Assembly (NCBI RefSeq): GCF_004363725.1
Contig: NZ_SNZF01000001.1
Coordinates: forward strand, 1 to 64,000
Source of the DNA: Aquamicrobium defluvii
GTDB taxonomy: Bacteria > Pseudomonadota > Alphaproteobacteria > Rhizobiales > Rhizobiaceae
Length of the DNA stretch: 64,000 nt
Direction of reading: 5' to 3'
Shown here: piece by piece, positions 1 through 64,000 of the stretch
Layout of the letters: each line of letters starts with the position of its first letter
Position numbering within the stretch: position 1 is the first letter of the stretch
Program-made: the position numbers and the translations under genes
The notes under the pieces: model-generated
What the model was told of the DNA's origin: nothing
Database searches by the model: none
What the model saw: the letters and a program-made list of their open reading frames with translations, nothing else

Positions 1-258
1 AAAGGTGGCACCCCACGCATCGTCGCCACCGGCATGTGGGGACGCGACGAGGCCGAAACGCTCAAGCGGCTCGATGCCTGGAACCGACCGATCCATCGGG
101 TGCGCGGCCGCATCGAGAAGATCTTCGGCACATGGAAGCGAAGCTACGGTCTGCGCCGTATGCGATGGAGAGGACTGGCCAAGGCTTCCGTCCAGGTCCT
201 TCTCACCGCCGTCGCATACAACCTCAGGCGTAGTCTGACTATCCTCGCCGCAATGTGA
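1..258 (+). pseudogene. IS5-family transposase, C-terminal remnant (cut by the window edge)
   Basis: The open frame runs in from the left edge and ends at TGA 256-258. The last ~50 residues contain RPIHRVRGRIEKIFGTWKR followed by a VAYNLRR segment. This is the typical end of an IS5-type DDE transposase: an R-x-R-x-E-x-x-F-G helix carrying the final catalytic Glu, then a conserved Tyr-Asn-Leu. The upstream part lies outside the window, so I cannot tell a complete insertion sequence from a fragment. No clear terminal inverted repeat is visible in the 160 bases after the stop. The remnant is the only transposase sequence in the window. Confidence 0.7.
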
Positions 259-420
259 CGGACGTCAAACCCGAAAGCGCGACGCATTTCAGGCAGGGGC
301 CGACCGGAAACCTTCGCGCACAAACAGCACCAGCAATGCTGAAAAATCTACAAAATCAATCGGAAAGCACTACCCGCGCACAGGTCTCATGAGTGCCGCA
401 AAGCGTGAAACGGGAAGCGA

Positions 421-448
421 AAAGGCCGGGCTTGAAGCCCGGCCTTTC
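421..448. terminator. Bidirectional Rho-independent terminator-like hairpin
   Basis: A perfect GGCCGGGCTT/AAGCCCGGCC-type stem with a tiny loop is flanked by A-runs on the left and a short T-run on the right. It can act on both strands. On the minus strand it lies about 60 bases after the stop of the 28-residue peptide gene; on the plus strand it is about 160 bases after the transposase remnant. Confidence 0.7.
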
Positions 449-504
449 TCGTAAACTCTGTTTTCAGATACTGGGTTTCGGTTACTGGCCTACCGCTCAG
501 GCGG

Positions 505-591
505 TCAGGGCAGGACGCCTATGATCAGGGCGCCAACGAATGCGAAAGCGGCGCAAAAGATCAATGCGTTGATCGGCCTTGTAAGTCCCAT
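505..591 (-). CDS. Small single-span membrane peptide (28 aa)
   Basis: The gene is too short for ordinary gene callers. The minus strand shows a strong Shine-Dalgarno (AGGAGG, about 7 bases before ATG 591-589), an 87-base frame and a TGA stop at 507-505. The product starts MGLTRPINALIF and continues as one hydrophobic stretch (about residues 8-27, AFAFVGALIIGVLP at the end), so it should be a single-pass inner-membrane peptide. A terminator-like hairpin follows at 421-448. I do not recognise a named family. The combination of optimal ribosome binding site, membrane-helix composition and its own terminator argues that it is translated, but no function can be given from the sequence. Confidence 0.6.
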   Translation of the reverse strand: MGLTRPINALIFCAAFAFVGALIIGVLP

Positions 592-858
592 GGATAGCCT
601 CCTTCTGAAAAGCTATTCAGGGAATCTAGAAATATTCGGCGTCGGCACAAGCGAAAATTTTGCTGCATTGCGGCGGATTTGTGGAGCGCTTTATGCTTCC
701 GCGTTGAAATCGCAGGGTAAAATCCATTTCATCTTTGTGCATAAATTGTGACGGGCCGGAGGCTCAGGCTGCGAAACGCCCATGCCGCCGGCGTGCGGCG
801 CTGGCTACCGCTTCCGGCGTACATGGCGCGGCGGCTAACGGATTCGAGGCGGGCGGCC

Positions 859-2034
859 TCACAGGGAGGAAAGAAGTCCGGCTGTCGGCCATCCGTCGGC
901 GGGGATGCCAAGGCGCAACTGCTCCTGCCGCACGGCCTCGCGCGTGTTGGTGCCGAGGATGCCGTCCACATTGCCGACATCATAGCCGCGGGCCTGAAGC
1001 TTGCGCTGCAAATCCTTCATCTGCTCCATGCCGAGGCCGGGCTCCGGAGAGCGCGGATCGTAGGCCGGCGCGCCGTCGAGACGGGTGGCGAGGACGGCCG
1101 CGGTCAGCGCGTAGGTGAAGGACTGGTTCCACTTCAGGTAGATTTCGAAATTGTCGTAGGTGAGGAAGGCGGGACCCTTGCGGCCCATCGGCAGGGCGAG
1201 CCCGGCGGTCTGGCCGTTGTCAGCCAGCGGGCTGCCGTCGCGGCGGGTGACGCCCCACATGTTCCACTGGGACATGGGCAGCTTGTTGGTGCGGCTGGTC
1301 TCTTCCCAGGGCAGGTTGTCGGGGATGCGGACCTCCTCGATCCAGGGCTGGCCGGGAACCCAGCCGCGCGACTGGATCTTCTTGGCCGTGGTCATGATGG
1401 CGTCCGGGGCGCTGTTGCGCAGGTCCACGATGCCGTCATTGTCGCCGTCGACACCGTTGTTGAGGTAGTCGGCCGGCAGGATCTGGGTCTGGCCGATCTC
1501 GCCCGCCCATGCACCCTTCACCTCGGCGGGCAGGACGCCACGGTCGATCAGCGTCAGCAGCGGCACCAGATGCGGGCGGAAGAGCTGCGGACGGCGGCAG
1601 TCGTGCGCCAGTGTCACCAGCGCGTTCAGGGTGGGGAAATCGCCCTGCACCGCGCCGAAATCGGTTTCCAGCGCCCAGAAGGCGGTGATGACGGACGCCG
1701 GCGCGCCATATTCCTGCTCGGCCCGGTCGAAGACGGAGGCGTATTTGCGCATGTTGGCGGCACCGTGCTTCAGCCGGTATTCCGAGATCATGCGTCCCGA
1801 AAATTCGATGAAGGTCTGCGAGAAAACGCCCTGCGAACGGTCGCGGGCGAGAACGCGCGTGTCGATGTCGGCGCCTTCCAGTGCGCGCAGGCCGCTCTCG
1901 CCGACGCCGGCGGCGCGCGCCTCCCCGGCCACACCCTGCTTCCACGTCTCGAAATCGATGCCGCATTCCTGGGCGACGGCGGCTCCGGGCAATGCCGCCA
2001 GCAGCGTGGCAATGGCAAGAATACGCGCTCGCAT
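859..2034 (-). CDS. Lytic murein transglycosylase, MltB/SLT_2 type, with C-terminal peptidoglycan-binding domain
   Basis: The product (391 aa) cleaves the MurNAc-GlcNAc glycosidic bond of peptidoglycan in the periplasm and leaves 1,6-anhydromuramyl ends. Residues 1-21 form a cleavable signal peptide (LLAALPGAAVAQ). Residues ~25-320 are the MltB-type catalytic domain, with Glu123 in WALETDFG matching the catalytic Glu of the family and the EIGQTQILPADYLN segment downstream. Residues ~331-391 are a PG_binding_1 repeat (DLQRKLQARGYDVGNVDGILG). The start at 2034 has GGAAGGAC upstream; a longer frame to 2097 would bury the signal peptide. The next gene on this strand, upstream, is another muramidase. 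Confidence 0.92.
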   Translation of the reverse strand: MRARILAIATLLAALPGAAVAQECGIDFETWKQGVAGEARAAGVGESGLRALEGADIDTRVLARDRSQGVFSQTFIEFSGRMISEYRLKHGAANMRKYASVFDRAEQEYGAPASVITAFWALETDFGAVQGDFPTLNALVTLAHDCRRPQLFRPHLVPLLTLIDRGVLPAEVKGAWAGEIGQTQILPADYLNNGVDGDNDGIVDLRNSAPDAIMTTAKKIQSRGWVPGQPWIEEVRIPDNLPWEETSRTNKLPMSQWNMWGVTRRDGSPLADNGQTAGLALPMGRKGPAFLTYDNFEIYLKWNQSFTYALTAAVLATRLDGAPAYDPRSPEPGLGMEQMKDLQRKLQARGYDVGNVDGILGTNTREAVRQEQLRLGIPADGWPTAGLLSSL

Positions 2035-2160
2035 GGTGTCCTTCCAGCTTCGACGAGATTTTTTTGGCTGCGCCTGTGATGAGCGCGCTATGGCCATGAC
2101 TTATGTCGAAAACCGGGCAAGACCATAGCCACGCCCATCAATGCGATCGGCTTCAGCCTG

Positions 2161-2967
2161 TCAACGGGTGTTCTGCCGCAGCCAGTTGTGCCAGGCGGCC
2201 TGTGTTCCGTTGAACACGTTTATGTCGGCCTTGCCCTTGATTCCGGGCACGATGCCGGTGCCGGTATATTGCCAGAAGGTGAAGGGGTGCGGGCCGTAGC
2301 GGCTGGACGGATGGCCCGCGACCGAGCGCAGCCAGTACGGATATCCGTGGAATGTGGCCAGCTTGTTGTCGTCGAAGAAGTCGATCGACGTGTAGATGAT
2401 CGGCTTCTTGCCGTAGTGGTTTTCGATGGTCTTCAGGAAGATCGACATTTCCGTGCGCACCGTCTCCGGCGGCGGGCGCAGCTTGCAGGTGGGGGATTGG
2501 GGGTTCCACTCCATGTCGAGGACCGGCGGCAGCGCCGACGGATCCTTCGGAACGTTCTGGATGAACCAGCGCGCCTGCTCAACCGCCGGGCGGCAGAAAT
2601 AATAGAAATGATAAGCGCCGCGCGGCACGCCGGCAGCCCTGGCGCCGCGCCAGTGCTCGTGAAAATAATCGTCCACCCGGTCGCCGCCTTCCGTCGCCTT
2701 GATGAAGGCGAATGAGATGCCGGAGGCTTTGACCTGCGCCCAGTCGACCGACGTCTGGTATTTCGAGACGTCGGTGCCGTGCACCGCGTAGTGCCACGGG
2801 GCGGCGCCCTGCCAGTCGTGCGGATCGCTGTCGCCGAAGCGCGGGGCCTTGCCGGTGGCGCCGGAAGGCGCCGCTGCCGGGGACACGCTGGCAGGCACCA
2901 TGTCTTCGAGCGTGGTGGAGCAGGCGCCGAGCAGAGCCAGTCCGAATAGGAACGCAAGTCGGCGCAT
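2161..2967 (-). CDS. GH25-family lysozyme (muramidase) lipoprotein
   Basis: The product (268 aa) is a predicted N-acetylmuramidase anchored as a lipoprotein: lipobox LLGAC with Cys16, then a Ser/Ala/Pro linker. The GH25 domain starts at HGTDVSKYQ (Asp66) and carries FAFIKATEG, RGAYHFYYF and VLDMEWN, where Asp151 and Glu153 match the catalytic D-x-E pair of the family. The C-terminal FWQYTGTG is also typical of GH25. The start at 2967 is preceded by GGGGAGA. Its role is probably wall remodelling or recycling, since the neighbouring genes also cut peptidoglycan. The 180-base intergenic space to the divergent hydrolase gene should hold both promoters. Confidence 0.9.
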   Translation of the reverse strand: MRRLAFLFGLALLGACSTTLEDMVPASVSPAAAPSGATGKAPRFGDSDPHDWQGAAPWHYAVHGTDVSKYQTSVDWAQVKASGISFAFIKATEGGDRVDDYFHEHWRGARAAGVPRGAYHFYYFCRPAVEQARWFIQNVPKDPSALPPVLDMEWNPQSPTCKLRPPPETVRTEMSIFLKTIENHYGKKPIIYTSIDFFDDNKLATFHGYPYWLRSVAGHPSSRYGPHPFTFWQYTGTGIVPGIKGKADINVFNGTQAAWHNWLRQNTR

Positions 2968-3148
2968 TGTTCTCCCCAAAAATGCAGTCACGGCGGCGCG
3001 GATGCCGGGGCCGCCTCCGCAGCATTGCCGCTTTCCCGGAATGTCCTTATCCCCGGTGATTGCCGAACATGGTTTATATTCGGTTGATGGCCCCCCGCAG
3101 AACCGCAACTATGGACGGAAATGTACGGCGAATCGAGGGGCGGGAGCG

Positions 3149-4546
3149 ATGCGGACAATCACGAGGCTGGCAAAGGGGCTGGCAAAGGGGCTGGCCGCGC
3201 TGGTGGCGGTCGCCGGCCTTGCGCTGTTCGGCTGGCTCTATGCCGCGCCGCCCGAACTGATCCGCGTCGGCTCCGGCTATGCCGCCAAGATCGTCTGCTC
3301 CAATGTCTTCATTGCCGGCCGCGACGCCCAACAGGTTCTTGAAGTGGATGTGCAGGCTCCCGGCCACCCGCTGCTGAAGCTGATGCGGGTTTCCGTGGAC
3401 AGCGAAGAAAAACTGGTGCGGGCCGGCCTGCTCGGCGTCCTCGGCCGGAGCACAGCCGTAGCGCGCGAAGGATTGGGCTGCGCGAATGTTCCCGACGGCG
3501 ATACGGGCAGGGCAAGGGCCGTGCAACTCGCCGATGCGCCCGCATCCGGCCAGTCTTCGCCAACCCTTTGGCCGCAAGGCGATCGGGTGGAAGCTGCGGC
3601 GGCGGAGGTCGCTGGCGTGCTTGCCGACGACAACCTTGCCGGCCAGGGGATGCGCGCCATCGTGGTGGTGCGCGACGGGCGCATTGTCGGCGAGCGATAC
3701 GGCGAGGGTTTTTCGCAAGCCACGCCGCTGCTCGGCTGGTCGATGTCCAAGACCGTGAATGCGGCCATCGTCGGCACGCTGGTGCGTGACGGCAGGATGT
3801 CGCTGGAGGATGCGCACCTGTTTCCCGCATGGGAGGGAGACGAGCGCGCCACCATCACCGTCGCCGACCTGATGGCCATGTCGAGCGGGCTCGCCTTCAA
3901 CGAGGACTACGGCACCGTGGCGGATGTGACCCGCATGCTCTACCTCGAGCCCGACATGGCGGGCTTTGCCGGCTCCCTGCCGCTTGTCGGGCCGGTTGGA
4001 GGTAGCTTCTCCTATTCCAGCGGAACGTCGCTTCTGCTGGCGCGGTTGTGGCAGGATGCGCTGGGCGATCCTCAGCAGGCGCTGCAATGGCCGCGAAGCG
4101 CGCTGTTTTCTCCGCTGGGCATGGACAGCGCGGTGATGGAGGCGGATGCAAGCGGCACATTCGTCGGCTCGTCCTACATCTACGCCACGGCGCGCGACTG
4201 GGCGCGCTTCGGCCAGTTCCTGTTGCAGGACGGCGTCTGGAACGGGAAGCAGATCCTGCCGCCGGGCTTCGTGTCGTGGATGCGAGAGCCCGCGCCGGCA
4301 TCGAACGGCATCTATGGCAAGGGCCAGCTTTGGCTGGAAGCGCCGGACGGCAACGGCCGCAGGATGGGCGTCCCCGCCGACACCTTCTGGTTCAAAGGCC
4401 ATGACGGACAGACCGTCGCGGTGATCCCGTCGCGGCGCATGGTGGTTGTGCGCATGGGGCTGACGCCAAGGGCTGTCGGCTACACACCGGAACTTCTGAT
4501 CTCGGCGCTGGTTGCAACGCTGAACCCACCCGGCGGGCCGGAGTGA
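3149..4546 (+). CDS. Serine hydrolase of the beta-lactamase/DD-peptidase fold (class C-like)
   Basis: The product (465 aa) has one N-terminal membrane anchor (about residues 12-31), then a class C beta-lactamase-like domain. The nucleophile motif S-M-S-K (Ser198-Lys201) sits in GWSMSKTVNAAI. A YSS motif follows in GSFSYSSGTS, and HDG in FKGHDGQT takes the place of the KTG box. These are hallmarks of the beta-lactamase-related serine hydrolase family (Pfam PF00144), whose members act on D-amino-acid peptides, esters or beta-lactams. The substrate cannot be read from sequence. The start at 3149 has GGGAG upstream. The codons for residues 7-14 form a 12-bp tandem repeat (LAKGLAKG). Confidence 0.85.
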   Translation: MRTITRLAKGLAKGLAALVAVAGLALFGWLYAAPPELIRVGSGYAAKIVCSNVFIAGRDAQQVLEVDVQAPGHPLLKLMRVSVDSEEKLVRAGLLGVLGRSTAVAREGLGCANVPDGDTGRARAVQLADAPASGQSSPTLWPQGDRVEAAAAEVAGVLADDNLAGQGMRAIVVVRDGRIVGERYGEGFSQATPLLGWSMSKTVNAAIVGTLVRDGRMSLEDAHLFPAWEGDERATITVADLMAMSSGLAFNEDYGTVADVTRMLYLEPDMAGFAGSLPLVGPVGGSFSYSSGTSLLLARLWQDALGDPQQALQWPRSALFSPLGMDSAVMEADASGTFVGSSYIYATARDWARFGQFLLQDGVWNGKQILPPGFVSWMREPAPASNGIYGKGQLWLEAPDGNGRRMGVPADTFWFKGHDGQTVAVIPSRRMVVVRMGLTPRAVGYTPELLISALVATLNPPGGPE

Positions 4547-4550
4547 GGCA

Positions 4551-4586
4551 ATTCCGGATTCAGGACAAATTCCGGATTCAGGACAA
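4551..4586 (+). repeat. 18-bp direct repeat, two adjacent copies
   Basis: The 18-base unit ATTCCGGATTCAGGACAA occurs twice head to tail just after the hydrolase stop codon. It is the only clear structure in the 409-base gap 4547-4955. The rest of that gap shows no convincing gene; a 26-codon frame at 4879-4959 lacks a ribosome binding site. The gap should contain the promoter of the lipoprotein gene at 4956. Confidence 0.8.
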
Positions 4587-4955
4587 GGGATTACGTCGCC
4601 TTTTGCAGATTTCGATTCCGGAACTTCGCGTGAATCCTCAATGCGACGGCCCTTTGCATTGTTCCTCGCAGCCCGGCTGTCGCGGATACGGAAATCCTTC
4701 GACGGAGCGGTAGGGCAGGCGGCGCGGAGATTCCGGGCCGGTGGGCAAGAGTTGCCACCGAAGCGGTCCGGCGTATTGTCCGCGCTCCGCAGGTTTTGCG
4801 AACGCTGCCGGGCCGGTGCGCGGCATGATGTGCCCGCCGACATGGCGCTGCCCCTGTTACAGAGCGAAACGCAACGTTATGAAACAGATAGCGGTTCTCG
4901 GCATTACATTCGCAACCGCCTGCAGAGGCGGGGGTGTTTGTAAGGAGACGAAAAT

Positions 4956-5207
4956 ATGAAGAAGCTCGTTCTTGCCTCTCTTTCCGCTCTGGCCCTGCTG
5001 GGTGTTGCCGCATGCAGCGACAGCGGTTCCGATGCCACCACCACCCAGAGCACGACGCCGCCGGCCGGCGAGCAGCCTATCACACCCGACAGCACGGCTC
5101 CGGCAACTCCCCCGGCGACGGACGGTTCGACCACGCAGAGCATCACGCCCCTTCCGGACGATGGCGGCTCGCAGACCGATCCTTCCACGCCCGCGCCTGC
5201 GGAATAA
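4956..5207 (+). CDS. Small Thr/Pro/Ser-rich lipoprotein (83 aa)
   Basis: A strong AAGGAG lies 10 bases before ATG 4956. The first 20 residues form a lipoprotein signal peptide ending in V-A-A-C (lipobox Cys20). The remaining 63 residues are low-complexity Thr, Pro, Ser, Asp and Gln, with repeated TTQS and ITP words and no predicted fold. Such proteins are probably outer-membrane tethered, flexible and fast evolving. I do not recognise a family. A strong terminator follows 20 bases after the stop, so the gene is monocistronic. Confidence 0.8.
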   Translation: MKKLVLASLSALALLGVAACSDSGSDATTTQSTTPPAGEQPITPDSTAPATPPATDGSTTQSITPLPDDGGSQTDPSTPAPAE

Positions 5208-5226
5208 GCTTTCGTCCCTGTTCCCC

Positions 5227-5253
5227 AAAGGGCCGGCACTGCCGGCCCTTTTT
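5227..5253 (+). terminator. Rho-independent terminator after the small lipoprotein gene
   Basis: An 11-bp perfect stem (AAAGGGCCGGC paired with GCCGGCCCTTT) with a 3-base loop runs into a T5 tract. It closes the transcript from 4956. Confidence 0.9.
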
Positions 5254-5347
5254 GCTGCCCGCGTTTCGGCAGCCCTTTTTTCGTCCAGATCGGCTGACAC
5301 GGAACGGTGTGCTTTCCTGTCGTCTCGAAAGATTCTAAACAGCCTTC

Positions 5348-6067
5348 ATGTCCATCTGGAACCGCATCGGCGATTTCATACAGCGCCTTTCCTCTTCCAC
5401 CGCGGCCGGTGTGGCCGACATGGCGGAAGCGGTGCGCACCCTGTTTGCCGGCGACCCGGAGTTGCGTCGGAAAGTGGCGTTTTCGGTCGCCATGATCGCG
5501 CTGTCGGCCAAGATGGCAAAGGCTGACGGCGTCGTCACGCAGGACGAGGTGCGAGCCTTTCAGGCAATCTTCGAGGTGCCGCCGCAGGAGACGCGCAACG
5601 TCGCGCGCCTCTACGATCTCGCTAGGCGGGATACGGCCGGTTTCGAGGTCTATGCCCAACAAATGGCGAGCCTGTGCGGAAGTGGCGGCCCCAATTGCAT
5701 GATGCTGGAGGACATACTCGACGGGCTGTTCCATATCGCGACGGCCGATGGCGTGCTGCACGAGCGCGAGGAGGGCTTCCTGCATCGGGTGGCCGAAATA
5801 TTCAGCATCGAGGAAGACCATTACCAGACGATCCTTTCCCGCCATGTCGAGCTTGGAAGTGCCGATCCCTATATTGTGCTCGGCATCGAGAAGGGGCAGC
5901 CGCTGGCAGAGGTGAAGAGGCACTACCGCAAGCTGGTCGCGGAAAACCACCCGGACCGGCTGATCGGCCGGGGCCTGCCGCAGGAATTCATCGCCATCGC
6001 CACCACGCGGCTGGCGGCGATCAACGCAGCCTACGAGATCATCGAGCGGAGCCTGCAGGCGGCATGA
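5348..6067 (+). CDS. DjlA-like co-chaperone (TerB-like domain plus J domain)
   Basis: The product (239 aa) has an N-terminal TerB/DjlA-type helical domain (about residues 35-160; acidic motifs KMAKADGVVTQDEV and HIATADGVLHEREE) and a C-terminal J domain with the HPD tripeptide at His201-Asp203 in RKLVAENHPDRLI. J domains stimulate the ATPase of DnaK. Unlike enterobacterial DjlA no N-terminal membrane span is evident, so this version is probably soluble. The stop overlaps the next start (ATGA at 6064-6067), which indicates translational coupling with the amidase. Confidence 0.88.
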   Translation: MSIWNRIGDFIQRLSSSTAAGVADMAEAVRTLFAGDPELRRKVAFSVAMIALSAKMAKADGVVTQDEVRAFQAIFEVPPQETRNVARLYDLARRDTAGFEVYAQQMASLCGSGGPNCMMLEDILDGLFHIATADGVLHEREEGFLHRVAEIFSIEEDHYQTILSRHVELGSADPYIVLGIEKGQPLAEVKRHYRKLVAENHPDRLIGRGLPQEFIAIATTRLAAINAAYEIIERSLQAA

Positions 6068-6828
6068 GCGGCTTCGCCCCCGACCATCCCGGAGCCGAGG
6101 TCAGGGTGTCGCCGAATTTCGGTCCGCGCCGCGACCGGCTGCGCCCGGACATGATCATCCTGCATTACACGGGCATGGAAAGCGGCCAGGCGGCGGAGGT
6201 GCGGCTGTGCGACGCCGAAAGCGAAGTGTCCTCGCATTACCTCGTGCATGAGGACGGCCATGTCGTGCAGATGGTGCGCGAAAGCGACCGTGCCTGGCAT
6301 GCCGGGAAAAGCTCCTGGCGCGGGCTCAACGACATCAACTCCGGCTCCATCGGCATAGAGATCGTCAATCCCGGCCATGAACTCGGATACCGCGCCTTTC
6401 CGGGGCGGCAGATCGATGCCGTCATCGCCCTGTGCAGGGGGATAACGGATCGCCACCGGGTGAGGCCCGAAAGAGTGCTCGCGCATTCCGATATCGCGCC
6501 CGGACGCAAGGTCGATCCGGGCGAGAAATTTCCGTGGAAACGCCTGTTCGAGGCCGGTATCGGTCATCTGGTGCCTGCCTCGCCGGTGCGGCCGGGGCCG
6601 GTGCTCAGGGAGGGCGATGCGGGGCCGGATGTCGAGAAAATGCAGTCGATGCTGGCGCTTTACGGCTACGGGGTGGAGATCACCGGCCTCTACGATGCGC
6701 AGACCCGTATCGTCGTCGAAGCCTTCCAGCGCCACTTCCGTCGCCGCATTGTTGACGGAATCGCGGATGGTTCCACTTTGCGAACCCTTGAGCGGCTTCT
6801 GGCTTCCGTGCCGCAAGGCTTTGAATAA
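6064..6828 (+). CDS. N-acetylmuramoyl-L-alanine amidase, AmpD/amidase_2 family
   Basis: The product (254 aa) is a zinc amidase that removes the peptide from (anhydro)muramic acid. The first zinc ligand is His34 in IILHYTGM. SSHYLVHEDGHVVQMV, RAWHAGKSSW and VLAHSDIAPGRKVDPGEKFPW (second His, Asp and the catalytic Lys region) follow in family order. A PG_binding_1 domain occupies about residues 185-250 (GPDVEKMQSMLALYGYGVE). There is no signal peptide, so it is likely a cytoplasmic AmpD-like recycling enzyme, although the peptidoglycan-binding domain leaves a periplasmic role open. It overlaps the djlA-like gene by 4 bases. Confidence 0.88.
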   Translation: MSGFAPDHPGAEVRVSPNFGPRRDRLRPDMIILHYTGMESGQAAEVRLCDAESEVSSHYLVHEDGHVVQMVRESDRAWHAGKSSWRGLNDINSGSIGIEIVNPGHELGYRAFPGRQIDAVIALCRGITDRHRVRPERVLAHSDIAPGRKVDPGEKFPWKRLFEAGIGHLVPASPVRPGPVLREGDAGPDVEKMQSMLALYGYGVEITGLYDAQTRIVVEAFQRHFRRRIVDGIADGSTLRTLERLLASVPQGFE

Positions 6829-7011
6829 TATATAATAAAATACTCTGCGTAATATAATGTAATTTTAATTGAACGGCTTCGCCTTTTTTGGCCCGGCATC
6901 TGCATTCACAGGAATGCCCGAGCCGATCGGATCTCCTCCCAAGTAATACCCGGTCGCATCCAATCCCAGGCATGCGCTGTTCTTCGCGTGCCCGACACTG
7001 AACAGGACCAA

Positions 7012-7629
7012 ATGAAGAAGTTGACCGTTTTTACGGCAGCTGTTGCTGTCGCTATGCTCACTGTTTCCGCCGGCACCGCGAGGGCGGATCGTTTCGATCC
7101 GCAACTGGGTGGACGCAGCCTCGTCGTCAAGAAGGAAGCCGAGGTCAGGAAGGCTGCCGCAAAGCCGGAAAAGGCGGCTTCCGGAAAGACATCGGGCAAA
7201 AAGGGAAAAAAGCGTCCGTCCAAAAAGGCCGCGGCTGCTTCGGGAACGCAATACTCCACTCTGATCAGCCAGTATGCGGCAAGCTATGGTGTGCCGGTTT
7301 CGCTGGCTCATGCCGTGATCAAGGTGGAGAGCAACTACCGTCCGAACGTGGTCGGTAGCGCGGGCGAAATAGGGCTGATGCAGATCAAGCCGTCCACCGC
7401 GCGCATGATGGGTTACAGCGGTTCGGCCAAAGGGCTGTTCCACCCCGAGACCAACATCAAATACGGCATGAAATATCTGGCCAAGGCGCATAGCCTGGGT
7501 GGCGGCACCACCTGCGGCACGATTCTCAAATACAATGCCGGACATGCCGCAAAGCGCATGAATCCGGTCTCTTCAGCCTATTGCAGCAAGGTGAAGGTGC
7601 ACATGGCTTCACTGACGCCCGCCAGTTGA
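7012..7629 (+). CDS. Lytic transglycosylase with SLT domain
   Basis: The product (205 aa) has a signal peptide (residues 1-25, ending ARA), a strongly basic Lys/Ala linker (about 40-78) and a C-terminal SLT goose-lysozyme-type domain. The domain carries the E-S pair (Glu106-Ser107 in VIKVESNYRP), GEIGLMQIKPSTA and KYNAGHA, which define the family 1 catalytic site. The start at 7012 has AGGA upstream. The 183 bases before it are unusually AT-rich for this window (6829-6870), which suits a promoter. It lies just upstream of rnpB on the same strand. Confidence 0.88.
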   Translation: MKKLTVFTAAVAVAMLTVSAGTARADRFDPQLGGRSLVVKKEAEVRKAAAKPEKAASGKTSGKKGKKRPSKKAAAASGTQYSTLISQYAASYGVPVSLAHAVIKVESNYRPNVVGSAGEIGLMQIKPSTARMMGYSGSAKGLFHPETNIKYGMKYLAKAHSLGGGTTCGTILKYNAGHAAKRMNPVSSAYCSKVKVHMASLTPAS

Positions 7630-7651
7630 TGAGGAAACGGGCGCTTTTCTG

Positions 7652-7680
7652 TTGCGTTTTGCTTGCGGAAGACCTTTATA
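7652..7680 (+). promoter_or_regulatory. rnpB promoter
   Basis: TTGCGT (7652-7657), a 17-base spacer and TTTATA (7675-7680) place a start at about 7687. This is exactly the first base of the P1 helix of the RNase P RNA, so the promoter and RNA end support each other. Confidence 0.65.
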
Positions 7681-7686
7681 CGCTCT

Positions 7687-8085
7687 GCCAGCCGGCCGGG
7701 CGGCCGCACCAGCATCAAGCCGAAAGGCTGCGGGTGAGGAAAGTCCGGGCTCCATGGAAACACGGTGCCGGCTAACAGCCGGCGGGGGTAACCCCAGGGA
7801 AAGTGCCACAGAAAGCAAACCGCCGCACTTCATGTGCGGCAAGGGTGAAAGGGTGGGGTAAGAGCCCACCGCGCGACCGGTAACGGAAGCGGCACGGTAA
7901 ACCCCACCGGGAGCAAGACCGAATAGGGGCGGTACAGAGGGGAAACCCTCGGGGCTGTTTCCGGCCCGCCGCCCGGGTAGGTTGCGTGAGGCGTCTGGCA
8001 ACAGGCGCCCAAGATGAATGGCCGCCACGTTTCCGCGCCGCAAGGTGCGGAGGCCATACAGAACCCGGCTTACAGGCCGGCTGGC
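7687..8085 (+). ncRNA. rnpB: RNase P RNA (class A)
   Basis: This is the catalytic RNA that trims the 5' ends of pre-tRNAs. The P1 helix is formed by 7687-7697 and 8075-8085, which are exact reverse complements (GCCAGCCGGCC). Diagnostic conserved core stretches are present: GAGGAAAGTCCGGGCTCC near the 5' end, AGGGTGAAA, GGTAAACCCC, and ACAGAACCCGGCTTACAGG next to the 3' end. The length of about 399 nt is normal for alphaproteobacteria. A good promoter lies immediately upstream. Confidence 0.97.
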
Positions 8086-8152
8086 ACCCTCGGCCTCCCG
8101 GCCGTTCCGGATCTGGGGCATCGCCTTTGCGGGGCATGTCGATGCCCGCTGC

Positions 8153-8299
8153 TCACACGAATACCATCACTCCCAGCGCCCCGATGACAATCAGGACAAG
8201 TCCGGCGACAAGCATCGGCATCAGCGTGCTGCCCTCGGCATCCCTGCCGCTTGCCTCCTCGCCGGACAATTCGACATGCCGGTGATCGCGGTTCGTCAT
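8153..8299 (-). CDS. Small tail-anchored membrane protein (48 aa)
   Basis: The frame runs from ATG 8299-8297 to TGA 8155-8153, with GGAGAAGG six bases upstream of the start. The product has a hydrophilic, acidic N-terminal half (MTNRDHRHVELSGEEASG) and a single C-terminal hydrophobic helix (about residues 26-48, rich in Val, Leu, Ile and Gly). This suggests a small inner-membrane protein with a cytoplasmic head. I do not recognise a family. A 35-bp palindrome sits directly upstream and is a candidate operator. It lies between rnpB (opposite strand) and another small envelope gene. Confidence 0.6.
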   Translation of the reverse strand: MTNRDHRHVELSGEEASGRDAEGSTLMPMLVAGLVLIVIGALGVMVFV

Positions 8300-8307
8300 G
8301 GCCTTCT

Positions 8308-8342
8308 CCATTAAAGCGGTAAATTATTTACCACTTTAATGG
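8308..8342. promoter_or_regulatory. 35-bp near-perfect palindrome, candidate operator
   Basis: Outer arms CCATTAAAG (8308-8316) and CTTTAATGG (8334-8342) and inner arms GGTAAAT (8318-8324) and ATTTACC (8326-8332) are perfect inverted repeats. There is only one mismatched pair (8317/8333) and a one-base centre. It lies 9 to 43 bases upstream of the start of the 48-aa protein gene, on the far side of its ribosome binding site. It is AT-rich in a GC-rich neighbourhood. The dyad looks like a dimeric regulator site; no T-tract follows, so termination is less likely. Confidence 0.55.
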
Positions 8343-8396
8343 CGCGGCATCCATGCGACAAAGAAAACCCCGCCGGAGCGTGGTTTCGGGGAAGGC

Positions 8397-8681
8397 TCAG
8401 TTCAGCTTCTGGTAGCCCGATACGGCCTTCATCGGCTTCCCTGGATTGTTGCCGGAGCCGGAGCTGTCAATGATGCTGCTGCCGCGCTTGGCGCAGATAT
8501 TGGCGGCGTCCGCATGGGTGATCTGCTGGGTGCCGTTGCCGCGTGTCCAGCGGTCGCCATTTTCGCAGGTGACGCTGTATCTGCCGTCCTTGTAGTGGAT
8601 CGTATAGGCATAGACGCTCGACATCGAGGCGGCGAGCGCGCCGGTGACGATGGCCAGTTTCGCGAATGTCCTGATGGTCAT
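8397..8681 (-). CDS. Small secreted protein (94 aa), function unknown
   Basis: GGAGGA precedes the ATG at 8681. Residues 1-25 are a Sec signal peptide (ending SVYAY). The mature part is about 69 residues, polar, with two Cys (CENGDRW and ICAKRG) that could form one periplasmic disulphide. I do not recognise a family. The mature protein is predicted to be periplasmic. It is transcribed in the same direction as the 48-aa gene, 97 bases upstream of its palindrome. Confidence 0.75.
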   Translation of the reverse strand: MTIRTFAKLAIVTGALAASMSSVYAYTIHYKDGRYSVTCENGDRWTRGNGTQQITHADAANICAKRGSSIIDSSGSGNNPGKPMKAVSGYQKLN

Positions 8682-8916
8682 GATGTGATCCTCCGTTCGA
8701 TGACATCGCGAACATGTCGTCCTGCACCTGAAACCCCTGTGAATACCCGGTTCATCCGATCTTCAGCCTGGCTCGTTGCGGCGGCGCGCGTAGCCGCCGG
8801 GCGCGGGCGGACTGCGGCCGGGTAAGGTTTCGTTAGGCTTAATGGAAGATAAAGGAGGATACCGCACGAGCGCCTTTACGGGTGAGTTCGGGCGGTGATT
8901 ATGCAGCCCGTTCCCG

Positions 8917-8946
8917 TTGACGCCCATAAACCCCCATGTTATCCCA
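8917..8946 (+). promoter_or_regulatory. dcw promoter with three phased MraZ boxes
   Basis: CCCA (TGGG on the minus strand) occurs at 8923-8926, 8933-8936 and 8943-8946, exactly 10 bp apart. This reproduces the TGGGN-N5-TGGGN-N5-TGGGN operator known for MraZ. A sigma70-like promoter, TTGACG (8917-8922), 17-base spacer, TATCCC (8940-8945), overlaps the three boxes, so MraZ bound there would block it. The predicted start near 8952 gives a leader of about 180 bases before mraZ. The rest of the gap 8682-9134 shows a GC-rich hairpin near 8780-8800 and no convincing gene. Confidence 0.65.
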
Positions 8947-9134
8947 TTCACAGATTCAAACTTTCGTTTCGTATCAGGGTGAAGCGTATGCCGGACGGGC
9001 GGCCGCGGCGGCTGTTCGTGCGATGGCGCGCGCCTTTGCGAAGCGGGGTGGGAATGTGAACGAGGGACCGCACCGCGGCGGCGCGTGTGCGAGGATGGAA
9101 AGGGGTTCGGCGGCAAAAGCGGCCGGAGCGCGTC

Positions 9135-9590
9135 ATGGACCGTTTTCTGTCAAGCTCTGTGAACCGGATCGACGCCAAGGGCAGGGTGTCGGTGCCGGCC
9201 CATTTTCGCTCCGTGGTCCAGAAGCGGGGCTATACGGAACTCTATGCGTTGCGGTGTCTGGATCAGCCGGCCATGGATGTCGGCGGGCCCGATCTGCTCG
9301 ACCGCTACGAGCAGCGCATCGCACAGGAAGACCCTTTCCTGCAGACGGCGGACGACATGTCCTTCTTCTGCCATGGCGACGGCGCGTTCCTGAAGCTGGA
9401 TCAGGACGGGCGCATCACGATGACGGATTTCATCCGCGAGCATACAGGCATCGGACAGGAAGTGGCTTTCGTGGGGCGCGGGCAGTTCTTCCAGATCTGG
9501 GAGCCGGGCCGGCTGGCCGGGCATGGCGCGAAGGTGCGCGAGCGGCTTTTGAAGCTCAGGCAGGCCGCAAGCGGAGGGCCGGCGCAATGA
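9135..9590 (+). CDS. mraZ: Transcriptional regulator MraZ
   Basis: The product (151 aa) is the first dcw gene product, a DNA-binding ring-forming regulator of its own operon. Two SpoVT/AbrB-like MraZ repeats are visible: [21 protein letters not shown] near the N-terminus and [20 protein letters not shown] around residues 85-105, each with the conserved D-x-K/D-GR core. The start at 9135 gives the standard MraZ N-terminus; the frame could extend upstream to 9087 but that adds 16 unconserved residues. Three candidate MraZ boxes lie about 190 bases upstream. The stop overlaps rsmH by 4 bases. Confidence 0.95.
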
Positions 9591-10576
9591 CGGCCGGTTC
9601 CGGCGCCGCGGCTCCTCACATTCCTGTTCTTCTCGACGAGGTTATCGAGGCCCTGGCCCCGCAGCCGGGCGAGGTGATCGTCGACGGTACGTTCGGAGCC
9701 GGCGGCTACACGCGCGCCATTCTCGGCACCGGCGCCTTCGTCGTCGCCATCGATCGCGACCCCGACGCCATCGCGGCCGGCAGGGCTCTGGAGGCTGAAC
9801 ACGAGGGCCGCCTGCGGCTGGTTCACGCGCCGTTCTCCTCGCTGGACGCGCATGTGGAGCAGGTCGACGGCGTGGTGCTCGACATCGGCGTTTCCTCCAT
9901 GCAGCTCGATCAGGCGGAACGCGGCTTTTCCTTCCGGGCCGACGGGCCGCTGGACATGCGCATGGCGCAGGTGGGCCTGAGCGCCGCCGATGTCGTCAAC
10001 AGCTACAAGACGTCCGACCTCACCCGCATCTTCGGGCTGCTGGGCGAAGAGCGCCATGCCGGACGCATCGCCCGCATGATCGAGGCGCGGCGCGAGAAGC
10101 GGCTTTTCGCCCGCACGCTGGAACTGGCGGACGCCATCGAGACGCTGGTGGGGCGCGCGCCCAGGGACAAGATCCATCCCGCCACGCGCGTGTTTCAGGC
10201 ACTGCGCATCTATGTCAACGACGAGCTGGGGGAGCTTTCGCGGGCGCTGGTCGCTGCCGAGCGCGCGCTGAAGCCCGGAGGGCGGCTGGTGGTGGTGACT
10301 TTCCATTCGCTGGAAGACCGCATCGTCAAGCGCTTCCTCGCCGACCGCGACGAGACGGTTGGTGGGTCCCGCCATCTGCCGCAGGTCGTCGAGAAGGTGG
10401 CGACCTTCAGGCGCAAGGGCGGCGGCATCACCGCAGGCGATGCGGAAGTGGAGCGCAATCCGCGCGCCCGCTCGGCAAGGCTGCGGGCCGCCGTGCGCAC
10501 CGATGCGCCGCCGCGCGGCGACGATCCTTCGGTTTTCGGGCTTCCAAGGCTTCCCGCCATTTCGGGAGAGAGGTGA
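9587..10576 (+). CDS. rsmH: 16S rRNA (cytosine-1402-N4)-methyltransferase
   Basis: The product (329 aa) methylates the N4 of C1402 in the ribosomal P site using S-adenosylmethionine. The N-terminal [13 protein letters not shown], the SAM-binding [14 protein letters not shown] and the [12 protein letters not shown] and [10 protein letters not shown] segments are the signature stretches of the family. The start ATG overlaps the mraZ stop as ATGA, which marks translational coupling. The C-terminal [11 protein letters not shown] is also characteristic. Length is normal. Confidence 0.96.
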
Positions 10577-10580
10577 GATC

Positions 10581-10943
10581 ATGTTCCGCACCAGCGATAT
10601 CGTCCTGATAGGCGTCATGGTGGCCGCGGCTGCCATGACCTACACGATCAAGCGCGACGCGGGCGAGCAGCTTGCGGCGGTTCGCAAGCTTCAGGCGCAG
10701 ATCCGCACCGAGGAAGAAACCATCGATCTCCTGAAGGCCGACTGGAGCCTGCTGACCCAGCCCGCGCGGTTGCAGAGGCTGGTGGAACGCTATCAGGACC
10801 AGCTCGGGCTGGAGCCGGCCAATCCGCACCAGTTCGCGCGCATCGACAGCCTGCCCGAGCGGCCGCTGACCATCGAGGACATCACCGCAGCCGATGCGGC
10901 CGGCAAGCTGATCGATCCCACCCGGACAGGAGCGGTCGAATGA
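10581..10943 (+). CDS. ftsL: Cell division protein FtsL
   Basis: The product (120 aa) is a bitopic divisome protein that partners FtsB and FtsQ and activates FtsWI. One membrane span lies at about residues 5-22 (IVLIGVMVAAAAMTYTIK), followed by a periplasmic coiled coil (about 26-55, QLAAVRKLQAQIRTEEE). Sequence conservation of FtsL is low; the identification rests on this architecture and its position between rsmH and ftsI. It is 4 bases after rsmH and overlaps ftsI by 4 bases. Confidence 0.85.
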   Translation: MFRTSDIVLIGVMVAAAAMTYTIKRDAGEQLAAVRKLQAQIRTEEETIDLLKADWSLLTQPARLQRLVERYQDQLGLEPANPHQFARIDSLPERPLTIEDITAADAAGKLIDPTRTGAVE

Positions 10944-12652
10944 TCGGCAAGCTCAATCCCTTCCGGCGCAATGGCCGGCCTGCCGACGACACTTCCATCG
11001 TCATGGATTCGGCCCGCAAGTCGACCGGCGGACGCACTCGAAACCGCATCGTCATGACGATGGCGGTCTTCTTCGGTATCTACGCCACCATCGGCGGCAG
11101 GCTGATCTATCTGGGTTTTCAGGACCCGATGCCCTCGGGCGCGCCGGCAAGCCGGGTAACGGCATCGCGGCCCGACATCGTGGATCGCAACGGCGAGGTT
11201 CTGGCGACCGACATCAAGACGTCTTCGCTGTTTGCCGAGCCGCGCCACATCGTCGATGCGGACGAGGCCATCGAGAAGCTGTCCACGGTGCTGCCGAACC
11301 TCGACTACGAGCAAACCTACAACAAGCTGAAGAGCGGTGCGGGCTTCGTCTGGCTGCAACGCCAGCTTACGCCGCGCCAGCAGTCGGCGATCATGCAGCT
11401 CGGCATTCCCGGCATCGGTTTCCGCACCGAGACCCGGCGGTTCTATCCGGCCGGCCCGACGACCGCCTATATCGTGGGCCTTACCAACATCGACAACCAG
11501 GGCATTTCGGGTCTCGAGAAATACATTGACGGCCAGGGGCTCGCCGATCTTCAGCAGAGCGGGCTCGCGCTGCCGAAGGATCTCGCCCCGGTGCGCCTGT
11601 CGGTCGACCTTCGCGTGCAGCATATCGTGCATGATGAAATCACCTCGGCGATGGAGCGCTACAAGGCGATCGCCGCCGGTGCCGTGGTGCTCAACGCCAA
11701 GACCGGCGAGGTCGTGGCGATGGCCTCGGTGCCGGATTTCGATCCCAACAATCCGGTCAACGCGCAGGACAAGGATCGCCTCAACCGCATGTCGGCGGGC
11801 CTCTACGAAATGGGCTCGACGGTGAAGAGCTTCACCACTGCGATGGCGCTGGATTCGGGCAAGGCGACGCTGAACTCGACGTTCGACGCGACGCGGCCCA
11901 TCACCATCGGCCGTCAAACCATCCGCGACTTCCACGGCAAGGGCCGGGTGCTGACGCTGCCCGAGGTGTTCATCTACTCCTCCAACATCGGCTCGGCCCG
12001 CGAGGCCGACATCGTCGGCATCGAAGGCCATCGCGAGTTCCTGCACAGGCTCGGCATTCTCGAACGGATGCAGACCGAACTTCCGGAAGTGGCGCGGCCG
12101 GTGGAGCCGAAAGTCTGGAAGAAAGTTCATTCCATAACCGCTTCTTTCGGTCACGGCTTCACAACCACGCCGTTGCAGACGGCCGTTGGCGCGGCGGCGC
12201 TGATGAATGGCGGCTATCTGATGAACCCTACGTTCCTTGCGCGCAGCGCGGAGGAGGCGATGGCTGGCGCCAAGCGCGTCATCAACGAGAAGACCAGCGC
12301 CGACATGCGCTATCTCTATCGCCTCAATGCCGAGAAGGGTTCCGGCAGGCGCGCCGAGGTGCCCGGCTATCGTGTCGGCGGCAAGACCGGAACGGCCGAA
12401 AAGGTGGTGAACGGCCGCTATGTCAGCGGCAAGCGCTTCAACGCCTTCCTCGCCGCGTTTCCGATGGACGACCCGCAATACATCGTCTTGTCGGTCATCG
12501 ACGAGCCGCAGCCGGAAAAACCCGGCATGGGCGCGACCGCGGGTCTGAACGCGGCGCCCATCGTCGCCAACATCATCCGCCGTTCGGCCGCCATGCTTGG
12601 CGTCGAGCCGGATTTCGGCCATGAAAATGCGGCAACGCTCGCGTCCTATTAA
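10940..12652 (+). CDS. ftsI: Peptidoglycan D,D-transpeptidase FtsI (PBP3)
   Basis: The product (570 aa) is the division-specific class B penicillin-binding protein. A cytoplasmic basic tail and one membrane span (about residues 36-58) precede the pedestal ([16 protein letters not shown]). The transpeptidase domain has the S-x-x-K nucleophile (Ser293-Lys296, STVK), S-S-N at 347-349 and K-T-G-T at 482-485. It works with FtsW, encoded downstream. The start ATG overlaps the ftsL stop. Next is murE after a 47-base gap. Confidence 0.96.
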
Positions 12653-12699
12653 GTGATTCTGCCACGTGTCCGGCAGCTTGCAGGGGTAATCGAAATCAG

Positions 12700-14154
12700 A
12701 TGAGAGTCGACGATCTGACCGGCATAGTGCCTCTGCACGAGGCGTTTCCCTCCGATACGGAGATTGCCGGCCTGTCGTCGGATTCGCGCGCCATCCAGCC
12801 CGGAATGCTGTTCTTCGCGCTCGCGGGCGCGAAGGCCGACGGTGCAGCCTTCGCCGCCGATGCCGCCAGCCGCGGCGCGCTCGCCGTGGTGATGGCAAAG
12901 GGGCGCGCGAACGGCGCGCTGTCCGTACCGGCGGTCGAGGTGGACGACCCGCGCCGCGCGCTCGCGCTGGCCGCCGCGAAATTCTATCGCGCCCAGCCCA
13001 GGACGATGGTGGCCGTGACCGGCACCAGCGGCAAGACTTCCGTCGCGGCCTTCACGCGCCAGATCTGGGAGCAGGCGGGCTACGCCGCCGCTTCCATCGG
13101 CACCACGGGCGTGGATGCGCCCGGCCGCAGCGAATACGGCTCGCTGACGACGCCCGATCCGGTGGCGCTGCACAAGCTGCTGGCCGAACTGGCCGATGCC
13201 GGCGTGACGCATGCCTCGATGGAGGCTTCCAGCCACGGCCTCGATCAGCACCGGCTGGACGGCGTGCGGCTTTCAGCAGGTGCGTTCACCAATCTTGGCC
13301 GCGACCATATGGACTATCACCCCACGGTCGAGGAATACCATGCAGCGAAGCTGCGCCTGTTCCGCGACCTGCTGCCGAAGGGCGCGCCGGCCGTCATCTT
13401 TGCCGACGATCCGTGGTCGCAGGCGACCGTCGACGCCGCAAGGGCGGCTGGCCTCGACGTGCTGACCGCGGGGCGCAAGGGCGATTTTCTCAGGCTCAAC
13501 CGCGTCGAGCACGAGCGAGCCAGGCAGCGCGCCGAGATCGTGCATGACGGCGAGATTTACGAGATCGATCTGCCGCTGGCGGGCGATTTCCAGATCGCCA
13601 ATGCGCTGGTTGCGGCCGGCCTCGCCATTTCGACCGGAACGCCTGCCGTGAAGGCGTTGTCCGCGCTGGAAAAGCTGAAGGGCGCGCCCGGCAGACTCGA
13701 TCTGGTCGGCTTCACCCCCGCCGGCGCGCCGGTCTATGTCGACTATGCCCACAAGCCCGACGCGCTCGAGAACGTACTGGCTTCGGTCCGGCCCTTCACC
13801 ACGGGGCGCGTCGTCGTCGTGTTCGGCTGCGGCGGCGACCGCGATCGCGGCAAGCGGCCGATCATGGGCGAGATCGCCACGCGGCTCGCCGATGTGACAA
13901 TCGTTACCGACGACAATCCGCGCACGGAAGTGCCGGGCGAAATCCGCGCCGCCATTCTTGCCGCGGCTCCGGGAGCCATCGAGGTCGGCGACCGCCGCAG
14001 GGCGATCCATGAGGCGGTGGCCATGCTGCGGGCCGGCGACACGCTGATCGTGGCCGGCAAGGGGCACGAGGAAGGCCAGACCGTCGGCGCCGAGACGTTC
14101 CCCTTTTCCGACCATGAGGAGGTGCGTGCGGCGCTGAAGGAGGTGGCCGGATGA
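12700..14154 (+). CDS. murE: UDP-MurNAc-tripeptide synthetase MurE (meso-diaminopimelate adding)
   Basis: The product (484 aa) adds the third residue to UDP-MurNAc-L-Ala-D-Glu in the cytoplasm. The ATP-binding loop GTSGKTS lies at 108-114. The DNPR motif at 405-408 is the determinant for meso-diaminopimelate rather than lysine, as expected in a Gram-negative bacterium. [14 protein letters not shown] and [12 protein letters not shown] are typical of MurE. AGGGG precedes ATG 12700. It overlaps murF by 4 bases. Confidence 0.96.
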
Positions 14155-15572
14155 ACTGGCTCTGGACCATCGAGGCGCTGGTCGAGGCGATGGGCGGACG
14201 TCCGCTCGGCCAGATGCCGGCCGGCGTGCACGGCATTTCCATCGACACCCGCACCTTGCAGCCCGGCGATGCCTTCTTCGCCATCAAGGGCGAAACCATG
14301 GACGGGCATGACTTCGCCACTGCCGCCATCAAGGCGGGCGCGGCGGTGCTGGTGGTCGCCGAAGGCAAGCTGCCGGCGCTGGGGCGCCTGACCGCGCCGA
14401 TGATCGTCGTGCCGGACGTGCTGGCGGCTCTGGAAAGGCTGGCCGTCGCCGCGCGGGCGCGCGCAAGAGGCAAGGTGATCGCCGTGACCGGTTCGGCCGG
14501 CAAGACGACCACCAAGGAAGCTCTGCGCCATGCGCTTGGCTCGGTCGGCTCGGTGCATGCTTCCGACAAATCGTTCAACAACCACTGGGGCGTGCCGCTG
14601 ACGCTGGCGCGCCTGCCGGAAGACACCGAATATTCGGTGTTCGAGATCGGCATGAACCATCCGGGCGAGATTCGTCCACTGGTGAAGATGGTGCGCCCGC
14701 ATGTGGCCATCGTCACGCTGGTGGCCGCGGCCCATCTCGGCTTCTTCCGCGACCTCGATGAGATCGCGGCGGCGAAGGCCGAGATATTCGAGGGCATCGA
14801 GCCGGGCGGGGCCGCGCTGATCAACCGCGACGATCCCCGTGCCAACCTGCTCGGGAAAATGGCGCGGGAGGCTGGCGTCGAGCATGTGCTCGGCTTCGGC
14901 GAGCACCAGCGTTCGACTTACCGGCTGATCAACTGCGTTCTCAATGCAGACCATTCGACCATGACCGCCCGCATCGGACGGCGCGAGGTGGTGGCGCGCG
15001 TCGGCGCGCCCGGCCGCCATATGGTGCAGAACGCACTGGCCGTTCTGGGGGCCGCCGATCTGGTGGGAGCCGACATCGACCGCGTGGCGCTAGCGCTGGG
15101 CGACCTGCCGGCGCAGCAGGGGCGCGGCCGCCGGCATATCCTTGTCCATGGCGGTGGCTCCTTCACGCTGATCGATGAAAGCTACAATGCCAATCCGGCC
15201 TCGATGAAGGCGGCGCTCGACCTGCTCGACGCCACGCCGGCGGAGGGCGAGGGCCGCCGCATCGCGGTGCTCGGCGACATGCTGGAGCTCGGCGAACAGT
15301 CCGAACAGCTTCACGCGGGGCTTGCCGAACTGGTCGTCGGCACCGGCATCAGCCATGTGCTGCTTGGCGGACCGCATATGAAGGCGCTGGCCGAGGTGTT
15401 GCCGAGCGACGTCGCCGTCGTCCATCGCGACGAGGCCGACGATCTTGCGCGGCTGCTCATCGAGACGGTGCAGCCGGGCGACGTGGTCATGGTGAAGTCG
15501 TCGAAGGGGATCGGCTTCTCAAGGATCGTCGAGGCACTGCTCAACAGGTTTCCGGCCCACACCGGGAATTGA
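14151..15572 (+). CDS. murF: UDP-MurNAc-tripeptide-D-Ala-D-Ala ligase MurF
   Basis: The product (473 aa) adds the preformed D-Ala-D-Ala dipeptide, completing the UDP-MurNAc-pentapeptide. The ATP loop GSAGKTT is at 114-120. [17 protein letters not shown] and [19 protein letters not shown] are family signatures. The substrate dipeptide comes from DdlB encoded further along the cluster. The start overlaps the murE stop (ATGA). Confidence 0.96.
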
Positions 15573-15607
15573 ACAACGGGCCACGCGGCCCAGGGGACGA
15601 AAAACGC

Positions 15608-16690
15608 ATGCTGACGCTGCTCGTGGAATTCGCGGACCGGATCACGGTCTTCAACGTGTTCCGGTATATCACATTCCGCACGGGCGGCGCGCTGATCACC
15701 TCGGCGCTGATCGTGTTCATCTTCGGGCCGGCGATCATCGACTCGCTGCGCCTGCGGCAGGGCAAGGGCCAGCCGATCCGCGCCGACGGACCCCAGACCC
15801 ATTTCAAGAAGGCCGGCACGCCCACAATGGGCGGGCTGATGATCCTGACCGGCATCATCGTTTCCTCCCTGCTGTGGGCCAATCTCTCCAGCGTCTATGT
15901 CTGGGTGGTGCTTCTGGTGACGCTGGGCTTCGGCGCGATCGGCTTCTACGACGATTATCTGAAGGTGACCAAGCAGTCGCATCTCGGCTTTTCCGGCAAG
16001 GCGCGGCTGGCCTTCGAGTTCCTGATCGCCGGCATCGCCGCGTGGGTCATCATGCATTACGGGCAGGAGCCGTTCTCTTCGTCGCTGACATTCCCGTTCG
16101 CCAAGGAATTCATCATCAATCTCGGCTGGTTCTTCATCCCCTTCGCCGCCTTCGTGGTGGTGGGGGCGGGCAATGCCGTCAACATTACCGACGGTCTTGA
16201 TGGCCTCGCCATCGTGCCGATCATGATCGCGGCGGCGTCCTTCGGCGTCATCGCCTATCTGTCGGGCAACGCCATCTTCGCGGACTACCTGCAAATCCAC
16301 TTCGTGCCCGGAACGGGCGAACTCGCCGTCATCCTCGGCGCGGTGATCGGGGCAGGGCTCGGCTTCCTGTGGTTCAACGCGCCGCCGGCCGCCATCTTCA
16401 TGGGCGACACCGGCTCGCTCGCCATGGGCGGGCTGATCGGCACCATCGCCGTTGCCACCAAGCACGAGATCGTGCTGGCCATCATCGGCGGCCTGTTCGT
16501 GGTCGAAATCCTGTCGGTCATCATTCAGGTCGGCTATTTCAAGATGACCGGCAAGCGCGTCTTCCTGATGGCGCCGATCCATCATCATTTCGAGAAGCTC
16601 GGCTGGACGGAGAGCCAGGTCGTGATCCGCTTCTGGATCATTGCCGTCATCCTCGCCCTGATCGGGCTTTCCACCCTGAAGCTGCGGTAG
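15608..16690 (+). CDS. mraY: Phospho-MurNAc-pentapeptide translocase MraY
   Basis: The product (360 aa, the standard length) transfers phospho-MurNAc-pentapeptide to undecaprenyl phosphate to make lipid I. It has about ten membrane spans. Signature segments are [23 protein letters not shown] with the catalytic Asp pair, [13 protein letters not shown] and [14 protein letters not shown] chose ATG 15608 (GGGGACG upstream, N-terminus [12 protein letters not shown]) over an in-frame ATG at 15569 that overlaps murF but adds 13 unconserved residues. Confidence 0.95.
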
Positions 16691-16697
16691 GCGCCAG

Positions 16698-18098
16698 ATG
16701 ATCCCGGCCAGTTCCTTCGCAGGCAGACAGGTAGCGCTCTTCGGGCTTGGCGGCTCAGGGCTGGCGACGGCGCATGCGCTGGTCGCCGGCGGGGCCGGGG
16801 TGCTGGCGTGGGACGACAATCCGCAAAGCGTGGAGAAGGCAAAGGCGGAAGGCATCGCCACGGGCGACCTGCGCGGTGCCGACTGGCCGCGCTTCGCCGC
16901 CTTCGTGCTTTCGCCCGGCGTGCCGCTGACCCATCCCAAGCCGCACTGGAGCGTGGAGCTGGCGCGTGCGGCCGGCGTCGAGGTGATCGGCGATGTCGAG
17001 CTTTTCGTGCGCGAGCGCAACGCCCGCGCTCCCGAAGCGCCCTTCATCGCCATCACCGGCACCAACGGCAAGTCCACGACCACGGCGCTGATCGCGCATA
17101 TCCTTCAGGCAGCCGGGCGCGACACCCAGATGGGCGGCAATATCGGCCGCGCGGTGATGACGCTCGATCCGCCCGCTTCGCAGCGCCACTATGTCGTGGA
17201 ATGCTCGTCCTACCAGATCGACCTCGCACCCTCGATCAATCCGACAGCCGGCGTGCTGCTCAATCTGACGCCCGATCATCTCGACCGCCACGGCACCATG
17301 CAGCACTATGCCGGGATCAAGGAACGGCTGGTGGCGGGGTCCGATACGGCCATCATCGGCGTGGACGACAGCTTCTGCGTGCAGATCGCCGAGCGGCTGG
17401 AGCGCGCAGGACGCAAGGTGGTGCGCATCTCCAGACGCCTGCCGCTCAAGGACGGCTATTTCGCGGAAGGCAGCGATCTTTTCAGGGCGGTCGACGGCCG
17501 CCGCACCCGCATCGCTTCGCTGGAAGGCATCGGCTCGCTGCGCGGCCAGCACAATGCGCAGAACGCGCTTGCGGCTCTCGCCGCCTGCCTCGGCGTCGGC
17601 CTGACGGCCGGGGAGATACAGGCCGGGTTCGGGACATTCCCCGGACTGGCGCACCGCATGGAGCAGGTGGGCCGCAAGGGGCATGTGCTGTTCGTCAACG
17701 ATTCCAAGGCGACCAATGCGGATGCGGCGGCGCCCGCCCTGTCGAGCTTCGAGCGCATCTACTGGATCGCCGGCGGACTGCCCAAGGAAGGCGGCATCGA
17801 GCCGCTGCGCGGCTTGTTCCCGCGCATCGCCAGGGCCTATCTGATCGGCGAAGGCGCGCCCGCCTTTTCGGTGACGCTTGGCGAGGCGGTGCCTTACGAG
17901 ATTTCCGGCACGCTGGCGGCCGCGGTCGAGCACGCCGCCGCCGATGCGGCGCGCGACGGCGGCGGGGAAGCGGTGGTGCTTCTGTCGCCGGCTTGCGCCA
18001 GTTTCGACCAGTTCAGGAATTTCGAGGTGCGCGGCGAAGCCTTCAGGCAAGCCGTATATGCCATTGATGGGATCGAACCCGTCGGAGGGACACGATAA
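16698..18098 (+). CDS. murD: UDP-MurNAc-L-alanine:D-glutamate ligase MurD
   Basis: The product (466 aa) adds D-glutamate to UDP-MurNAc-L-Ala. An N-terminal Rossmann motif ([10 protein letters not shown]) binds UDP. The ATP loop GTNGKST lies at 121-127. SSYQIDL and [12 protein letters not shown] are typical, as is the C-terminal [12 protein letters not shown]. The stop overlaps the ftsW start by one base (TAATG). Confidence 0.96.
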
Positions 18099-19249
18099 TG
18101 CAGAGCCGTCTCGATACCAGCCCCATTTCCAACTGGTGGTGGACCATCGACCGCTGGTTCCTTGCGGCGTTCCTGTCGCTGCTCGGTCTCGGCATCGTGC
18201 TGTCCTTCGCCGCGAGCCCGGCCGTGGCGGAGCGCATCGGCCTCGATTCTTTCCACTTCGCCACGCGGCAGATCATCTTCAGCATCCCCGCGCTCGGCGT
18301 GATGCTGGCGGTGTCCTTCTTCAGCCCGCGCCAGATCAGGCGTCTGGCGCTGGTCATGCTGTGCGCGATGCTGGTGCTGATGGTGGCCGTGCTCTATGTC
18401 GGCGTCGAGGTGAAGGGCGCGCGGCGCTGGCTGTCGCTGTCCGGCATGTCGATCCAGCCTTCGGAGTTCCTCAAGCCGGCCTTCGTGGTCATCTGCGCAT
18501 GGCTGTTCGCCGAGCACAAGCGCCAGCCGGAGATTCCCGGCAACCTGTTCGCCATGCTGCTGCTCGGCGTCGTTCTGGCGCTGCTGCTCGCCCAGCCGGA
18601 CATGGGCCAGACTCTGCTGGTGGTCGGCACCTGGGGCGTGATGTTCTTCATGGCCGGGCTGTCGTGGGTCTGGATCATCGCGCTCGGCATAATCGGCGTT
18701 ATCGGCCTGTTCGCCGCTTACGAGATATTCCCGCACGTTGCGGGCCGCATCGACCGCTTCCTGACCGGCGAGGGCGATACCTTCCAGGTCGATATGGGGC
18801 ATGAAGCGCTGGTCAATGGCGGCTGGCTCGGTCTCGGGCCGGGCGAGGGCACCATCAAGCGCCTGATCCCCGACAGCCATGCCGACTTCGTGTTCGCCGT
18901 GGCGGGCGAGGAGTTCGGGCTCATCACCTGCATGGTGATCGCGGCGATCTTCGCCTTCATCGTGCTGCGCGGGCTTTCGGTGGCCCTGAAGGAGCATGAC
19001 GACTTCACCCGCTACGCCATCGGCGGGCTGGTCACCGTGTTCGGCTTCCAGTCGGTCATCAATATGTGCGTGAATCTCCAGCTCATGCCGGCCAAGGGCA
19101 TGACGCTGCCCTTCATCTCCTATGGCGGCTCCTCGCAGATCGCCATTGCCATCTCGATGGGCATGGTGCTGGCGCTCAGCCGCCGCAAGCCGCAGAAGCG
19201 CAAGCCGCTCGCCTACGGTTTCTCCAGCTCGATCCTGCCGGCGGAATAA
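18098..19249 (+). CDS. ftsW: Lipid II polymerase FtsW (SEDS family)
   Basis: The product (383 aa) is the septal peptidoglycan glycosyltransferase that pairs with FtsI. It is polytopic with about ten spans. KGARRWLSLSGMSIQPSEFLKPAF, HADFVFAVAGEEFG and the C-terminal GMTLPFISYGGSSQIA are SEDS signatures. The start ATG shares one base with the murD stop, and murG begins directly after its stop. Confidence 0.96.
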   Translation: MQSRLDTSPISNWWWTIDRWFLAAFLSLLGLGIVLSFAASPAVAERIGLDSFHFATRQIIFSIPALGVMLAVSFFSPRQIRRLALVMLCAMLVLMVAVLYVGVEVKGARRWLSLSGMSIQPSEFLKPAFVVICAWLFAEHKRQPEIPGNLFAMLLLGVVLALLLAQPDMGQTLLVVGTWGVMFFMAGLSWVWIIALGIIGVIGLFAAYEIFPHVAGRIDRFLTGEGDTFQVDMGHEALVNGGWLGLGPGEGTIKRLIPDSHADFVFAVAGEEFGLITCMVIAAIFAFIVLRGLSVALKEHDDFTRYAIGGLVTVFGFQSVINMCVNLQLMPAKGMTLPFISYGGSSQIAIAISMGMVLALSRRKPQKRKPLAYGFSSSILPAE

Positions 19250-20377
19250 ATGGCGAAGGGCACCATTCTCCTGGCCGCCGGCGGAACCGGCGGCCATCTG
19301 TTTCCGGCCGAGGCGCTTGCGCATGAACTGAAGGCGCGCGGCTGGAGCGTGCATCTGGCCACCGACGACCGGGCCGGGCGCTTCGCCGGACAGTTTCCGG
19401 CCGACACTATCCACCCGATCCCGTCCGCCACCATCGGTTCGAAGAACCCGCTAGCGCTGGCGAAGACGTTCTGGAAGCTGTGGCGCGGCGTGCGCGTGGC
19501 TTCGACGGTGATTGCACGGATCCGGCCGGCAGCAGTGGTCGGCTTCGGCGGCTATCCGACCCTGCCGCCGCTCTATGCGGCGACCCGGCGCGGCCACCCG
19601 ACGCTGATCCATGAGCAGAACGCGGTGATGGGCCGCGCCAACCGTGCACTGGCTGCAAGGGTGACGGCGATCGCAGGCGGCTTCCTGCCCGAAGATGCAA
19701 GCGTGGCCGGACGCAAGACGATCACCACCGGCAATCCGGTGCGCCCGGCGGTAGTGGAGGCGGCTGCGCAGCCCTACACGGTTTCGCAGGGCAGCGAGCC
19801 GTTCCATCTGCTGGTGTTCGGCGGCAGCCAGGGCGCGCAGTTTTTCTCCGACGCGGTGCCAGCGGCTGTTGCCTTGCTGCCCGACCATCTGCGCAAGCGC
19901 CTTGTCGTGACCCAGCAGGCGCGCAAGGACGATGTGGAGCGGGTGACGGGGGCTTACGCGAAGCTTGGCATCCCGGCTGAAATTTCGCCCTTCTTCACCG
20001 ATATGGCGGCGCGCATGGCGCGGGCGCAGCTCGTTATCTCGCGCTCTGGCGCGTCCACCGTCTCGGAGATCGCCGTGATTGGCCGGCCGGCGCTGCTGGT
20101 GCCTTATCCGCACGCTCTGGACCACGATCAGGCGGCCAATGCCGCAGCGCTCGCGGCCGCCGGCGGCGGCGAGGTGCATGCACAGGCTTCGCTCGATGCG
20201 GAAAAGCTGGCGGGGCTGATCGGCGCGCTGATGGCCGAGCCGGAACGGTTGCGGAAAATGGCCGAGGCGGCGCGTTTCGTCGGCCGCCCCAATGCGGCCA
20301 GCTTGCTCGCCGATCTGACAGAGGCTATTGCGTCGGGCCAGTCACCGGACGGATTCAGGAAGGAACACAACGCATGA
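19250..20377 (+). CDS. murG: Lipid II synthase MurG (GlcNAc transferase)
   Basis: The product (375 aa) transfers GlcNAc from UDP-GlcNAc to lipid I on the inner face of the membrane. The N-terminal glycine loop GGTGGH lies at 11-16. [35 protein letters not shown] and the acceptor/donor segment [12 protein letters not shown] are GT28 signatures. The start follows the ftsW stop with no spacer. It overlaps murC by 4 bases. Confidence 0.96.
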
Positions 20378-21786
20378 AGATGCCGCAGACGATAGGGCTT
20401 GTGCACTTCATCGGCATAGGCGGCATCGGCATGAGCGGCATCGCCGAAGCCCTGCACAATCTCGGCTACAAGGTGCAGGGTTCGGATCAGAACGACAGCG
20501 CCAATGTGCAGCGCCTGCGCGACAAGGGCATCGAGTGCTTCGTCGGCCACCGCGCCGAGAATCTGGGCGATGCCGAAGTTGTGGTGGTCTCGACAGCGAT
20601 CCGCAACACCAACCCCGAGATCGTGGCGGCGCGCGAGAAGCTGCTGCCCGTGGTGCGTCGTGCCGAGATGCTGGCCGAGCTGATGCGCTTCCGCAATGCC
20701 ATCGCCATCGGCGGCACGCATGGCAAGACCACGACCACCTCCATGGTGGCGACGCTGCTGGAAGCGGGCGGGCTCGACCCGACCGTCATCAATGGCGGCA
20801 TCATCAATGCCTATGGCACCAATGCGCGCATGGGCGACGGCGAGTGGATGGTGGTGGAGGCGGACGAGAGCGACGGCACTTTCCTCAAGCTGCCGGCCGA
20901 TATCGCCGTCATCACCAATATCGACCCGGAGCATCTCGATCACTACGGATCGTTCGACAAGGTGCGCGACGCCTTCCGCCAGTTCGTCGAGAATGTGCCG
21001 TTCTACGGCTTTGGCGTCATGTGCATCGACCACCCGGAAGTTCAGGCGCTGGTCAGCCGCATCGGCGACCGCCGCGTCATCACCTATGGCGAGAACGCGC
21101 AGGCCGACGTGCGCTTCGCCAACCACCGCATGGACGGCGCGGTCTCTGTATTCGACGTCATCATCCACAACCGCAAGACAGGTCAGGATACGGAGATTTC
21201 CGACCTGCGCCTGCCGATGCCCGGCCGCCACAATGTATCGAACGCCACGGCGGCGATTGCCGTTGCCAACGAGCTGGGCCTTTCCAGCGAGGCGATCCGC
21301 AAGGGCCTGTCCGCCTTCGGCGGCGTGAAGCGGCGCTTCACCCACACCGGTTCGTGGAACGGCGTCGAGATTTTCGACGACTACGGCCACCATCCGGTCG
21401 AGATCAAGGCGGTGCTGAAGGCGGCGCGCGACGCCACGAAGGGGCGCGTCATCGCCGTGGCGCAGCCGCATCGCTTCACCCGGCTGCGCGACCTGTTCGA
21501 CGATTTCGCGGTCTGCTTCAACGATGCCGACACGGTCATGGTGGCGCCGGTCTATGCGGCGGGCGAGGACCCGATCGACGGCGTTTCCAGCGACACGCTC
21601 GTGTCGCGCATGCGCGCCGCCGGCCATCGCGATGCCCGCCATATCGCAGACGCGGCGGCAGTGGCTCCGCTGGTGCGCGAACTGGCAAAGCCGGGCGATT
21701 TCGTCGTCTTCCTCGGCGCGGGCAACATCACCCAATGGGCCTACGCGCTGCCGAAGGAACTGAACGGGGCGGGAGGCGCAAATTGA
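20374..21786 (+). CDS. murC: UDP-MurNAc:L-alanine ligase MurC
   Basis: The product (470 aa) adds the first residue of the stem peptide. [15 protein letters not shown] binds UDP; the ATP loop GTHGKTTT lies at 114-121; EADESDGTF and [10 protein letters not shown] follow. The start ATG overlaps the murG stop. The end overlaps murB through the sequence TTGA. Confidence 0.97.
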
Positions 21787-22748
21787 GCCGGGGGCAGGCG
21801 CTTCTCGACAGTCTTGGCGACAGGCTTTCGGGTCTGCGCGGGCGTCTCACGCCCGATGCGGAGATGGACAAGATCACATGGTTCCGCGCCGGCGGCCTTG
21901 CCGCTGCGCTTTTCCAGCCGGCGGATGAGGAAGACCTCGCAGCCTTCCTGAAGGCGGTGCCGGAGGACGTGCCTGTCATGGTGGTCGGCATCGGATCCAA
22001 CCTCCTGGTGCGCGACGGCGGCATTGAAGGCTTCGTGGTGCGGCTTTCCGCCAGGGGATTTGGCGCGGTCGAGGCGATTTCCGAAACGCGCCTGCGTGCC
22101 GGCACGGCCGTGCCGGACAAGCGCGTCGCCGCCGCCGCCCTGGAGGCCGGCATCGGCGGCTTCCATTTCTATCACGGCATTCCCGGCGCCATCGGCGGCG
22201 CGCTGCGCATGAACGCTGGTGCCAACGGCGTGGAAACGCGCGAGCGGGTCGTCGAGGTGCGGGCGCTCGACCGCAAGGGCGATGTTCATGTGCTCTCCAA
22301 TGCCGACATGGGCTATGCCTATCGCCATAGTTCCGCACCGACGGACCTGATCTTCACCTCTGCCGTGTTCGAGGGCTATGGCGAGGACAAGGAGACGATC
22401 AGGGCGGCGATGGATGAAGTGCAGCACCACCGCGAGACAGTTCAGCCGATCCGGGAGAAGACCGGCGGCTCGACTTTCAAGAACCCGGAGGGCACATCGG
22501 CCTGGAAGGAGATCGACAGGGCTGGCTGCCGGGGCCTGATGATCGGCGGCGCGCAGATGTCGCCCATGCATTGCAACTTCATGATCAACACGGGTTCGGC
22601 CTCCGGCTACGATCTCGAGTATCTCGGCGAGACGGTGCGCGCGCGTGTGCTCGAAAATTCCGGCATCCGCCTGCATTGGGAAATCAGGCGCATCGGCGAA
22701 TTTCGTCCCGGCCGTGAGGTACAGGAGTTCCTCGGGCAGTTGCTCTGA
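21783..22748 (+). CDS. murB: UDP-N-acetylenolpyruvoylglucosamine reductase MurB (TTG start)
   Basis: The product (321 aa) is the FAD enzyme that makes UDP-MurNAc. The FAD-binding segments [15 protein letters not shown] and [17 protein letters not shown] are clear, and the proton donor Ser230 lies in GGSTFKNP. I place the start at TTG 21783, which overlaps the murC stop as TTGA and has GGGAGG seven bases upstream. The first downstream ATG would drop about 27 residues that belong to the MurB N-terminus. This breaks the ATGA pattern seen at the other junctions and may lower its translation. Confidence 0.93.
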
Positions 22749-22750
22749 GG

Positions 22751-22929
22751 ACTCACAAAGGTAAAATTTCACTCAAATTCGCAGAAAGTGAATCTCCCGG
22801 AATCCTGAGGGCTTGCCACGGAATCAACTCTCTGATTCTTTGGGGTTAAGGCGTTTCCTGATTTGAGTCGTTCGGCGCGTAGGTCGCGGTTCCCGACGGG
22901 GCTGCAACCACAGACTCGGATTCTGACTC
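22751..22929. promoter_or_regulatory. Cluster of nine GANTC (CcrM) methylation sites upstream of ddlB
   Basis: The 222-base gap between murB and ddlB contains GANTC at 22751, 22791, 22800, 22821, 22834, 22865, 22913, 22919 and 22925. A five-base motif with one free position is expected about once per 256 bases. The last three are spaced exactly 6 bp apart. In alphaproteobacteria GANTC is methylated by CcrM and read by GcrA at cell-cycle promoters, so this gap probably holds a cell-cycle promoter for ddlB-ftsQAZ. No convincing sigma70 hexamer pair stands out. Confidence 0.75.
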
Positions 22930-22970
22930 AGGAAACAAGGATCGAGTGCCCGCCGAGGGGATGACGGGAT

Positions 22971-23897
22971 ATGACCAGCAAGCACGTTGCCGTATTGATG
23001 GGGGGGGTCTCAAGCGAGCGCCCTGTTTCCCTCTCTTCCGGCAATGCCTGTGCTGATGCGCTCGAAGCCGAGGGCTACAGGGTCACCCGTGTCGATGTCG
23101 ATCGCAATGTGAGTGCCGTTCTTTCCGGGTTGAAGCCGGATGTCGCCTTCAATGCGCTGCATGGACCGTTCGGTGAGGATGGCGTCATTCAGGGCGTTCT
23201 CGAATATCTGGAAATTCCCTATACGCATTCGGGCGTGCTGGCCTCGGCTCTCGCCATGAACAAGGAGCAGGCCAAGAAGGTTGCGCGCGCAGCCGGCGTC
23301 CCGGTGGCGGAATCGAAGGTCGTCAACCGGTTCGGGATTGGCAATGCGCATCCGATGGCGCCGCCCTATGTGGTGAAGCCTGTCGCCGAGGGGTCCAGCT
23401 TCGGCGTGGTCATTGTCGGGGAAGATCAGTCGCATCCGCCGCAGATCGTCTCCTCGCCCGACTGGAGTTATGGCGAGAGCGTCATGGTCGAGCGCTATGT
23501 GGCCGGGCGCGAGCTTACCTGCGCGGTGATGGGCGATGTCGCGCTCGGGGTGTGCGAGATCATTCCGACCGGCCATTCCTTCTACGATTACGATTCGAAA
23601 TATGTCGCGGGCGGATCAAAACACGAAACGCCTGCGAAACTTTCACCGAATATTTACCAAAAAATACAGACACTGGCGCTCAAGGCTCATCAAGCGATCG
23701 GCTGCCGGGGCGTGTCCCGGTCTGACTTCCGTTACGACGATCGTCATTCCGAAAATGGCGAGATCGTCTGGCTGGAAGTCAATACCCAGCCGGGCATGAC
23801 GCCGACGTCCCTGGTGCCCGAGATCGCCGCGCATGCAGGGCATTCCTTCGGCGATCTTTTGAGCTGGATGGTGGAGGACGCTTCGTGTCTTCGTTGA
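22971..23897 (+). CDS. ddlB: D-alanine--D-alanine ligase
   Basis: The product (308 aa) makes the D-Ala-D-Ala dipeptide used by MurF. It has an ATP-grasp fold: [17 protein letters not shown] near the N-terminus, [15 protein letters not shown], the substrate-binding [11 protein letters not shown], and the metal-binding [16 protein letters not shown] at the C-terminus. It is the first gene after the GANTC-rich gap, so it likely heads a transcript with ftsQ, ftsA and ftsZ. Its end overlaps ftsQ by 13 bases. Confidence 0.96.
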
Positions 23898-24796
23898 GGT
23901 CGGGACGTATGGGTCATGGTGGGCTGGCTGGCCTGGTGCCTGCCGTGCGTCCTGTCATGCCGCGCTGGCTGCGCCGTCCGCTGCGTGTGTTTTCGAGGCT
24001 GGGGGAGGGTGCCTATGCGGCGCCCCGCTTTGCTGCCACCATTCTATCCGTTGCGCTGCTGTCGTCGAGCGCGACCTATGGCGCCTATCTCGGCGGCCAG
24101 CTCGAGGATTTCGTGCAGGGCGTCACGGCCCGGACCGGCTTCGCCGTCGACCAGATCAGGGTCGTCGGCAATCAGTATACGTCCGAGATCGACATCCTCG
24201 ACCGGCTGGAACTGAACGGGTGGACCGCGCTGGTCGGGCTCGATGTCGTCGATGCGCGCGACAGGATCGCGTCGTTGCCCTGGGTTCAGCATGCCACGGT
24301 TCGCAAGGTCTACCCCAACACGCTGGAAGTGCGCGTCGATGAGCGCGAGCCGTTTGCCATCTGGCAGCAGGGGCAGGCGCTCAATGTCATCGAAGAGAAC
24401 GGCCGGGTCATTGCGCCGTTCTCTGGCGGTAGGCTGGCTTCGTTGCCGCTGATCGTCGGTACTGGCGCTCCCGAACATGCGCCGAAGCTCATCGCGCGCA
24501 TTGCGGACGTGCCGGAGCTTGCCGGTCGCGTGAAGGGCTATGTGCGTGTCGGCGAGCGTCGCTGGAATCTGCATCTGGACAATGGCGTCACCGTCAAGCT
24601 GCCGGAGCATGGCGTCGGTGCCGCGCTGGAAAGGCTGGCGCAGCTCGACCGCGAGCAAGGCCTGCTCGGACGTGACATCGTGGCGGTCGATCTGAGGATT
24701 CCCGATCGGGTTGCGGTGGCGCTTTCGCCCGATGCCTCAGCGGCACGTCTGGCGGCGCTCAAGGGCGCTGCGCGCAAGTCGGGGAGCCGCATATGA
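23885..24796 (+). CDS. ftsQ: Cell division protein FtsQ (GTG start)
   Basis: The product (303 aa) is the bitopic divisome scaffold that binds FtsL and FtsB. A long cytoplasmic N-terminus precedes one span (about residues 47-68). The POTRA domain begins at [21 protein letters not shown] and the FtsQ domain at [27 protein letters not shown] chose GTG 23885, inside ddlB, because GGAGG sits seven bases before it; ATG 23909 is a possible alternative. The stop overlaps ftsA (ATGA). Confidence 0.92.
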
Positions 24797-26100
24797 ACTG
24801 GTTGCGCAAGAGTGGCGATGCCTCGGCCCGGCGTTCGGGCGTTCTCACCGTGCTCGACGTGGGGTCGAGCAAGGTCTGCTGCGTGGTGGCGAAGCTCCAG
24901 CCCTGCGAGGACGGCAACCTGCTGCGCGGGCGCACCCATCGTATCCAGGTGATCGGCATCGGCCACCAGAAATCGCAGGGCATGAAGTCCGGCGTGGTGG
25001 TGGATCTGGAACGCGCCGAGCATGCCATACGGCTGGCTGTGGACTCGGCCGAGCGCATGGCGGGGCTGACCGTCGACTCGCTGATCGTCAACATGACCGC
25101 CGGCCGGCTGAAGAGCGAAACCTTCTCCGCCACCGTCAATCTCGGCGGCCACGAGGTGGATGAGAGCGACATCAGGCGTGTGCTGGCGGCCGGTGCGCGT
25201 CAGGCGCTGAAATCCGAGCGCGAGGTGATCCACTCGCTGCCCGTGGGCTTCTCGCTCGACGCCGAGCGCGGCGTTCGCGACCCGCGCGGCATGGTGGGCG
25301 ACACGCTGGGCGTCGACATGCACGTTCTGACCGGCGATGCGGCACCGCTGCGCAACATCGAGCTGGCCATCAACCGCTCGCATCTTTCGGTCGAGCGCAT
25401 GGTGGCGACCCCTTACGCCAGCGGTCTCGCCGCACTGGTGGACGACGAGCTGGAAATGGGGGCTGCCTGCATCGACATGGGTGGCGGCACGACCACCATC
25501 TCCATCTTCTCCGAAGGCAATTTCGTGCATGGCGACGCGATTCCCGTCGGCGGCAACCATGTGACGCTGGACCTTGCCAAGGGGCTTTCCACCACCATCG
25601 AGGCGGCGGAGCGGCTGAAGGTCATGCATGGTTCGGCTCTGCCCGGCAGCGCCGACGACCGCGACCTCGTCACCATTCATCCCATCGGCGACGACCATGG
25701 CGCGCCGATGCAGATTCCGCGTTCGGTCATGACCCGCATCATCCGCGCCCGCGTCGAGGAGACGCTGGAAATGCTGCGCGACCGTATCAGCAAATCAGGT
25801 TATGCCAGCGCGATCGGCAAGCGAATCGTGCTGACAGGCGGCGCCAGCCAGCTTGCCGGTCTCCCGGAAGCTGCTCGCCGCATTCTTGGGCGCAACGTGC
25901 GCACCGGACGCCCGCTGGGCGTTGCGGGGCTGCCCGAAGCGGCCAAGGGGCCGGCATTCTCGACGGTGGTCGGGCTCCTCATCTATCCGCAGGTGGCGAA
26001 TTTCGAGAGCCGTCCTGCCAGGGGCGGGGCCGTGTTCAGGATGACCGGGACGGACGGGCGACTGTATCGCGTAAGTCAGTGGTTGAGAGACAGTTTCTAG
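24793..26100 (+). CDS. ftsA: Cell division protein FtsA
   Basis: The product (435 aa) is the actin-like protein that tethers FtsZ to the membrane. The phosphate 1 motif [13 protein letters not shown] is near residue 20. [11 protein letters not shown], the phosphate 2 motif [14 protein letters not shown] and the late [13 protein letters not shown] are all present. The C-terminus ends in [11 protein letters not shown], which fits the amphipathic membrane-targeting helix. It overlaps ftsQ by 4 bases and is 67 bases upstream of ftsZ. Confidence 0.96.
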
Positions 26101-26167
26101 AGTTAACGGGGACAGCCCCCAGGCGGCCGCTATGGCGAAGCGGCGGGAAAGGCAAAGGACGAGGACA

Positions 26168-27868
26168 ATGGCAATCAATCTTCAGAAGCCGGACATCACC
26201 GAGCTGAAGCCGCGCATCACCGTTTTCGGTGTCGGCGGGGGCGGCGGCAACGCAGTCAACAACATGATCACCGCCGGTCTGCGCGGCGTCGAGTTCGTTG
26301 TGGCGAACACCGACGCCCAGGCGCTGACCATGTCGAAGGCCGAGCGGCTCATCCAGCTTGGCGCGCATGTCACCGAGGGGCTGGGCGCCGGTTCGCAGCC
26401 GGAAGTGGGCCGCGCCGCCGCTGAAGAATGCATCGACGAGATCAACGATCACCTGTCCAATACGCATATGTGCTTCGTCACCGCCGGCATGGGCGGCGGC
26501 ACCGGCACGGGCGCCGCTCCGGTCGTCGCACGCGCGGCCCGTGAAAAGGGCATCCTGACGGTCGGCGTCGTCACCAAGCCGTTCCATTTCGAGGGCCAGC
26601 GCCGCATGAAGACGGCCGACCTCGGCATTGAGGAGCTGCAAAAGTCGGTCGACACGCTCATCGTCATCCCGAACCAGAACCTGTTCCGCCTTGCCAACGA
26701 CAAGACCACCTTTGCCGATGCCTTCGCCATGGCCGATCAGGTGCTCTATTCGGGCGTTGCCTGCATCACCGACCTGATGGTCAAGGAGGGCCTGATCAAC
26801 CTCGATTTCGCCGACGTGCGTTCGGTGATGCGCGAGATGGGCAAGGCCATGATGGGCACCGGCGAAGCTTCCGGCGAGGGCCGCGCCATGGCCGCTGCCG
26901 AGGCCGCCATTGCCAACCCGCTGCTCGACGAGACCTCGATGCGCGGCGCCAAGGGCCTGCTGATCTCGATCACAGGCGGCCGCGATCTTACCCTGTTCGA
27001 GGTGGACGAGGCGGCGACCCGCATCCGCGAGGAAGTCGACCAGGACGCCAACATCATTCTCGGCGCCACCTTCGACGAGGAACTGGAAGGCGTCATCCGG
27101 GTGTCAGTGGTTGCCACCGGCATCGACAAGTCGGCCGAAGAAATCGCGGCGACCCCGATCGCCATCCGCCCTCCGCAGGCCAAGCCGGTTGTCCGCCCGG
27201 CGGCCGAGGCCCGTCCGGTTGTCCAGCCCGCACCGCAGCCTGCTCCGGTTCATGAGTCGCGCGCTGCCGATCCGGTCGCCGAAGCCTTCCAGATGGCCGA
27301 GCAGAACGCCGCCGCCATGGCGCAGCGCCCGGTGCAGGCATCGGATGACTTTCGCCCCCAGAGCAAGCTCTTCCAGCAGGCTCAGCCGCACCAGCCCGTG
27401 CAGCAGTTCCAGCAGCCCGTGGTGACGCAGCAGACGGCGCTTCAGATGCAGCCCGCACCGCAGCCGGTCCATCCCGCTCCGCAGCCGCGCGAGATGCATC
27501 AGCCGGCAGCGCCGCAGCGCATGCCGCGCGTGGAGGATTTCCCGCCGGTCGTGCGTGCCGAGGTCGAGGCCAAGAGCAACCCGGTCAGCCATGAGGAACG
27601 CGGCCCGATGGGGCTGCTCAAGCGCCTCACCAACGGCCTGACCCGCCGCGAGGAAGAGCCGGCGCGTCTCCAGCCTGCCCAGCCGCGCGAGCCGAAGCTG
27701 CGCCAGGCCCAGCCGGAAGTGCGCCGCGCGCCTTCGCAGGACTCGCAGCTTTATGCACCGCGCCGTGGCCAGCTCGACGATCAGGGCCGCCTGGTCGCCA
27801 GGCCGCATGCCGCTCACGACGACGATCAGCTCGAGATTCCGGCTTTCCTGCGCCGACAGGCAAACTGA
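26168..27868 (+). CDS. ftsZ: Cell division GTPase FtsZ with long C-terminal linker
   Basis: The product (566 aa) forms the Z ring. The tubulin signature GGGTGTG lies at 109-115. The GTPase core covers about residues 10-335. A Gln/Pro/Ala-rich linker of about 200 residues follows, and the conserved C-terminal peptide [16 protein letters not shown] ends the protein and should bind FtsA. Such long linkers are usual in rhizobia. I chose ATG 26168 (AGGACGAGGAC upstream, [17 protein letters not shown]) over an in-frame ATG at 26132. A strong terminator follows. Confidence 0.97.
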
Positions 27869-27893
27869 TCGCCGCACAGGCGTCACAATTGCG

Positions 27894-27926
27894 AAGGGGC
27901 GACCGGCAAACCGGTCGCCCCTTTCT
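27894..27926 (+). terminator. Rho-independent terminator after ftsZ
   Basis: A perfect 13-bp stem (AAGGGGCGACCGG with its exact complement at 27911-27923), a CAAA loop and a short T-tract lie 25 bases after the ftsZ stop. This marks the end of the dcw transcript. The 225 bases from here to lpxC show no further gene. Confidence 0.9.
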
Positions 27927-28151
27927 GCTGAAGTCTCTGGAAAACAAGGACTAAAAAGCACCTGTTCGGGTGACGGCCGGGGTTACATGAGGTAAAAAAG
28001 CGTGATTTGGAGGAAGTCCGACGCGTTACTATCTTCGCCGGCAGCATATCGAAGCGGCCTGCAGGTTGGGGGAGATGCCTTCTTGCCGTAGCTGGACAGC
28101 CGGGTCGGCCGGCACGGGAAGCGGCGAACGAGCGGGCATACGGGGATCGTT

Positions 28152-29090
28152 TTGAACGATTATCAGACGACGATAAAATCGCGCGTGACACTGGCCGGAA
28201 CCGGCGTGCACAGCGGAAAGCCCGTTTCGGTGACGTTCGCGCCTTCCGATGTGGACACGGGCATCGTTTTCCATTTCATCGGCGGTTCGGAACCGGGCAG
28301 GGAAATCCGCGCGCTCGTCTCCGAAGTCGGGGCGACCGATCTTTCCACCCTGCTTGGCGATCCTGCCGGAGTTCATGTCTCGACCGTCGAACATCTGATG
28401 GCGGCGATTCTGGGCGTCGGCCTAGACAATCTCGTCATCGAGATAGAGGGCAACGAAATCCCGATCCTCGACGGCAGCGCTGCCCTGTTCGTGGAGGCGA
28501 TCGACCAGGCCGGGCTCGACACCCAGCCGGTCAAGCGCCGTTTCATCAGGGTTCTGAAGGATGTGCGCATCGAGAGCGGGGCTTCCTGGGCCGAGTTCAG
28601 GCCATATTCCGGCACGCGGTTCGAGATCGAGATCGATTTCGAGAGCCGTGCCATCGGTCGTCAGCAGTTCGCCATCGACCTTACCGGCGATTCGTTCCGC
28701 AACGAGGTCGCACGGGCACGCACCTTCGGCTTCCTGAAGGATGTCGAGCGCCTTTGGGCCGCTGGCTATGCGCTGGGTTCCTCCTTGGAGAATTCCGTCG
28801 TCATCGGCTACGACAACCGTGTCATCAATATGGGCGGCCTGCGTTATCCCGATGAATTCGTGCGCCACAAGACGCTCGACGCCATGGGCGATCTGGCTCT
28901 GGCGGGCGCGCGTTTCATCGGCTGTTTCCGTTCCTATCGTGGCGGCCACAGGCTCAATGCGGCAGCGCTTCGCCGCCTGCTGTCGGACCGCAGCGCTTTC
29001 GAGATCGTGGAAACGACGCGCCGCGACCACGGCCGCATCGCCGAGATCAGCGCCGTCAGCGGCCCGGTCTTCGCGCCCTGGGCGATCTGA
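28152..29090 (+). CDS. lpxC: UDP-3-O-acyl-GlcNAc deacetylase LpxC (TTG start)
   Basis: The product (312 aa) catalyses the committed step of lipid A synthesis. Zinc ligands are His81 in [10 protein letters not shown] and His239 and Asp243 in the H-K-T-L-D motif; [10 protein letters not shown] is the N-terminal signature. The catalytic His falls in [10 protein letters not shown]. The only start that gives the family N-terminus ([12 protein letters not shown]) is TTG 28152, with a weak GGGG upstream. A terminator separates it from ftsZ, so it has its own promoter in 27930-28150. Confidence 0.93.
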
Positions 29091-29257
29091 GCGCTTGGGA
29101 AGGCGGCGTCCGTCATTTTCCGGTGGACGGATGTGCAAACGCCACGTTTGCCACAAAAATGTGCGATTGCCGGACGATAGCGTTGCCGCGCGTGCCGGTT
29201 ATGGTCTATGGCTGCACGCTGACCGACGAAACGGTGCCGAAAGGGCGAAACTCAACC

Positions 29258-30139
29258 ATGTTGTTCAAACGGGCTGATCGATCGATGGCAACAGTAAAGG
29301 GCCCGATGGGGCGGGTTGTCATGGCTTTGTCCGTTGCCGTGGTGCCATTGGTGCTGGCAGGCTGCATGTCCTCGTCGGACAAGGATCTCGATCTGTCCAC
29401 CTATGTCGAGCAGACCGAGCCCGCGGACGTGCTTTACAATCAGGGGCTCGCCAATCTGAATGCCGGCCGTCTCGGCGAGGCGGCGAAGAAGTTCGCGGCC
29501 GTGGATCGCCAGCACCCTTATTCGGAATATGCCCGCAAGGCGATGGTGATGGGCGCCTTCACCAATTACCGGCAGGGCAATTACGACGACGCCATCCAGA
29601 TGTCGCAGCGGTTCCTGAACCTCTATCCGACCTCTGAAGATGCCGACTACGCAGTTTACATCGCCGGCCTCAGCTATTTCCGTCAGATCCGTGACGTGAC
29701 GCAGGACCAGAAGGAAGCACGCCTGACCGCGCAGACCATGCAGGAACTGGTCAACCGCTGGCCGGATTCGCAATATGCAGAGGATGCGCGCACCAAGATC
29801 CGCTACGCCAACGATCAGCTCGCCGGCAAGGAGATGCAGGTCGGTCGCTACTATCTCGAGCGGCGCGAGTATCTGGCGTCGATCAAGCGGTTCCGCACCG
29901 TGGTCGAGCAGTATTCCAATACCCGCCATATCGAGGAGGCGCTGGCGCGTCTCGTGGAAGCCTACTATGCGATGGGCCTGACGGATGAGGCGCAGACGGC
30001 TGCCGCGGTGCTCGGCCAGAATTACCCGAGCAGCCAGTGGTACAAGGATTCCTACAAGCTGCTGCAAAGTGGCGGGCTTGCGCCGCGTGAGAATGCCGGC
30101 TCGTGGATATCGAAGGCCGGGAAGCTGATTACCGGCTGA
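29258..30139 (+). CDS. bamD: Outer membrane assembly lipoprotein BamD
   Basis: The product (293 aa) is the TPR lipoprotein of the BAM complex that inserts beta-barrels. The lipobox LAGC places the lipidated Cys at 36. [39 protein letters not shown] and [14 protein letters not shown] are classic BamD TPR motifs. I placed the start at 29258 (AAGGGCG upstream) because it gives a normal lipoprotein signal; the frame stays open for 45 more codons upstream. The recN start is 8 bases after its stop. Confidence 0.93.
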
Positions 30140-30147
30140 CGGCTGCC

Positions 30148-31827
30148 ATGCTCTCCAGGCTGTCGATCCGCGACATCGTTCTGATCGAGAAGCTGGACAT
30201 AGACTTTGCTCCGGGTCTTTCGGTGCTGACCGGCGAGACCGGGGCGGGCAAGTCGATCCTGCTCGATTCGCTTTCCCTTGCTCTGGGCGCGCGCGGCGAT
30301 GCTTCGCTGGTGCGCCATGGTGCTGCGCAGGGACAGGTGACGGCGGTGTTCGACGTGCCGCGAAATCATCCCGCGCGCGACATTCTTTCCGAAAACGCCA
30401 TAGACGATGACGGCGACATCATTTTGCGCCGTATTCAGACGGCGGACGGCCGCACGCGCGTTTTCGTCAACGACCAGCCAGCCAGCGTGGCGCTGATGCG
30501 CACCGTCGGCCATGCGCTGGTGGAAATCCACGGCCAGCACGACGAGCGGGCGCTTGTCGATGCCAGCGCCCATCGCGAGGTTCTGGATGCGTTTGGCGGT
30601 CATGCCAGCGCCGTGCGCGAGACGGCCGAGGCATGGCGCGTCTGGCGCAGCGCCGAGCAGGAGCTCGCCCGCCATAAGGCACGGGTGGAAGCGGCGGCGC
30701 GCGAGGCGGACTATCTGAGGGCCGCCGTCGCGGAACTCGTGCAGCTCGACCCGCAGCCCGGCGAGGAAAGTGAGCTGGCAGCCTTGCGCACGGACATGAT
30801 GCGGGCGGAAAAGATTGCCTCCGAGATCAGCGACGCGCAGGACGTGCTGTCCGGCCCGTCCTCGCCCTTGCCGCAACTGGCAAGCCTGCTCAGGCGTTTG
30901 CAGCGCAAGGCGGCCGAGGTTCCGGGCCTGCTCGACGATGTGGTGACGTCGCTCGATGAGGCGATGCTTTCTCTCGATGCCGCGCAATCCGGCGTCTCGG
31001 CTGCCCTGCGCGCCACGGAATACGATCCGCAGCGCCTGGAGCAGGCGGAGGAGCGGCTGTTCGCGCTGCGTGCCGCTGGCCGCAAGCACAATGTGCAGGT
31101 CGACGATCTTGCCCGCCTGCGCGACACCATGGCGGCCGATCTGGCCGATCTCGATGCCGGCGAGGAGCGGCTGGCGGTGCTGGAACAGCATGCACGGCAG
31201 GCGCGCGACCTTTATGACCAGAGCGCCGCGCATCTTTCCGAGCTGCGGAAGGCAGCAGCCAAAGGGCTGCGCAACGCCGTGATGGCCGAACTGCCCGAAC
31301 TCAGGCTGGAGCGGGCGGAATTCATCGTTGAGATGTCGAGCGAGCCCGACAGCCGCATGGAGGAGGGCATCGACCAGATCGAGTTCTGGGTGCGCACCAA
31401 CCCCGGCACCCGCCCCGGCCCGATGATGAAGGTGGCTTCGGGCGGCGAGCTGTCGCGTTTCCTGCTTGCGCTGAAGGTGGCGCTGGCCGACCGGGGTTCG
31501 GCCCCGACGCTGGTTTTCGACGAGATCGATACGGGCGTGGGCGGCGCGGTGGCGGATGCCATCGGCCAGCGCCTTGCCCGGCTGGCGAAGGGCGGCGTGC
31601 AGGTGCTTTCCGTCACCCACGCGCCGCAGGTGGCGGCGCGTGCCTCCACCCATTTCCTGATCTCCAAGTCGGGTGGTGCGGACCGTGTCGCCACCGGCAT
31701 CGTCGCCATGGACATCGATGCAAGGCAGGAAGAGATCGCCCGCATGCTGGCCGGCGCGACGATAACCGACGAGGCGAGGGCGGCGGCCGAGCGGCTCCTG
31801 CGTGAGAACATCGCTGCGGCGATCTGA
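30148..31827 (+). CDS. recN: DNA repair protein RecN
   Basis: The product (559 aa) is an SMC-like ATPase for double-strand break repair. Walker A GETGAGKS lies at 29-36. A long coiled-coil hinge region covers about residues 160-370. The signature KVASGGELSRFLLALK and Walker B PTLVFDEIDTGVGGA lie near residues 430-470. It starts directly after bamD without a clear ribosome binding site of its own, so it is likely translated by coupling. Placement between bamD and ligA is common in Rhizobiales. Confidence 0.95.
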   Translation: MLSRLSIRDIVLIEKLDIDFAPGLSVLTGETGAGKSILLDSLSLALGARGDASLVRHGAAQGQVTAVFDVPRNHPARDILSENAIDDDGDIILRRIQTADGRTRVFVNDQPASVALMRTVGHALVEIHGQHDERALVDASAHREVLDAFGGHASAVRETAEAWRVWRSAEQELARHKARVEAAAREADYLRAAVAELVQLDPQPGEESELAALRTDMMRAEKIASEISDAQDVLSGPSSPLPQLASLLRRLQRKAAEVPGLLDDVVTSLDEAMLSLDAAQSGVSAALRATEYDPQRLEQAEERLFALRAAGRKHNVQVDDLARLRDTMAADLADLDAGEERLAVLEQHARQARDLYDQSAAHLSELRKAAAKGLRNAVMAELPELRLERAEFIVEMSSEPDSRMEEGIDQIEFWVRTNPGTRPGPMMKVASGGELSRFLLALKVALADRGSAPTLVFDEIDTGVGGAVADAIGQRLARLAKGGVQVLSVTHAPQVAARASTHFLISKSGGADRVATGIVAMDIDARQEEIARMLAGATITDEARAAAERLLRENIAAAI

Positions 31828-31836
31828 ATTATCGAT

Positions 31837-31887
31837 AGAGCATTGGAGCAGCCGGAAACCGGATTCCAGTTTTCGGTCCAGTGCTCT
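31837..31887. repeat. Palindromic intergenic element between recN and ligA
   Basis: Outer arms AGAGCATTGGA (31837-31847) and TCCAGTGCTCT (31877-31887) pair with one G-U. Inner arms CCGGAAACCGG (31852-31862) and CCAGTTTTCGG (31866-31876) pair with two G-U. The AGAGCAT...ATGCTC-like ends and the CCGGAAA...TTTCGG core resemble small palindromes I know to be widespread between genes in Mesorhizobium and relatives. It could work as a transcript-stabilising or terminating hairpin. The rest of 31828-32025 contains a short inverted repeat (GCAGGT/ACCTGC, 31989-32005) and no gene. Confidence 0.5.
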
Positions 31888-31914
31888 CAGCCCGGCCTGC
31901 CTGTCCACAACTGA

Positions 31915-34161
<2,247 letters not shown>

Positions 34162-34221
34162 GGCAGCGGGCGTTCTGGCGAACGATGCTTCCGCTGCTCT
34201 GGCTTCTTTCCCGGCCGCATT

Positions 34222-34310
34222 CATGCGATGTCAGGCGATTCGGTCTGACTGCAAAATGCTCCAGGATTTTTGCCCTCGATCCGTTTTCGCTGAACGGCTG
34301 GCTCAAGCGA
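34222..34310. repeat. Possible degenerate intergenic repeat before azlC
   Basis: The 206-base gap 34162-34367 has no gene. It contains words (GCAAAATGCTCCAGGATTTTT region and CCGTTTTCGCTGAACGG) of the kind seen in dispersed rhizobial intergenic repeats. CCGTTTTCGCTGAACGG can fold into a short hairpin. The call is tentative because only one copy is visible here. Confidence 0.3.
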
Positions 34311-34367
34311 ATTCATGTGACAGAGCCCGGCCGGCTGAATAGATACAACCTTTTCCGGGAGTGATCC

Positions 34368-35135
34368 ATGGCAGGACAGGCAGCGGATTCGCGCTCGTCC
34401 ACGAGCAAATCATCCATGAGCGAATTCTGGCACGGCGCGCGGTTCGGGCTTCCGGTCTGCATTGCCGTATCCCCTTTCGGGCTGCTGTTCGGCACGCTTG
34501 CCGTGGAAAACGGCCTGTCGGTTCTCGAAGCGGTCTTCATGAGCGCGTTCGTGTTCGGCGGCGCCAGCCAGATGGTTGGTATCGAACTGTTCGGCCAGAA
34601 GGTCGCGCCGTGGATGATCGCTCTTTCGATCTTCGCGGTGAACTTTCGCCATGTGCTCTATTCGGCGGCAATCGGCCGTTATCTGGCCGGATGGCCGCTT
34701 GCGCGGCAAGCTTTTGCCTTCTTCCTGCTGACCGACGCACAATATGCGCTCGCCGAAAGCCAGATCCAGAGCGGACGCAAGCTCACTTTCGCCCGCTATA
34801 TGGGAGCTGCGGTTACCAGCTATCTGACATGGGTGGCGACGACGGTGATTGGCGCCATCTTCGGCAAGCTTATTCCCGACACCAGCGCCATCGGCGTGGA
34901 CTTCCTGCTGCCGATCTATTTTCTGGGGCTGGTGATGGATTTCCGCAAACGCCCGCTCTGGCTGCCGGTTGTGGCCGTGAGTGCGGTGGCATCGATTCTT
35001 GCCTACAGGTTTGTGGGCTCGCCGTGGCATGTCCTGCTGGGGGCACTGGCCGGCGTTGCGCTGGCCGTCATCCTGCCGCCCTCGCGCAGCGGCATCGGCG
35101 CCGCTCCGGCACAGGCCGTGGAGAACCGGGCATGA
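34368..35135 (+). CDS. azlC: Branched-chain amino acid exporter, large subunit (AzlC)
   Basis: The product (255 aa) is a polytopic membrane protein of the AzlC/LIV-E family, which with AzlD exports branched-chain amino acids and analogues. The signature start FWHGARFGLPVCIAVSPFGLLFG, the FVFGGASQMVGIELF segment and NFRHVLYSAAIGRYL are typical. There are about six to eight spans. The stop overlaps azlD by 4 bases. Confidence 0.92.
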   Translation: MAGQAADSRSSTSKSSMSEFWHGARFGLPVCIAVSPFGLLFGTLAVENGLSVLEAVFMSAFVFGGASQMVGIELFGQKVAPWMIALSIFAVNFRHVLYSAAIGRYLAGWPLARQAFAFFLLTDAQYALAESQIQSGRKLTFARYMGAAVTSYLTWVATTVIGAIFGKLIPDTSAIGVDFLLPIYFLGLVMDFRKRPLWLPVVAVSAVASILAYRFVGSPWHVLLGALAGVALAVILPPSRSGIGAAPAQAVENRA

Positions 35136-35428
35136 GCAGCGCCTTCTGGGTCATCCTTGCCGGCGCTCTCGCCACCTATCTGACGCGCATTGGCGGGCAT
35201 CTGGTGATTTCCCGGCTGGAGCGCATTCCGCCGCGCGTCGAGGCCGGGCTCAACGCCGTTCCGGCAGCGGTGCTGACAACGCTGGTGGCGCCTGCCGTGC
35301 TGACGGCAGGCCCGGCGGAATGGCTGGCGCTGATCGTAGCGGGCCTGGTGGCCCTGCGCGGCGGCCTGCTCAGCATGTTCATAGCGGGCGCTGTGGTGCT
35401 CCTCATCGCCCGCCAGTTCATGGCCTGA
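35132..35428 (+). CDS. azlD: Branched-chain amino acid exporter, small subunit (AzlD)
   Basis: The product (98 aa) is the short polytopic partner of AzlC. It starts in an ATGA overlap with azlC. TYLTRIGGHLVISRLERIPPRVEAGLNAVPAAVLTTL is characteristic of AzlD, with three or four membrane spans over the whole length. It converges on the aminopeptidase gene with only 5 bases between the stops. Confidence 0.9.
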   Translation: MSSAFWVILAGALATYLTRIGGHLVISRLERIPPRVEAGLNAVPAAVLTTLVAPAVLTAGPAEWLALIVAGLVALRGGLLSMFIAGAVVLLIARQFMA

Positions 35429-35433
35429 TCGGC

Positions 35434-37266
35434 CTACGCGCCAAGCGGCGCGCAGGCCCGTTCGAGCCACGCCAGCGCTTCACCGTCGACCATCGGGCCG
35501 ATTTCGGCCAGCACGCGGGCATGATAGGCGTCAAGCCAGTTCAGTTCGTCGGGTGACAGCAGATCGGAAACGATCATGCGCCGGTCGAAGGGGGCAAGCG
35601 TCAGCGTCTCGAAGCTGTGCATGGCGATATCGCCGCCTTCGATCCGTGCTGCCTTTTCGACCACGATCAGGTTTTCAAGGCGGATGCCATAGGCGCCTTC
35701 CTTGTAATAGCCGGGCTCATTGGAGAGGATCATGCCCTCCAGCAGCTTCTCCATGCCGGTTTTGGCGATGCGCTGCGGCCCCTCATGCACGGCAAGATAG
35801 GAGCCGACGCCATGGCCGGTGCCGTGGGCGTAGTCGAGTCCGTGCGCCCATAGCGCGATACGGGCGATGGCATCGATATCAGCGCCGCGCGTGCCGGCCG
35901 GAAAGCGCAGGGTCGAAATGCCGATCAGGCCCTTCAGCACCAGCGTATAGCGCCGGCGCATTTCTTCCGTGGGGCGACCGATGGGAATGGTGCGGGTGAT
36001 GTCGGTGGTGCCGTCCTGATACTGTGCGCCCGAATCGAGCAGGAACAGTTCACCGTCACCGAGCTTGCGGTTGGTGGCGCGCGATACGCGGTAGTGCATC
36101 ACCGCGCCGTTCGGGCCGGAGCCGGAAATGGTCGCGAAGGAAACGTCGCGCAGCGGCATCTGCGTTTCCTCGCCTGCCTGCCGGCGGAAGTTTTCCAGCG
36201 CCTCGACGGCCTCGATCTCGTCGGTTGCACCCGGCTCCTGACGGTCCAGCCAGCACAGCATGCGCGCAATCGCCGCGCCGTCGCGGCGATGGGCGGCGCG
36301 GCTGCCTTCCAGCTCGGCGCCGTTCTTGGTGGCGCGCGGTATGCGGGCCGGATCGGCTGCCGCGACGACCGTGCCGCCATTGGCCTCGACCACCATGCGC
36401 AGCTTCTCGGCCGCCAGCACCGGATCGAGCGCGATGCGCGCGCCCTTGACCGCAAGCTCCGTAATGGCGGGCTCGAACTCCTCGGGCTGGTGCGGCTCTG
36501 CAAGCTGGGTGAGATAGGCTTCGACCTCGCGCGAGAATTTCGCCTTGTCCATGAACAGCCGGTGCGAGCCGTCGGCTGCCAGAATGGCGAAGCCGAGCGC
36601 CAGCGGCGTATGTGGCACGTCGTTGCCGCGAATGTTGAAGGCCCAGGCGATGGAGGAGGGGTCGGTGAGAACGGCATGGGTTGCGCCGTCGGCCCCGATC
36701 GCGGCTGCCAGCCGGACAAGCTTGTCCTTCGCCAGTTCACCGGCAAAGGCGATGGACTGGATTTCCACCGGGGTGACAGGCGCTGCCGGCTGGTCTTCCC
36801 AGACGGCATCGACCGGGTTTTCCTCCAGCGGCACCAGCTCGACGCCGGCCTTTTTTGCCGCCGCCTTCAGCGTGTCGATCTCGCCGGTGGTGTGCAGCCA
36901 CGGGTCGAAGCCGAGGCGGGTTCCGGATTTCAGGTTCTGGCCGATCCATTTCGACGGCGGATTGTCGACGAGGCTGTCATAGCTGAAGATGGCGGGGTCG
37001 GTTTCCTTGCGAACCTGCAAGGTGTAACGGCCGTCGACGAAGATGACGGCGCTGTCGGCCAGCACCAGCGCCACGCCGGCCGAACCGGAAAAGCCGGTCA
37101 GCCATTTCAGCCGGGCGGCGCGCGCCGGCACATATTCGCCCTGATGCTCGTCGGCGCGGGGCACGAGGAAGCCATCGATGCCATTGGCTGCCAGCCATGC
37201 GCGAAGGGCGGCAAGGCGCGGCGAGGCAAGCGAGGGATCGCTGGACGAATCGAACGACTGGAACAT
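35434..37266 (-). CDS. Aminopeptidase P family protein (M24B)
   Basis: The product (610 aa) removes N-terminal residues preceding proline in the cytoplasm. It has the long three-domain layout of eukaryotic-type XPNPEP: two creatinase N-domains, then the pita-bread catalytic domain. Metal ligands are visible as LLDSGAQYQDGTTDITRT (two Asp), HGTGHGVG (His), LSNEPGYY (Glu) and RLENL (Glu). A 10-bp hairpin sits 8 bases before the ATG and may cover the ribosome binding site. It follows prmA on the same strand. Confidence 0.93.
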   Translation of the reverse strand: MFQSFDSSSDPSLASPRLAALRAWLAANGIDGFLVPRADEHQGEYVPARAARLKWLTGFSGSAGVALVLADSAVIFVDGRYTLQVRKETDPAIFSYDSLVDNPPSKWIGQNLKSGTRLGFDPWLHTTGEIDTLKAAAKKAGVELVPLEENPVDAVWEDQPAAPVTPVEIQSIAFAGELAKDKLVRLAAAIGADGATHAVLTDPSSIAWAFNIRGNDVPHTPLALGFAILAADGSHRLFMDKAKFSREVEAYLTQLAEPHQPEEFEPAITELAVKGARIALDPVLAAEKLRMVVEANGGTVVAAADPARIPRATKNGAELEGSRAAHRRDGAAIARMLCWLDRQEPGATDEIEAVEALENFRRQAGEETQMPLRDVSFATISGSGPNGAVMHYRVSRATNRKLGDGELFLLDSGAQYQDGTTDITRTIPIGRPTEEMRRRYTLVLKGLIGISTLRFPAGTRGADIDAIARIALWAHGLDYAHGTGHGVGSYLAVHEGPQRIAKTGMEKLLEGMILSNEPGYYKEGAYGIRLENLIVVEKAARIEGGDIAMHSFETLTLAPFDRRMIVSDLLSPDELNWLDAYHARVLAEIGPMVDGEALAWLERACAPLGA

Positions 37267-37274
37267 GTCAGGAT

Positions 37275-37299
37275 TTCCCGGAAGTGAATCTTCCGGGAA
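37275..37299 (-). promoter_or_regulatory. Hairpin next to the aminopeptidase P start codon
   Basis: TTCCCGGAAG and CTTCCGGGAA form a perfect 10-bp stem with a 5-base loop, ending 8 bases upstream of the start codon on the minus strand. The only purine-rich candidate Shine-Dalgarno (CCGGGAA) lies inside the stem. It is either a translation-control hairpin or the prmA terminator moved close to the next start; no T-tract follows. Confidence 0.5.
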
Positions 37300-37352
37300 C
37301 CTAGCCTTCCCGCGTCATGCTGACAATGCGCCAGCGGGCAGGGCAGACCCGG

Positions 37353-38231
37353 TCAGGCGGCAGGCTTGAGATGGATGGTGACCCAGCCTTCGCGGTGCAG
37401 CGTGGTGATGTGGGCAAAGCCCTGCGCGACATAGGCCTCCACCACGGCATCGTGCTGGCGGTCGAGAATGCCGGACAGGACCAGCGAGCCGCCGGGGCGC
37501 ACATGGGCGGCCATCTGCGGGGCGATCTCGATGAGCGGGCCAGCCAGAATGTTGGCGACGATAAGTGCGAAGGGGCCGCGCCCGGAAAAAACCGGATGAT
37601 CGAAACCCGTCGCGGTAACCGTCTCGACATGATCGGCAACGCCGTTGAGTTTCACATTGGCGGCGGCAACTTCCGTGGCGGCCGGATCGATGTCGGTGGC
37701 CAGAACCGGGATGGGGGACAGCTTTGCCAGAGCGATGGCAAGAACCGCGCTTCCTGTCCCCAGATCGAGCGCGTTGTCGGGCTGCTCGGCGGCGACCACC
37801 TGCTCCAGCATTTCGAGGCAGCCGGCGGTGGTGCCGTGGTGGCCGGTGCCGAAGGCGAGGCCGGCCTCGATCTCGATGGCGATGTCCCCGTCGCGGCGCT
37901 CGGCCCGGTCATGGGAGCCATGGACGAAAAAGCGGCCGGCGCGCACGGGCTGCAGCCCTTCCAGCGAACGGGAGACCCAATCGATGTCGGGCAGTTCCTC
38001 GCGCCCGATGGCCTGATCGGCGGAAAGGGAGGAAAGCGCGTCGCGCAGGCGGGCCTCGGCCGCGTCGATATCGCCATCGGCGTAAAGCGAAACCTCGTGG
38101 ATGTCGCGATCCTCATCGACCTCCAGCACGGCAATCGGCCAGCCATCGTCCTCGAAGGCCGTTTCGAGGCTGGCAAAGATGCGCTCGGCCTCATCCTTCG
38201 AGGTGGTGAAGTGGAGGCGCGTCTGGGTCAT
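37353..38231 (-). CDS. prmA: Ribosomal protein L11 methyltransferase
   Basis: The product (292 aa) trimethylates L11 using S-adenosylmethionine. The catalytic domain has [23 protein letters not shown], the SAM loop [19 protein letters not shown], and the [22 protein letters not shown] segment, which are PrmA signatures. The N-terminal substrate-recognition domain (about residues 1-100) binds L11. It lies 21 bases downstream of the SCO1 gene on the same strand. Confidence 0.94.
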
Positions 38232-38252
38232 GAAGTCGGGAACCTGTTGGTT

Positions 38253-38828
38253 TCAGCCGCCCGCAGCCAGCCGCTTCAGCTTGGCCCTGGCAGCGTCGGG
38301 GCTCTCGCCATAGGCGATGGTGCCGAAAAAGTCACCCTGCGAATTGAGCAGCAGGACCGATGCGGTGTGGTCGAGGGTGTAATCGCCATCGTCGGTCGGC
38401 ACCTTCTTCCAGTAGATGCCGAAGGACTTGGCCATGGCGAAGACCTTTTCCGGCTCGCCGGTGATGCCGGTGATGCGGTCGGAGAAATTGCTGATGTAGG
38501 TGTTCATGATCTCGGGCGTGTCGCGCTCGGGATCGACGGAAACGAAGTAGGCACGGATGTCCTTGCCCTCGTCACCCAGGGCATTCAGGTAACCGGCGAG
38601 CTCAAACAGCGTGGTCGGGCACACTTCCGGGCAATGCGTGAAGCCGAAGAATACGGCCGCGGGCTGGCCACGGAAAGCCTGCTCGGTAATCGGCTCGCCC
38701 CTCTGGTCGGTAAGCGTGAAGGGCGCGCCGAAAGGCTCGCCGCTGTGGCGCTGGCTGTACCAGTTGAAGATCAGGAAACCGATGCCGACAGCGATGAGGA
38801 CGAGAAGGCCGAAGAGAATCTTGCGCAT
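38253..38828 (-). CDS. SCO1/SenC family copper chaperone
   Basis: The product (191 aa) is a membrane-anchored thioredoxin-fold protein that assists copper A site assembly in cytochrome c oxidase. An N-terminal anchor (about residues 4-22) precedes the domain. Copper ligands are Cys66 and Cys70 in HCPEVCP and His154 in DHTAS. Length matches the family. No other oxidase assembly genes are nearby. It is divergent from the CreA gene across a 191-base gap that should hold both promoters. Confidence 0.92.
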   Translation of the reverse strand: MRKILFGLLVLIAVGIGFLIFNWYSQRHSGEPFGAPFTLTDQRGEPITEQAFRGQPAAVFFGFTHCPEVCPTTLFELAGYLNALGDEGKDIRAYFVSVDPERDTPEIMNTYISNFSDRITGITGEPEKVFAMAKSFGIYWKKVPTDDGDYTLDHTASVLLLNSQGDFFGTIAYGESPDAARAKLKRLAAGG

Positions 38829-39019
38829 GGGAGGGCAGTCCGCTTTCAGGCGGCCTCAGGCCGCATCAATCCGACAGATGGGCCTGTTCTAGTCGCCCGG
38901 CGGAAACTGTCAAAGTGGGCCCATTGCCGCAAGGGCTGTCCGGTCACATCATCGTGCTTGCAACGGGGCGGCCTTCACCCCAATTTGCAGGAGAAATCCC
39001 GACGCAGACGGAGAACATC

Positions 39020-39511
39020 GTGCGCAAGACCCTGGCCAGCCTGACAGCAGCGGCGACCATCGCCGGAACCCTCGCTTCCGCTCATGCCGAACAGGTGGGC
39101 AAGATCGGTGTCGACTGGTTCGGCAACGACATCAAGATCGAGGCGGTGAGCGATCCCAAGGTGCAGGGCGTGACCTGCCATCTAGCCTATTTCGACCGTG
39201 GCGTCATCGACCGTCTCCAGAAAGGCAACTGGTTCGAGGACCCGTCCAACGCCGCCATCTCCTGCCAGCAGACGGGGCCGATCAGGATCGGCGACATCGA
39301 TCTCGGCAAGAGCGGGGAAGAGGTGTTCCGGCAGTCGATCAGCCTGATCTGGAAGAAGCAGGTGGTGAAGCGGATCTACGACAAGGCCAACGATACGATG
39401 ATCTATCTGGCGCATTCGCAGCAGATTCAGGACGGATCGGCCAAGATGGCCATTGCGACCATCCCGCTTTTCGGACAGCAGGTCGAGTGGGAGAAGGGCA
39501 AGCCGCAATAG
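39020..39511 (+). CDS. CreA family periplasmic protein (GTG start)
   Basis: The product (163 aa) has a signal peptide (residues 1-25, ASAHA). The mature part starts EQVGKIGVDWFGNDIKIEAVSDPKVQGVTCHLAYFDRG, which is diagnostic of the CreA family (Pfam PF05981). CreA's biochemical role is not established. I chose GTG 39020 because GGAGA lies five bases upstream and it gives the signal peptide directly. Confidence 0.9.
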   Translation: MRKTLASLTAAATIAGTLASAHAEQVGKIGVDWFGNDIKIEAVSDPKVQGVTCHLAYFDRGVIDRLQKGNWFEDPSNAAISCQQTGPIRIGDIDLGKSGEEVFRQSISLIWKKQVVKRIYDKANDTMIYLAHSQQIQDGSAKMAIATIPLFGQQVEWEKGKPQ

Positions 39512-39566
39512 TTCCGCAGCAGGCAGGAGGCTTGCCGAAGGCGAGGGCGCGTCGTACAGCCGCCCG

Positions 39567-40208
39567 ATGGACGAGCGTCAACAGCCAGAGCCGCGCGATG
39601 CACAGCCGCGCATCCACCCGACCGCGGAGCTGAAGGGCTGCCGGCTGGAACCTTACGTGGCCATCGGAGAGCGGGTTGTTCTGCGCGAGGTGACGGTCGG
39701 AGCCTTCACCTATTTCGAGCGCCACGCGGAAGCCATCTACTCGACGTTGGGCAAATTCTGCTCGGTCGCGGCAAACACCCGCATCAACGCGCTGGAGCAT
39801 CCGATCGAGCGCATCACCCAGCACAAGGTGAGCTACCGCCCCAACGAATACTTTCGCTATCTCGGCGTTGATTCCGCCTTTCGGGAACGCCGGCGGGCCA
39901 GGCACGTCACCATTGGCCATGACGTGTGGGTCGGGCATGGCGCGGTGATCCTGCCTGGCGTGAGCGTGGGCAATGGCGCGGTGATTGGAGCCAACGCCGT
40001 GGTGACGCGCGATGTGGAGCCCTATGCGATCATGGCCGGATCGCCGGCTCGGCTGCTTCGCTACCGTTTTGCCGCCGGTATTGCCGCGCGCATCGAAAGG
40101 CTGGCGTGGTGGGACTGGCCTGCCGAAAAGATCGGCCGCGCGGTTCCCGACATGCAGGCCGTGTCTATCGAAGACTTTCTCAGACGTTGGGAACATCCTC
40201 AGAGCTGA
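39567..40208 (+). CDS. Left-handed beta-helix acyltransferase, phosphonate-associated DapH-like
   Basis: The product (213 aa) is a hexapeptide-repeat transferase. The N-terminal IHPTAELKGCRLEPYVAIGERVVL and the later IGHDVWVGHGAVILPGVSVGNGAVIGANAVVTRDV are beta-helix coils, with the catalytic-type His in the segment HDVWVGHG. The long loop QHKVSYRPNEYFRYLGVD resembles the transferases encoded in rhizobial phosphonate (phn) clusters. No other phn gene is visible here, so the substrate is uncertain. The start at 39567 has only a weak ribosome binding site; the frame stays open upstream. Confidence 0.75.
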   Translation: MDERQQPEPRDAQPRIHPTAELKGCRLEPYVAIGERVVLREVTVGAFTYFERHAEAIYSTLGKFCSVAANTRINALEHPIERITQHKVSYRPNEYFRYLGVDSAFRERRRARHVTIGHDVWVGHGAVILPGVSVGNGAVIGANAVVTRDVEPYAIMAGSPARLLRYRFAAGIAARIERLAWWDWPAEKIGRAVPDMQAVSIEDFLRRWEHPQS

Positions 40209-40235
40209 CGTCGCATCTGCGCCGGTAACCATATC

Positions 40236-40262
40236 TCTTAACGTAAAACATTAGCGTTAAGA
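40236..40262. promoter_or_regulatory. Inverted repeat TCTTAACG/CGTTAAGA
   Basis: Two exact 8-base arms (40236-40243 and 40255-40262) with an 11-base AT-rich gap lie 28 bases after the transferase stop and about 130 bases before the next start. It may be a weak terminator of the transferase or a regulator site for the secreted protein gene. The surrounding 182-base gap is AT-rich. Confidence 0.4.
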
Positions 40263-40390
40263 TTCGGTTTACGGGTTGTATTATGAAATATTGGCAATCT
40301 TCAGTTGTAATTCTTTGCGGAATTCATATCCTGACATCGGAGGTATTCATCTGAGGCGCAAGGACAGACGGAACAACAGAGGAGAGTGTC

Positions 40391-40777
40391 ATGAACAAGT
40401 TCACCGTTATTCTTGCAACCGCAGCCGTTTCTTTCACCGCAGTCAGCGCCCATGCCGGCGGATGGGGTTCCAAAGGCAACAGCAACAATTCCAGCGGCGG
40501 CCTGATCAATGTGGCGCCGGCCGTGGCGCTCGGCGACATCAAGCTGCTGAACGGCCTTTCCATTCTCAACAAGTCGCCGATCCTTTCCGGCAACAACACC
40601 GTGCTCGGCAATGGCATCCTGAGCGGCATCGGCCTCGGCATTCTGGGCGTCGGCGCAGGCTCGGCCAACTCGCCGGTGGGCATTTCCGGCGGCGGCAATA
40701 CCTATACCGACAACAGCGGCAACAATTACAACAGCGGCAACGGCAACTCTTCCTACTCCGTGAAGAAGCGTCGCTAG
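40391..40777 (+). CDS. Secreted Gly/Asn/Ser-rich protein (128 aa)
   Basis: A strong GAGGAG precedes ATG 40391. Residues 1-22 are a Sec signal peptide (AVSAHA). The mature protein alternates a polar Gly/Asn/Ser-rich start, a hydrophobic middle (about 38-90: LLNGLSILNKSPILSG, then ILSGIGLGILGVGAG) and an Asn/Gly/Ser/Tyr-rich tail ending in KKRR. No Cys or known domain is present. Such composition suggests a surface or matrix protein with beta-structure, but I do not recognise a family. Confidence 0.75.
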   Translation: MNKFTVILATAAVSFTAVSAHAGGWGSKGNSNNSSGGLINVAPAVALGDIKLLNGLSILNKSPILSGNNTVLGNGILSGIGLGILGVGAGSANSPVGISGGGNTYTDNSGNNYNSGNGNSSYSVKKRR

Positions 40778-40807
40778 ACCAATAAGTCGGATGTCCGGGT
40801 CCGGCGG

Positions 40808-40838
40808 CGGGCAGGAGGGTTCGCGTCCCTCTTGCCCG
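40808..40838. terminator. Hairpin between convergent genes
   Basis: A 12-bp stem (CGGGCAGGAGGG with CCCTCTTGCCCG, one G-U pair) and a 7-base loop lie between the secreted-protein gene and the convergent barrel-like gene. There is no T-tract on either side, so termination strength is uncertain. Confidence 0.5.
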
Positions 40839-40892
40839 CATCCGTTCAGGGGAACGGGGAAGGGATGCCGCGCATTGCCTCATGGCCGGGCT

Positions 40893-42098
40893 TCATATCT
40901 GCGCCCGCAAGCCAATGAAGACATCGGTGGTGCGCTCGCGGATGTCGAGGATGGTCTTGAAGGTCTTCGACACATCGACCCGGAATACAGCGCTGAGCGG
41001 CGTGGCGAACGCATAGGTCGCCTGTGCATAGAAGCCCCGCCCGCGCTCTTCGTTCTCCATGAGCAGGTTCTGCTTCACTTCGCGATACACGCCGGCCGAC
41101 AGGGCGAGGCGTTCGGTGGCCTTCCAGCCCAGTTCGGCTTCGGCGCGGTCGAGCCAGGAAGCGAGGGGGTCGTCGGTGTCTCCTGTCTCGTAGCGGCCGA
41201 ACCATGCGCCGCGCAGTTCGAAATCCTTCGGCAGCGGCATGGACGCTTTCACATGCCATGCGGGCCTGATCTGCGAATAGATGCCCTGCGCACCGCGCAA
41301 AGCTTCGGCGCCGAAAGCCATTCCAACCGACAACCCGGCCTCGCTGCGCGTCTCCAGCTCGCCCTGCGCGCCGTAGAGCGCATAGGACAGCGCCACGGGC
41401 GGCGAACCGAGCTTCTCGACGGAGGCAAACAGCGCCGAAAAGGATCCTCCGGCCGCCAGAGGCCCGATTGTGCGCATGACACGCGCCGCGAGCCGGAACT
41501 TGTTCACGTCCGGGTCGAGACGGGTCGGCAGGATCACATCTTCCTCGAAGCGCGTGCGGCCCGTGGTCTCGAAGACGTTCGAGGCGTCGAGGACGAGGGC
41601 TGTGGCCTCGTCCACGGCGATGCCCATCTGCACCTGCGCCGCCAGGACCTGCTTCAGGGCGCGTGTGCCGATCACGAGCGGACCCAAATCCAGATGATCG
41701 CCTTTGCTGATTGCCGACCAGGTCAGCGTGCCGCGCAGTTCCAGCGCGGGCGAAAAGCGGCGGAAAGCATGCGCCGAGACGGCAATGCTGCGATCGTCCT
41801 CTATGGCGATGCGGTCATGGCGCGTCAGCTGGAATTCGGCGGCGATGCCGGCATTGGCCTCATCGTTCCCGATGTCCTGACGCAGCGATCCGCGCAACAG
41901 CGTGTACCAGTCCGCCACCGCAAATTCGCTGTCCAGCGCATTGCTCGTCCAGTGGCGTTCCAGCGAAGCGGAGATTTTCGGGCCCGGCTGCTCGGCCAGT
42001 GCGGGATCGGCAAGGAAAAGGGCCGGAAAAGCAATTGCCAGCGCAAGGATCGAAGCCGTAAGGGTCAGTTGCCGCCTCCGCTTCGGCCTTGTCGCCAT
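40893..42098 (-). CDS. Exported protein, probably outer-membrane beta-barrel, function unknown
   Basis: The product (401 aa) has a basic N-terminus and signal peptide (about residues 1-35, ending ALAEQ). The mature part shows many amphipathic stretches of 8-12 residues that alternate polar and nonpolar positions (for example ALELRGTLTWSAI, GFYAQATYAFATPL, TTDVFIGLRAQI at the end), as in outer-membrane barrels. It lacks the usual terminal aromatic residue. I recognise no named family. The start at 42098 has GGGAGAGG upstream. Two hairpins lie in its leader. Confidence 0.65.
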   Translation of the reverse strand: MATRPKRRRQLTLTASILALAIAFPALFLADPALAEQPGPKISASLERHWTSNALDSEFAVADWYTLLRGSLRQDIGNDEANAGIAAEFQLTRHDRIAIEDDRSIAVSAHAFRRFSPALELRGTLTWSAISKGDHLDLGPLVIGTRALKQVLAAQVQMGIAVDEATALVLDASNVFETTGRTRFEEDVILPTRLDPDVNKFRLAARVMRTIGPLAAGGSFSALFASVEKLGSPPVALSYALYGAQGELETRSEAGLSVGMAFGAEALRGAQGIYSQIRPAWHVKASMPLPKDFELRGAWFGRYETGDTDDPLASWLDRAEAELGWKATERLALSAGVYREVKQNLLMENEERGRGFYAQATYAFATPLSAVFRVDVSKTFKTILDIRERTTDVFIGLRAQI

Positions 42099-42120
42099 CT
42101 TGCCTCTCCCGGTTCCGGGA

Positions 42121-42180
42121 CCCCTTCCGCCGTGCGGGGGTGGCGAGGCGGAAGGGGCCGGAGGTTCCGCTGAAGCGGAA
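42121..42180. promoter_or_regulatory. Two hairpins in the leader of the barrel-like gene
   Basis: CCCCTTCCGCC (42121-42131) pairs exactly with GGCGGAAGGGG (42147-42157), and TTCCGCT (42165-42171) with AGCGGAA (42174-42180). Both lie 22-82 bases upstream of the start codon at 42098. They could be a structured 5' leader or part of a small repeat; the shared TTCCGC/GCGGAA core suggests the two are related. Confidence 0.45.
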
Positions 42181-42335
42181 GGAACAGGCACCATTGCCTG
42201 CATGGACGATGATGCGCCTGCGTGTCTAAGATGCGGTTTTCATTATTTTCACCCATAAGTTGCATCTGGTTGTGTTCTGCGCAGTGTGGAACCTATCGCC
42301 ATGCGCGACGGTTGTTCCGGTGTCGAGGGAGCAGC

Positions 42336-42749
42336 ATGCTGGAGAAACCCTTCACCAGAGCCGCCAATGCGGTCGCCTATGTCACCGGTTTGCCGGTGGC
42401 TTTCATTGCCTGTCTTGCGCTCGTGCTCGGATGGGCGGTCAGCGGGCCGTTGTTCGGCTTTTCCGACACATGGCAGCTGATCATCAACACCGGGACCACC
42501 ATCGTTACCTTTCTGATGGTGTTTCTTATCCAGAACACGCAGAATCGCGACGGTGCCGCAATGCAGACAAAGCTGGACGAGCTGATCCGCATCAGCAATG
42601 CGAACAACCGCTTCATCGGCATCGAGCATCTGACCGAGACGGAGGTCGAGGAAATTCGCCGGGCCTGTGAACGGGCGGTAAGGCGCAAGTCCCTGCACCC
42701 GAACGCTTCCCGGTCAACGACCGGAAAGTCCCGACCGGCCGCCGATTGA
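42336..42749 (+). CDS. Low-affinity iron permease family protein
   Basis: The product (137 aa) matches the PF04120 family: two membrane spans (about residues 16-35 and 49-66) around the loop GPLFGFSDTWQLIINTGTTIVTFLMVFLIQNTQNRD, followed by AMQTKLDELIRI. Homology to the fungal Fet4 iron transporter is the basis of the name; in bacteria the role is not shown. GAGGGAG precedes ATG 42336. The basic C-terminal tail is poorly conserved. Confidence 0.85.
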   Translation: MLEKPFTRAANAVAYVTGLPVAFIACLALVLGWAVSGPLFGFSDTWQLIINTGTTIVTFLMVFLIQNTQNRDGAAMQTKLDELIRISNANNRFIGIEHLTETEVEEIRRACERAVRRKSLHPNASRSTTGKSRPAAD

Positions 42750-42768
42750 CCTTTGCGTTCAGGCAGGC

Positions 42769-43086
42769 ATGCTTGGGGCTGTCGAACAAGAGGATGTCGT
42801 GGCGGACTGGATCGAAATCCTGCGCAAGCAGACCGAAACGGGCGAGAAGATGGCGCGTGAGGTGCCCGTGATCCTTGAAAATCCGCATGTGACGGAAGCG
42901 CAGGTGCGGGCCCTGTTCGACGAACTCGACCGGCAGGCGGAATTCGTCGAGAGCCTGCGCGAGACTCTGGAGAAGTTCGACCATGATTTCTCGGTGATCG
43001 AGGCGGCCGAAAAACTGGAAGAGCGTTTCGGCGATCTCGCTGCCGCAGCCGCGGAAAAGCTGAAAGCCATGCGTTCGGGCGGATAA
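42769..43086 (+). CDS. Hypothetical cytoplasmic helical protein (105 aa)
   Basis: The product is hydrophilic, strongly acidic and almost entirely helical with heptad-like patterns (LFDELDRQAEFVESLRETLEKF). There is no signal peptide or membrane span. I do not recognise a family. The start is uncertain: GTG 42799 with AGAGGA upstream would give a 95-residue product. It converges on uvrD, 13 bases from that stop. Confidence 0.6.
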   Translation: MLGAVEQEDVVADWIEILRKQTETGEKMAREVPVILENPHVTEAQVRALFDELDRQAEFVESLRETLEKFDHDFSVIEAAEKLEERFGDLAAAAAEKLKAMRSGG

Positions 43087-43099
43087 AGCCAGCCGGCCG

Positions 43100-45751
<2,652 letters not shown>

Positions 45752-45953
45752 CGTTCCTGAATGTAGTGATTCGATCCCGAAAGACCAGAAGTGTAGCCGT
45801 TTTGTTCTGTTTCAAGCTTCGCTTATCCCTCCCGGCTGGCGTCTGCAAGGAAAGCCTGCAAGGGGCGGAACGTTACGTCCCCGGCATCATTATTCCCGAC
45901 TGGTCATCCTTAGCGCTCGAAGTTGGGGGATCAGCTTTGGCCATTTTCATCAT

Positions 45954-46226
45954 ATGTCTGGTGTTCCGGGCATTGGCGGGCCGGTCATCACAGCCGGCGG
46001 AGTCGCATTCCTCGGCGCGGCCGTAGACGATTATCTGCGCGCCTATGACCTCACCAGCGGAAGGCAGCTCTGGAAGGCGCGGCTGCCGGCGTGCGGCCAG
46101 TCCACGCCCATGACCTATACGGCAGGCGACGGCAGCCAGTTCGTCGTCATCGTTGCTGGCGGGCACGGCTCGGTTGGCACAAGGGCCGGCGACCATGTGC
46201 TGGCCTGGAGGTTGCCGAAACAATAG
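45954..46226 (+). pseudogene. gcd: C-terminal remnant of PQQ-dependent membrane glucose dehydrogenase
   Basis: The last ~90 codons read GVPGIGGPVITAGGVAFLGA, then DDYLRAYDLTSGRQLWKARLP, GQSTPMTYTAGD and VAGGHGSVGTRAGDHVLAW. This matches the C-terminal propeller blade of quinoprotein glucose dehydrogenase. A complete protein is about 790 residues; the membrane domain, the other blades and any start site are missing, and the sequence upstream (45752-45950) shows no related reading frame. It is therefore a deletion relic left beside uvrD. The typical Gly before Gly-Gln in the P-A-G-G-Q motif is Cys here. Confidence 0.8.
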
Positions 46227-46406
46227 CAGCCGGCCAGCCGGCAGGGGGTCGGTGGACAAACCGTCTCCATAAATCCACACCTGCGGGCTTCTCGCGGGGA
46301 GCTGGGTCAGTTTGGCCTTGCCCCTCGCGCGCTCTCGGTTAAGTCTGTGGGCAATGCCCGTTCCGGAATCGTCCCGGGGAGTACGGGCGGGTGCAAGGAA
46401 TGAGGC

Positions 46407-46655
46407 ATGGACGATAATTTCGACAAGGCCGGCATCGCAGTCATCATCGTGTTCGGCGCATTGTGTCTGGGCGGGCTGATGGCTGCCAATCTTGTGGCGG
46501 GCGACCGCAATGGCTTCCTGCTGGCGCTGGCAGGTTCCCTGACCGCCTATATTGCGGGTTATGCGGTGCTGTTCGATCTGCCGCGCGTCTATGCGATCCT
46601 GATCGCAATCGCGCTCATATTCGGCATCGCTTCCACCATCGCCTATGCATTCTAG
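46407..46655 (+). CDS. Small integral membrane protein (82 aa)
   Basis: AAGGAATGAGG precedes ATG 46407. The product has three hydrophobic segments (about residues 8-27, 37-55, 60-80) joined by short charged loops, so it is almost completely embedded in the membrane. No family is recognised. The 180 bases upstream (46227-46406) separate it from the gcd remnant and show only a short GC hairpin. Confidence 0.7.
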   Translation: MDDNFDKAGIAVIIVFGALCLGGLMAANLVAGDRNGFLLALAGSLTAYIAGYAVLFDLPRVYAILIAIALIFGIASTIAYAF

Positions 46656-46777
46656 ACCCGGCACGGGTGAGGGAAACATGCGCTGCGAAGCGAACTCGCC
46701 GCGCGCGGGCGCTCATGCGCCGATTCCGAATTTTTTCTTAACTCATTGATCTGAAACGTTGTTCGAGATGAGTCGCG

Positions 46778-47020
46778 TCAGGCGTGTCCGCGTCGCGAGC
46801 GCGCCTGCTTGAGGATGGCGCGCCAGCGCACCATGTCGAAGGGGATGGGATCGCCCCTGGCGGAAATCTCGAAGATGCGATTGTCGACATTCCTGAGCGA
46901 GCGCCAGAAATCATAGTCGGACACGCGCGGATCGGCGGCCAGCCTCTCTGCTTCCATCGTCACGCTGCGTATCGGGCCGGCCATCGCGGGGGATGGCGGC
47001 AGGTCGTTCTGCGTAGCCAT
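46778..47020 (-). CDS. Hypothetical small protein (80 aa)
   Basis: The product is hydrophilic, with a conserved-looking core SDYDFWRSLRNVDNRIFEISARGDPIPFDMVRWRAIL and a basic C-terminus. No signal or membrane segment is present. There is no clear Shine-Dalgarno at 47020; a start at an internal Met (MAGPIRS, 46984) is possible. The upstream neighbour on this strand is the thioesterase gene. I cannot assign a function. Confidence 0.5.
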   Translation of the reverse strand: MATQNDLPPSPAMAGPIRSVTMEAERLAADPRVSDYDFWRSLRNVDNRIFEISARGDPIPFDMVRWRAILKQARSRRGHA

Positions 47021-47119
47021 GCGAATGGATTGGCCGGCGGCGCGATTCGTTGCAACGGCTCCGGCACGGCTATCCCCCGTTTATGACCGGTCAGGGTTAA
47101 TGGTGGCGCTGTCAGCCGG

Positions 47120-47605
47120 TTAGCCGGTCTTGCGGCGAATGCCGATGGACCTGCCGGCGCGTTCGGGAAACGGCAGGGCGGCATGCGCCGTGCGCATCGA
47201 TTCGAGGTTGGAGGCAACATCCGGGGGGAAGGCCGCGACCTTCGGACCGGCCATATCGACATGCAGGGACAGGGTTTCCGCCGTGGCCGCCAGCCAGCCG
47301 TCGGCATGGCGGATTTCCTGATAGGAACGCAGGCGTTTGTCGTCGCTGTCCAGCACCTGGAAGCTCACCGTCACGCGGTCGTTGAGATGCAGTTCGCGGA
47401 CATAGCAGACATGTATTTCCGCGGTGTAGATGGTGAGCTTGCGCTCCTGCGCATAGGCCGCACCCATGCCGAGCAGGTCCAGAACCTCGTCCGAACCGCG
47501 ATCGAACAGCACGTTGTAATAGGCCATGTTCATGTGGCCGTTGTAGTCGATCCAGTCCTTTTCGACTTCCATGACACGAGAGACAAAGGGCAGGGAAACG
47601 CTCAT
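47120..47605 (-). CDS. Acyl-CoA thioesterase, 4HBT hot-dog fold (betainyl-CoA thioesterase-like)
   Basis: The product (161 aa) has the hot-dog active-site helix WIDYNGHMNMAYYNVLFDRGSDEVLDLLG, with Asp/His/Asn as in 4HBT thioesterases. IYTAEIHVCYVRELHLNDRVTV and LHVDMAGPKVAAFP follow. The pattern is like the thioesterases found with L-carnitine dehydrogenase in rhizobia, which act on betainyl-CoA, but no carnitine genes are visible here. GGAG precedes the start at 47605; a longer frame to 47662 is less likely. Confidence 0.8.
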   Translation of the reverse strand: MSVSLPFVSRVMEVEKDWIDYNGHMNMAYYNVLFDRGSDEVLDLLGMGAAYAQERKLTIYTAEIHVCYVRELHLNDRVTVSFQVLDSDDKRLRSYQEIRHADGWLAATAETLSLHVDMAGPKVAAFPPDVASNLESMRTAHAALPFPERAGRSIGIRRKTG

Positions 47606-47722
47606 GAAAGCTCCATCTGAAGCTGGACAAAATCGCCGGAAAGGCAGATCAGGTATACACATATTCGCGGGCCAAACCTAATCGCAACCACCTGGCCCGT
47701 CTGTTCTGCCAGCGGAGGATTA

Positions 47723-49132
47723 ATGGCTCTCAGCGACCTGATTGCAGTGCAACGCAACGACGAAGGCATCGCGAAGGTGCTGGAAATCCTGCGCAACGAG
47801 TTTGGAGACCGCTTGCAGACGGGCCATTCGATTCGAGAGCAGCACGGCCACACCACCACCTATCTGCCGAACCAGATGCCGGATGGCGTCGTGTTCCCCG
47901 AAAACACCGAAGAGGTGCAGAAGATCGTACGCGCCTGCGCGGCGCATCGCGTGCCGCTGATCCCGTTCGGCACGGGCACCTCGCTGGAAGGCCATGTGAA
48001 CGCGCCGGGTGGCGGCATTTCGCTGGATACCTCGCGCATGAACCGGATCCTCGCCGTTAACGCCGAGGACCTCGACTGCACCGTCGAACCGGGGGTGACG
48101 CGCGAGGAGCTCAACCGGCATCTGCGCGATACGGGCCTGTTCTTTCCGATCGATCCCGGCGCAAATGCGTCGCTGGGCGGCATGGCGTCGACGCGGGCGT
48201 CGGGCACCAATGCGGTGCGCTACGGCACCATGCGCGAGGCCGTGCTGTCGCTGACGGCGGTGATGGCCGACGGCGAGGTGGTGAAGACCGGAGCCCGGGC
48301 GAAGAAGAGCGCCGCCGGCTACGATCTTACGCGCCTGCTGGTCGGTGCGGAGGGCACGCTGGGTGTCATCACCAGCCTGACCTTGCGCCTTCAGGGCATT
48401 CCGCAGGCGATCTCGGGAGGGGTGTGTCCGTTCCCGACGCTGGAGGCGGCCAGCCGGGCCGTGATCGCGACCATCCAGATGGGCATTCCGGTGGCGCGCA
48501 TCGAACTGGTCAATGCGTTGCAAATGAAGGCTATCAACACCTATTCCAGGCTCGACTATCCCGAAAGCCCGTGCCTGTTCCTCGAATTCCATGGCAGCGA
48601 CGCCGGCGTGGCCGAGCAGGCGGAACTGTTCGGCATGATCGCCGAGGAGCAGGGCGGCGGACCTTTCCTGTGGACCACCGTGGCGGAGGAGCGCAACAGG
48701 CTGTGGAAGGCGCGGCACGATGCCTACTGGGCATCGTTCTCGCTTCGGCCGGGAGCCAAGGGGCTTTCCACGGATGTGTGCGTGCCGATTTCGCGACTGG
48801 CCGAATGCGTGGCCGAAACCGAGGCGGATATAGCCGAAAACGGGCTTCTGGCGCCTGTCGTGGGCCATGCCGGCGATGGCAATTTCCATACGCTCGTGCT
48901 GATGGACCCGGACGATCCGGCCGAAGTCGCCAAGGTGGAGGCGTTCGTCGCCCGTCTCAACAGGCGCGCCATCGCCATGGACGGCACCTGCACCGGCGAG
49001 CATGGCATCGGACAGGGCAAGTCCGGTTTCCTGCGTCATGAGCTCGGTCATGGCGTCGATGTCATGCGCCTCATCAAGCAGGCCCTCGATCCGCACGGCA
49101 TTTTCAATCCCGGCAAGACGATCACCGGGTAG
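47723..49132 (+). CDS. FAD-linked D-lactate dehydrogenase-type oxidoreductase (GlcD/LDHD family)
   Basis: The product (469 aa) oxidises D-2-hydroxy acids, passing electrons to cytochrome c or quinone. The FAD-binding PCMH domain shows PFGTGTSLEGHVNAPGGGISLD and GANASLGGMASTRASGTNAVRYGTMRE. The C-terminal VVGHAGDGNFH and CTGEHGIGQGK contain the metal and substrate His residues. It most resembles mitochondrial-type D-lactate dehydrogenase; glycolate or 2-hydroxyglutarate are alternatives. GGAGG precedes ATG 47723. Confidence 0.88.
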   Translation: MALSDLIAVQRNDEGIAKVLEILRNEFGDRLQTGHSIREQHGHTTTYLPNQMPDGVVFPENTEEVQKIVRACAAHRVPLIPFGTGTSLEGHVNAPGGGISLDTSRMNRILAVNAEDLDCTVEPGVTREELNRHLRDTGLFFPIDPGANASLGGMASTRASGTNAVRYGTMREAVLSLTAVMADGEVVKTGARAKKSAAGYDLTRLLVGAEGTLGVITSLTLRLQGIPQAISGGVCPFPTLEAASRAVIATIQMGIPVARIELVNALQMKAINTYSRLDYPESPCLFLEFHGSDAGVAEQAELFGMIAEEQGGGPFLWTTVAEERNRLWKARHDAYWASFSLRPGAKGLSTDVCVPISRLAECVAETEADIAENGLLAPVVGHAGDGNFHTLVLMDPDDPAEVAKVEAFVARLNRRAIAMDGTCTGEHGIGQGKSGFLRHELGHGVDVMRLIKQALDPHGIFNPGKTITG

Positions 49133-49222
49133 GAATTTGCGGTGGGGCAAACCTGTATTGCCTCTTTATCGTCATCGATATCCGGGTAGGATCGGCAAAC
49201 CTTCAGGATTTGCAGTGAGGAC

Positions 49223-52200
49223 ATGCTCGCACGCCTGTTCGTAATCGTCGGCGGATTGCTGGTGCTGGTGCTGCTTGCAGCGCTGGCGGTGCCGCCGTTC
49301 ATCGACTGGACGGGCTACCGGGCCGGGTTCGAGCGGGAGGCCAGCGCCATTCTGGGCCGCAAGGTCACCGTGCGTGGCGATGCCAGAGCGCGGCTGCTGC
49401 CGTTCCCTTCGGTCACATTCACGGATGTGGCGGTTTCCGGGGGCGCGGCGGGGCAGCCTTCCATGACCGTGGACACGTTTTCCATGGATGCGGAACTCGC
49501 CCCGTTCCTGCGTGGCGAGGTGCTCATCTTCGACATGCGGCTGGAGCGGCCGCGCGCCATCATCGGCGTGGGCGAGGACGGCAAGGTCGACTGGGCCATG
49601 CGGCCTTCCTCGCCTTTCGATGCGGCGCAGATCGCCATCGAGAAGCTGACCATCACCGACGGCGAGGTGGAACTGCGGCACGGTATCGGCGGACGCACGC
49701 ATTCGCTGACGAACATCAATGCCGCCGTTTCGGCAAAATCCCTGCTGGGGCCGTGGCGGGTCGACGGTTCCATGCTCTTCGACGGGGAATACAGCGATAT
49801 TTCCGCATCCACCGGCCGGGTCGCGGAGGACGGCCAGATGCGCGTGCGGCTGCGCATCCGCCCGGACAGCTATGCGGCCACTGTCGAGAGCGACGGCAAC
49901 GCCAGCATCGAAAAGGGCGTGCTGACCTATGCAGGCCAGTTCAGGCTGGCCGAGGACATTCAGGGGCCCCTGGAACTGCGCGACGGCGAAGGCGAGGCGG
50001 TTTCGGTCCGTCCGGCAAAAGCCGCACCCGGATACCGGGCCAGCGGAAAATTCCGGTTCGACCATCAAAGGCTGGTCCTCGACGAGTTCCGTTTCGAGAC
50101 CGGCCCGCTCGACAATCCCTACGCGGCGGACGGCACTGCCTTCCTCGATCTCGGACAGGAACCGCGTTTCCGGATCGAGGCGGCGGGCGCGCAGGTGCAG
50201 TTCGACGAGGCGGTTTCAGGCGAGCGCGGACCTGTGCTCAGCGCCGGGGAGCGCATTGCCGCACTTGAAAAGGCGCTGCGCCGCCTGCCGCGCCCGACCA
50301 TCCCCGGCTCCGTCGACGTGAAGCTTCCCGCCGTGGTGGCCGGGGACACCACCATCCGCGACGTCCACCTTTCGGCCGAACCGGTGCAGGACGGCTGGCT
50401 GGTGCATTCGCTGGGCGCGACATTGCCGGGGCGGACCACGCTGGAAGCCGACGGCCTGTTCACCGCCGGCGAGGCGTCCGGCTTCCGGGGCAAGATGCTG
50501 CTTGCGGTGGCGCAGCCTTCCGGATTCGCGGCATGGCTGGCGAAAGATGTGGATGAGGCGGTGCGCCGGCTGCCGGCCGCGGGATTCAGCGCCGAGGTCG
50601 ATCTTGCGGCCGCGCGCCAGCGGTTCAGCAATCTGGAACTGATGCTGGGCAGTGCGAAGTTCACCGGCCGCGCCGAGGCCGTGCAGGAGGGCGATGCGCG
50701 CCCCTCGGCGACCCTTGCGCTGGATGGCGGGGCGCTCGATCTCGAAGGTCTTTCCGCCTTCGCATCGATCTTCGTCAGCAGCGAGGGCGTGAACCGGTTC
50801 GCAGGGCAAGATCTCGATCTCGAAATCAGGGCGGGACCGGTGAGTGCATGGGGACTGTCGGCGGATCGGGTGGATACGGCGCTGCGGTTGCGCGACGGCG
50901 TGCTTGAGGTCGACCGTCTCGCCCTGAGCGAACTGGCCGGAGCTTCCGTAAGCGCCACGGGCCGCATTTCGAATTTCCCGGAAAGCCCCGCCGGCCGTCT
51001 CGACGCCTCGCTCGTCGCCGTCGATCTCGCGCCGCTGGTGGATGCGCTGGAGAGCCAGTACCCAACGAATGCCGTGGTTGCGGGGCTCGCCCGGCGCGTC
51101 CACGCCTGGCCCGGCCTGCTGGAGGATGCGCGCATCGATGCGGTGATGAGCGTTGCCGCCGGGGATGGCAGCGCTGGCGGCTTCGCCATTTCGGCCCATG
51201 GCAGCGCGGGTGGCTCGGCCTTCTCCGCCAGTCTTTCGGGCCAGAGCAACGGCGACGACATGTTGCGCGCCCCCTTGTCCGCAACGCTGGGCATCAGCAA
51301 CGACGACGGGACGGCGCTGATGGCTCTGGCCGGGTTTCCGGCGCTGCCGCTCGGCCTTGCAGGTCCCGCCGTGGCTGATATTTCAGCCCGGGGCAATCTT
51401 TCCGACGGCATGGAGACCCATGCCCTGCTGGCCGGCGACGATTTCAGGGCTTCTTTCGAGGGCACTGTTTCATCCGGAGATGGAGCTGCGGTAAAAGGCA
51501 AGGCCAGCCTCGAAGCTGCGGACATCGAACCCTGGCTGATGACGGCAGGCGTGGTGCTGCCCGGAATGGGAACCGGAGCCTCGGTATCGCTGGCGGCGGA
51601 TGCCGACTATGAGGGCGGCCTGCTGATCCTCAACGGGCTTTCCGGCACGGTGAACGAATCCGCCGTTTCCGGCGACATCAATGTCGAGGTGAAGGAGGGC
51701 GGGCCGCACATCAGCGGAGAACTGGCGCTCGACGAGCTCGACCTCGACCCGATGGCGGCCATGGTGATGAGCGACGCCGCGTTCGGGTCCGTTGCGGAAG
51801 GGTGGCCGAGCGCGCCGTTCCCGGCTGCTTCCGCAGCGCCGTTCAGTGCCGAACTGACGGTTTCAGCCTCGGCGTTGCTGGCGGGTCATTTCGCCACCGC
51901 ATATGACGCCTCGCTGGCGCTGAAACTGGACGGGGAGGGCCTGCGCGTATCCGGCCTGAGGGGCAAGCTGTTCGGCGGCGGGCTGTCCGGCCTGTTCGAA
52001 CTGAAGAACTCGGCAGGTACGGGATTGCTCAACGCGCAAATGAGCCTTTCGGGCGCCGACCTCACGGCGATCCTGCCCGAGGCCGGTTTGTCGGGCAGAG
52101 CCGATATCTCGGCCTCGGTTTCCACCACCGGCAAATCGGTGGACGCAATGGTGACGTCGCTGTCAGGATCGGGCACCGCATCGCTGAAGGACCTGCATAT

Positions 52201-52969
52201 CGCCAATCTCAACGAGGATGCCCTGCCGGCCTTCCTGATCGCCGGCGATGCGGCCGGTCGCGATATCGATGCCCGAAGGACGGCCGAATTTGCGCCGGGA
52301 ATAGCAGCCGGGGGCAGCTTTGCCGCGCAGGACGCCGATATCGCCTTCACGATCGCGAATGGCGTGGTTCGCGCACCGCCCGTCAAGCTTGCGGGCAGGG
52401 CAGCGGATATTTCGGCCGATCTCACGGCCGATCTGGCCAGCGGCAATGTGCATGTTCAGGGCGCAATCGCCTACCGGCCGGGCGAGGCTGCGCTCGTGGG
52501 GTCCGAACCCACGCTCAACTTCGCCATCGACGGGCCGGTCAGCGATATGCAGCGCGGTTTCGACACGACGCCTCTGGCCCAATATCTGACGCAACGGGCA
52601 CTGGAGCACGAGCAGCAGCGCGTGGAGGCGATGCAGGCGGAGCTGCTTGAAAAGCAGCGGCTGCGGCGAGAGGCGAGATACTACGCCGATCTGCAGGCAC
52701 AGCGGGAGCACGCTGCGGAAGAAGAACGCCGCCGTCAGGAAGAGGCGCGGCTCAAAGCGGAAGAGGAGGCACGGGCGAAGGCGGACGCGGAACGTGCCGC
52801 ACGCGAGGAGCGGGAACGCTTGCGGCGGGAGGAGGAGTTGCGCACGCGCGCATCTCCGGCAATCGAGCGGGCACCGCTGCCGCCGCCCGGAAACGACAAC
52901 AGCGGCGACCCGCCCGCGACCGAGCCCTTCATCTTGCAGAACCTGCTGAAATCGCTGGAAGATGGGTAA
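49223..52969 (+). CDS. AsmA family protein (1248 aa)
   Basis: The product is anchored by one N-terminal span (about residues 4-26), followed by the AsmA N-domain (IDWTGYRAGFEREASAILGRKVTVRGDARARLLPFPSVTFTDVAV). A long repetitive beta-rich periplasmic region covers about residues 50-1110. A charged Glu/Arg coiled coil (about 1130-1215) and a Pro-rich end follow. Large AsmA-like proteins are thought to bridge the envelope and carry phospholipid to the outer membrane. The C-terminal coiled coil is unusual for the family and may mediate partner contacts. Confidence 0.87.
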   Translation: MLARLFVIVGGLLVLVLLAALAVPPFIDWTGYRAGFEREASAILGRKVTVRGDARARLLPFPSVTFTDVAVSGGAAGQPSMTVDTFSMDAELAPFLRGEVLIFDMRLERPRAIIGVGEDGKVDWAMRPSSPFDAAQIAIEKLTITDGEVELRHGIGGRTHSLTNINAAVSAKSLLGPWRVDGSMLFDGEYSDISASTGRVAEDGQMRVRLRIRPDSYAATVESDGNASIEKGVLTYAGQFRLAEDIQGPLELRDGEGEAVSVRPAKAAPGYRASGKFRFDHQRLVLDEFRFETGPLDNPYAADGTAFLDLGQEPRFRIEAAGAQVQFDEAVSGERGPVLSAGERIAALEKALRRLPRPTIPGSVDVKLPAVVAGDTTIRDVHLSAEPVQDGWLVHSLGATLPGRTTLEADGLFTAGEASGFRGKMLLAVAQPSGFAAWLAKDVDEAVRRLPAAGFSAEVDLAAARQRFSNLELMLGSAKFTGRAEAVQEGDARPSATLALDGGALDLEGLSAFASIFVSSEGVNRFAGQDLDLEIRAGPVSAWGLSADRVDTALRLRDGVLEVDRLALSELAGASVSATGRISNFPESPAGRLDASLVAVDLAPLVDALESQYPTNAVVAGLARRVHAWPGLLEDARIDAVMSVAAGDGSAGGFAISAHGSAGGSAFSASLSGQSNGDDMLRAPLSATLGISNDDGTALMALAGFPALPLGLAGPAVADISARGNLSDGMETHALLAGDDFRASFEGTVSSGDGAAVKGKASLEAADIEPWLMTAGVVLPGMGTGASVSLAADADYEGGLLILNGLSGTVNESAVSGDINVEVKEGGPHISGELALDELDLDPMAAMVMSDAAFGSVAEGWPSAPFPAASAAPFSAELTVSASALLAGHFATAYDASLALKLDGEGLRVSGLRGKLFGGGLSGLFELKNSAGTGLLNAQMSLSGADLTAILPEAGLSGRADISASVSTTGKSVDAMVTSLSGSGTASLKDLHIANLNEDALPAFLIAGDAAGRDIDARRTAEFAPGIAAGGSFAAQDADIAFTIANGVVRAPPVKLAGRAADISADLTADLASGNVHVQGAIAYRPGEAALVGSEPTLNFAIDGPVSDMQRGFDTTPLAQYLTQRALEHEQQRVEAMQAELLEKQRLRREARYYADLQAQREHAAEEERRRQEEARLKAEEEARAKADAERAAREERERLRREEELRTRASPAIERAPLPPPGNDNSGDPPATEPFILQNLLKSLEDG

Positions 52970-53101
52970 GCCACGCTGCTGGTCTCGTCACCGCCGGGGA
53001 ACGGAGCGCATGCGTAGCGGAGACGTCACGGAAGGAACCGGAAAAGCCTGCCTTTTCTTCCCTGCGACAGTTTCCGGGATCGGCGCCTTCGGATGTCTGC
53101 C

Positions 53102-53323
53102 TCAGCTCCGCCTGCCCTTGGCCCAGTCGAGCACATAGAGCCGCAGCGCGGACGACAGATTGGACTCTCTGGAGCGTTTCTCGTCCACCTCCGCAACCAG
53201 CGCGGCCAGCGGCATGTCGCGGGTGAGGGAGATCGTGACAAGATCGTCATGGAACGGCTGCTCCAGCGAGTAGCTGGTGCGGTGGCCGCGAATGGTGACG
53301 GAGCGCTTTTTCACCAGCCCCAT
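53102..53323 (-). CDS. Ribbon-helix-helix domain protein (73 aa)
   Basis: The product reads KKRSVTIRGHRTSYSLEQPFHDDLVTISLTRDMPLAALVAEVDEKR with the basic beta-strand and helix pattern of the PF13467 (RHH_4) family. Members are often encoded next to DUF4169 and sspB in rhizobia, as here. It is probably a small DNA-binding protein; targets are unknown. It lies 21 bases downstream of the DUF4169 gene. Confidence 0.82.
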   Translation of the reverse strand: MGLVKKRSVTIRGHRTSYSLEQPFHDDLVTISLTRDMPLAALVAEVDEKRSRESNLSSALRLYVLDWAKGRRS

Positions 53324-53344
53324 GTCATCATCCCTTGGCTGGGT

Positions 53345-53542
53345 TCATTTTTCATCCGCGGGCGACAGCCGCAAAAGTCTGTGGCCGTCCAGAAAGCCGG
53401 CTGCCTTGTCGCCCGCCTTGCGGTCACGCTCGCGCTCGGCTTTGCTGCGGCCGTGGAGAGCCCGGTTCTCTGCTGCCGTACGCTCCTTGTCCTCCCGCGT
53501 CTTACGTTTGCGGACCTGACGCAGGTTGATGAGGTCGGCCAT
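53345..53542 (-). CDS. DUF4169 family protein (65 aa)
   Basis: The product begins MADLINLRQVRKRKTREDKERTAAENRALHGRSKAER, a highly charged helical pattern typical of DUF4169. The function is unknown. It is 14 bases downstream of sspB and 21 bases upstream of the ribbon-helix-helix gene, so the three form one minus-strand operon. Confidence 0.85.
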   Translation of the reverse strand: MADLINLRQVRKRKTREDKERTAAENRALHGRSKAERERDRKAGDKAAGFLDGHRLLRLSPADEK

Positions 53543-53556
53543 CGGCTGATCCTGCC

Positions 53557-54081
53557 CTACTTCTTGCGGAAGGCGTCGAGCGATACGACCTCGGCGCCCT
53601 TGCCTTCAGCCGGCTGCCCGGCTTCCGGCGTTTCCTTTTTCGGCGCGGCCGGCTTTTTGGCGGTCGCCGGCTTCACCTCGGCAGGGACGGGAGACGCTTC
53701 GGGTTGCTCGTCTTCGGCCGGCTCGGTGCGGACGTCGAACTCCAGCTCGAAGTTCACCGAGGGATCGTAGAAGCCGCGCACCGCCGAGAAGGGAATCTCC
53801 AGCTTTTCCGGAATGTCGGAGAAGGACAGACCGACCTCGAAGCCGGTGTCTGTAACTTTCAGATCCCAGTACTGGAACTGGATGACGATTGTCATCTGTT
53901 CCGGATAACGCTCGCGCAGACGGCTGGAGATGCGCACACCCGGCGCGCCGGTCAGGAAAGTGATGAAGAAGTGATGGTTGCCCGGCAGCCCCGTGCGCGC
54001 AACCTCGGCCAGCACCTTGCGCATAACGCCGCGCAGGGCCTCCTGGGCCAGGATGTCGTATCTGATATGGTCGTCGGCCAT
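53557..54081 (-). CDS. sspB: ClpXP adaptor SspB, alphaproteobacterial type
   Basis: The product (174 aa) binds the SsrA tag on incomplete proteins and hands them to ClpXP. The substrate-binding domain (residues 1-120) has HIRYDILAQEALRGVMRKVL and GNHHFFITFLTGAPGVRIS. A Pro/Ala/Lys linker follows. The final VVSLDAFRKK fits the short ClpX-binding tail. The tmRNA gene that makes the tag lies about 1 kb away on the same strand. Confidence 0.93.
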   Translation of the reverse strand: MADDHIRYDILAQEALRGVMRKVLAEVARTGLPGNHHFFITFLTGAPGVRISSRLRERYPEQMTIVIQFQYWDLKVTDTGFEVGLSFSDIPEKLEIPFSAVRGFYDPSVNFELEFDVRTEPAEDEQPEASPVPAEVKPATAKKPAAPKKETPEAGQPAEGKGAEVVSLDAFRKK

Positions 54082-54200
54082 GAACAGTTCCGTTGAATCG
54101 TCGGCATAGCTGTAATCAAGCTTGGCGGCGGCGTAAACCGCATATAGAGCCCGAAACGTCTTGCGGGGGTTCCGGCTGCGAAGATTTGATCGGAGGTCTG

Positions 54201-54764
54201 CTACGACCTGTGCACCCGCAATGCCGGTCCGATGGTATCGAGAACGAAATCCACACGCTGCGCGACCGGTGCGAAAGGCAGGAGAACAAGCTCGTAGCCA
54301 AGTTCGAGATAGACGGCTTCCATCGCATCGAATGTACGCCGGGCTTCATCGGCCGTTTGCCTGCGCTCGGCGTCCTGCCCGAAGATTTCCGGCCAGAATG
54401 GCGCGATGAAGACACGGCGATTGTAGCGCATGGTTCCGGCCGCGCGCATCATATGCTCCGGTACGGGCAGGCCGGCCAGCCGCAGATAGCCGACGGTGTC
54501 GGGAATGCCCCTGTCGAAGAACAGGGTGCCGGGCATGTCCCTTGCGCAGACATGCGATCTCATTTCCCATGAAAGCATCAGTTCGGCGAAGAGGGGCGGG
54601 TCGCGCCATGGCAGGGCGGGGCCCTCTATCGCCTGCTGGCCACGGATGATGCCGCGCCCGGCTTCCGGCAATGTCGAATATCCCTGTGCGGCCAGCGCTT
54701 CCAGAAGCGTGGTCTTGCCCGAGCCGGGGCCGCCGGTGATCACGATGAAACGTTCGGTATTCAT
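54201..54764 (-). CDS. AAA family ATPase / nucleotide kinase-like protein (187 aa)
   Basis: Walker A GGPGSGKT lies at 11-18, within FIVITGGPGSGKTTLLEAL. PEAGRGIIRGQ and LFFDRGIPDTVGYL are typical of the PF13521 AAA_28 family (TTD14-like). The P-loop kinase-like fold suggests a small-molecule phosphotransferase or GTP/ATP binding; the substrate is unknown. It sits between sspB (same strand) and ssrA. Confidence 0.85.
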   Translation of the reverse strand: MNTERFIVITGGPGSGKTTLLEALAAQGYSTLPEAGRGIIRGQQAIEGPALPWRDPPLFAELMLSWEMRSHVCARDMPGTLFFDRGIPDTVGYLRLAGLPVPEHMMRAAGTMRYNRRVFIAPFWPEIFGQDAERRQTADEARRTFDAMEAVYLELGYELVLLPFAPVAQRVDFVLDTIGPALRVHRS

Positions 54765-54886
54765 TGTGACACTCCTTTTCTGTCATGTGCCGTGAATCGC
54801 AGGAGAGGAAAAAACGTCAGTGCAGGCGCGCAAAAGCCTACGGCATGCGGGTGCATGGCCGGCAAAGACGCGTTCAGGGGAAATGC

Positions 54887-54899
54887 GGGGGGGGGGGGG
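54887..54899. repeat. Run of 13 G
   Basis: A G13 homopolymer lies immediately past the predicted 3' end of the tmRNA coding piece (read as C13 in the transcript direction). No other homopolymer of this length occurs in the window. Length may vary between cells or be a sequencing uncertainty. Confidence 0.8.
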
Positions 54900-54902
54900 A
54901 GA

Positions 54903-55219
54903 AGTGGAGGTTTCTGTTGCCAGGTACCTCCGAACCCCGCCTAGAGGTGCGAACCCCTAGGAGTTTGATTGAAGCTGTCGCACCGCATTACGCAGCGAGA
55001 CGTGCTTCCGCATAGTTGTCGTTGGCAACTATAAGTTTAGCCCGATAACGGTGGTACAATGCCGGGCAAAAGTACGATCTTTACACCTTCGTCGATCCTG
55101 TTTCGCCCCCAGCAGAAGCCGCCCGTAACGGCGGTTTCTGGTGGAGGCGCCGGGTACCGCCCCCGGGTCCGAACGGCTTATTTCATCGCCCGTTTATCGC
55201 CATAGCCGGACGAGCCGGC
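54903..55219 (-). ncRNA. ssrA: tmRNA, circularly permuted two-piece form
   Basis: The gene rescues stalled ribosomes. On the minus strand the acceptor piece comes first and ends in CCTCCACCA (CCA end at 55139). A 28-base processed spacer follows (55138-55111), then the coding piece starts GGGGGCGAAACAGGATCGAC at 55110. The tag frame at 55026-54988 encodes ANDNYAEARLAA and a TAA stop. This order is the permuted alphaproteobacterial form. TATATT at 55231-55226 is a good -10 and sets the 5' end near 55219; both outer ends are approximate. Confidence 0.93.
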
Positions 55220-55422
55220 GAAGCGAATATAGGCACTCCCGCAACCAAATGGAAGAGTGTGCGTACAGGCAATTATCGGTGGCGGAGAGGGTTTCTTTAA
55301 CTTGACTTGCACGCGCGATTTCTTGCAGGCTCGCACGCGGTGCGGGAATCCGGCCCGGCAGCAGATCGCAGAGGCGGATCATCCGTGAAGTGGGGATTTC
55401 CAACTCCTGAGAGGGGATATCT

Positions 55423-55731
55423 ATGAGCGACTATCTGGCCGATGTGAAGAAGTATGACGCCAAGGCCGACGAGGCTGTGGTGAACAAGATCGTCAAGCAT
55501 CTGGGCATTGCCCTGCGCAACCGCGATTCCTCGCTGGTCTCGGCGACCGACCAGAAGGAACTGGACCGCGTGCGCGACAACTGGTGCGTCAAGAAGCTGG
55601 GCGTGGATGCCGCCGCAGGCGAGGCCGCTGTCGCCAAGGTTACGCAGACCATGGCAGGCGACCGCTCCAAGGGGCGTGTGACTTTCTACTATCTTGTCGC
55701 CAGGGAACTCGGAAAGCTCGACTCTCTCTGA
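55423..55731 (+). CDS. DUF2853 family protein (102 aa)
   Basis: The product reads MSDYLADVKKYDAKADEAVVNKIVKHLGIALRNRDSSLVS with CVKKLGV and TFYYLVARELGKL, matching the small helical DUF2853 family. The function is unknown. GAGGGG precedes ATG 55423. The 265 bases to thyA hold a CCGGCAAC/GTTGCCGG hairpin (55755-55771, no T-tract) and the thyA promoter region, but no further gene. Confidence 0.87.
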   Translation: MSDYLADVKKYDAKADEAVVNKIVKHLGIALRNRDSSLVSATDQKELDRVRDNWCVKKLGVDAAAGEAAVAKVTQTMAGDRSKGRVTFYYLVARELGKLDSL

Positions 55732-55958
55732 GCGCCAGCCGCCTGACCGGCCGCCCGGCAACTGTTGCCGGCCTCCCGGGATTGCTTCGGATGCCGGGGC
55801 GGGGGTGTTCTGTCGAGGCAGGCTGTCTCCGCAGTTTCCGCCGCTGATCGTCTTCTTGCGACGCAAGGCTATCCATGCCAGCCGCATCCCCGCAGCCGGC
55901 ATGGTTTTGGCTGTGGACGGGGTGCGGATCGAAGGCTGTGCCGGGGCGCGTTCCCGCC

Positions 55959-55964
55959 TATAAT
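55959..55964 (+). promoter_or_regulatory. Perfect -10 hexamer before thyA
   Basis: TATAAT lies 33 bases before the thyA start. The matching -35 region is weak, so the promoter call is moderate. Confidence 0.45.
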
Positions 55965-55996
55965 GCTAGCCGTATGAATGCTTTGGAACGGAGCCG

Positions 55997-56791
55997 ATGC
56001 GGCAATATCTCGACCTTCTGCGCCACGTGCTCGAGACCGGCGTCGATCGCGGCGATCGCACCGGCACCGGCACGCGCTCCGTCTTCGGCTACCAGATGCG
56101 GTTCGATCTGGCGCAGGGCTTTCCCGTCACCACGACGAAGAAACTGCATCTGAAGTCGATCATCCACGAGCTTCTGTGGTTCCTGGCCGGCGACACCAAT
56201 ACCGGATATCTCAACGACAACGGCGTCACCATCTGGGACGAGTGGGCCGACGAGAATGGCGATCTCGGCCCCGTCTACGGTCGCCAGTGGCGGTCCTGGC
56301 CTGACGGCAAGGGCGGCGAAATCGATCAGATCGCCAATCTTCTCATCGAACTGCGTCGCAATCCGCAATCCCGGCGCCTGATCGTTTCGGCATGGAACCC
56401 GGCGCAGGTGGACACCATGGCGCTGCCGCCCTGCCACTGCCTGTTCCAGTTCTACGTTGCCGAAGGGCGGTTGTCGTGCCAGCTCTACCAGCGCTCGGCC
56501 GACATCTTCCTCGGCGTGCCGTTCAACATCGCCTCCTATGCATTGCTGACGATGATGATCGCGCAGGTGACAGGGCTGAAACCCGGCGAGTTCATCCACA
56601 CGCTGGGCGATGCCCATCTCTACGCCAATCATTTCGATCAGGCGCGCGAGCAGCTTTCACGGTCTCCCAAGGCGTTGCCGACAATGTGGATCAACCCGGC
56701 GGTGGAGGATCTGTTCGCCTTCCGCTTCGAGGATTTCAGGCTGGAGAACTACGTCGCCGATCCGAGCATCCGCGCGCCGATCGCGGTCTGA
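55997..56791 (+). CDS. thyA: Thymidylate synthase
   Basis: The product (264 aa, the same length as the E. coli enzyme) converts dUMP to dTMP using methylenetetrahydrofolate. The catalytic Cys146 lies in [28 protein letters not shown] and the N-terminal [12 protein letters not shown] are family signatures. Dihydrofolate produced here is recycled by FolA, encoded 5.4 kb downstream. It converges with the mop gene. Confidence 0.97.
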
Positions 56792-56797
56792 CGCCCG

Positions 56798-57007
56798 TCA
56801 GTCCACCGCGACCATGACATCGGACGCCTTGACCACGGCATAGGCATCGTCGCCTTCCCGGAGCCTGAGCTCGTCCACCGCCTCATTGGTGATGGAGGCG
56901 GTTATGATCGCTCCGCCGCCAATGTCGATGCGCACATGGGCGGTGGTGGCGCCTTTTGCCACTTCCACGATCCTGCCCCTGATCTGGTTGCGGGCGCTGA
57001 TCTTCAT
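56798..57007 (-). CDS. mop: Molybdopterin/molybdate-binding Mop protein (molbindin)
   Basis: The product (69 aa) is a single TOBE/Mop domain: MKISARNQIRGRIVEVAKGATTAHVRIDIGGGAIITASITNEAVDELRLREGDDAYAVVKASDVMV. Such proteins assemble into hexamers that store molybdate. AAGGAGCAG precedes the start at 57007. It is divergent from modA across a 152-base gap containing a Mo-box, so both are probably controlled by the ModE encoded at 59881. Confidence 0.92.
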   Translation of the reverse strand: MKISARNQIRGRIVEVAKGATTAHVRIDIGGGAIITASITNEAVDELRLREGDDAYAVVKASDVMVAVD

Positions 57008-57081
57008 GGGACTGCTCCTTTTTTTCCATCCTTGCGGAAACAGTGAAACACAGCCGGGCGAGGAGCGCAAAAAGCTTTCCT

Positions 57082-57105
57082 TGTTATATTCATCTGTATA
57101 TATCG
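57082..57105. promoter_or_regulatory. Mo-box (ModE binding site) between mop and modA
   Basis: TGTTATATT (57082-57090), six bases, TATATATCG (57097-57105). The right arm fits TATATANCG exactly and the left arm fits CGNTATATA with two mismatches; the 6-base spacing matches the alphaproteobacterial Mo-box. It lies 55 bases before modA and 75 bases before mop. Confidence 0.7.
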
Positions 57106-57159
57106 GTTGCAGGCCGCTTCTGGCGGCATGTGAGCAACGATCATACACGGAGAGGTGCG

Positions 57160-57966
57160 ATGGGTAAGATCAAGGCAACTGGTTTGAAGACGCTGATGGC
57201 CGCGGGCGCCCTGTCGGCATTGCTGATTGCGCCGGTCCCGACGGCGCAGGCCGATGACAGTCAGATCGTCGTTTTCGCCGCGGCGAGCCTCAAGAATGCG
57301 CTCGACGCCATCAACGCCGCCTGCGAGGCCGATGTCGGCGAGACCGCGAAGATTTCCTATGCCTCGTCCTCGGCGCTGGCCAAGCAGATCGAGGAAGGCG
57401 CGCCGGCCGATGTGTTCATCTCGGCCGATCTGGACTGGATGAAGTATCTGTCCGACAAGAATCTCATCAAGGCCGATACTGAAGAGCAGTTGCTCGGCAA
57501 CCGGATCGTTCTGGTCGCACCGGCGGATTCCACCGCAGAAGCCAGGCTGGAAAAGGGTTTTGACCTGGCTGGCCTGATCGGCGAAGGCAGGCTCGCCATG
57601 GGCGATGTGCAGGCGGTTCCGGCCGGCAAGTACGGCAAGGCGGCGCTCGAGGCGCTGGACATGTGGGGTTCGGTCGAAGGCAAGCTTGCTCAGGCCGAGA
57701 ATGTGCGGGCGGCGCTGAAGCTGGTCGCCACCGGCGAGGCCGCCGCCGGCATCGTTTATGCCACGGATGCGGTGGCCGAGCCGGGCGTGAAGGTGATTGC
57801 GACCTTCCCGGAAGAAACGCACGCGCCGATCATCTACCCGGTGGCGCAGACGGCCGATTCCAGGGATGAGGACACGCCCGCCTTCCTGAAGTGCCTGCAC
57901 ACCGGGAAGGCGCGCAAGCTGTTCGAGGAGCAGGGCTTCACGGTGCTCGCGCCGGCCGCGAACTAG
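57160..57966 (+). CDS. modA: Molybdate ABC transporter substrate-binding protein
   Basis: The product (268 aa) binds molybdate in the periplasm. A signal peptide covers about residues 1-27 (PTAQADD). The mature start IVVFAAASLKNALDAI, then YASSSALAKQIEEGAPADVFISAD and GIVYATDA are ModA oxyanion-binding signatures. GGAGAGG precedes ATG 57160. It is 15 bases upstream of modB. Confidence 0.95.
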   Translation: MGKIKATGLKTLMAAGALSALLIAPVPTAQADDSQIVVFAAASLKNALDAINAACEADVGETAKISYASSSALAKQIEEGAPADVFISADLDWMKYLSDKNLIKADTEEQLLGNRIVLVAPADSTAEARLEKGFDLAGLIGEGRLAMGDVQAVPAGKYGKAALEALDMWGSVEGKLAQAENVRAALKLVATGEAAAGIVYATDAVAEPGVKVIATFPEETHAPIIYPVAQTADSRDEDTPAFLKCLHTGKARKLFEEQGFTVLAPAAN

Positions 57967-57981
57967 GTCGTTCCGCAGCTT

Positions 57982-58686
57982 ATGGACTGGTTGCTGGACC
58001 TGACGCCGGACGAATGGACGGCGGTCAGGCTGTCGGTCAAGGTGGCGACGGTGGCGATGCTCGCCTCCGTGCCGCCCGGAATATTGATCGCCTATGCGCT
58101 GGCGCGCGGCCGTTTCTGGGGCAAGACGCTGCTTAACGGCATCGTGCATCTGCCGCTGGTGCTGCCGCCGGTCGTTACCGGCTATCTGCTGCTGCTTGCC
58201 TTCGGCCGGCGCGGGCCGGTCGGCGCGTTCCTGGCCGAGCATTTCGGCATCGTGTTTTCGTTCCGCTGGACAGGCGCGGCTCTCGCCTGCGGGGTGATGG
58301 GCTTTCCGCTGATGGTGCGGGCGATCCGGCTTTCGATCGAATCCGTGGACCGCAAGCTGGAAGCCGCCGCCGGAACGCTCGGCGCCGGCCCCTTGTGGGT
58401 GTTCTCCACGGTCACGCTGCCGCTCATCCTGCCCGGCATCATCGCCGGCGCGATCCTGTCCTTTGCCAAGGCGATGGGGGAGTTCGGCGCCACCATCACC
58501 TTCGTTTCCAACATTCCGGGCGAAACCCAGACGCTGCCTTCCGCCATCTATACCTTTACGCAGGTGCCGGGTGGCGACGAGGGCGCATTGCGGCTCACCC
58601 TCATCAGCATCATCATTTCCATGCTGGCGCTGGTGGCTTCGGAAGTGCTGGCGCGGCGGCTTGGCAAGCGGATGGATGTGGAATGA
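57982..58686 (+). CDS. modB: Molybdate ABC transporter permease
   Basis: The product (234 aa) is the inner-membrane channel subunit with about five spans. The N-terminal LTPDEWTAVRLSVKVATVAML and the coupling-loop EAA motif around SVDRKLEAAAGTLGAGPLWVF are typical of ModB. The stop overlaps the modC start (ATGA). Confidence 0.94.
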   Translation: MDWLLDLTPDEWTAVRLSVKVATVAMLASVPPGILIAYALARGRFWGKTLLNGIVHLPLVLPPVVTGYLLLLAFGRRGPVGAFLAEHFGIVFSFRWTGAALACGVMGFPLMVRAIRLSIESVDRKLEAAAGTLGAGPLWVFSTVTLPLILPGIIAGAILSFAKAMGEFGATITFVSNIPGETQTLPSAIYTFTQVPGGDEGALRLTLISIIISMLALVASEVLARRLGKRMDVE

Positions 58687-59792
58687 CGCTCTCTGTCGAT
58701 ATCCGCCATTGCCAGGGCGATTTCCGGATCGAGGCAAGTTTCACCGGGTCCGGCCGGCTGACGGCGCTGTTCGGCCCCTCCGGCTCCGGCAAAAGCACCC
58801 TCATCAACCTGATCGCCGGCCTGATCCGCCCGGAAGAAGGGCGCATCGAGGTCGACGGCAAGGTGCTGGTCGATACGAAAGCCGGCATCTTTTTGCCGTG
58901 TCACAGGCGCCGCATCGGCATGGTGTTTCAGGACGCGCGGCTTTTCCCGCATATGAGCGTACGCTCCAACCTGCTCTACGGGCGCTGGTTCACGCCTGCT
59001 GCCGAGCGCTACATGGATATGGACGCTATCGTGGATCTGCTTGGCATCGGGGCGCTGCTGGAACGCAAGCCGGCAGGGCTTTCCGGTGGTGAAAAGCAGC
59101 GCGTGGCGATCGGGCGCGCGCTGCTCTCCAGTCCGCGCCTGCTCCTGATGGACGAGCCGCTCGCCTCGCTCGACGAGGCGCGCAAGGCCGAGATCATGCC
59201 CTATATCGAGCGCCTGCGCGACGAGATGAAGATCCCGATCGTCTATGTCAGCCATTCGGTGGCGGAGGTGGCGCGGCTGGCGAGCGACGTGGTGGTGCTG
59301 GCACAGGGCAAGGTCACGGCATCCGGGCCGGTTGCCGGCATATTGCGGCGGCTCGACCTGCTGCCTGCCGGCGAGCGTGGCGAGGGTGGCGCGCTGGTCG
59401 AGGCGGTTGTCCTTCGGCACGACGACGCTTTTTCGATGACCGTTCTGGGTTCCGCGGCGGGCGAGATTCGCGTGCCGGGTATGAACATTGCGGTTGGCGA
59501 TCCGGTGCGGCTGCGTATCCGTGCCCGCGACGTGATGATCGCCACCGAGCCCCCGACCGGCCTCAGCGCGCTGAACATACTGCCGGGAAAGGTTGCTTCC
59601 ATAGCGTACGGGGACGGGGCGGAGAGCGAGGTGTGCATAGACTGCAACGGCGTGTCCGTCATTTCGCGTATCACACAGCAGTCCCGGCAGACGCTGGGTC
59701 TCAGACCCGGCCTGTCCGTATTCGCGGTGGTCAAGACCGTGAGCTTCGATGAAACCAGCACGGGCAAGGGGATGCGAGAGGCCCACCTGTAA
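58683..59792 (+). CDS. modC: Molybdate ABC transporter ATPase
   Basis: The product (369 aa) energises molybdate uptake. Walker A GPSGSGKST is at 31-39, the ABC signature LSGGEKQR at 133-140, and Walker B reads LLLMDEPLASLD. The C-terminal third (about 290-360) is the Mop/TOBE regulatory domain that binds molybdate and limits transport (LNILPGKVASI, VVSISRITQQS-like). It overlaps modB by 4 bases. Confidence 0.95.
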   Translation: MTLSVDIRHCQGDFRIEASFTGSGRLTALFGPSGSGKSTLINLIAGLIRPEEGRIEVDGKVLVDTKAGIFLPCHRRRIGMVFQDARLFPHMSVRSNLLYGRWFTPAAERYMDMDAIVDLLGIGALLERKPAGLSGGEKQRVAIGRALLSSPRLLLMDEPLASLDEARKAEIMPYIERLRDEMKIPIVYVSHSVAEVARLASDVVVLAQGKVTASGPVAGILRRLDLLPAGERGEGGALVEAVVLRHDDAFSMTVLGSAAGEIRVPGMNIAVGDPVRLRIRARDVMIATEPPTGLSALNILPGKVASIAYGDGAESEVCIDCNGVSVISRITQQSRQTLGLRPGLSVFAVVKTVSFDETSTGKGMREAHL

Positions 59793-59803
59793 GGTGCCGG
59801 GAT

Positions 59804-59832
59804 AACCGCTATTTCATTTTGGAATAGCGGTT
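59804..59832 (+). terminator. Hairpin between modC and modE
   Basis: AACCGCTATTTC pairs with GGAATAGCGGTT (12 bp including one T-G) with an ATTTT loop, 12 bases after the modC stop. The T-tract is short, so it may attenuate rather than stop transcription into modE. Confidence 0.6.
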
Positions 59833-59880
59833 TCCGTTTGAAAGCGCTAGGAATGAAGGGGCCGATTGCGGGAGGACAAG

Positions 59881-60222
59881 ATGCCGTCGCTGACCTTGCG
59901 CATAAATCTCGATCCAGACGGGCGCATCGGGCCTGGCAAGATCGAACTTCTGGAGCATATCGCCTCCTTCGGCTCGATCTCGGCCGCCGCCCGCACCATG
60001 CAGATGTCCTACAAGCACGCATGGGATCTGGTGGAGGATATGAACCGCGTGTTCGGCAAGCCCCTGGTCAGCGCCCAGACCGGCGGAAAGCGCGGTGGGG
60101 GCGCCCAGCTAACCCCGGTGGGGCTCGCCGTTGTCAGCCGCTACCGGGCCATAGAGCGCGCGGCCACGGCTGCGGCGGAAACGCATATGATGGCGCTGCA
60201 GGCAGAGATCGATGCCGGATAG
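59881..60222 (+). CDS. modE: Molybdate-responsive regulator ModE, DNA-binding domain only
   Basis: The product (113 aa) is a winged helix-turn-helix protein: LLEHIASFGSISAAARTMQMSYKHAWDLVEDMNRVFGKPLV, then GGGAQLTPVGLAVV. The two C-terminal Mop domains of E. coli ModE (262 aa) are absent, and the separate mop gene encodes one such domain. How this short form senses molybdate is unclear. GGGAGGAC precedes ATG 59881. It converges on cobF with 2 bases between stops. Confidence 0.9.
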   Translation: MPSLTLRINLDPDGRIGPGKIELLEHIASFGSISAAARTMQMSYKHAWDLVEDMNRVFGKPLVSAQTGGKRGGGAQLTPVGLAVVSRYRAIERAATAAAETHMMALQAEIDAG

Positions 60223-60224
60223 AA

Positions 60225-61043
60225 TTATATGTGAGAGCGCGTAGTCGCTGCGGACGCTCCGCTGTCCCGTTCCTCCGGTTCGCCCGGCTTGCGCAGCAGA
60301 TAGGTGTCCATGATCCAGCCCCTGGCGGCGCGGGCCTCAGCGCGTATTGCCACGATCCGGTCTTCGACCTCGCCAAGGCGTCCGGTGACGATGATTTCAT
60401 CCGGCGTGCCGAGATAGGCCCCCCAATGGATCGTCACATCCTTGTCCTTCAGGTTACGGAAGGCGCAGTTGCCGTCCAGCATCACCACGACCGTGCCGGC
60501 ATTGTCCGGCATGCCTTCGGCGTCGAGACGCCGGCCGGTGGTGATCAGCACCGGGTCGCCGATGCGGTTGAGCGCCATCTTGTGGCTGGCGCACAGCGAC
60601 TGGATGGCGGTGATGCCGGGGACCACCTTAACGGCAAAGTCCACCTTGCCGCGATTGCGCACCCGTTCGAGGATGCGCAGCGCGCTGTCGTAGAGCATGG
60701 GGTCGCCCCAGACGAGGAAAGCACCGCAGCCGTCTTCGGCAAGCTCGCTCACGATCAGCGCTTCATAGATGCCGGCGATGTCCTCATGCCAGTCGTCCAC
60801 GGTGCTGCGATAGGAGGAGGAGGAGGGCGCAGCCCGTTTTGGAACGTCGAATCCCACGCGGCGCGAGGCAGGGTTGGTGACGAACCGGTCGCAGATTTCA
60901 TGGCGCAAACCGGAAAGGTCGCTCTTTTCCACTCCCTTGTCGGGCACGAACAGCACATCGGCCCGGTTGAGCGCGGCGATGGCCTGCACGGTCATGTGTT
61001 CGGGATTGCCGGCGCCGATGCCGATGACGAGAAGCGTGCGCAT
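60225..61043 (-). CDS. cobF: Precorrin-6A synthase (deacetylating) CobF
   Basis: The product (272 aa) is a C1-methyltransferase of the aerobic cobalamin pathway that releases acetate. The tetrapyrrole methylase fold shows VIGIGAGNPEHMTVQAI at the N-terminus, WGDPMLYDSALRIL and VVPGITAIQSLCA. No other cob gene is in the window, so it is separated from the rest of the pathway here. It lies back to back with modE and divergent from the DUF4424 gene. Confidence 0.93.
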   Translation of the reverse strand: MRTLLVIGIGAGNPEHMTVQAIAALNRADVLFVPDKGVEKSDLSGLRHEICDRFVTNPASRRVGFDVPKRAAPSSSSYRSTVDDWHEDIAGIYEALIVSELAEDGCGAFLVWGDPMLYDSALRILERVRNRGKVDFAVKVVPGITAIQSLCASHKMALNRIGDPVLITTGRRLDAEGMPDNAGTVVVMLDGNCAFRNLKDKDVTIHWGAYLGTPDEIIVTGRLGEVEDRIVAIRAEARAARGWIMDTYLLRKPGEPEERDSGASAATTRSHI

Positions 61044-61166
61044 GGCGCAGTTTCCTGCCCGAACGCCACCGCTGTGTCCAGTGGCTGGGGATAGCCGTGT
61101 CGGCCCTAGGAAGCTGGGGCCAAACTCTCTAGTGTCATGCGCACGATCCCAACAGGGGGAATCACC

Positions 61167-62174
61167 ATGCTGCGTCCCTGCGCCGCTTCACTCATGCTGC
61201 TGGCAGCCACGCCCGCAATGGCCAATGATTCCATCGCCGAACTCGGCACCGGCGGGCTCATCCTGTCCCGCACCGACCTGATCGAGATGAAGAGCGAGGA
61301 TCTGTTCATCTCGCAGAAGCAGGTGCGCGTCGATTATATCTTCGCCAACAGGTCGGACGAGGACGTTTCCACGATCGTCGCCTTTCCGATGCCGGAAATA
61401 TCCGGCGGACCCGACGCGATGGTTGCCGTCCCGGACAATGCAGCCGACAATTTCCTCGATTTTCGCGTGACCAGCGATGGTGTGGAGATACGGCCCGAAC
61501 TGGAGCAGAAGGCGTTCGCGGTGGAACTGGACGTCACCGCGGAGCTGAAGGCCCATGGCATTCCGCTCAACCCGTTTGCCGAGGATGCCTATGCCAGGCT
61601 GGCGCAACTGCCCGACGAAGTGGCGCGCGACTGGCAGGAGCGCGGCATCGTCATGCTTAACGAGTACGACGACGGTTCCGGCTGGAAGACCGAACGGACC
61701 CCGTTGTGGAGCCTGCGTTCCGCCTATTGGTGGAAGGCTACGTTCCCGGCCGGCAAGGATGTGCGCGTCTCGCACAGCTATGTGCCGAGCGTCGGGGCGA
61801 CGGCAGGCATCGGATTCTTCCATGACGGCAAGTTCCAGGGCGAATACGAGGACTACAGGCGCCGCTACTGCTTCGATTCTAGCTTCGAGAACGGAGTGCG
61901 CAAGGCGGCCGGCCGCAACGCGGACGGGGTGCCCGCGCTCAGCGAGAACCGCATTTCCTACGTGCTGACCACCGGTTCGAACTGGGCGCTCGGCACCATC
62001 GGCGACTTCAGGCTGACCATCGACAAGGGCGATCCGGCGGCGCTCGTTTCGTTTTGCGGCACGGGCGTGAAGAAGACGGGCCCGACTACCTTCGAGATGC
62101 GGGCGAAGGATTTCTATCCCGAGCGCGACATCGACATATTGATTCTCGCGCCGCCGGACCGCGGCGCGCCATAA
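61167..62174 (+). CDS. DUF4424 family periplasmic protein
   Basis: The product (335 aa) has a signal peptide (residues 1-19, ATPAMAND). The mature part starts SIAELGTGGLILSRTDLIEMKSEDLFISQKQVRVDYIFANRSDEDV, matching the DUF4424 family of beta-sandwich exported proteins. The function is unknown. AGGGGGA precedes ATG 61167. It is 9 bases upstream of folA, so the two are probably cotranscribed. Confidence 0.85.
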   Translation: MLRPCAASLMLLAATPAMANDSIAELGTGGLILSRTDLIEMKSEDLFISQKQVRVDYIFANRSDEDVSTIVAFPMPEISGGPDAMVAVPDNAADNFLDFRVTSDGVEIRPELEQKAFAVELDVTAELKAHGIPLNPFAEDAYARLAQLPDEVARDWQERGIVMLNEYDDGSGWKTERTPLWSLRSAYWWKATFPAGKDVRVSHSYVPSVGATAGIGFFHDGKFQGEYEDYRRRYCFDSSFENGVRKAAGRNADGVPALSENRISYVLTTGSNWALGTIGDFRLTIDKGDPAALVSFCGTGVKKTGPTTFEMRAKDFYPERDIDILILAPPDRGAP

Positions 62175-62183
62175 GGACATCCA

Positions 62184-62684
62184 ATGAAAACTGCGATTTA
62201 TGTGGCCATCGCCGAAAATGGCGTGATCGGGCGTGAGGGCGGGCTGCCGTGGCGGCTCTCCACCGACCTCAGGCGTTTCAAGGCCGACACCATGGGCAAG
62301 CCGGTCATCATGGGCCGCAAGACATATGAGGGCATCGGCCGGCTCCTGCCGGGCCGCCCGAACGTCATCGTCACGCGCGACACAAGCTACGGAGTCGAGG
62401 GGGCGGAGATCGCGCATTCGCTCGGGGAGGCGATCGGCATTGCGGAACGCCATGTCGGGCCGGACGGAGAAGCCTGCATCATCGGCGGCGCGGAGATCTA
62501 CGCCCAGGCGCTGCCACTGGTCGACCGGCTGCATGTCACCCATGTTCTGGGCGAAGTGGAGGGAGATGCGTCCTTCCCGGCCATCGATGCCGCAATCTGG
62601 CAGGAGACTGTCCGTCAGGAGGTTCCCTCCGGGGAAAAGGACAGCCACGCGACACGTTACGTCGTCTATGAACGGCGCGGTTGA
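62184..62684 (+). CDS. folA: Dihydrofolate reductase
   Basis: The product (166 aa) regenerates tetrahydrofolate. IYVAIAENGVIGREGGLPWRLSTDLRRFKADTMGKPVIMGRKTYEGIG contains the active-site Trp and Asp of the family, and EACIIGGAEIYAQAL the NADPH-binding glycines. AAGGAC precedes ATG 62184. Its partner reaction, thyA, is upstream. A bulged hairpin (62726-62758) follows before the hflK promoter. Confidence 0.96.
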   Translation: MKTAIYVAIAENGVIGREGGLPWRLSTDLRRFKADTMGKPVIMGRKTYEGIGRLLPGRPNVIVTRDTSYGVEGAEIAHSLGEAIGIAERHVGPDGEACIIGGAEIYAQALPLVDRLHVTHVLGEVEGDASFPAIDAAIWQETVRQEVPSGEKDSHATRYVVYERRG

Positions 62685-62760
62685 GGCGTTCCGGCCTCGC
62701 CAGATGACAGAAAGTTGCGCAATGCCGCAGGGACAAAGGATTTTTTAGGTCCCCTGCGCG

Positions 62761-62789
62761 TTGAAAGCGGGCTTTTGCCTCCCTATAGA
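62761..62789 (+). promoter_or_regulatory. hflK promoter, possibly heat-shock type
   Basis: TTGAAA (62761-62766), 17 bases, TATAGA (62784-62789) is a near-consensus housekeeping promoter. The extended CCCTATAGAGG also approaches the alphaproteobacterial RpoH32 pattern, though the upstream C of CTTG is a G here. It lies 60 bases before hflK. Confidence 0.6.
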
Positions 62790-62849
62790 GGATCAAGGCT
62801 TGTGCGCCGTATGGACGGCGTATGAGGGACTGCGGACGAAAGGACATTT

Positions 62850-63950
62850 ATGCCCTGGAACGACAAGAGCGGTGGCGGCGGCCCATGGGGCGGCGGCGGA
62901 GGTAATGGCGGCCCGTGGGGCCAGGGTCCGAGAGGGCCGGGCGGACCACAAGGCACGCCCCCCGATCTGGAGGACATCATCAGGCTGGGACAGGACAAGC
63001 TGCGCCGGGCCTTGCCGGGCGGCAGTGGCGGCAACAAGGCCATGTTCCTGGTGATCGCGCTGCTCGTGCTTGGCATGTGGGCGTTCAAGGCGATCTATAC
63101 GGTGCAGCCGGACGAGGTTGCCGTCGAGCTGCGCTTCGGCAAGCCGAAGCAGGAGCTTTCCGAGCCGGGCCTCCACTTCCACTGGTGGCCGGTCGAAACG
63201 GTCGAGACCGCCAAGATCTCCGAGCAGCTCGTCAATATCGGCGGTCTCTCGCGCAGCAACGACACGTCCGGGCTGATGCTTTCCGGGGACCAGAACATAG
63301 TCAACGTGCAGTTTTCGGTGGCCTATCAGGTGTCCGATCCGCGCGCCTATCTGTTCGCGGTTTCCGATCCCGACGGCATGCTGACGCAGGTGGCGGAAAG
63401 CGCCATGCGCGAAGCCGTCGGCCGGCGCCCGGCGCAGGACATCTTCCGCGACGACCGTCAGGGTATCGCCGAATCGGTGCGCCAGATTCTTCAGAATACG
63501 CTCGACGGCTATGATGCGGGTCTCAACGTCAACGCCATCTCCATCGAGGACGCGGCTCCGCCGCGCGAAGTGGCCGATGCCTTCGACGAGGTCCAGCGCG
63601 CCGAGCAGGACGAGGACAGGTTCGTCGAGCAGGCCAACCAGTATTCCAACCAGAAGCTCGGCCAGGCCCGCGGTCAGGCTGCACAGCTTCGCGAAGAAGC
63701 CGCCGCCTACAAGAACCGCGTCGTGCAGGAAGCGCAGGGTGAGGCGCAGCGCTTCATCTCGGTCTACGAGGAGTATGCCAAGGCGCCGGACGTGACGCGC
63801 AAGCGTCTCTATCTCGAAACCATGGAGAAGGTCCTGAGGGATTCCAACAAGGTGGTCGTGGAGCAGGGTGGCGGCCCGGGCGTCGTGCCGTACCTGCCGC
63901 TGCCTGAACTGCAGAAGCGCTCCGGCGCCGCTACCGGAGGGGCGCAATAA
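62850..63950 (+). CDS. hflK: FtsH protease modulator HflK
   Basis: The product (366 aa) is an SPFH-family membrane protein that forms a cage with HflC around FtsH. The N-terminus is Gly/Pro-rich (GGGGPWGGGGGNGGPWG), followed by one span (about residues 67-85). The SPFH domain includes VELRFGKPKQELSEPGLHFHWWPVE, and a long coiled coil covers about 240-330. The stop overlaps hflC by one base (TAATG). Confidence 0.94.
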   Translation: MPWNDKSGGGGPWGGGGGNGGPWGQGPRGPGGPQGTPPDLEDIIRLGQDKLRRALPGGSGGNKAMFLVIALLVLGMWAFKAIYTVQPDEVAVELRFGKPKQELSEPGLHFHWWPVETVETAKISEQLVNIGGLSRSNDTSGLMLSGDQNIVNVQFSVAYQVSDPRAYLFAVSDPDGMLTQVAESAMREAVGRRPAQDIFRDDRQGIAESVRQILQNTLDGYDAGLNVNAISIEDAAPPREVADAFDEVQRAEQDEDRFVEQANQYSNQKLGQARGQAAQLREEAAAYKNRVVQEAQGEAQRFISVYEEYAKAPDVTRKRLYLETMEKVLRDSNKVVVEQGGGPGVVPYLPLPELQKRSGAATGGAQ

Positions 63951-64000
63951 TGGCAAACCGTCTTCCAGCCATTGCCGTCGCCGGCATCGTCATCCTGTTC
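63950..64000 (+). CDS. hflC: HflC, N-terminal 17 codons (cut by the window edge)
   Basis: ATG 63950 shares one base with the hflK stop and has GGAGGGG just upstream. The 17 visible residues begin MANRLPAIAVAGIVIL, a membrane segment as expected for HflC. The identification rests on position and this N-terminus. Confidence 0.85.
   Translation, partial: MANRLPAIAVAGIVILF

Follow-up and report, generated by a model that had tools for sequence, protein, structure and literature searches.

The window analysed here, a stretch of 64,000 nucleotides from Aquamicrobium defluvii, carries a division-gene locus for which profile searches gave the order ftsW, murG, murC, murB, an intergenic gap, ddl, ftsQ (weak), ftsA, ftsZ, lpxC and bamD, with rsmH, a penicillin-binding protein gene, murE, murF, mraY and murD further upstream. 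The gap is followed by these genes:

22971..23897, plus strand: ddl (ddlB), D-alanine--D-alanine ligase, profile match
23885..24796, plus strand: ftsQ, weak profile match, under the curated cut-off
24793..26100, plus strand: ftsA, profile match
26132..27868, plus strand: ftsZ, profile match

The open frame bearing RsmH (8936-10576) contains 225 residues N-terminal of the RsmH match without any Pfam match. A preliminary description of this DNA had taken mraZ as a landmark of the locus and the murB-ddlB gap as the only large one between mraZ and lpxC. Neither statement is supported: a Pfam search with PF02381, which matched 7 of 14 control genomes including Caulobacter, did not find MraZ in the genome, and the gap between ftsZ and lpxC measures 283 bp. 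This latter gap contains no GANTC site, nor does the 31-bp gap between ftsA and ftsZ.

The murB-ddlB gap is 222 bp long (22749..22970, plus strand), bordered by the murB stop codon ending at 22748 and the ddlB start at 22971, and contains nine GANTC sites starting at 22750, 22790, 22800, 22821, 22834, 22865, 22913, 22919 and 22925. The nine sites announced previously are thus all found in this one gap, although the first starts at 22750, one base lower than described. The gap comprises the following features, the 48 clusters being groups of related sequences described below:

22750..22754, plus strand: GACTC, beside the murB stop codon
22790..22794, plus strand: GAATC, upstream of the element; GANTC letters kept in 34-38 of 48 clusters
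22800..22804, plus strand: GAATC, upstream of the element, 10 bp past the 22790 site; letters kept in 32-42 of 48 clusters, the last two letters showing 9-10 alignment gaps
22812..22818, plus strand: CTTGCCA, predicted -35 element, its TTG 21 nt upstream of the G in core site 1
22821..22825, plus strand: GAATC, in the spacer of the predicted -35 and -10, 13 bp upstream of core site 1; seen in the Mesorhizobium-like branch
22831..22839, plus strand: core site 1, TCTGATTCT, whose GANTC (22834-22838) has a predicted overlap with the -10 region
22853..22870, plus strand: GTTTCCTGATTTGAGTCG block; its GAGTC at 22865-22869 is core site 2 and has the GcrA-type context TGAGTCG; the block served as search probe
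22913..22929, plus strand: GACTC-G-GATTC-T-GACTC triplet in 6-bp steps, in the predicted leader; third site in few relatives

Across the 64 kb of the window, GANTC is rare (111 sites observed versus 296 expected from shuffles), so that the 23-fold enrichment of the gap relative to the window rate exceeds what a rate of one site in 256 would suggest. Nine sites in 180 bp is the maximum of the window, the next separate cluster having five, at 4557. Within this second cluster (4557-4733, five sites in 180 bp), TTCCGGATTCAGGACAA occurs twice at a distance of 18 bp. A sample of 734 kb from the same genome, made of the window and further stretches with 10,098 letters masked, contains 1,171 GANTC sites (1.60 per kb; N is T in 497, A in 442, C in 119 and G in 113), and outside the gap no 180-bp stretch of this sample holds more than five. 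Among 16 palindromic NNxNN motifs compared in the gap, GANTC is the most enriched; AANTT and CTNAG are enriched 11- to 12-fold, but on 3 and 2 copies. A search for a long repeat from which the nine sites might derive gave short repeats only, and the sites are therefore not copies of a longer repeat.

Since the gap is less GC-rich than the window (54% versus 64%), its composition favours GANTC, and the cluster might in principle be an effect of chance or composition. Yet in 10,000 dinucleotide shuffles of the gap the mean was 1.84 sites and the maximum 8, nine being reached in none, so that, as the preliminary description had held, the cluster is not a product of chance. Conservation already contradicts such an origin, whose probability we regard as close to nil. 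In the genus set (20 resolved gaps, namely the window and 19 genus relatives, drawn from 30 loci of which 10 were left out because the murB stop was not located, nine of them on the other strand), each gap contains 5 to 10 GANTC sites, and five of these recur in 20/20 gaps with steps of 10, 21, 13 and 30-31 bp. Downstream of the five recurring sites, 13 of these loci have a pair of sites 6 bp apart, four a single site and one none; the remaining two, the window and the relative nearest to it, carry the triplet.

Named genomes scanned for exact copies of the GTTTCCTGATTTGAGTCG block gave at least 116 stretches; close relatives bear the name Mesorhizobium. Among the 116 matches listed, ddlB lies 105-200 bp downstream in 111, two have murB upstream but no ddlB start was found, and three have neither. 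A Mesorhizobium-like element with ddlB downstream was seen on contig JACFNY010000204.1 (L113), titled Sphingomonadaceae, which is probably a misassigned metagenome contig. From the matches listed, 113 sequences were grouped into 48 clusters, in which the probe block is invariant by construction. CTTG (22812-22815) and TCTGATTC (22831-22838) are invariant in all 48. The 22821 site is kept in about 46 (G in 48, A, T and C in 46 each) and those at 22790 and 22800 in most, while on the 3' side 22919 is kept in about 41 clusters, 22913 in about 29-36 and 22925 in 10-17. The triplet at 22913..22929, whose 6-bp spacing had been put forward as a key feature, is real as regards this spacing but is the least conserved part of the cluster, its third site being kept in few relatives.

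At the level of the family, blastn with the gap matched 92 of 247 genomes, in 44 of 109 genera. A ddlB start was located in 157 of 165 family loci (8 were without), and dropping 15 repeats left 142 distinct upstream sequences. A TTG at exactly 21 nt ahead of a GANTC is found in 116 of these, which is not a whole-family fraction since the 142 are the more DdlB-similar part of the family sample and some were picked through their blastn match; among the other TTG-GANTC distances from 10 to 40, none exceeds 32 of 142. The selection of the 116 required a T before GA and left N free, and core site 1 is nevertheless TGATTC, with T as N, in 116/116. A second GANTC, searched over 24-40 bp with no sequence giving two candidates, lies 29-33 bp past core site 1 in 111 and is missing in five. 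This core site 2 reads TGAGTCG in 81 cases, TGATTCG in 22, TGATTCT in 4, CGATTCG in 2, and TGATTCC and CGAATCA in 1 each. The element can thus be written as TTG, 21 nt, TGATTC, about 31 bp, and TGAGTCG or TGATTCG, the letters between core sites 1 and 2 being poorly conserved family-wide. It is absent from 26 of the 142 sequences. Conservation of site number and spacing in relatives had been set beforehand as the test on which the idea could fail. The spacing of the element stood, that of TTG and GATTC as well as that of the next site, whereas the number did not, ranging from 0 to 10 GANTC in the last 320 nt before ddlB: the other sites come and go, and site number is not the conserved feature.

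Beyond the family, blastn with a 64-nt probe matched 4 of 150 genomes of the order, all of the own genus, a weak test because the same type of search misses the Rhizobium-like form within the family. TTG-21-GANTC was found in none of 17 loci of other families of the order, which have 0-2 GANTC (a ddlB start was found in 17 of 20 loci, two of them with only 138 and 294 nt upstream).

The TTG-N17-TGATTC unit is unique to the gap on both strands of the 734 kb. The rhizobial -35 consensus is CTTGAC, and the predicted -35 element reads CTTGCCA. Consensus scans of 22600-23100 gave neither a sigma70 promoter, for which -35 and -10 hexamers 16-18 bp apart would be looked for, nor a terminator, and GATTC matches TATAAT poorly in every register, though its distance to TTG is invariant. 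Such a unit might be a conserved sigma70 promoter with GATTC as its -10 sequence, or it might bind an unknown regulator with GATTC as operator, methylation and GcrA being uninvolved in either case. A fixed TTG-21-TGATTC whose first site always has T as N, which is more than CcrM needs, points in this direction, as does the fact that ftsZ of A. tumefaciens hardly responds to CcrM depletion: in the available text of that study (PMC11514494), one of two media gave a decrease of ftsZ smaller than 2-fold and the other no significant decrease, data that argue against a strong CcrM effect on ftsZ in this species.

There are, however, signs that the GANTC motif itself is selected, which such a promoter would leave unaccounted for. 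In sequences with the element, GANTC is found 262 times outside the core compared to 116.2 in shuffles, a 2.25-fold excess (88 non-redundant sequences), part of which is due to shared ancestry of the Mesorhizobium-like sites; the rearranged control motifs there give 1.10 (TCNGA), 1.15 (AGNCT) and 0.84 (CTNAG), and where the element is absent the excess vanishes (18 GANTC versus 17.2 expected, 1.05-fold, 15 sequences). Core site 2 swaps G and T at N yet stays GANTC in 111 of 116 sequences. On a DdlB tree of 60 rows, N of this site changed at least nine times, a number that is only rough given the weak support of the tree (four of 57 inner branches starred, 29 open); one change involved A and the others G and T, A being rare here although it is the second commonest N in the genome. 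Finally, core site 1 has a GANTC partner at 13 bp, upstream in 82 of 116 sequences, downstream in 17 and on both sides in none, so that GANTC is kept while its place changes. These observations count against a promoter indifferent to methylation, which we therefore consider unlikely.

The position of the 13-bp partner goes along with a CtrA-like box, which is present in 16 of the 17 sequences with a downstream partner versus 0 of the 82 with an upstream one. This box is present in 40 family sequences out of 142, 21 of them among the 116 that possess the element and 19 among the 26 that lack it, and the sequences that have it are poorer in GANTC (mean 3.4 versus 5.5). A strongly conserved CtrA-like block, GGTTAACGAAAGTAAACGCTTCATTAACC, lies between the GANTC element and ddlB in Rhizobium-like loci (L235, L240, L242, L245, L249 and others) and is absent from the Mesorhizobium-like branch. 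In the murB-ddlB gap of the window, the CtrA box TTAA-N7-TTAA is absent.

Both partners of a methylation-dependent control appear to be encoded in the genome. The GcrA domain (PF07750, matching 2 of 14 control genomes, including Sulfolobus) gave three matches, on contigs C2, C13 and C54, one of them strong at 200 bits, the other two weaker at 73 and 71 bits. The RAMA domain (PF18755, Caulobacter being the only matching control), which we take as a marker of CcrM, gave one. Each of the two domains is found in 244 of 247 family genomes.

In the accessible parts of two reports (PMC8725594, PMC7987155), the extended motif of GcrA-activated sites is given as YGAKTCK and traced to a 2015 study. Within the gap, YGAKTCK is fitted at 22834 and 22865 on the plus strand and at 22913 on the minus strand, that is by 3 of 9 sites compared to 30 of 111 GANTC in the window, so that the bare number proves nothing and it is conservation that carries the argument; in the 734-kb sample, the two strands together give 296 matches for 1,171 GANTC. 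Across the family, the motif is fitted by core site 2 in 109 of 111 sequences and by core site 1 in 80 of 116, the 36 misfits of the latter ending in C or A. The element would in these respects, and by its predicted promoter-proximal placement, resemble the methylated promoters served by GcrA and sigma70. It should be noted that the motif was defined in Caulobacter and was not recovered in Brevundimonas, for which the available text reports no extended motif at GcrA targets and a slight preference for C before the site (PMC7987155); the role of GcrA proposed here is predicted from the motif. In the same source, GcrA-dependence is assigned when GcrA is bound between -40 and +40 relative to a mapped start and expression is lost without GcrA. 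Other published extracts report GANTC enriched 4.4- and 4.7-fold in B. abortus GcrA peaks (PMC6813329) and, for Caulobacter, an association between GANTC located from -35 to -10 and activation of the start site at 40-60 min (PMC4287350). For Ensifer, the text at hand describes no GANTC enrichment in cell-cycle gene promoters as a group (PMC8725594).

Relatives show partial conservation of the 3' part of the gap, as might be seen if this part formed an RNA leader element of the ddlB transcript with incidental GANTC sites. Such a leader is very improbable: no Rfam family scored above chance, the consensus fold of 16 leaders predicts zero pairs, the single folds of 19 leaders differ, and the most conserved part of the gap lies upstream of the predicted start. 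Leaders of L117, L142 and their relatives often hold CCGTCTGG...CCGGAAGACTCGGACTC between core site 2 and ddlB; a small hairpin is conceivable there, with no pair in the consensus fold of the 16 leaders.

Taken together, the cluster, its fixed spacing and conservation, the GcrA-type context of core site 2, the GANTC-free gap between ftsA and ftsZ and the GcrA and RAMA genes, all read directly from the DNA, lead us to propose, with a probability of roughly 0.6, that the family-conserved element within the GANTC cluster is a promoter of ddlB, ftsQ, ftsA and ftsZ activated by GcrA with sigma70-RNA polymerase at CcrM-methylated sites. TTG would provide the -35 contact and the first GATTC would overlap the -10 region, its poor match to TATAAT being as in an activator-dependent promoter; transcription would start near 22843-22850 and feed ddlB, ftsQ, ftsA and ftsZ. 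CcrM would methylate the sites, GcrA would read core site 2 and often core site 1, and GcrA and sigma70 would open the promoter when the sites are methylated. The passage of the replication fork would leave the sites hemimethylated until the late activity of CcrM; as CcrM is active late in the cell cycle in S. meliloti, according to the accessible text of PMC5172544, the cluster would link the transcription of division genes to replication. The remaining GANTC sites may help to keep GcrA close by, and a graded or cooperative response to the sites is possible. Several observations speak against the proposal: the modest response of ftsZ in A. tumefaciens, the unenriched cell-cycle promoters of Ensifer, the Brevundimonas GcrA targets, the 36 misfits of core site 1, the sequences that lack the element or core site 2, and the consensus scan that gave no sigma70 promoter. 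The control of ddlB-ftsQAZ by GcrA and CcrM suggested in the preliminary description is supported in part, by a cluster conserved before these genes, on a promoter-like element whose 22865 site, one of the two most deeply conserved, agrees with the GcrA motif in 109 of the 111 family sequences that have it.

Methylation could also act in the opposite sense, by lowering transcription, or a protein such as MucR could hide the sites and set a local hypomethylation. In A. tumefaciens the gcrA promoter has 6 GANTC in 250 bp and is less active when methylated (available text of PMC11514494), and MucR shields GANTC sites in S. meliloti (likewise in part of PMC5172544); by contrast, the GcrA-type context of core site 2 fits activation, and the published Caulobacter ftsZ case is one of activation (PMC3708114, as far as its text was available). 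A repressing or shielding region at this place seems quite improbable to us.

Activation by GcrA at methylated sites would have a close parallel in the CcrM-activated ftsZ and mipZ promoters of Caulobacter crescentus, where GANTC lies in the promoter region of essential division genes and is conserved in close relatives. In the available text of PMC3708114, activity of the ftsZ promoter goes up with methylation, and that of the ftsZ and mipZ promoters is lowest when unmethylated, intermediate when hemimethylated and highest when fully methylated. Unlike these promoters, the sites described here, known from sequence, lie upstream of ddlB, where they head ddlB-ftsQAZ some 3 kb away from ftsZ; there are up to nine of them with a fixed TTG-21 spacing instead of a single conserved CGACTC, and the core contexts are TGATTC and TGAKTCG rather than CGACTC. 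The gcrA promoter of A. tumefaciens, for which the published extract speaks of a "strong over-representation", is likewise a GANTC cluster that precedes a cell-cycle gene in a bacterium of the same order, but it concerns another gene and another arrangement, and methylation represses there, also in E. coli (PMC11514494). The CtrA-controlled ftsQA promoter of Caulobacter (PMC4433202, text available in part) similarly places cell-cycle control upstream of ftsQ, but the gap studied here has no TTAA-N7-TTAA box.

Beyond the proposed GcrA-activated promoter, one may imagine that the GANTC array heading ddlB-ftsQAZ is the division-replication switch of the Rhizobiaceae, in which one methylatable site doubles as the -10 region and is followed, three helical turns further on, by a second GcrA site, and that the lineages with a CtrA-like box moved the 13-bp partner to the other side or lost the element. 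We advance this wider scheme very tentatively and hold it to be doubtful.

No description of a GANTC element between murB and ddlB was found in the open-licence literature, judged largely from titles and abstract openings. The GANTC-bearing element before the division genes is real and conserved and, as far as these literature searches show, undescribed. A 2013 paper states, in its available part, that GANTC is not frequent in the ftsZ and mipZ promoters of Rhizobiales (PMC3708114). Since the element lies before ddlB and not before ftsZ, it is compatible with that sentence, and its placement at the head of the operon may explain why the link was discounted for Rhizobiales in that text. It weakens the conclusion drawn there from GANTC-poor promoters. 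Similarly, the GANTC count for A. tumefaciens given in the accessible text of PMC11514494 covered the 200 bp upstream of ftsZ and found one site.

What makes CcrM essential in Rhizobiales continues to be debated. The answer from Caulobacter, methylation of the ftsZ promoter, has been set aside, for Rhizobiales because of few GANTC sites (PMC3708114) and for A. tumefaciens because of a weak ftsZ response (PMC11514494), both as given in the available parts of these papers. The element described here heads the operon, beyond the stretch covered by counts upstream of ftsZ, and is kept over much of the family. If the proposed control is true, cell division would be tied to DNA replication in bacteria where such a link through ftsZ had been judged unlikely, and the two sites within one predicted promoter would give the link between methylation and division a precise place.
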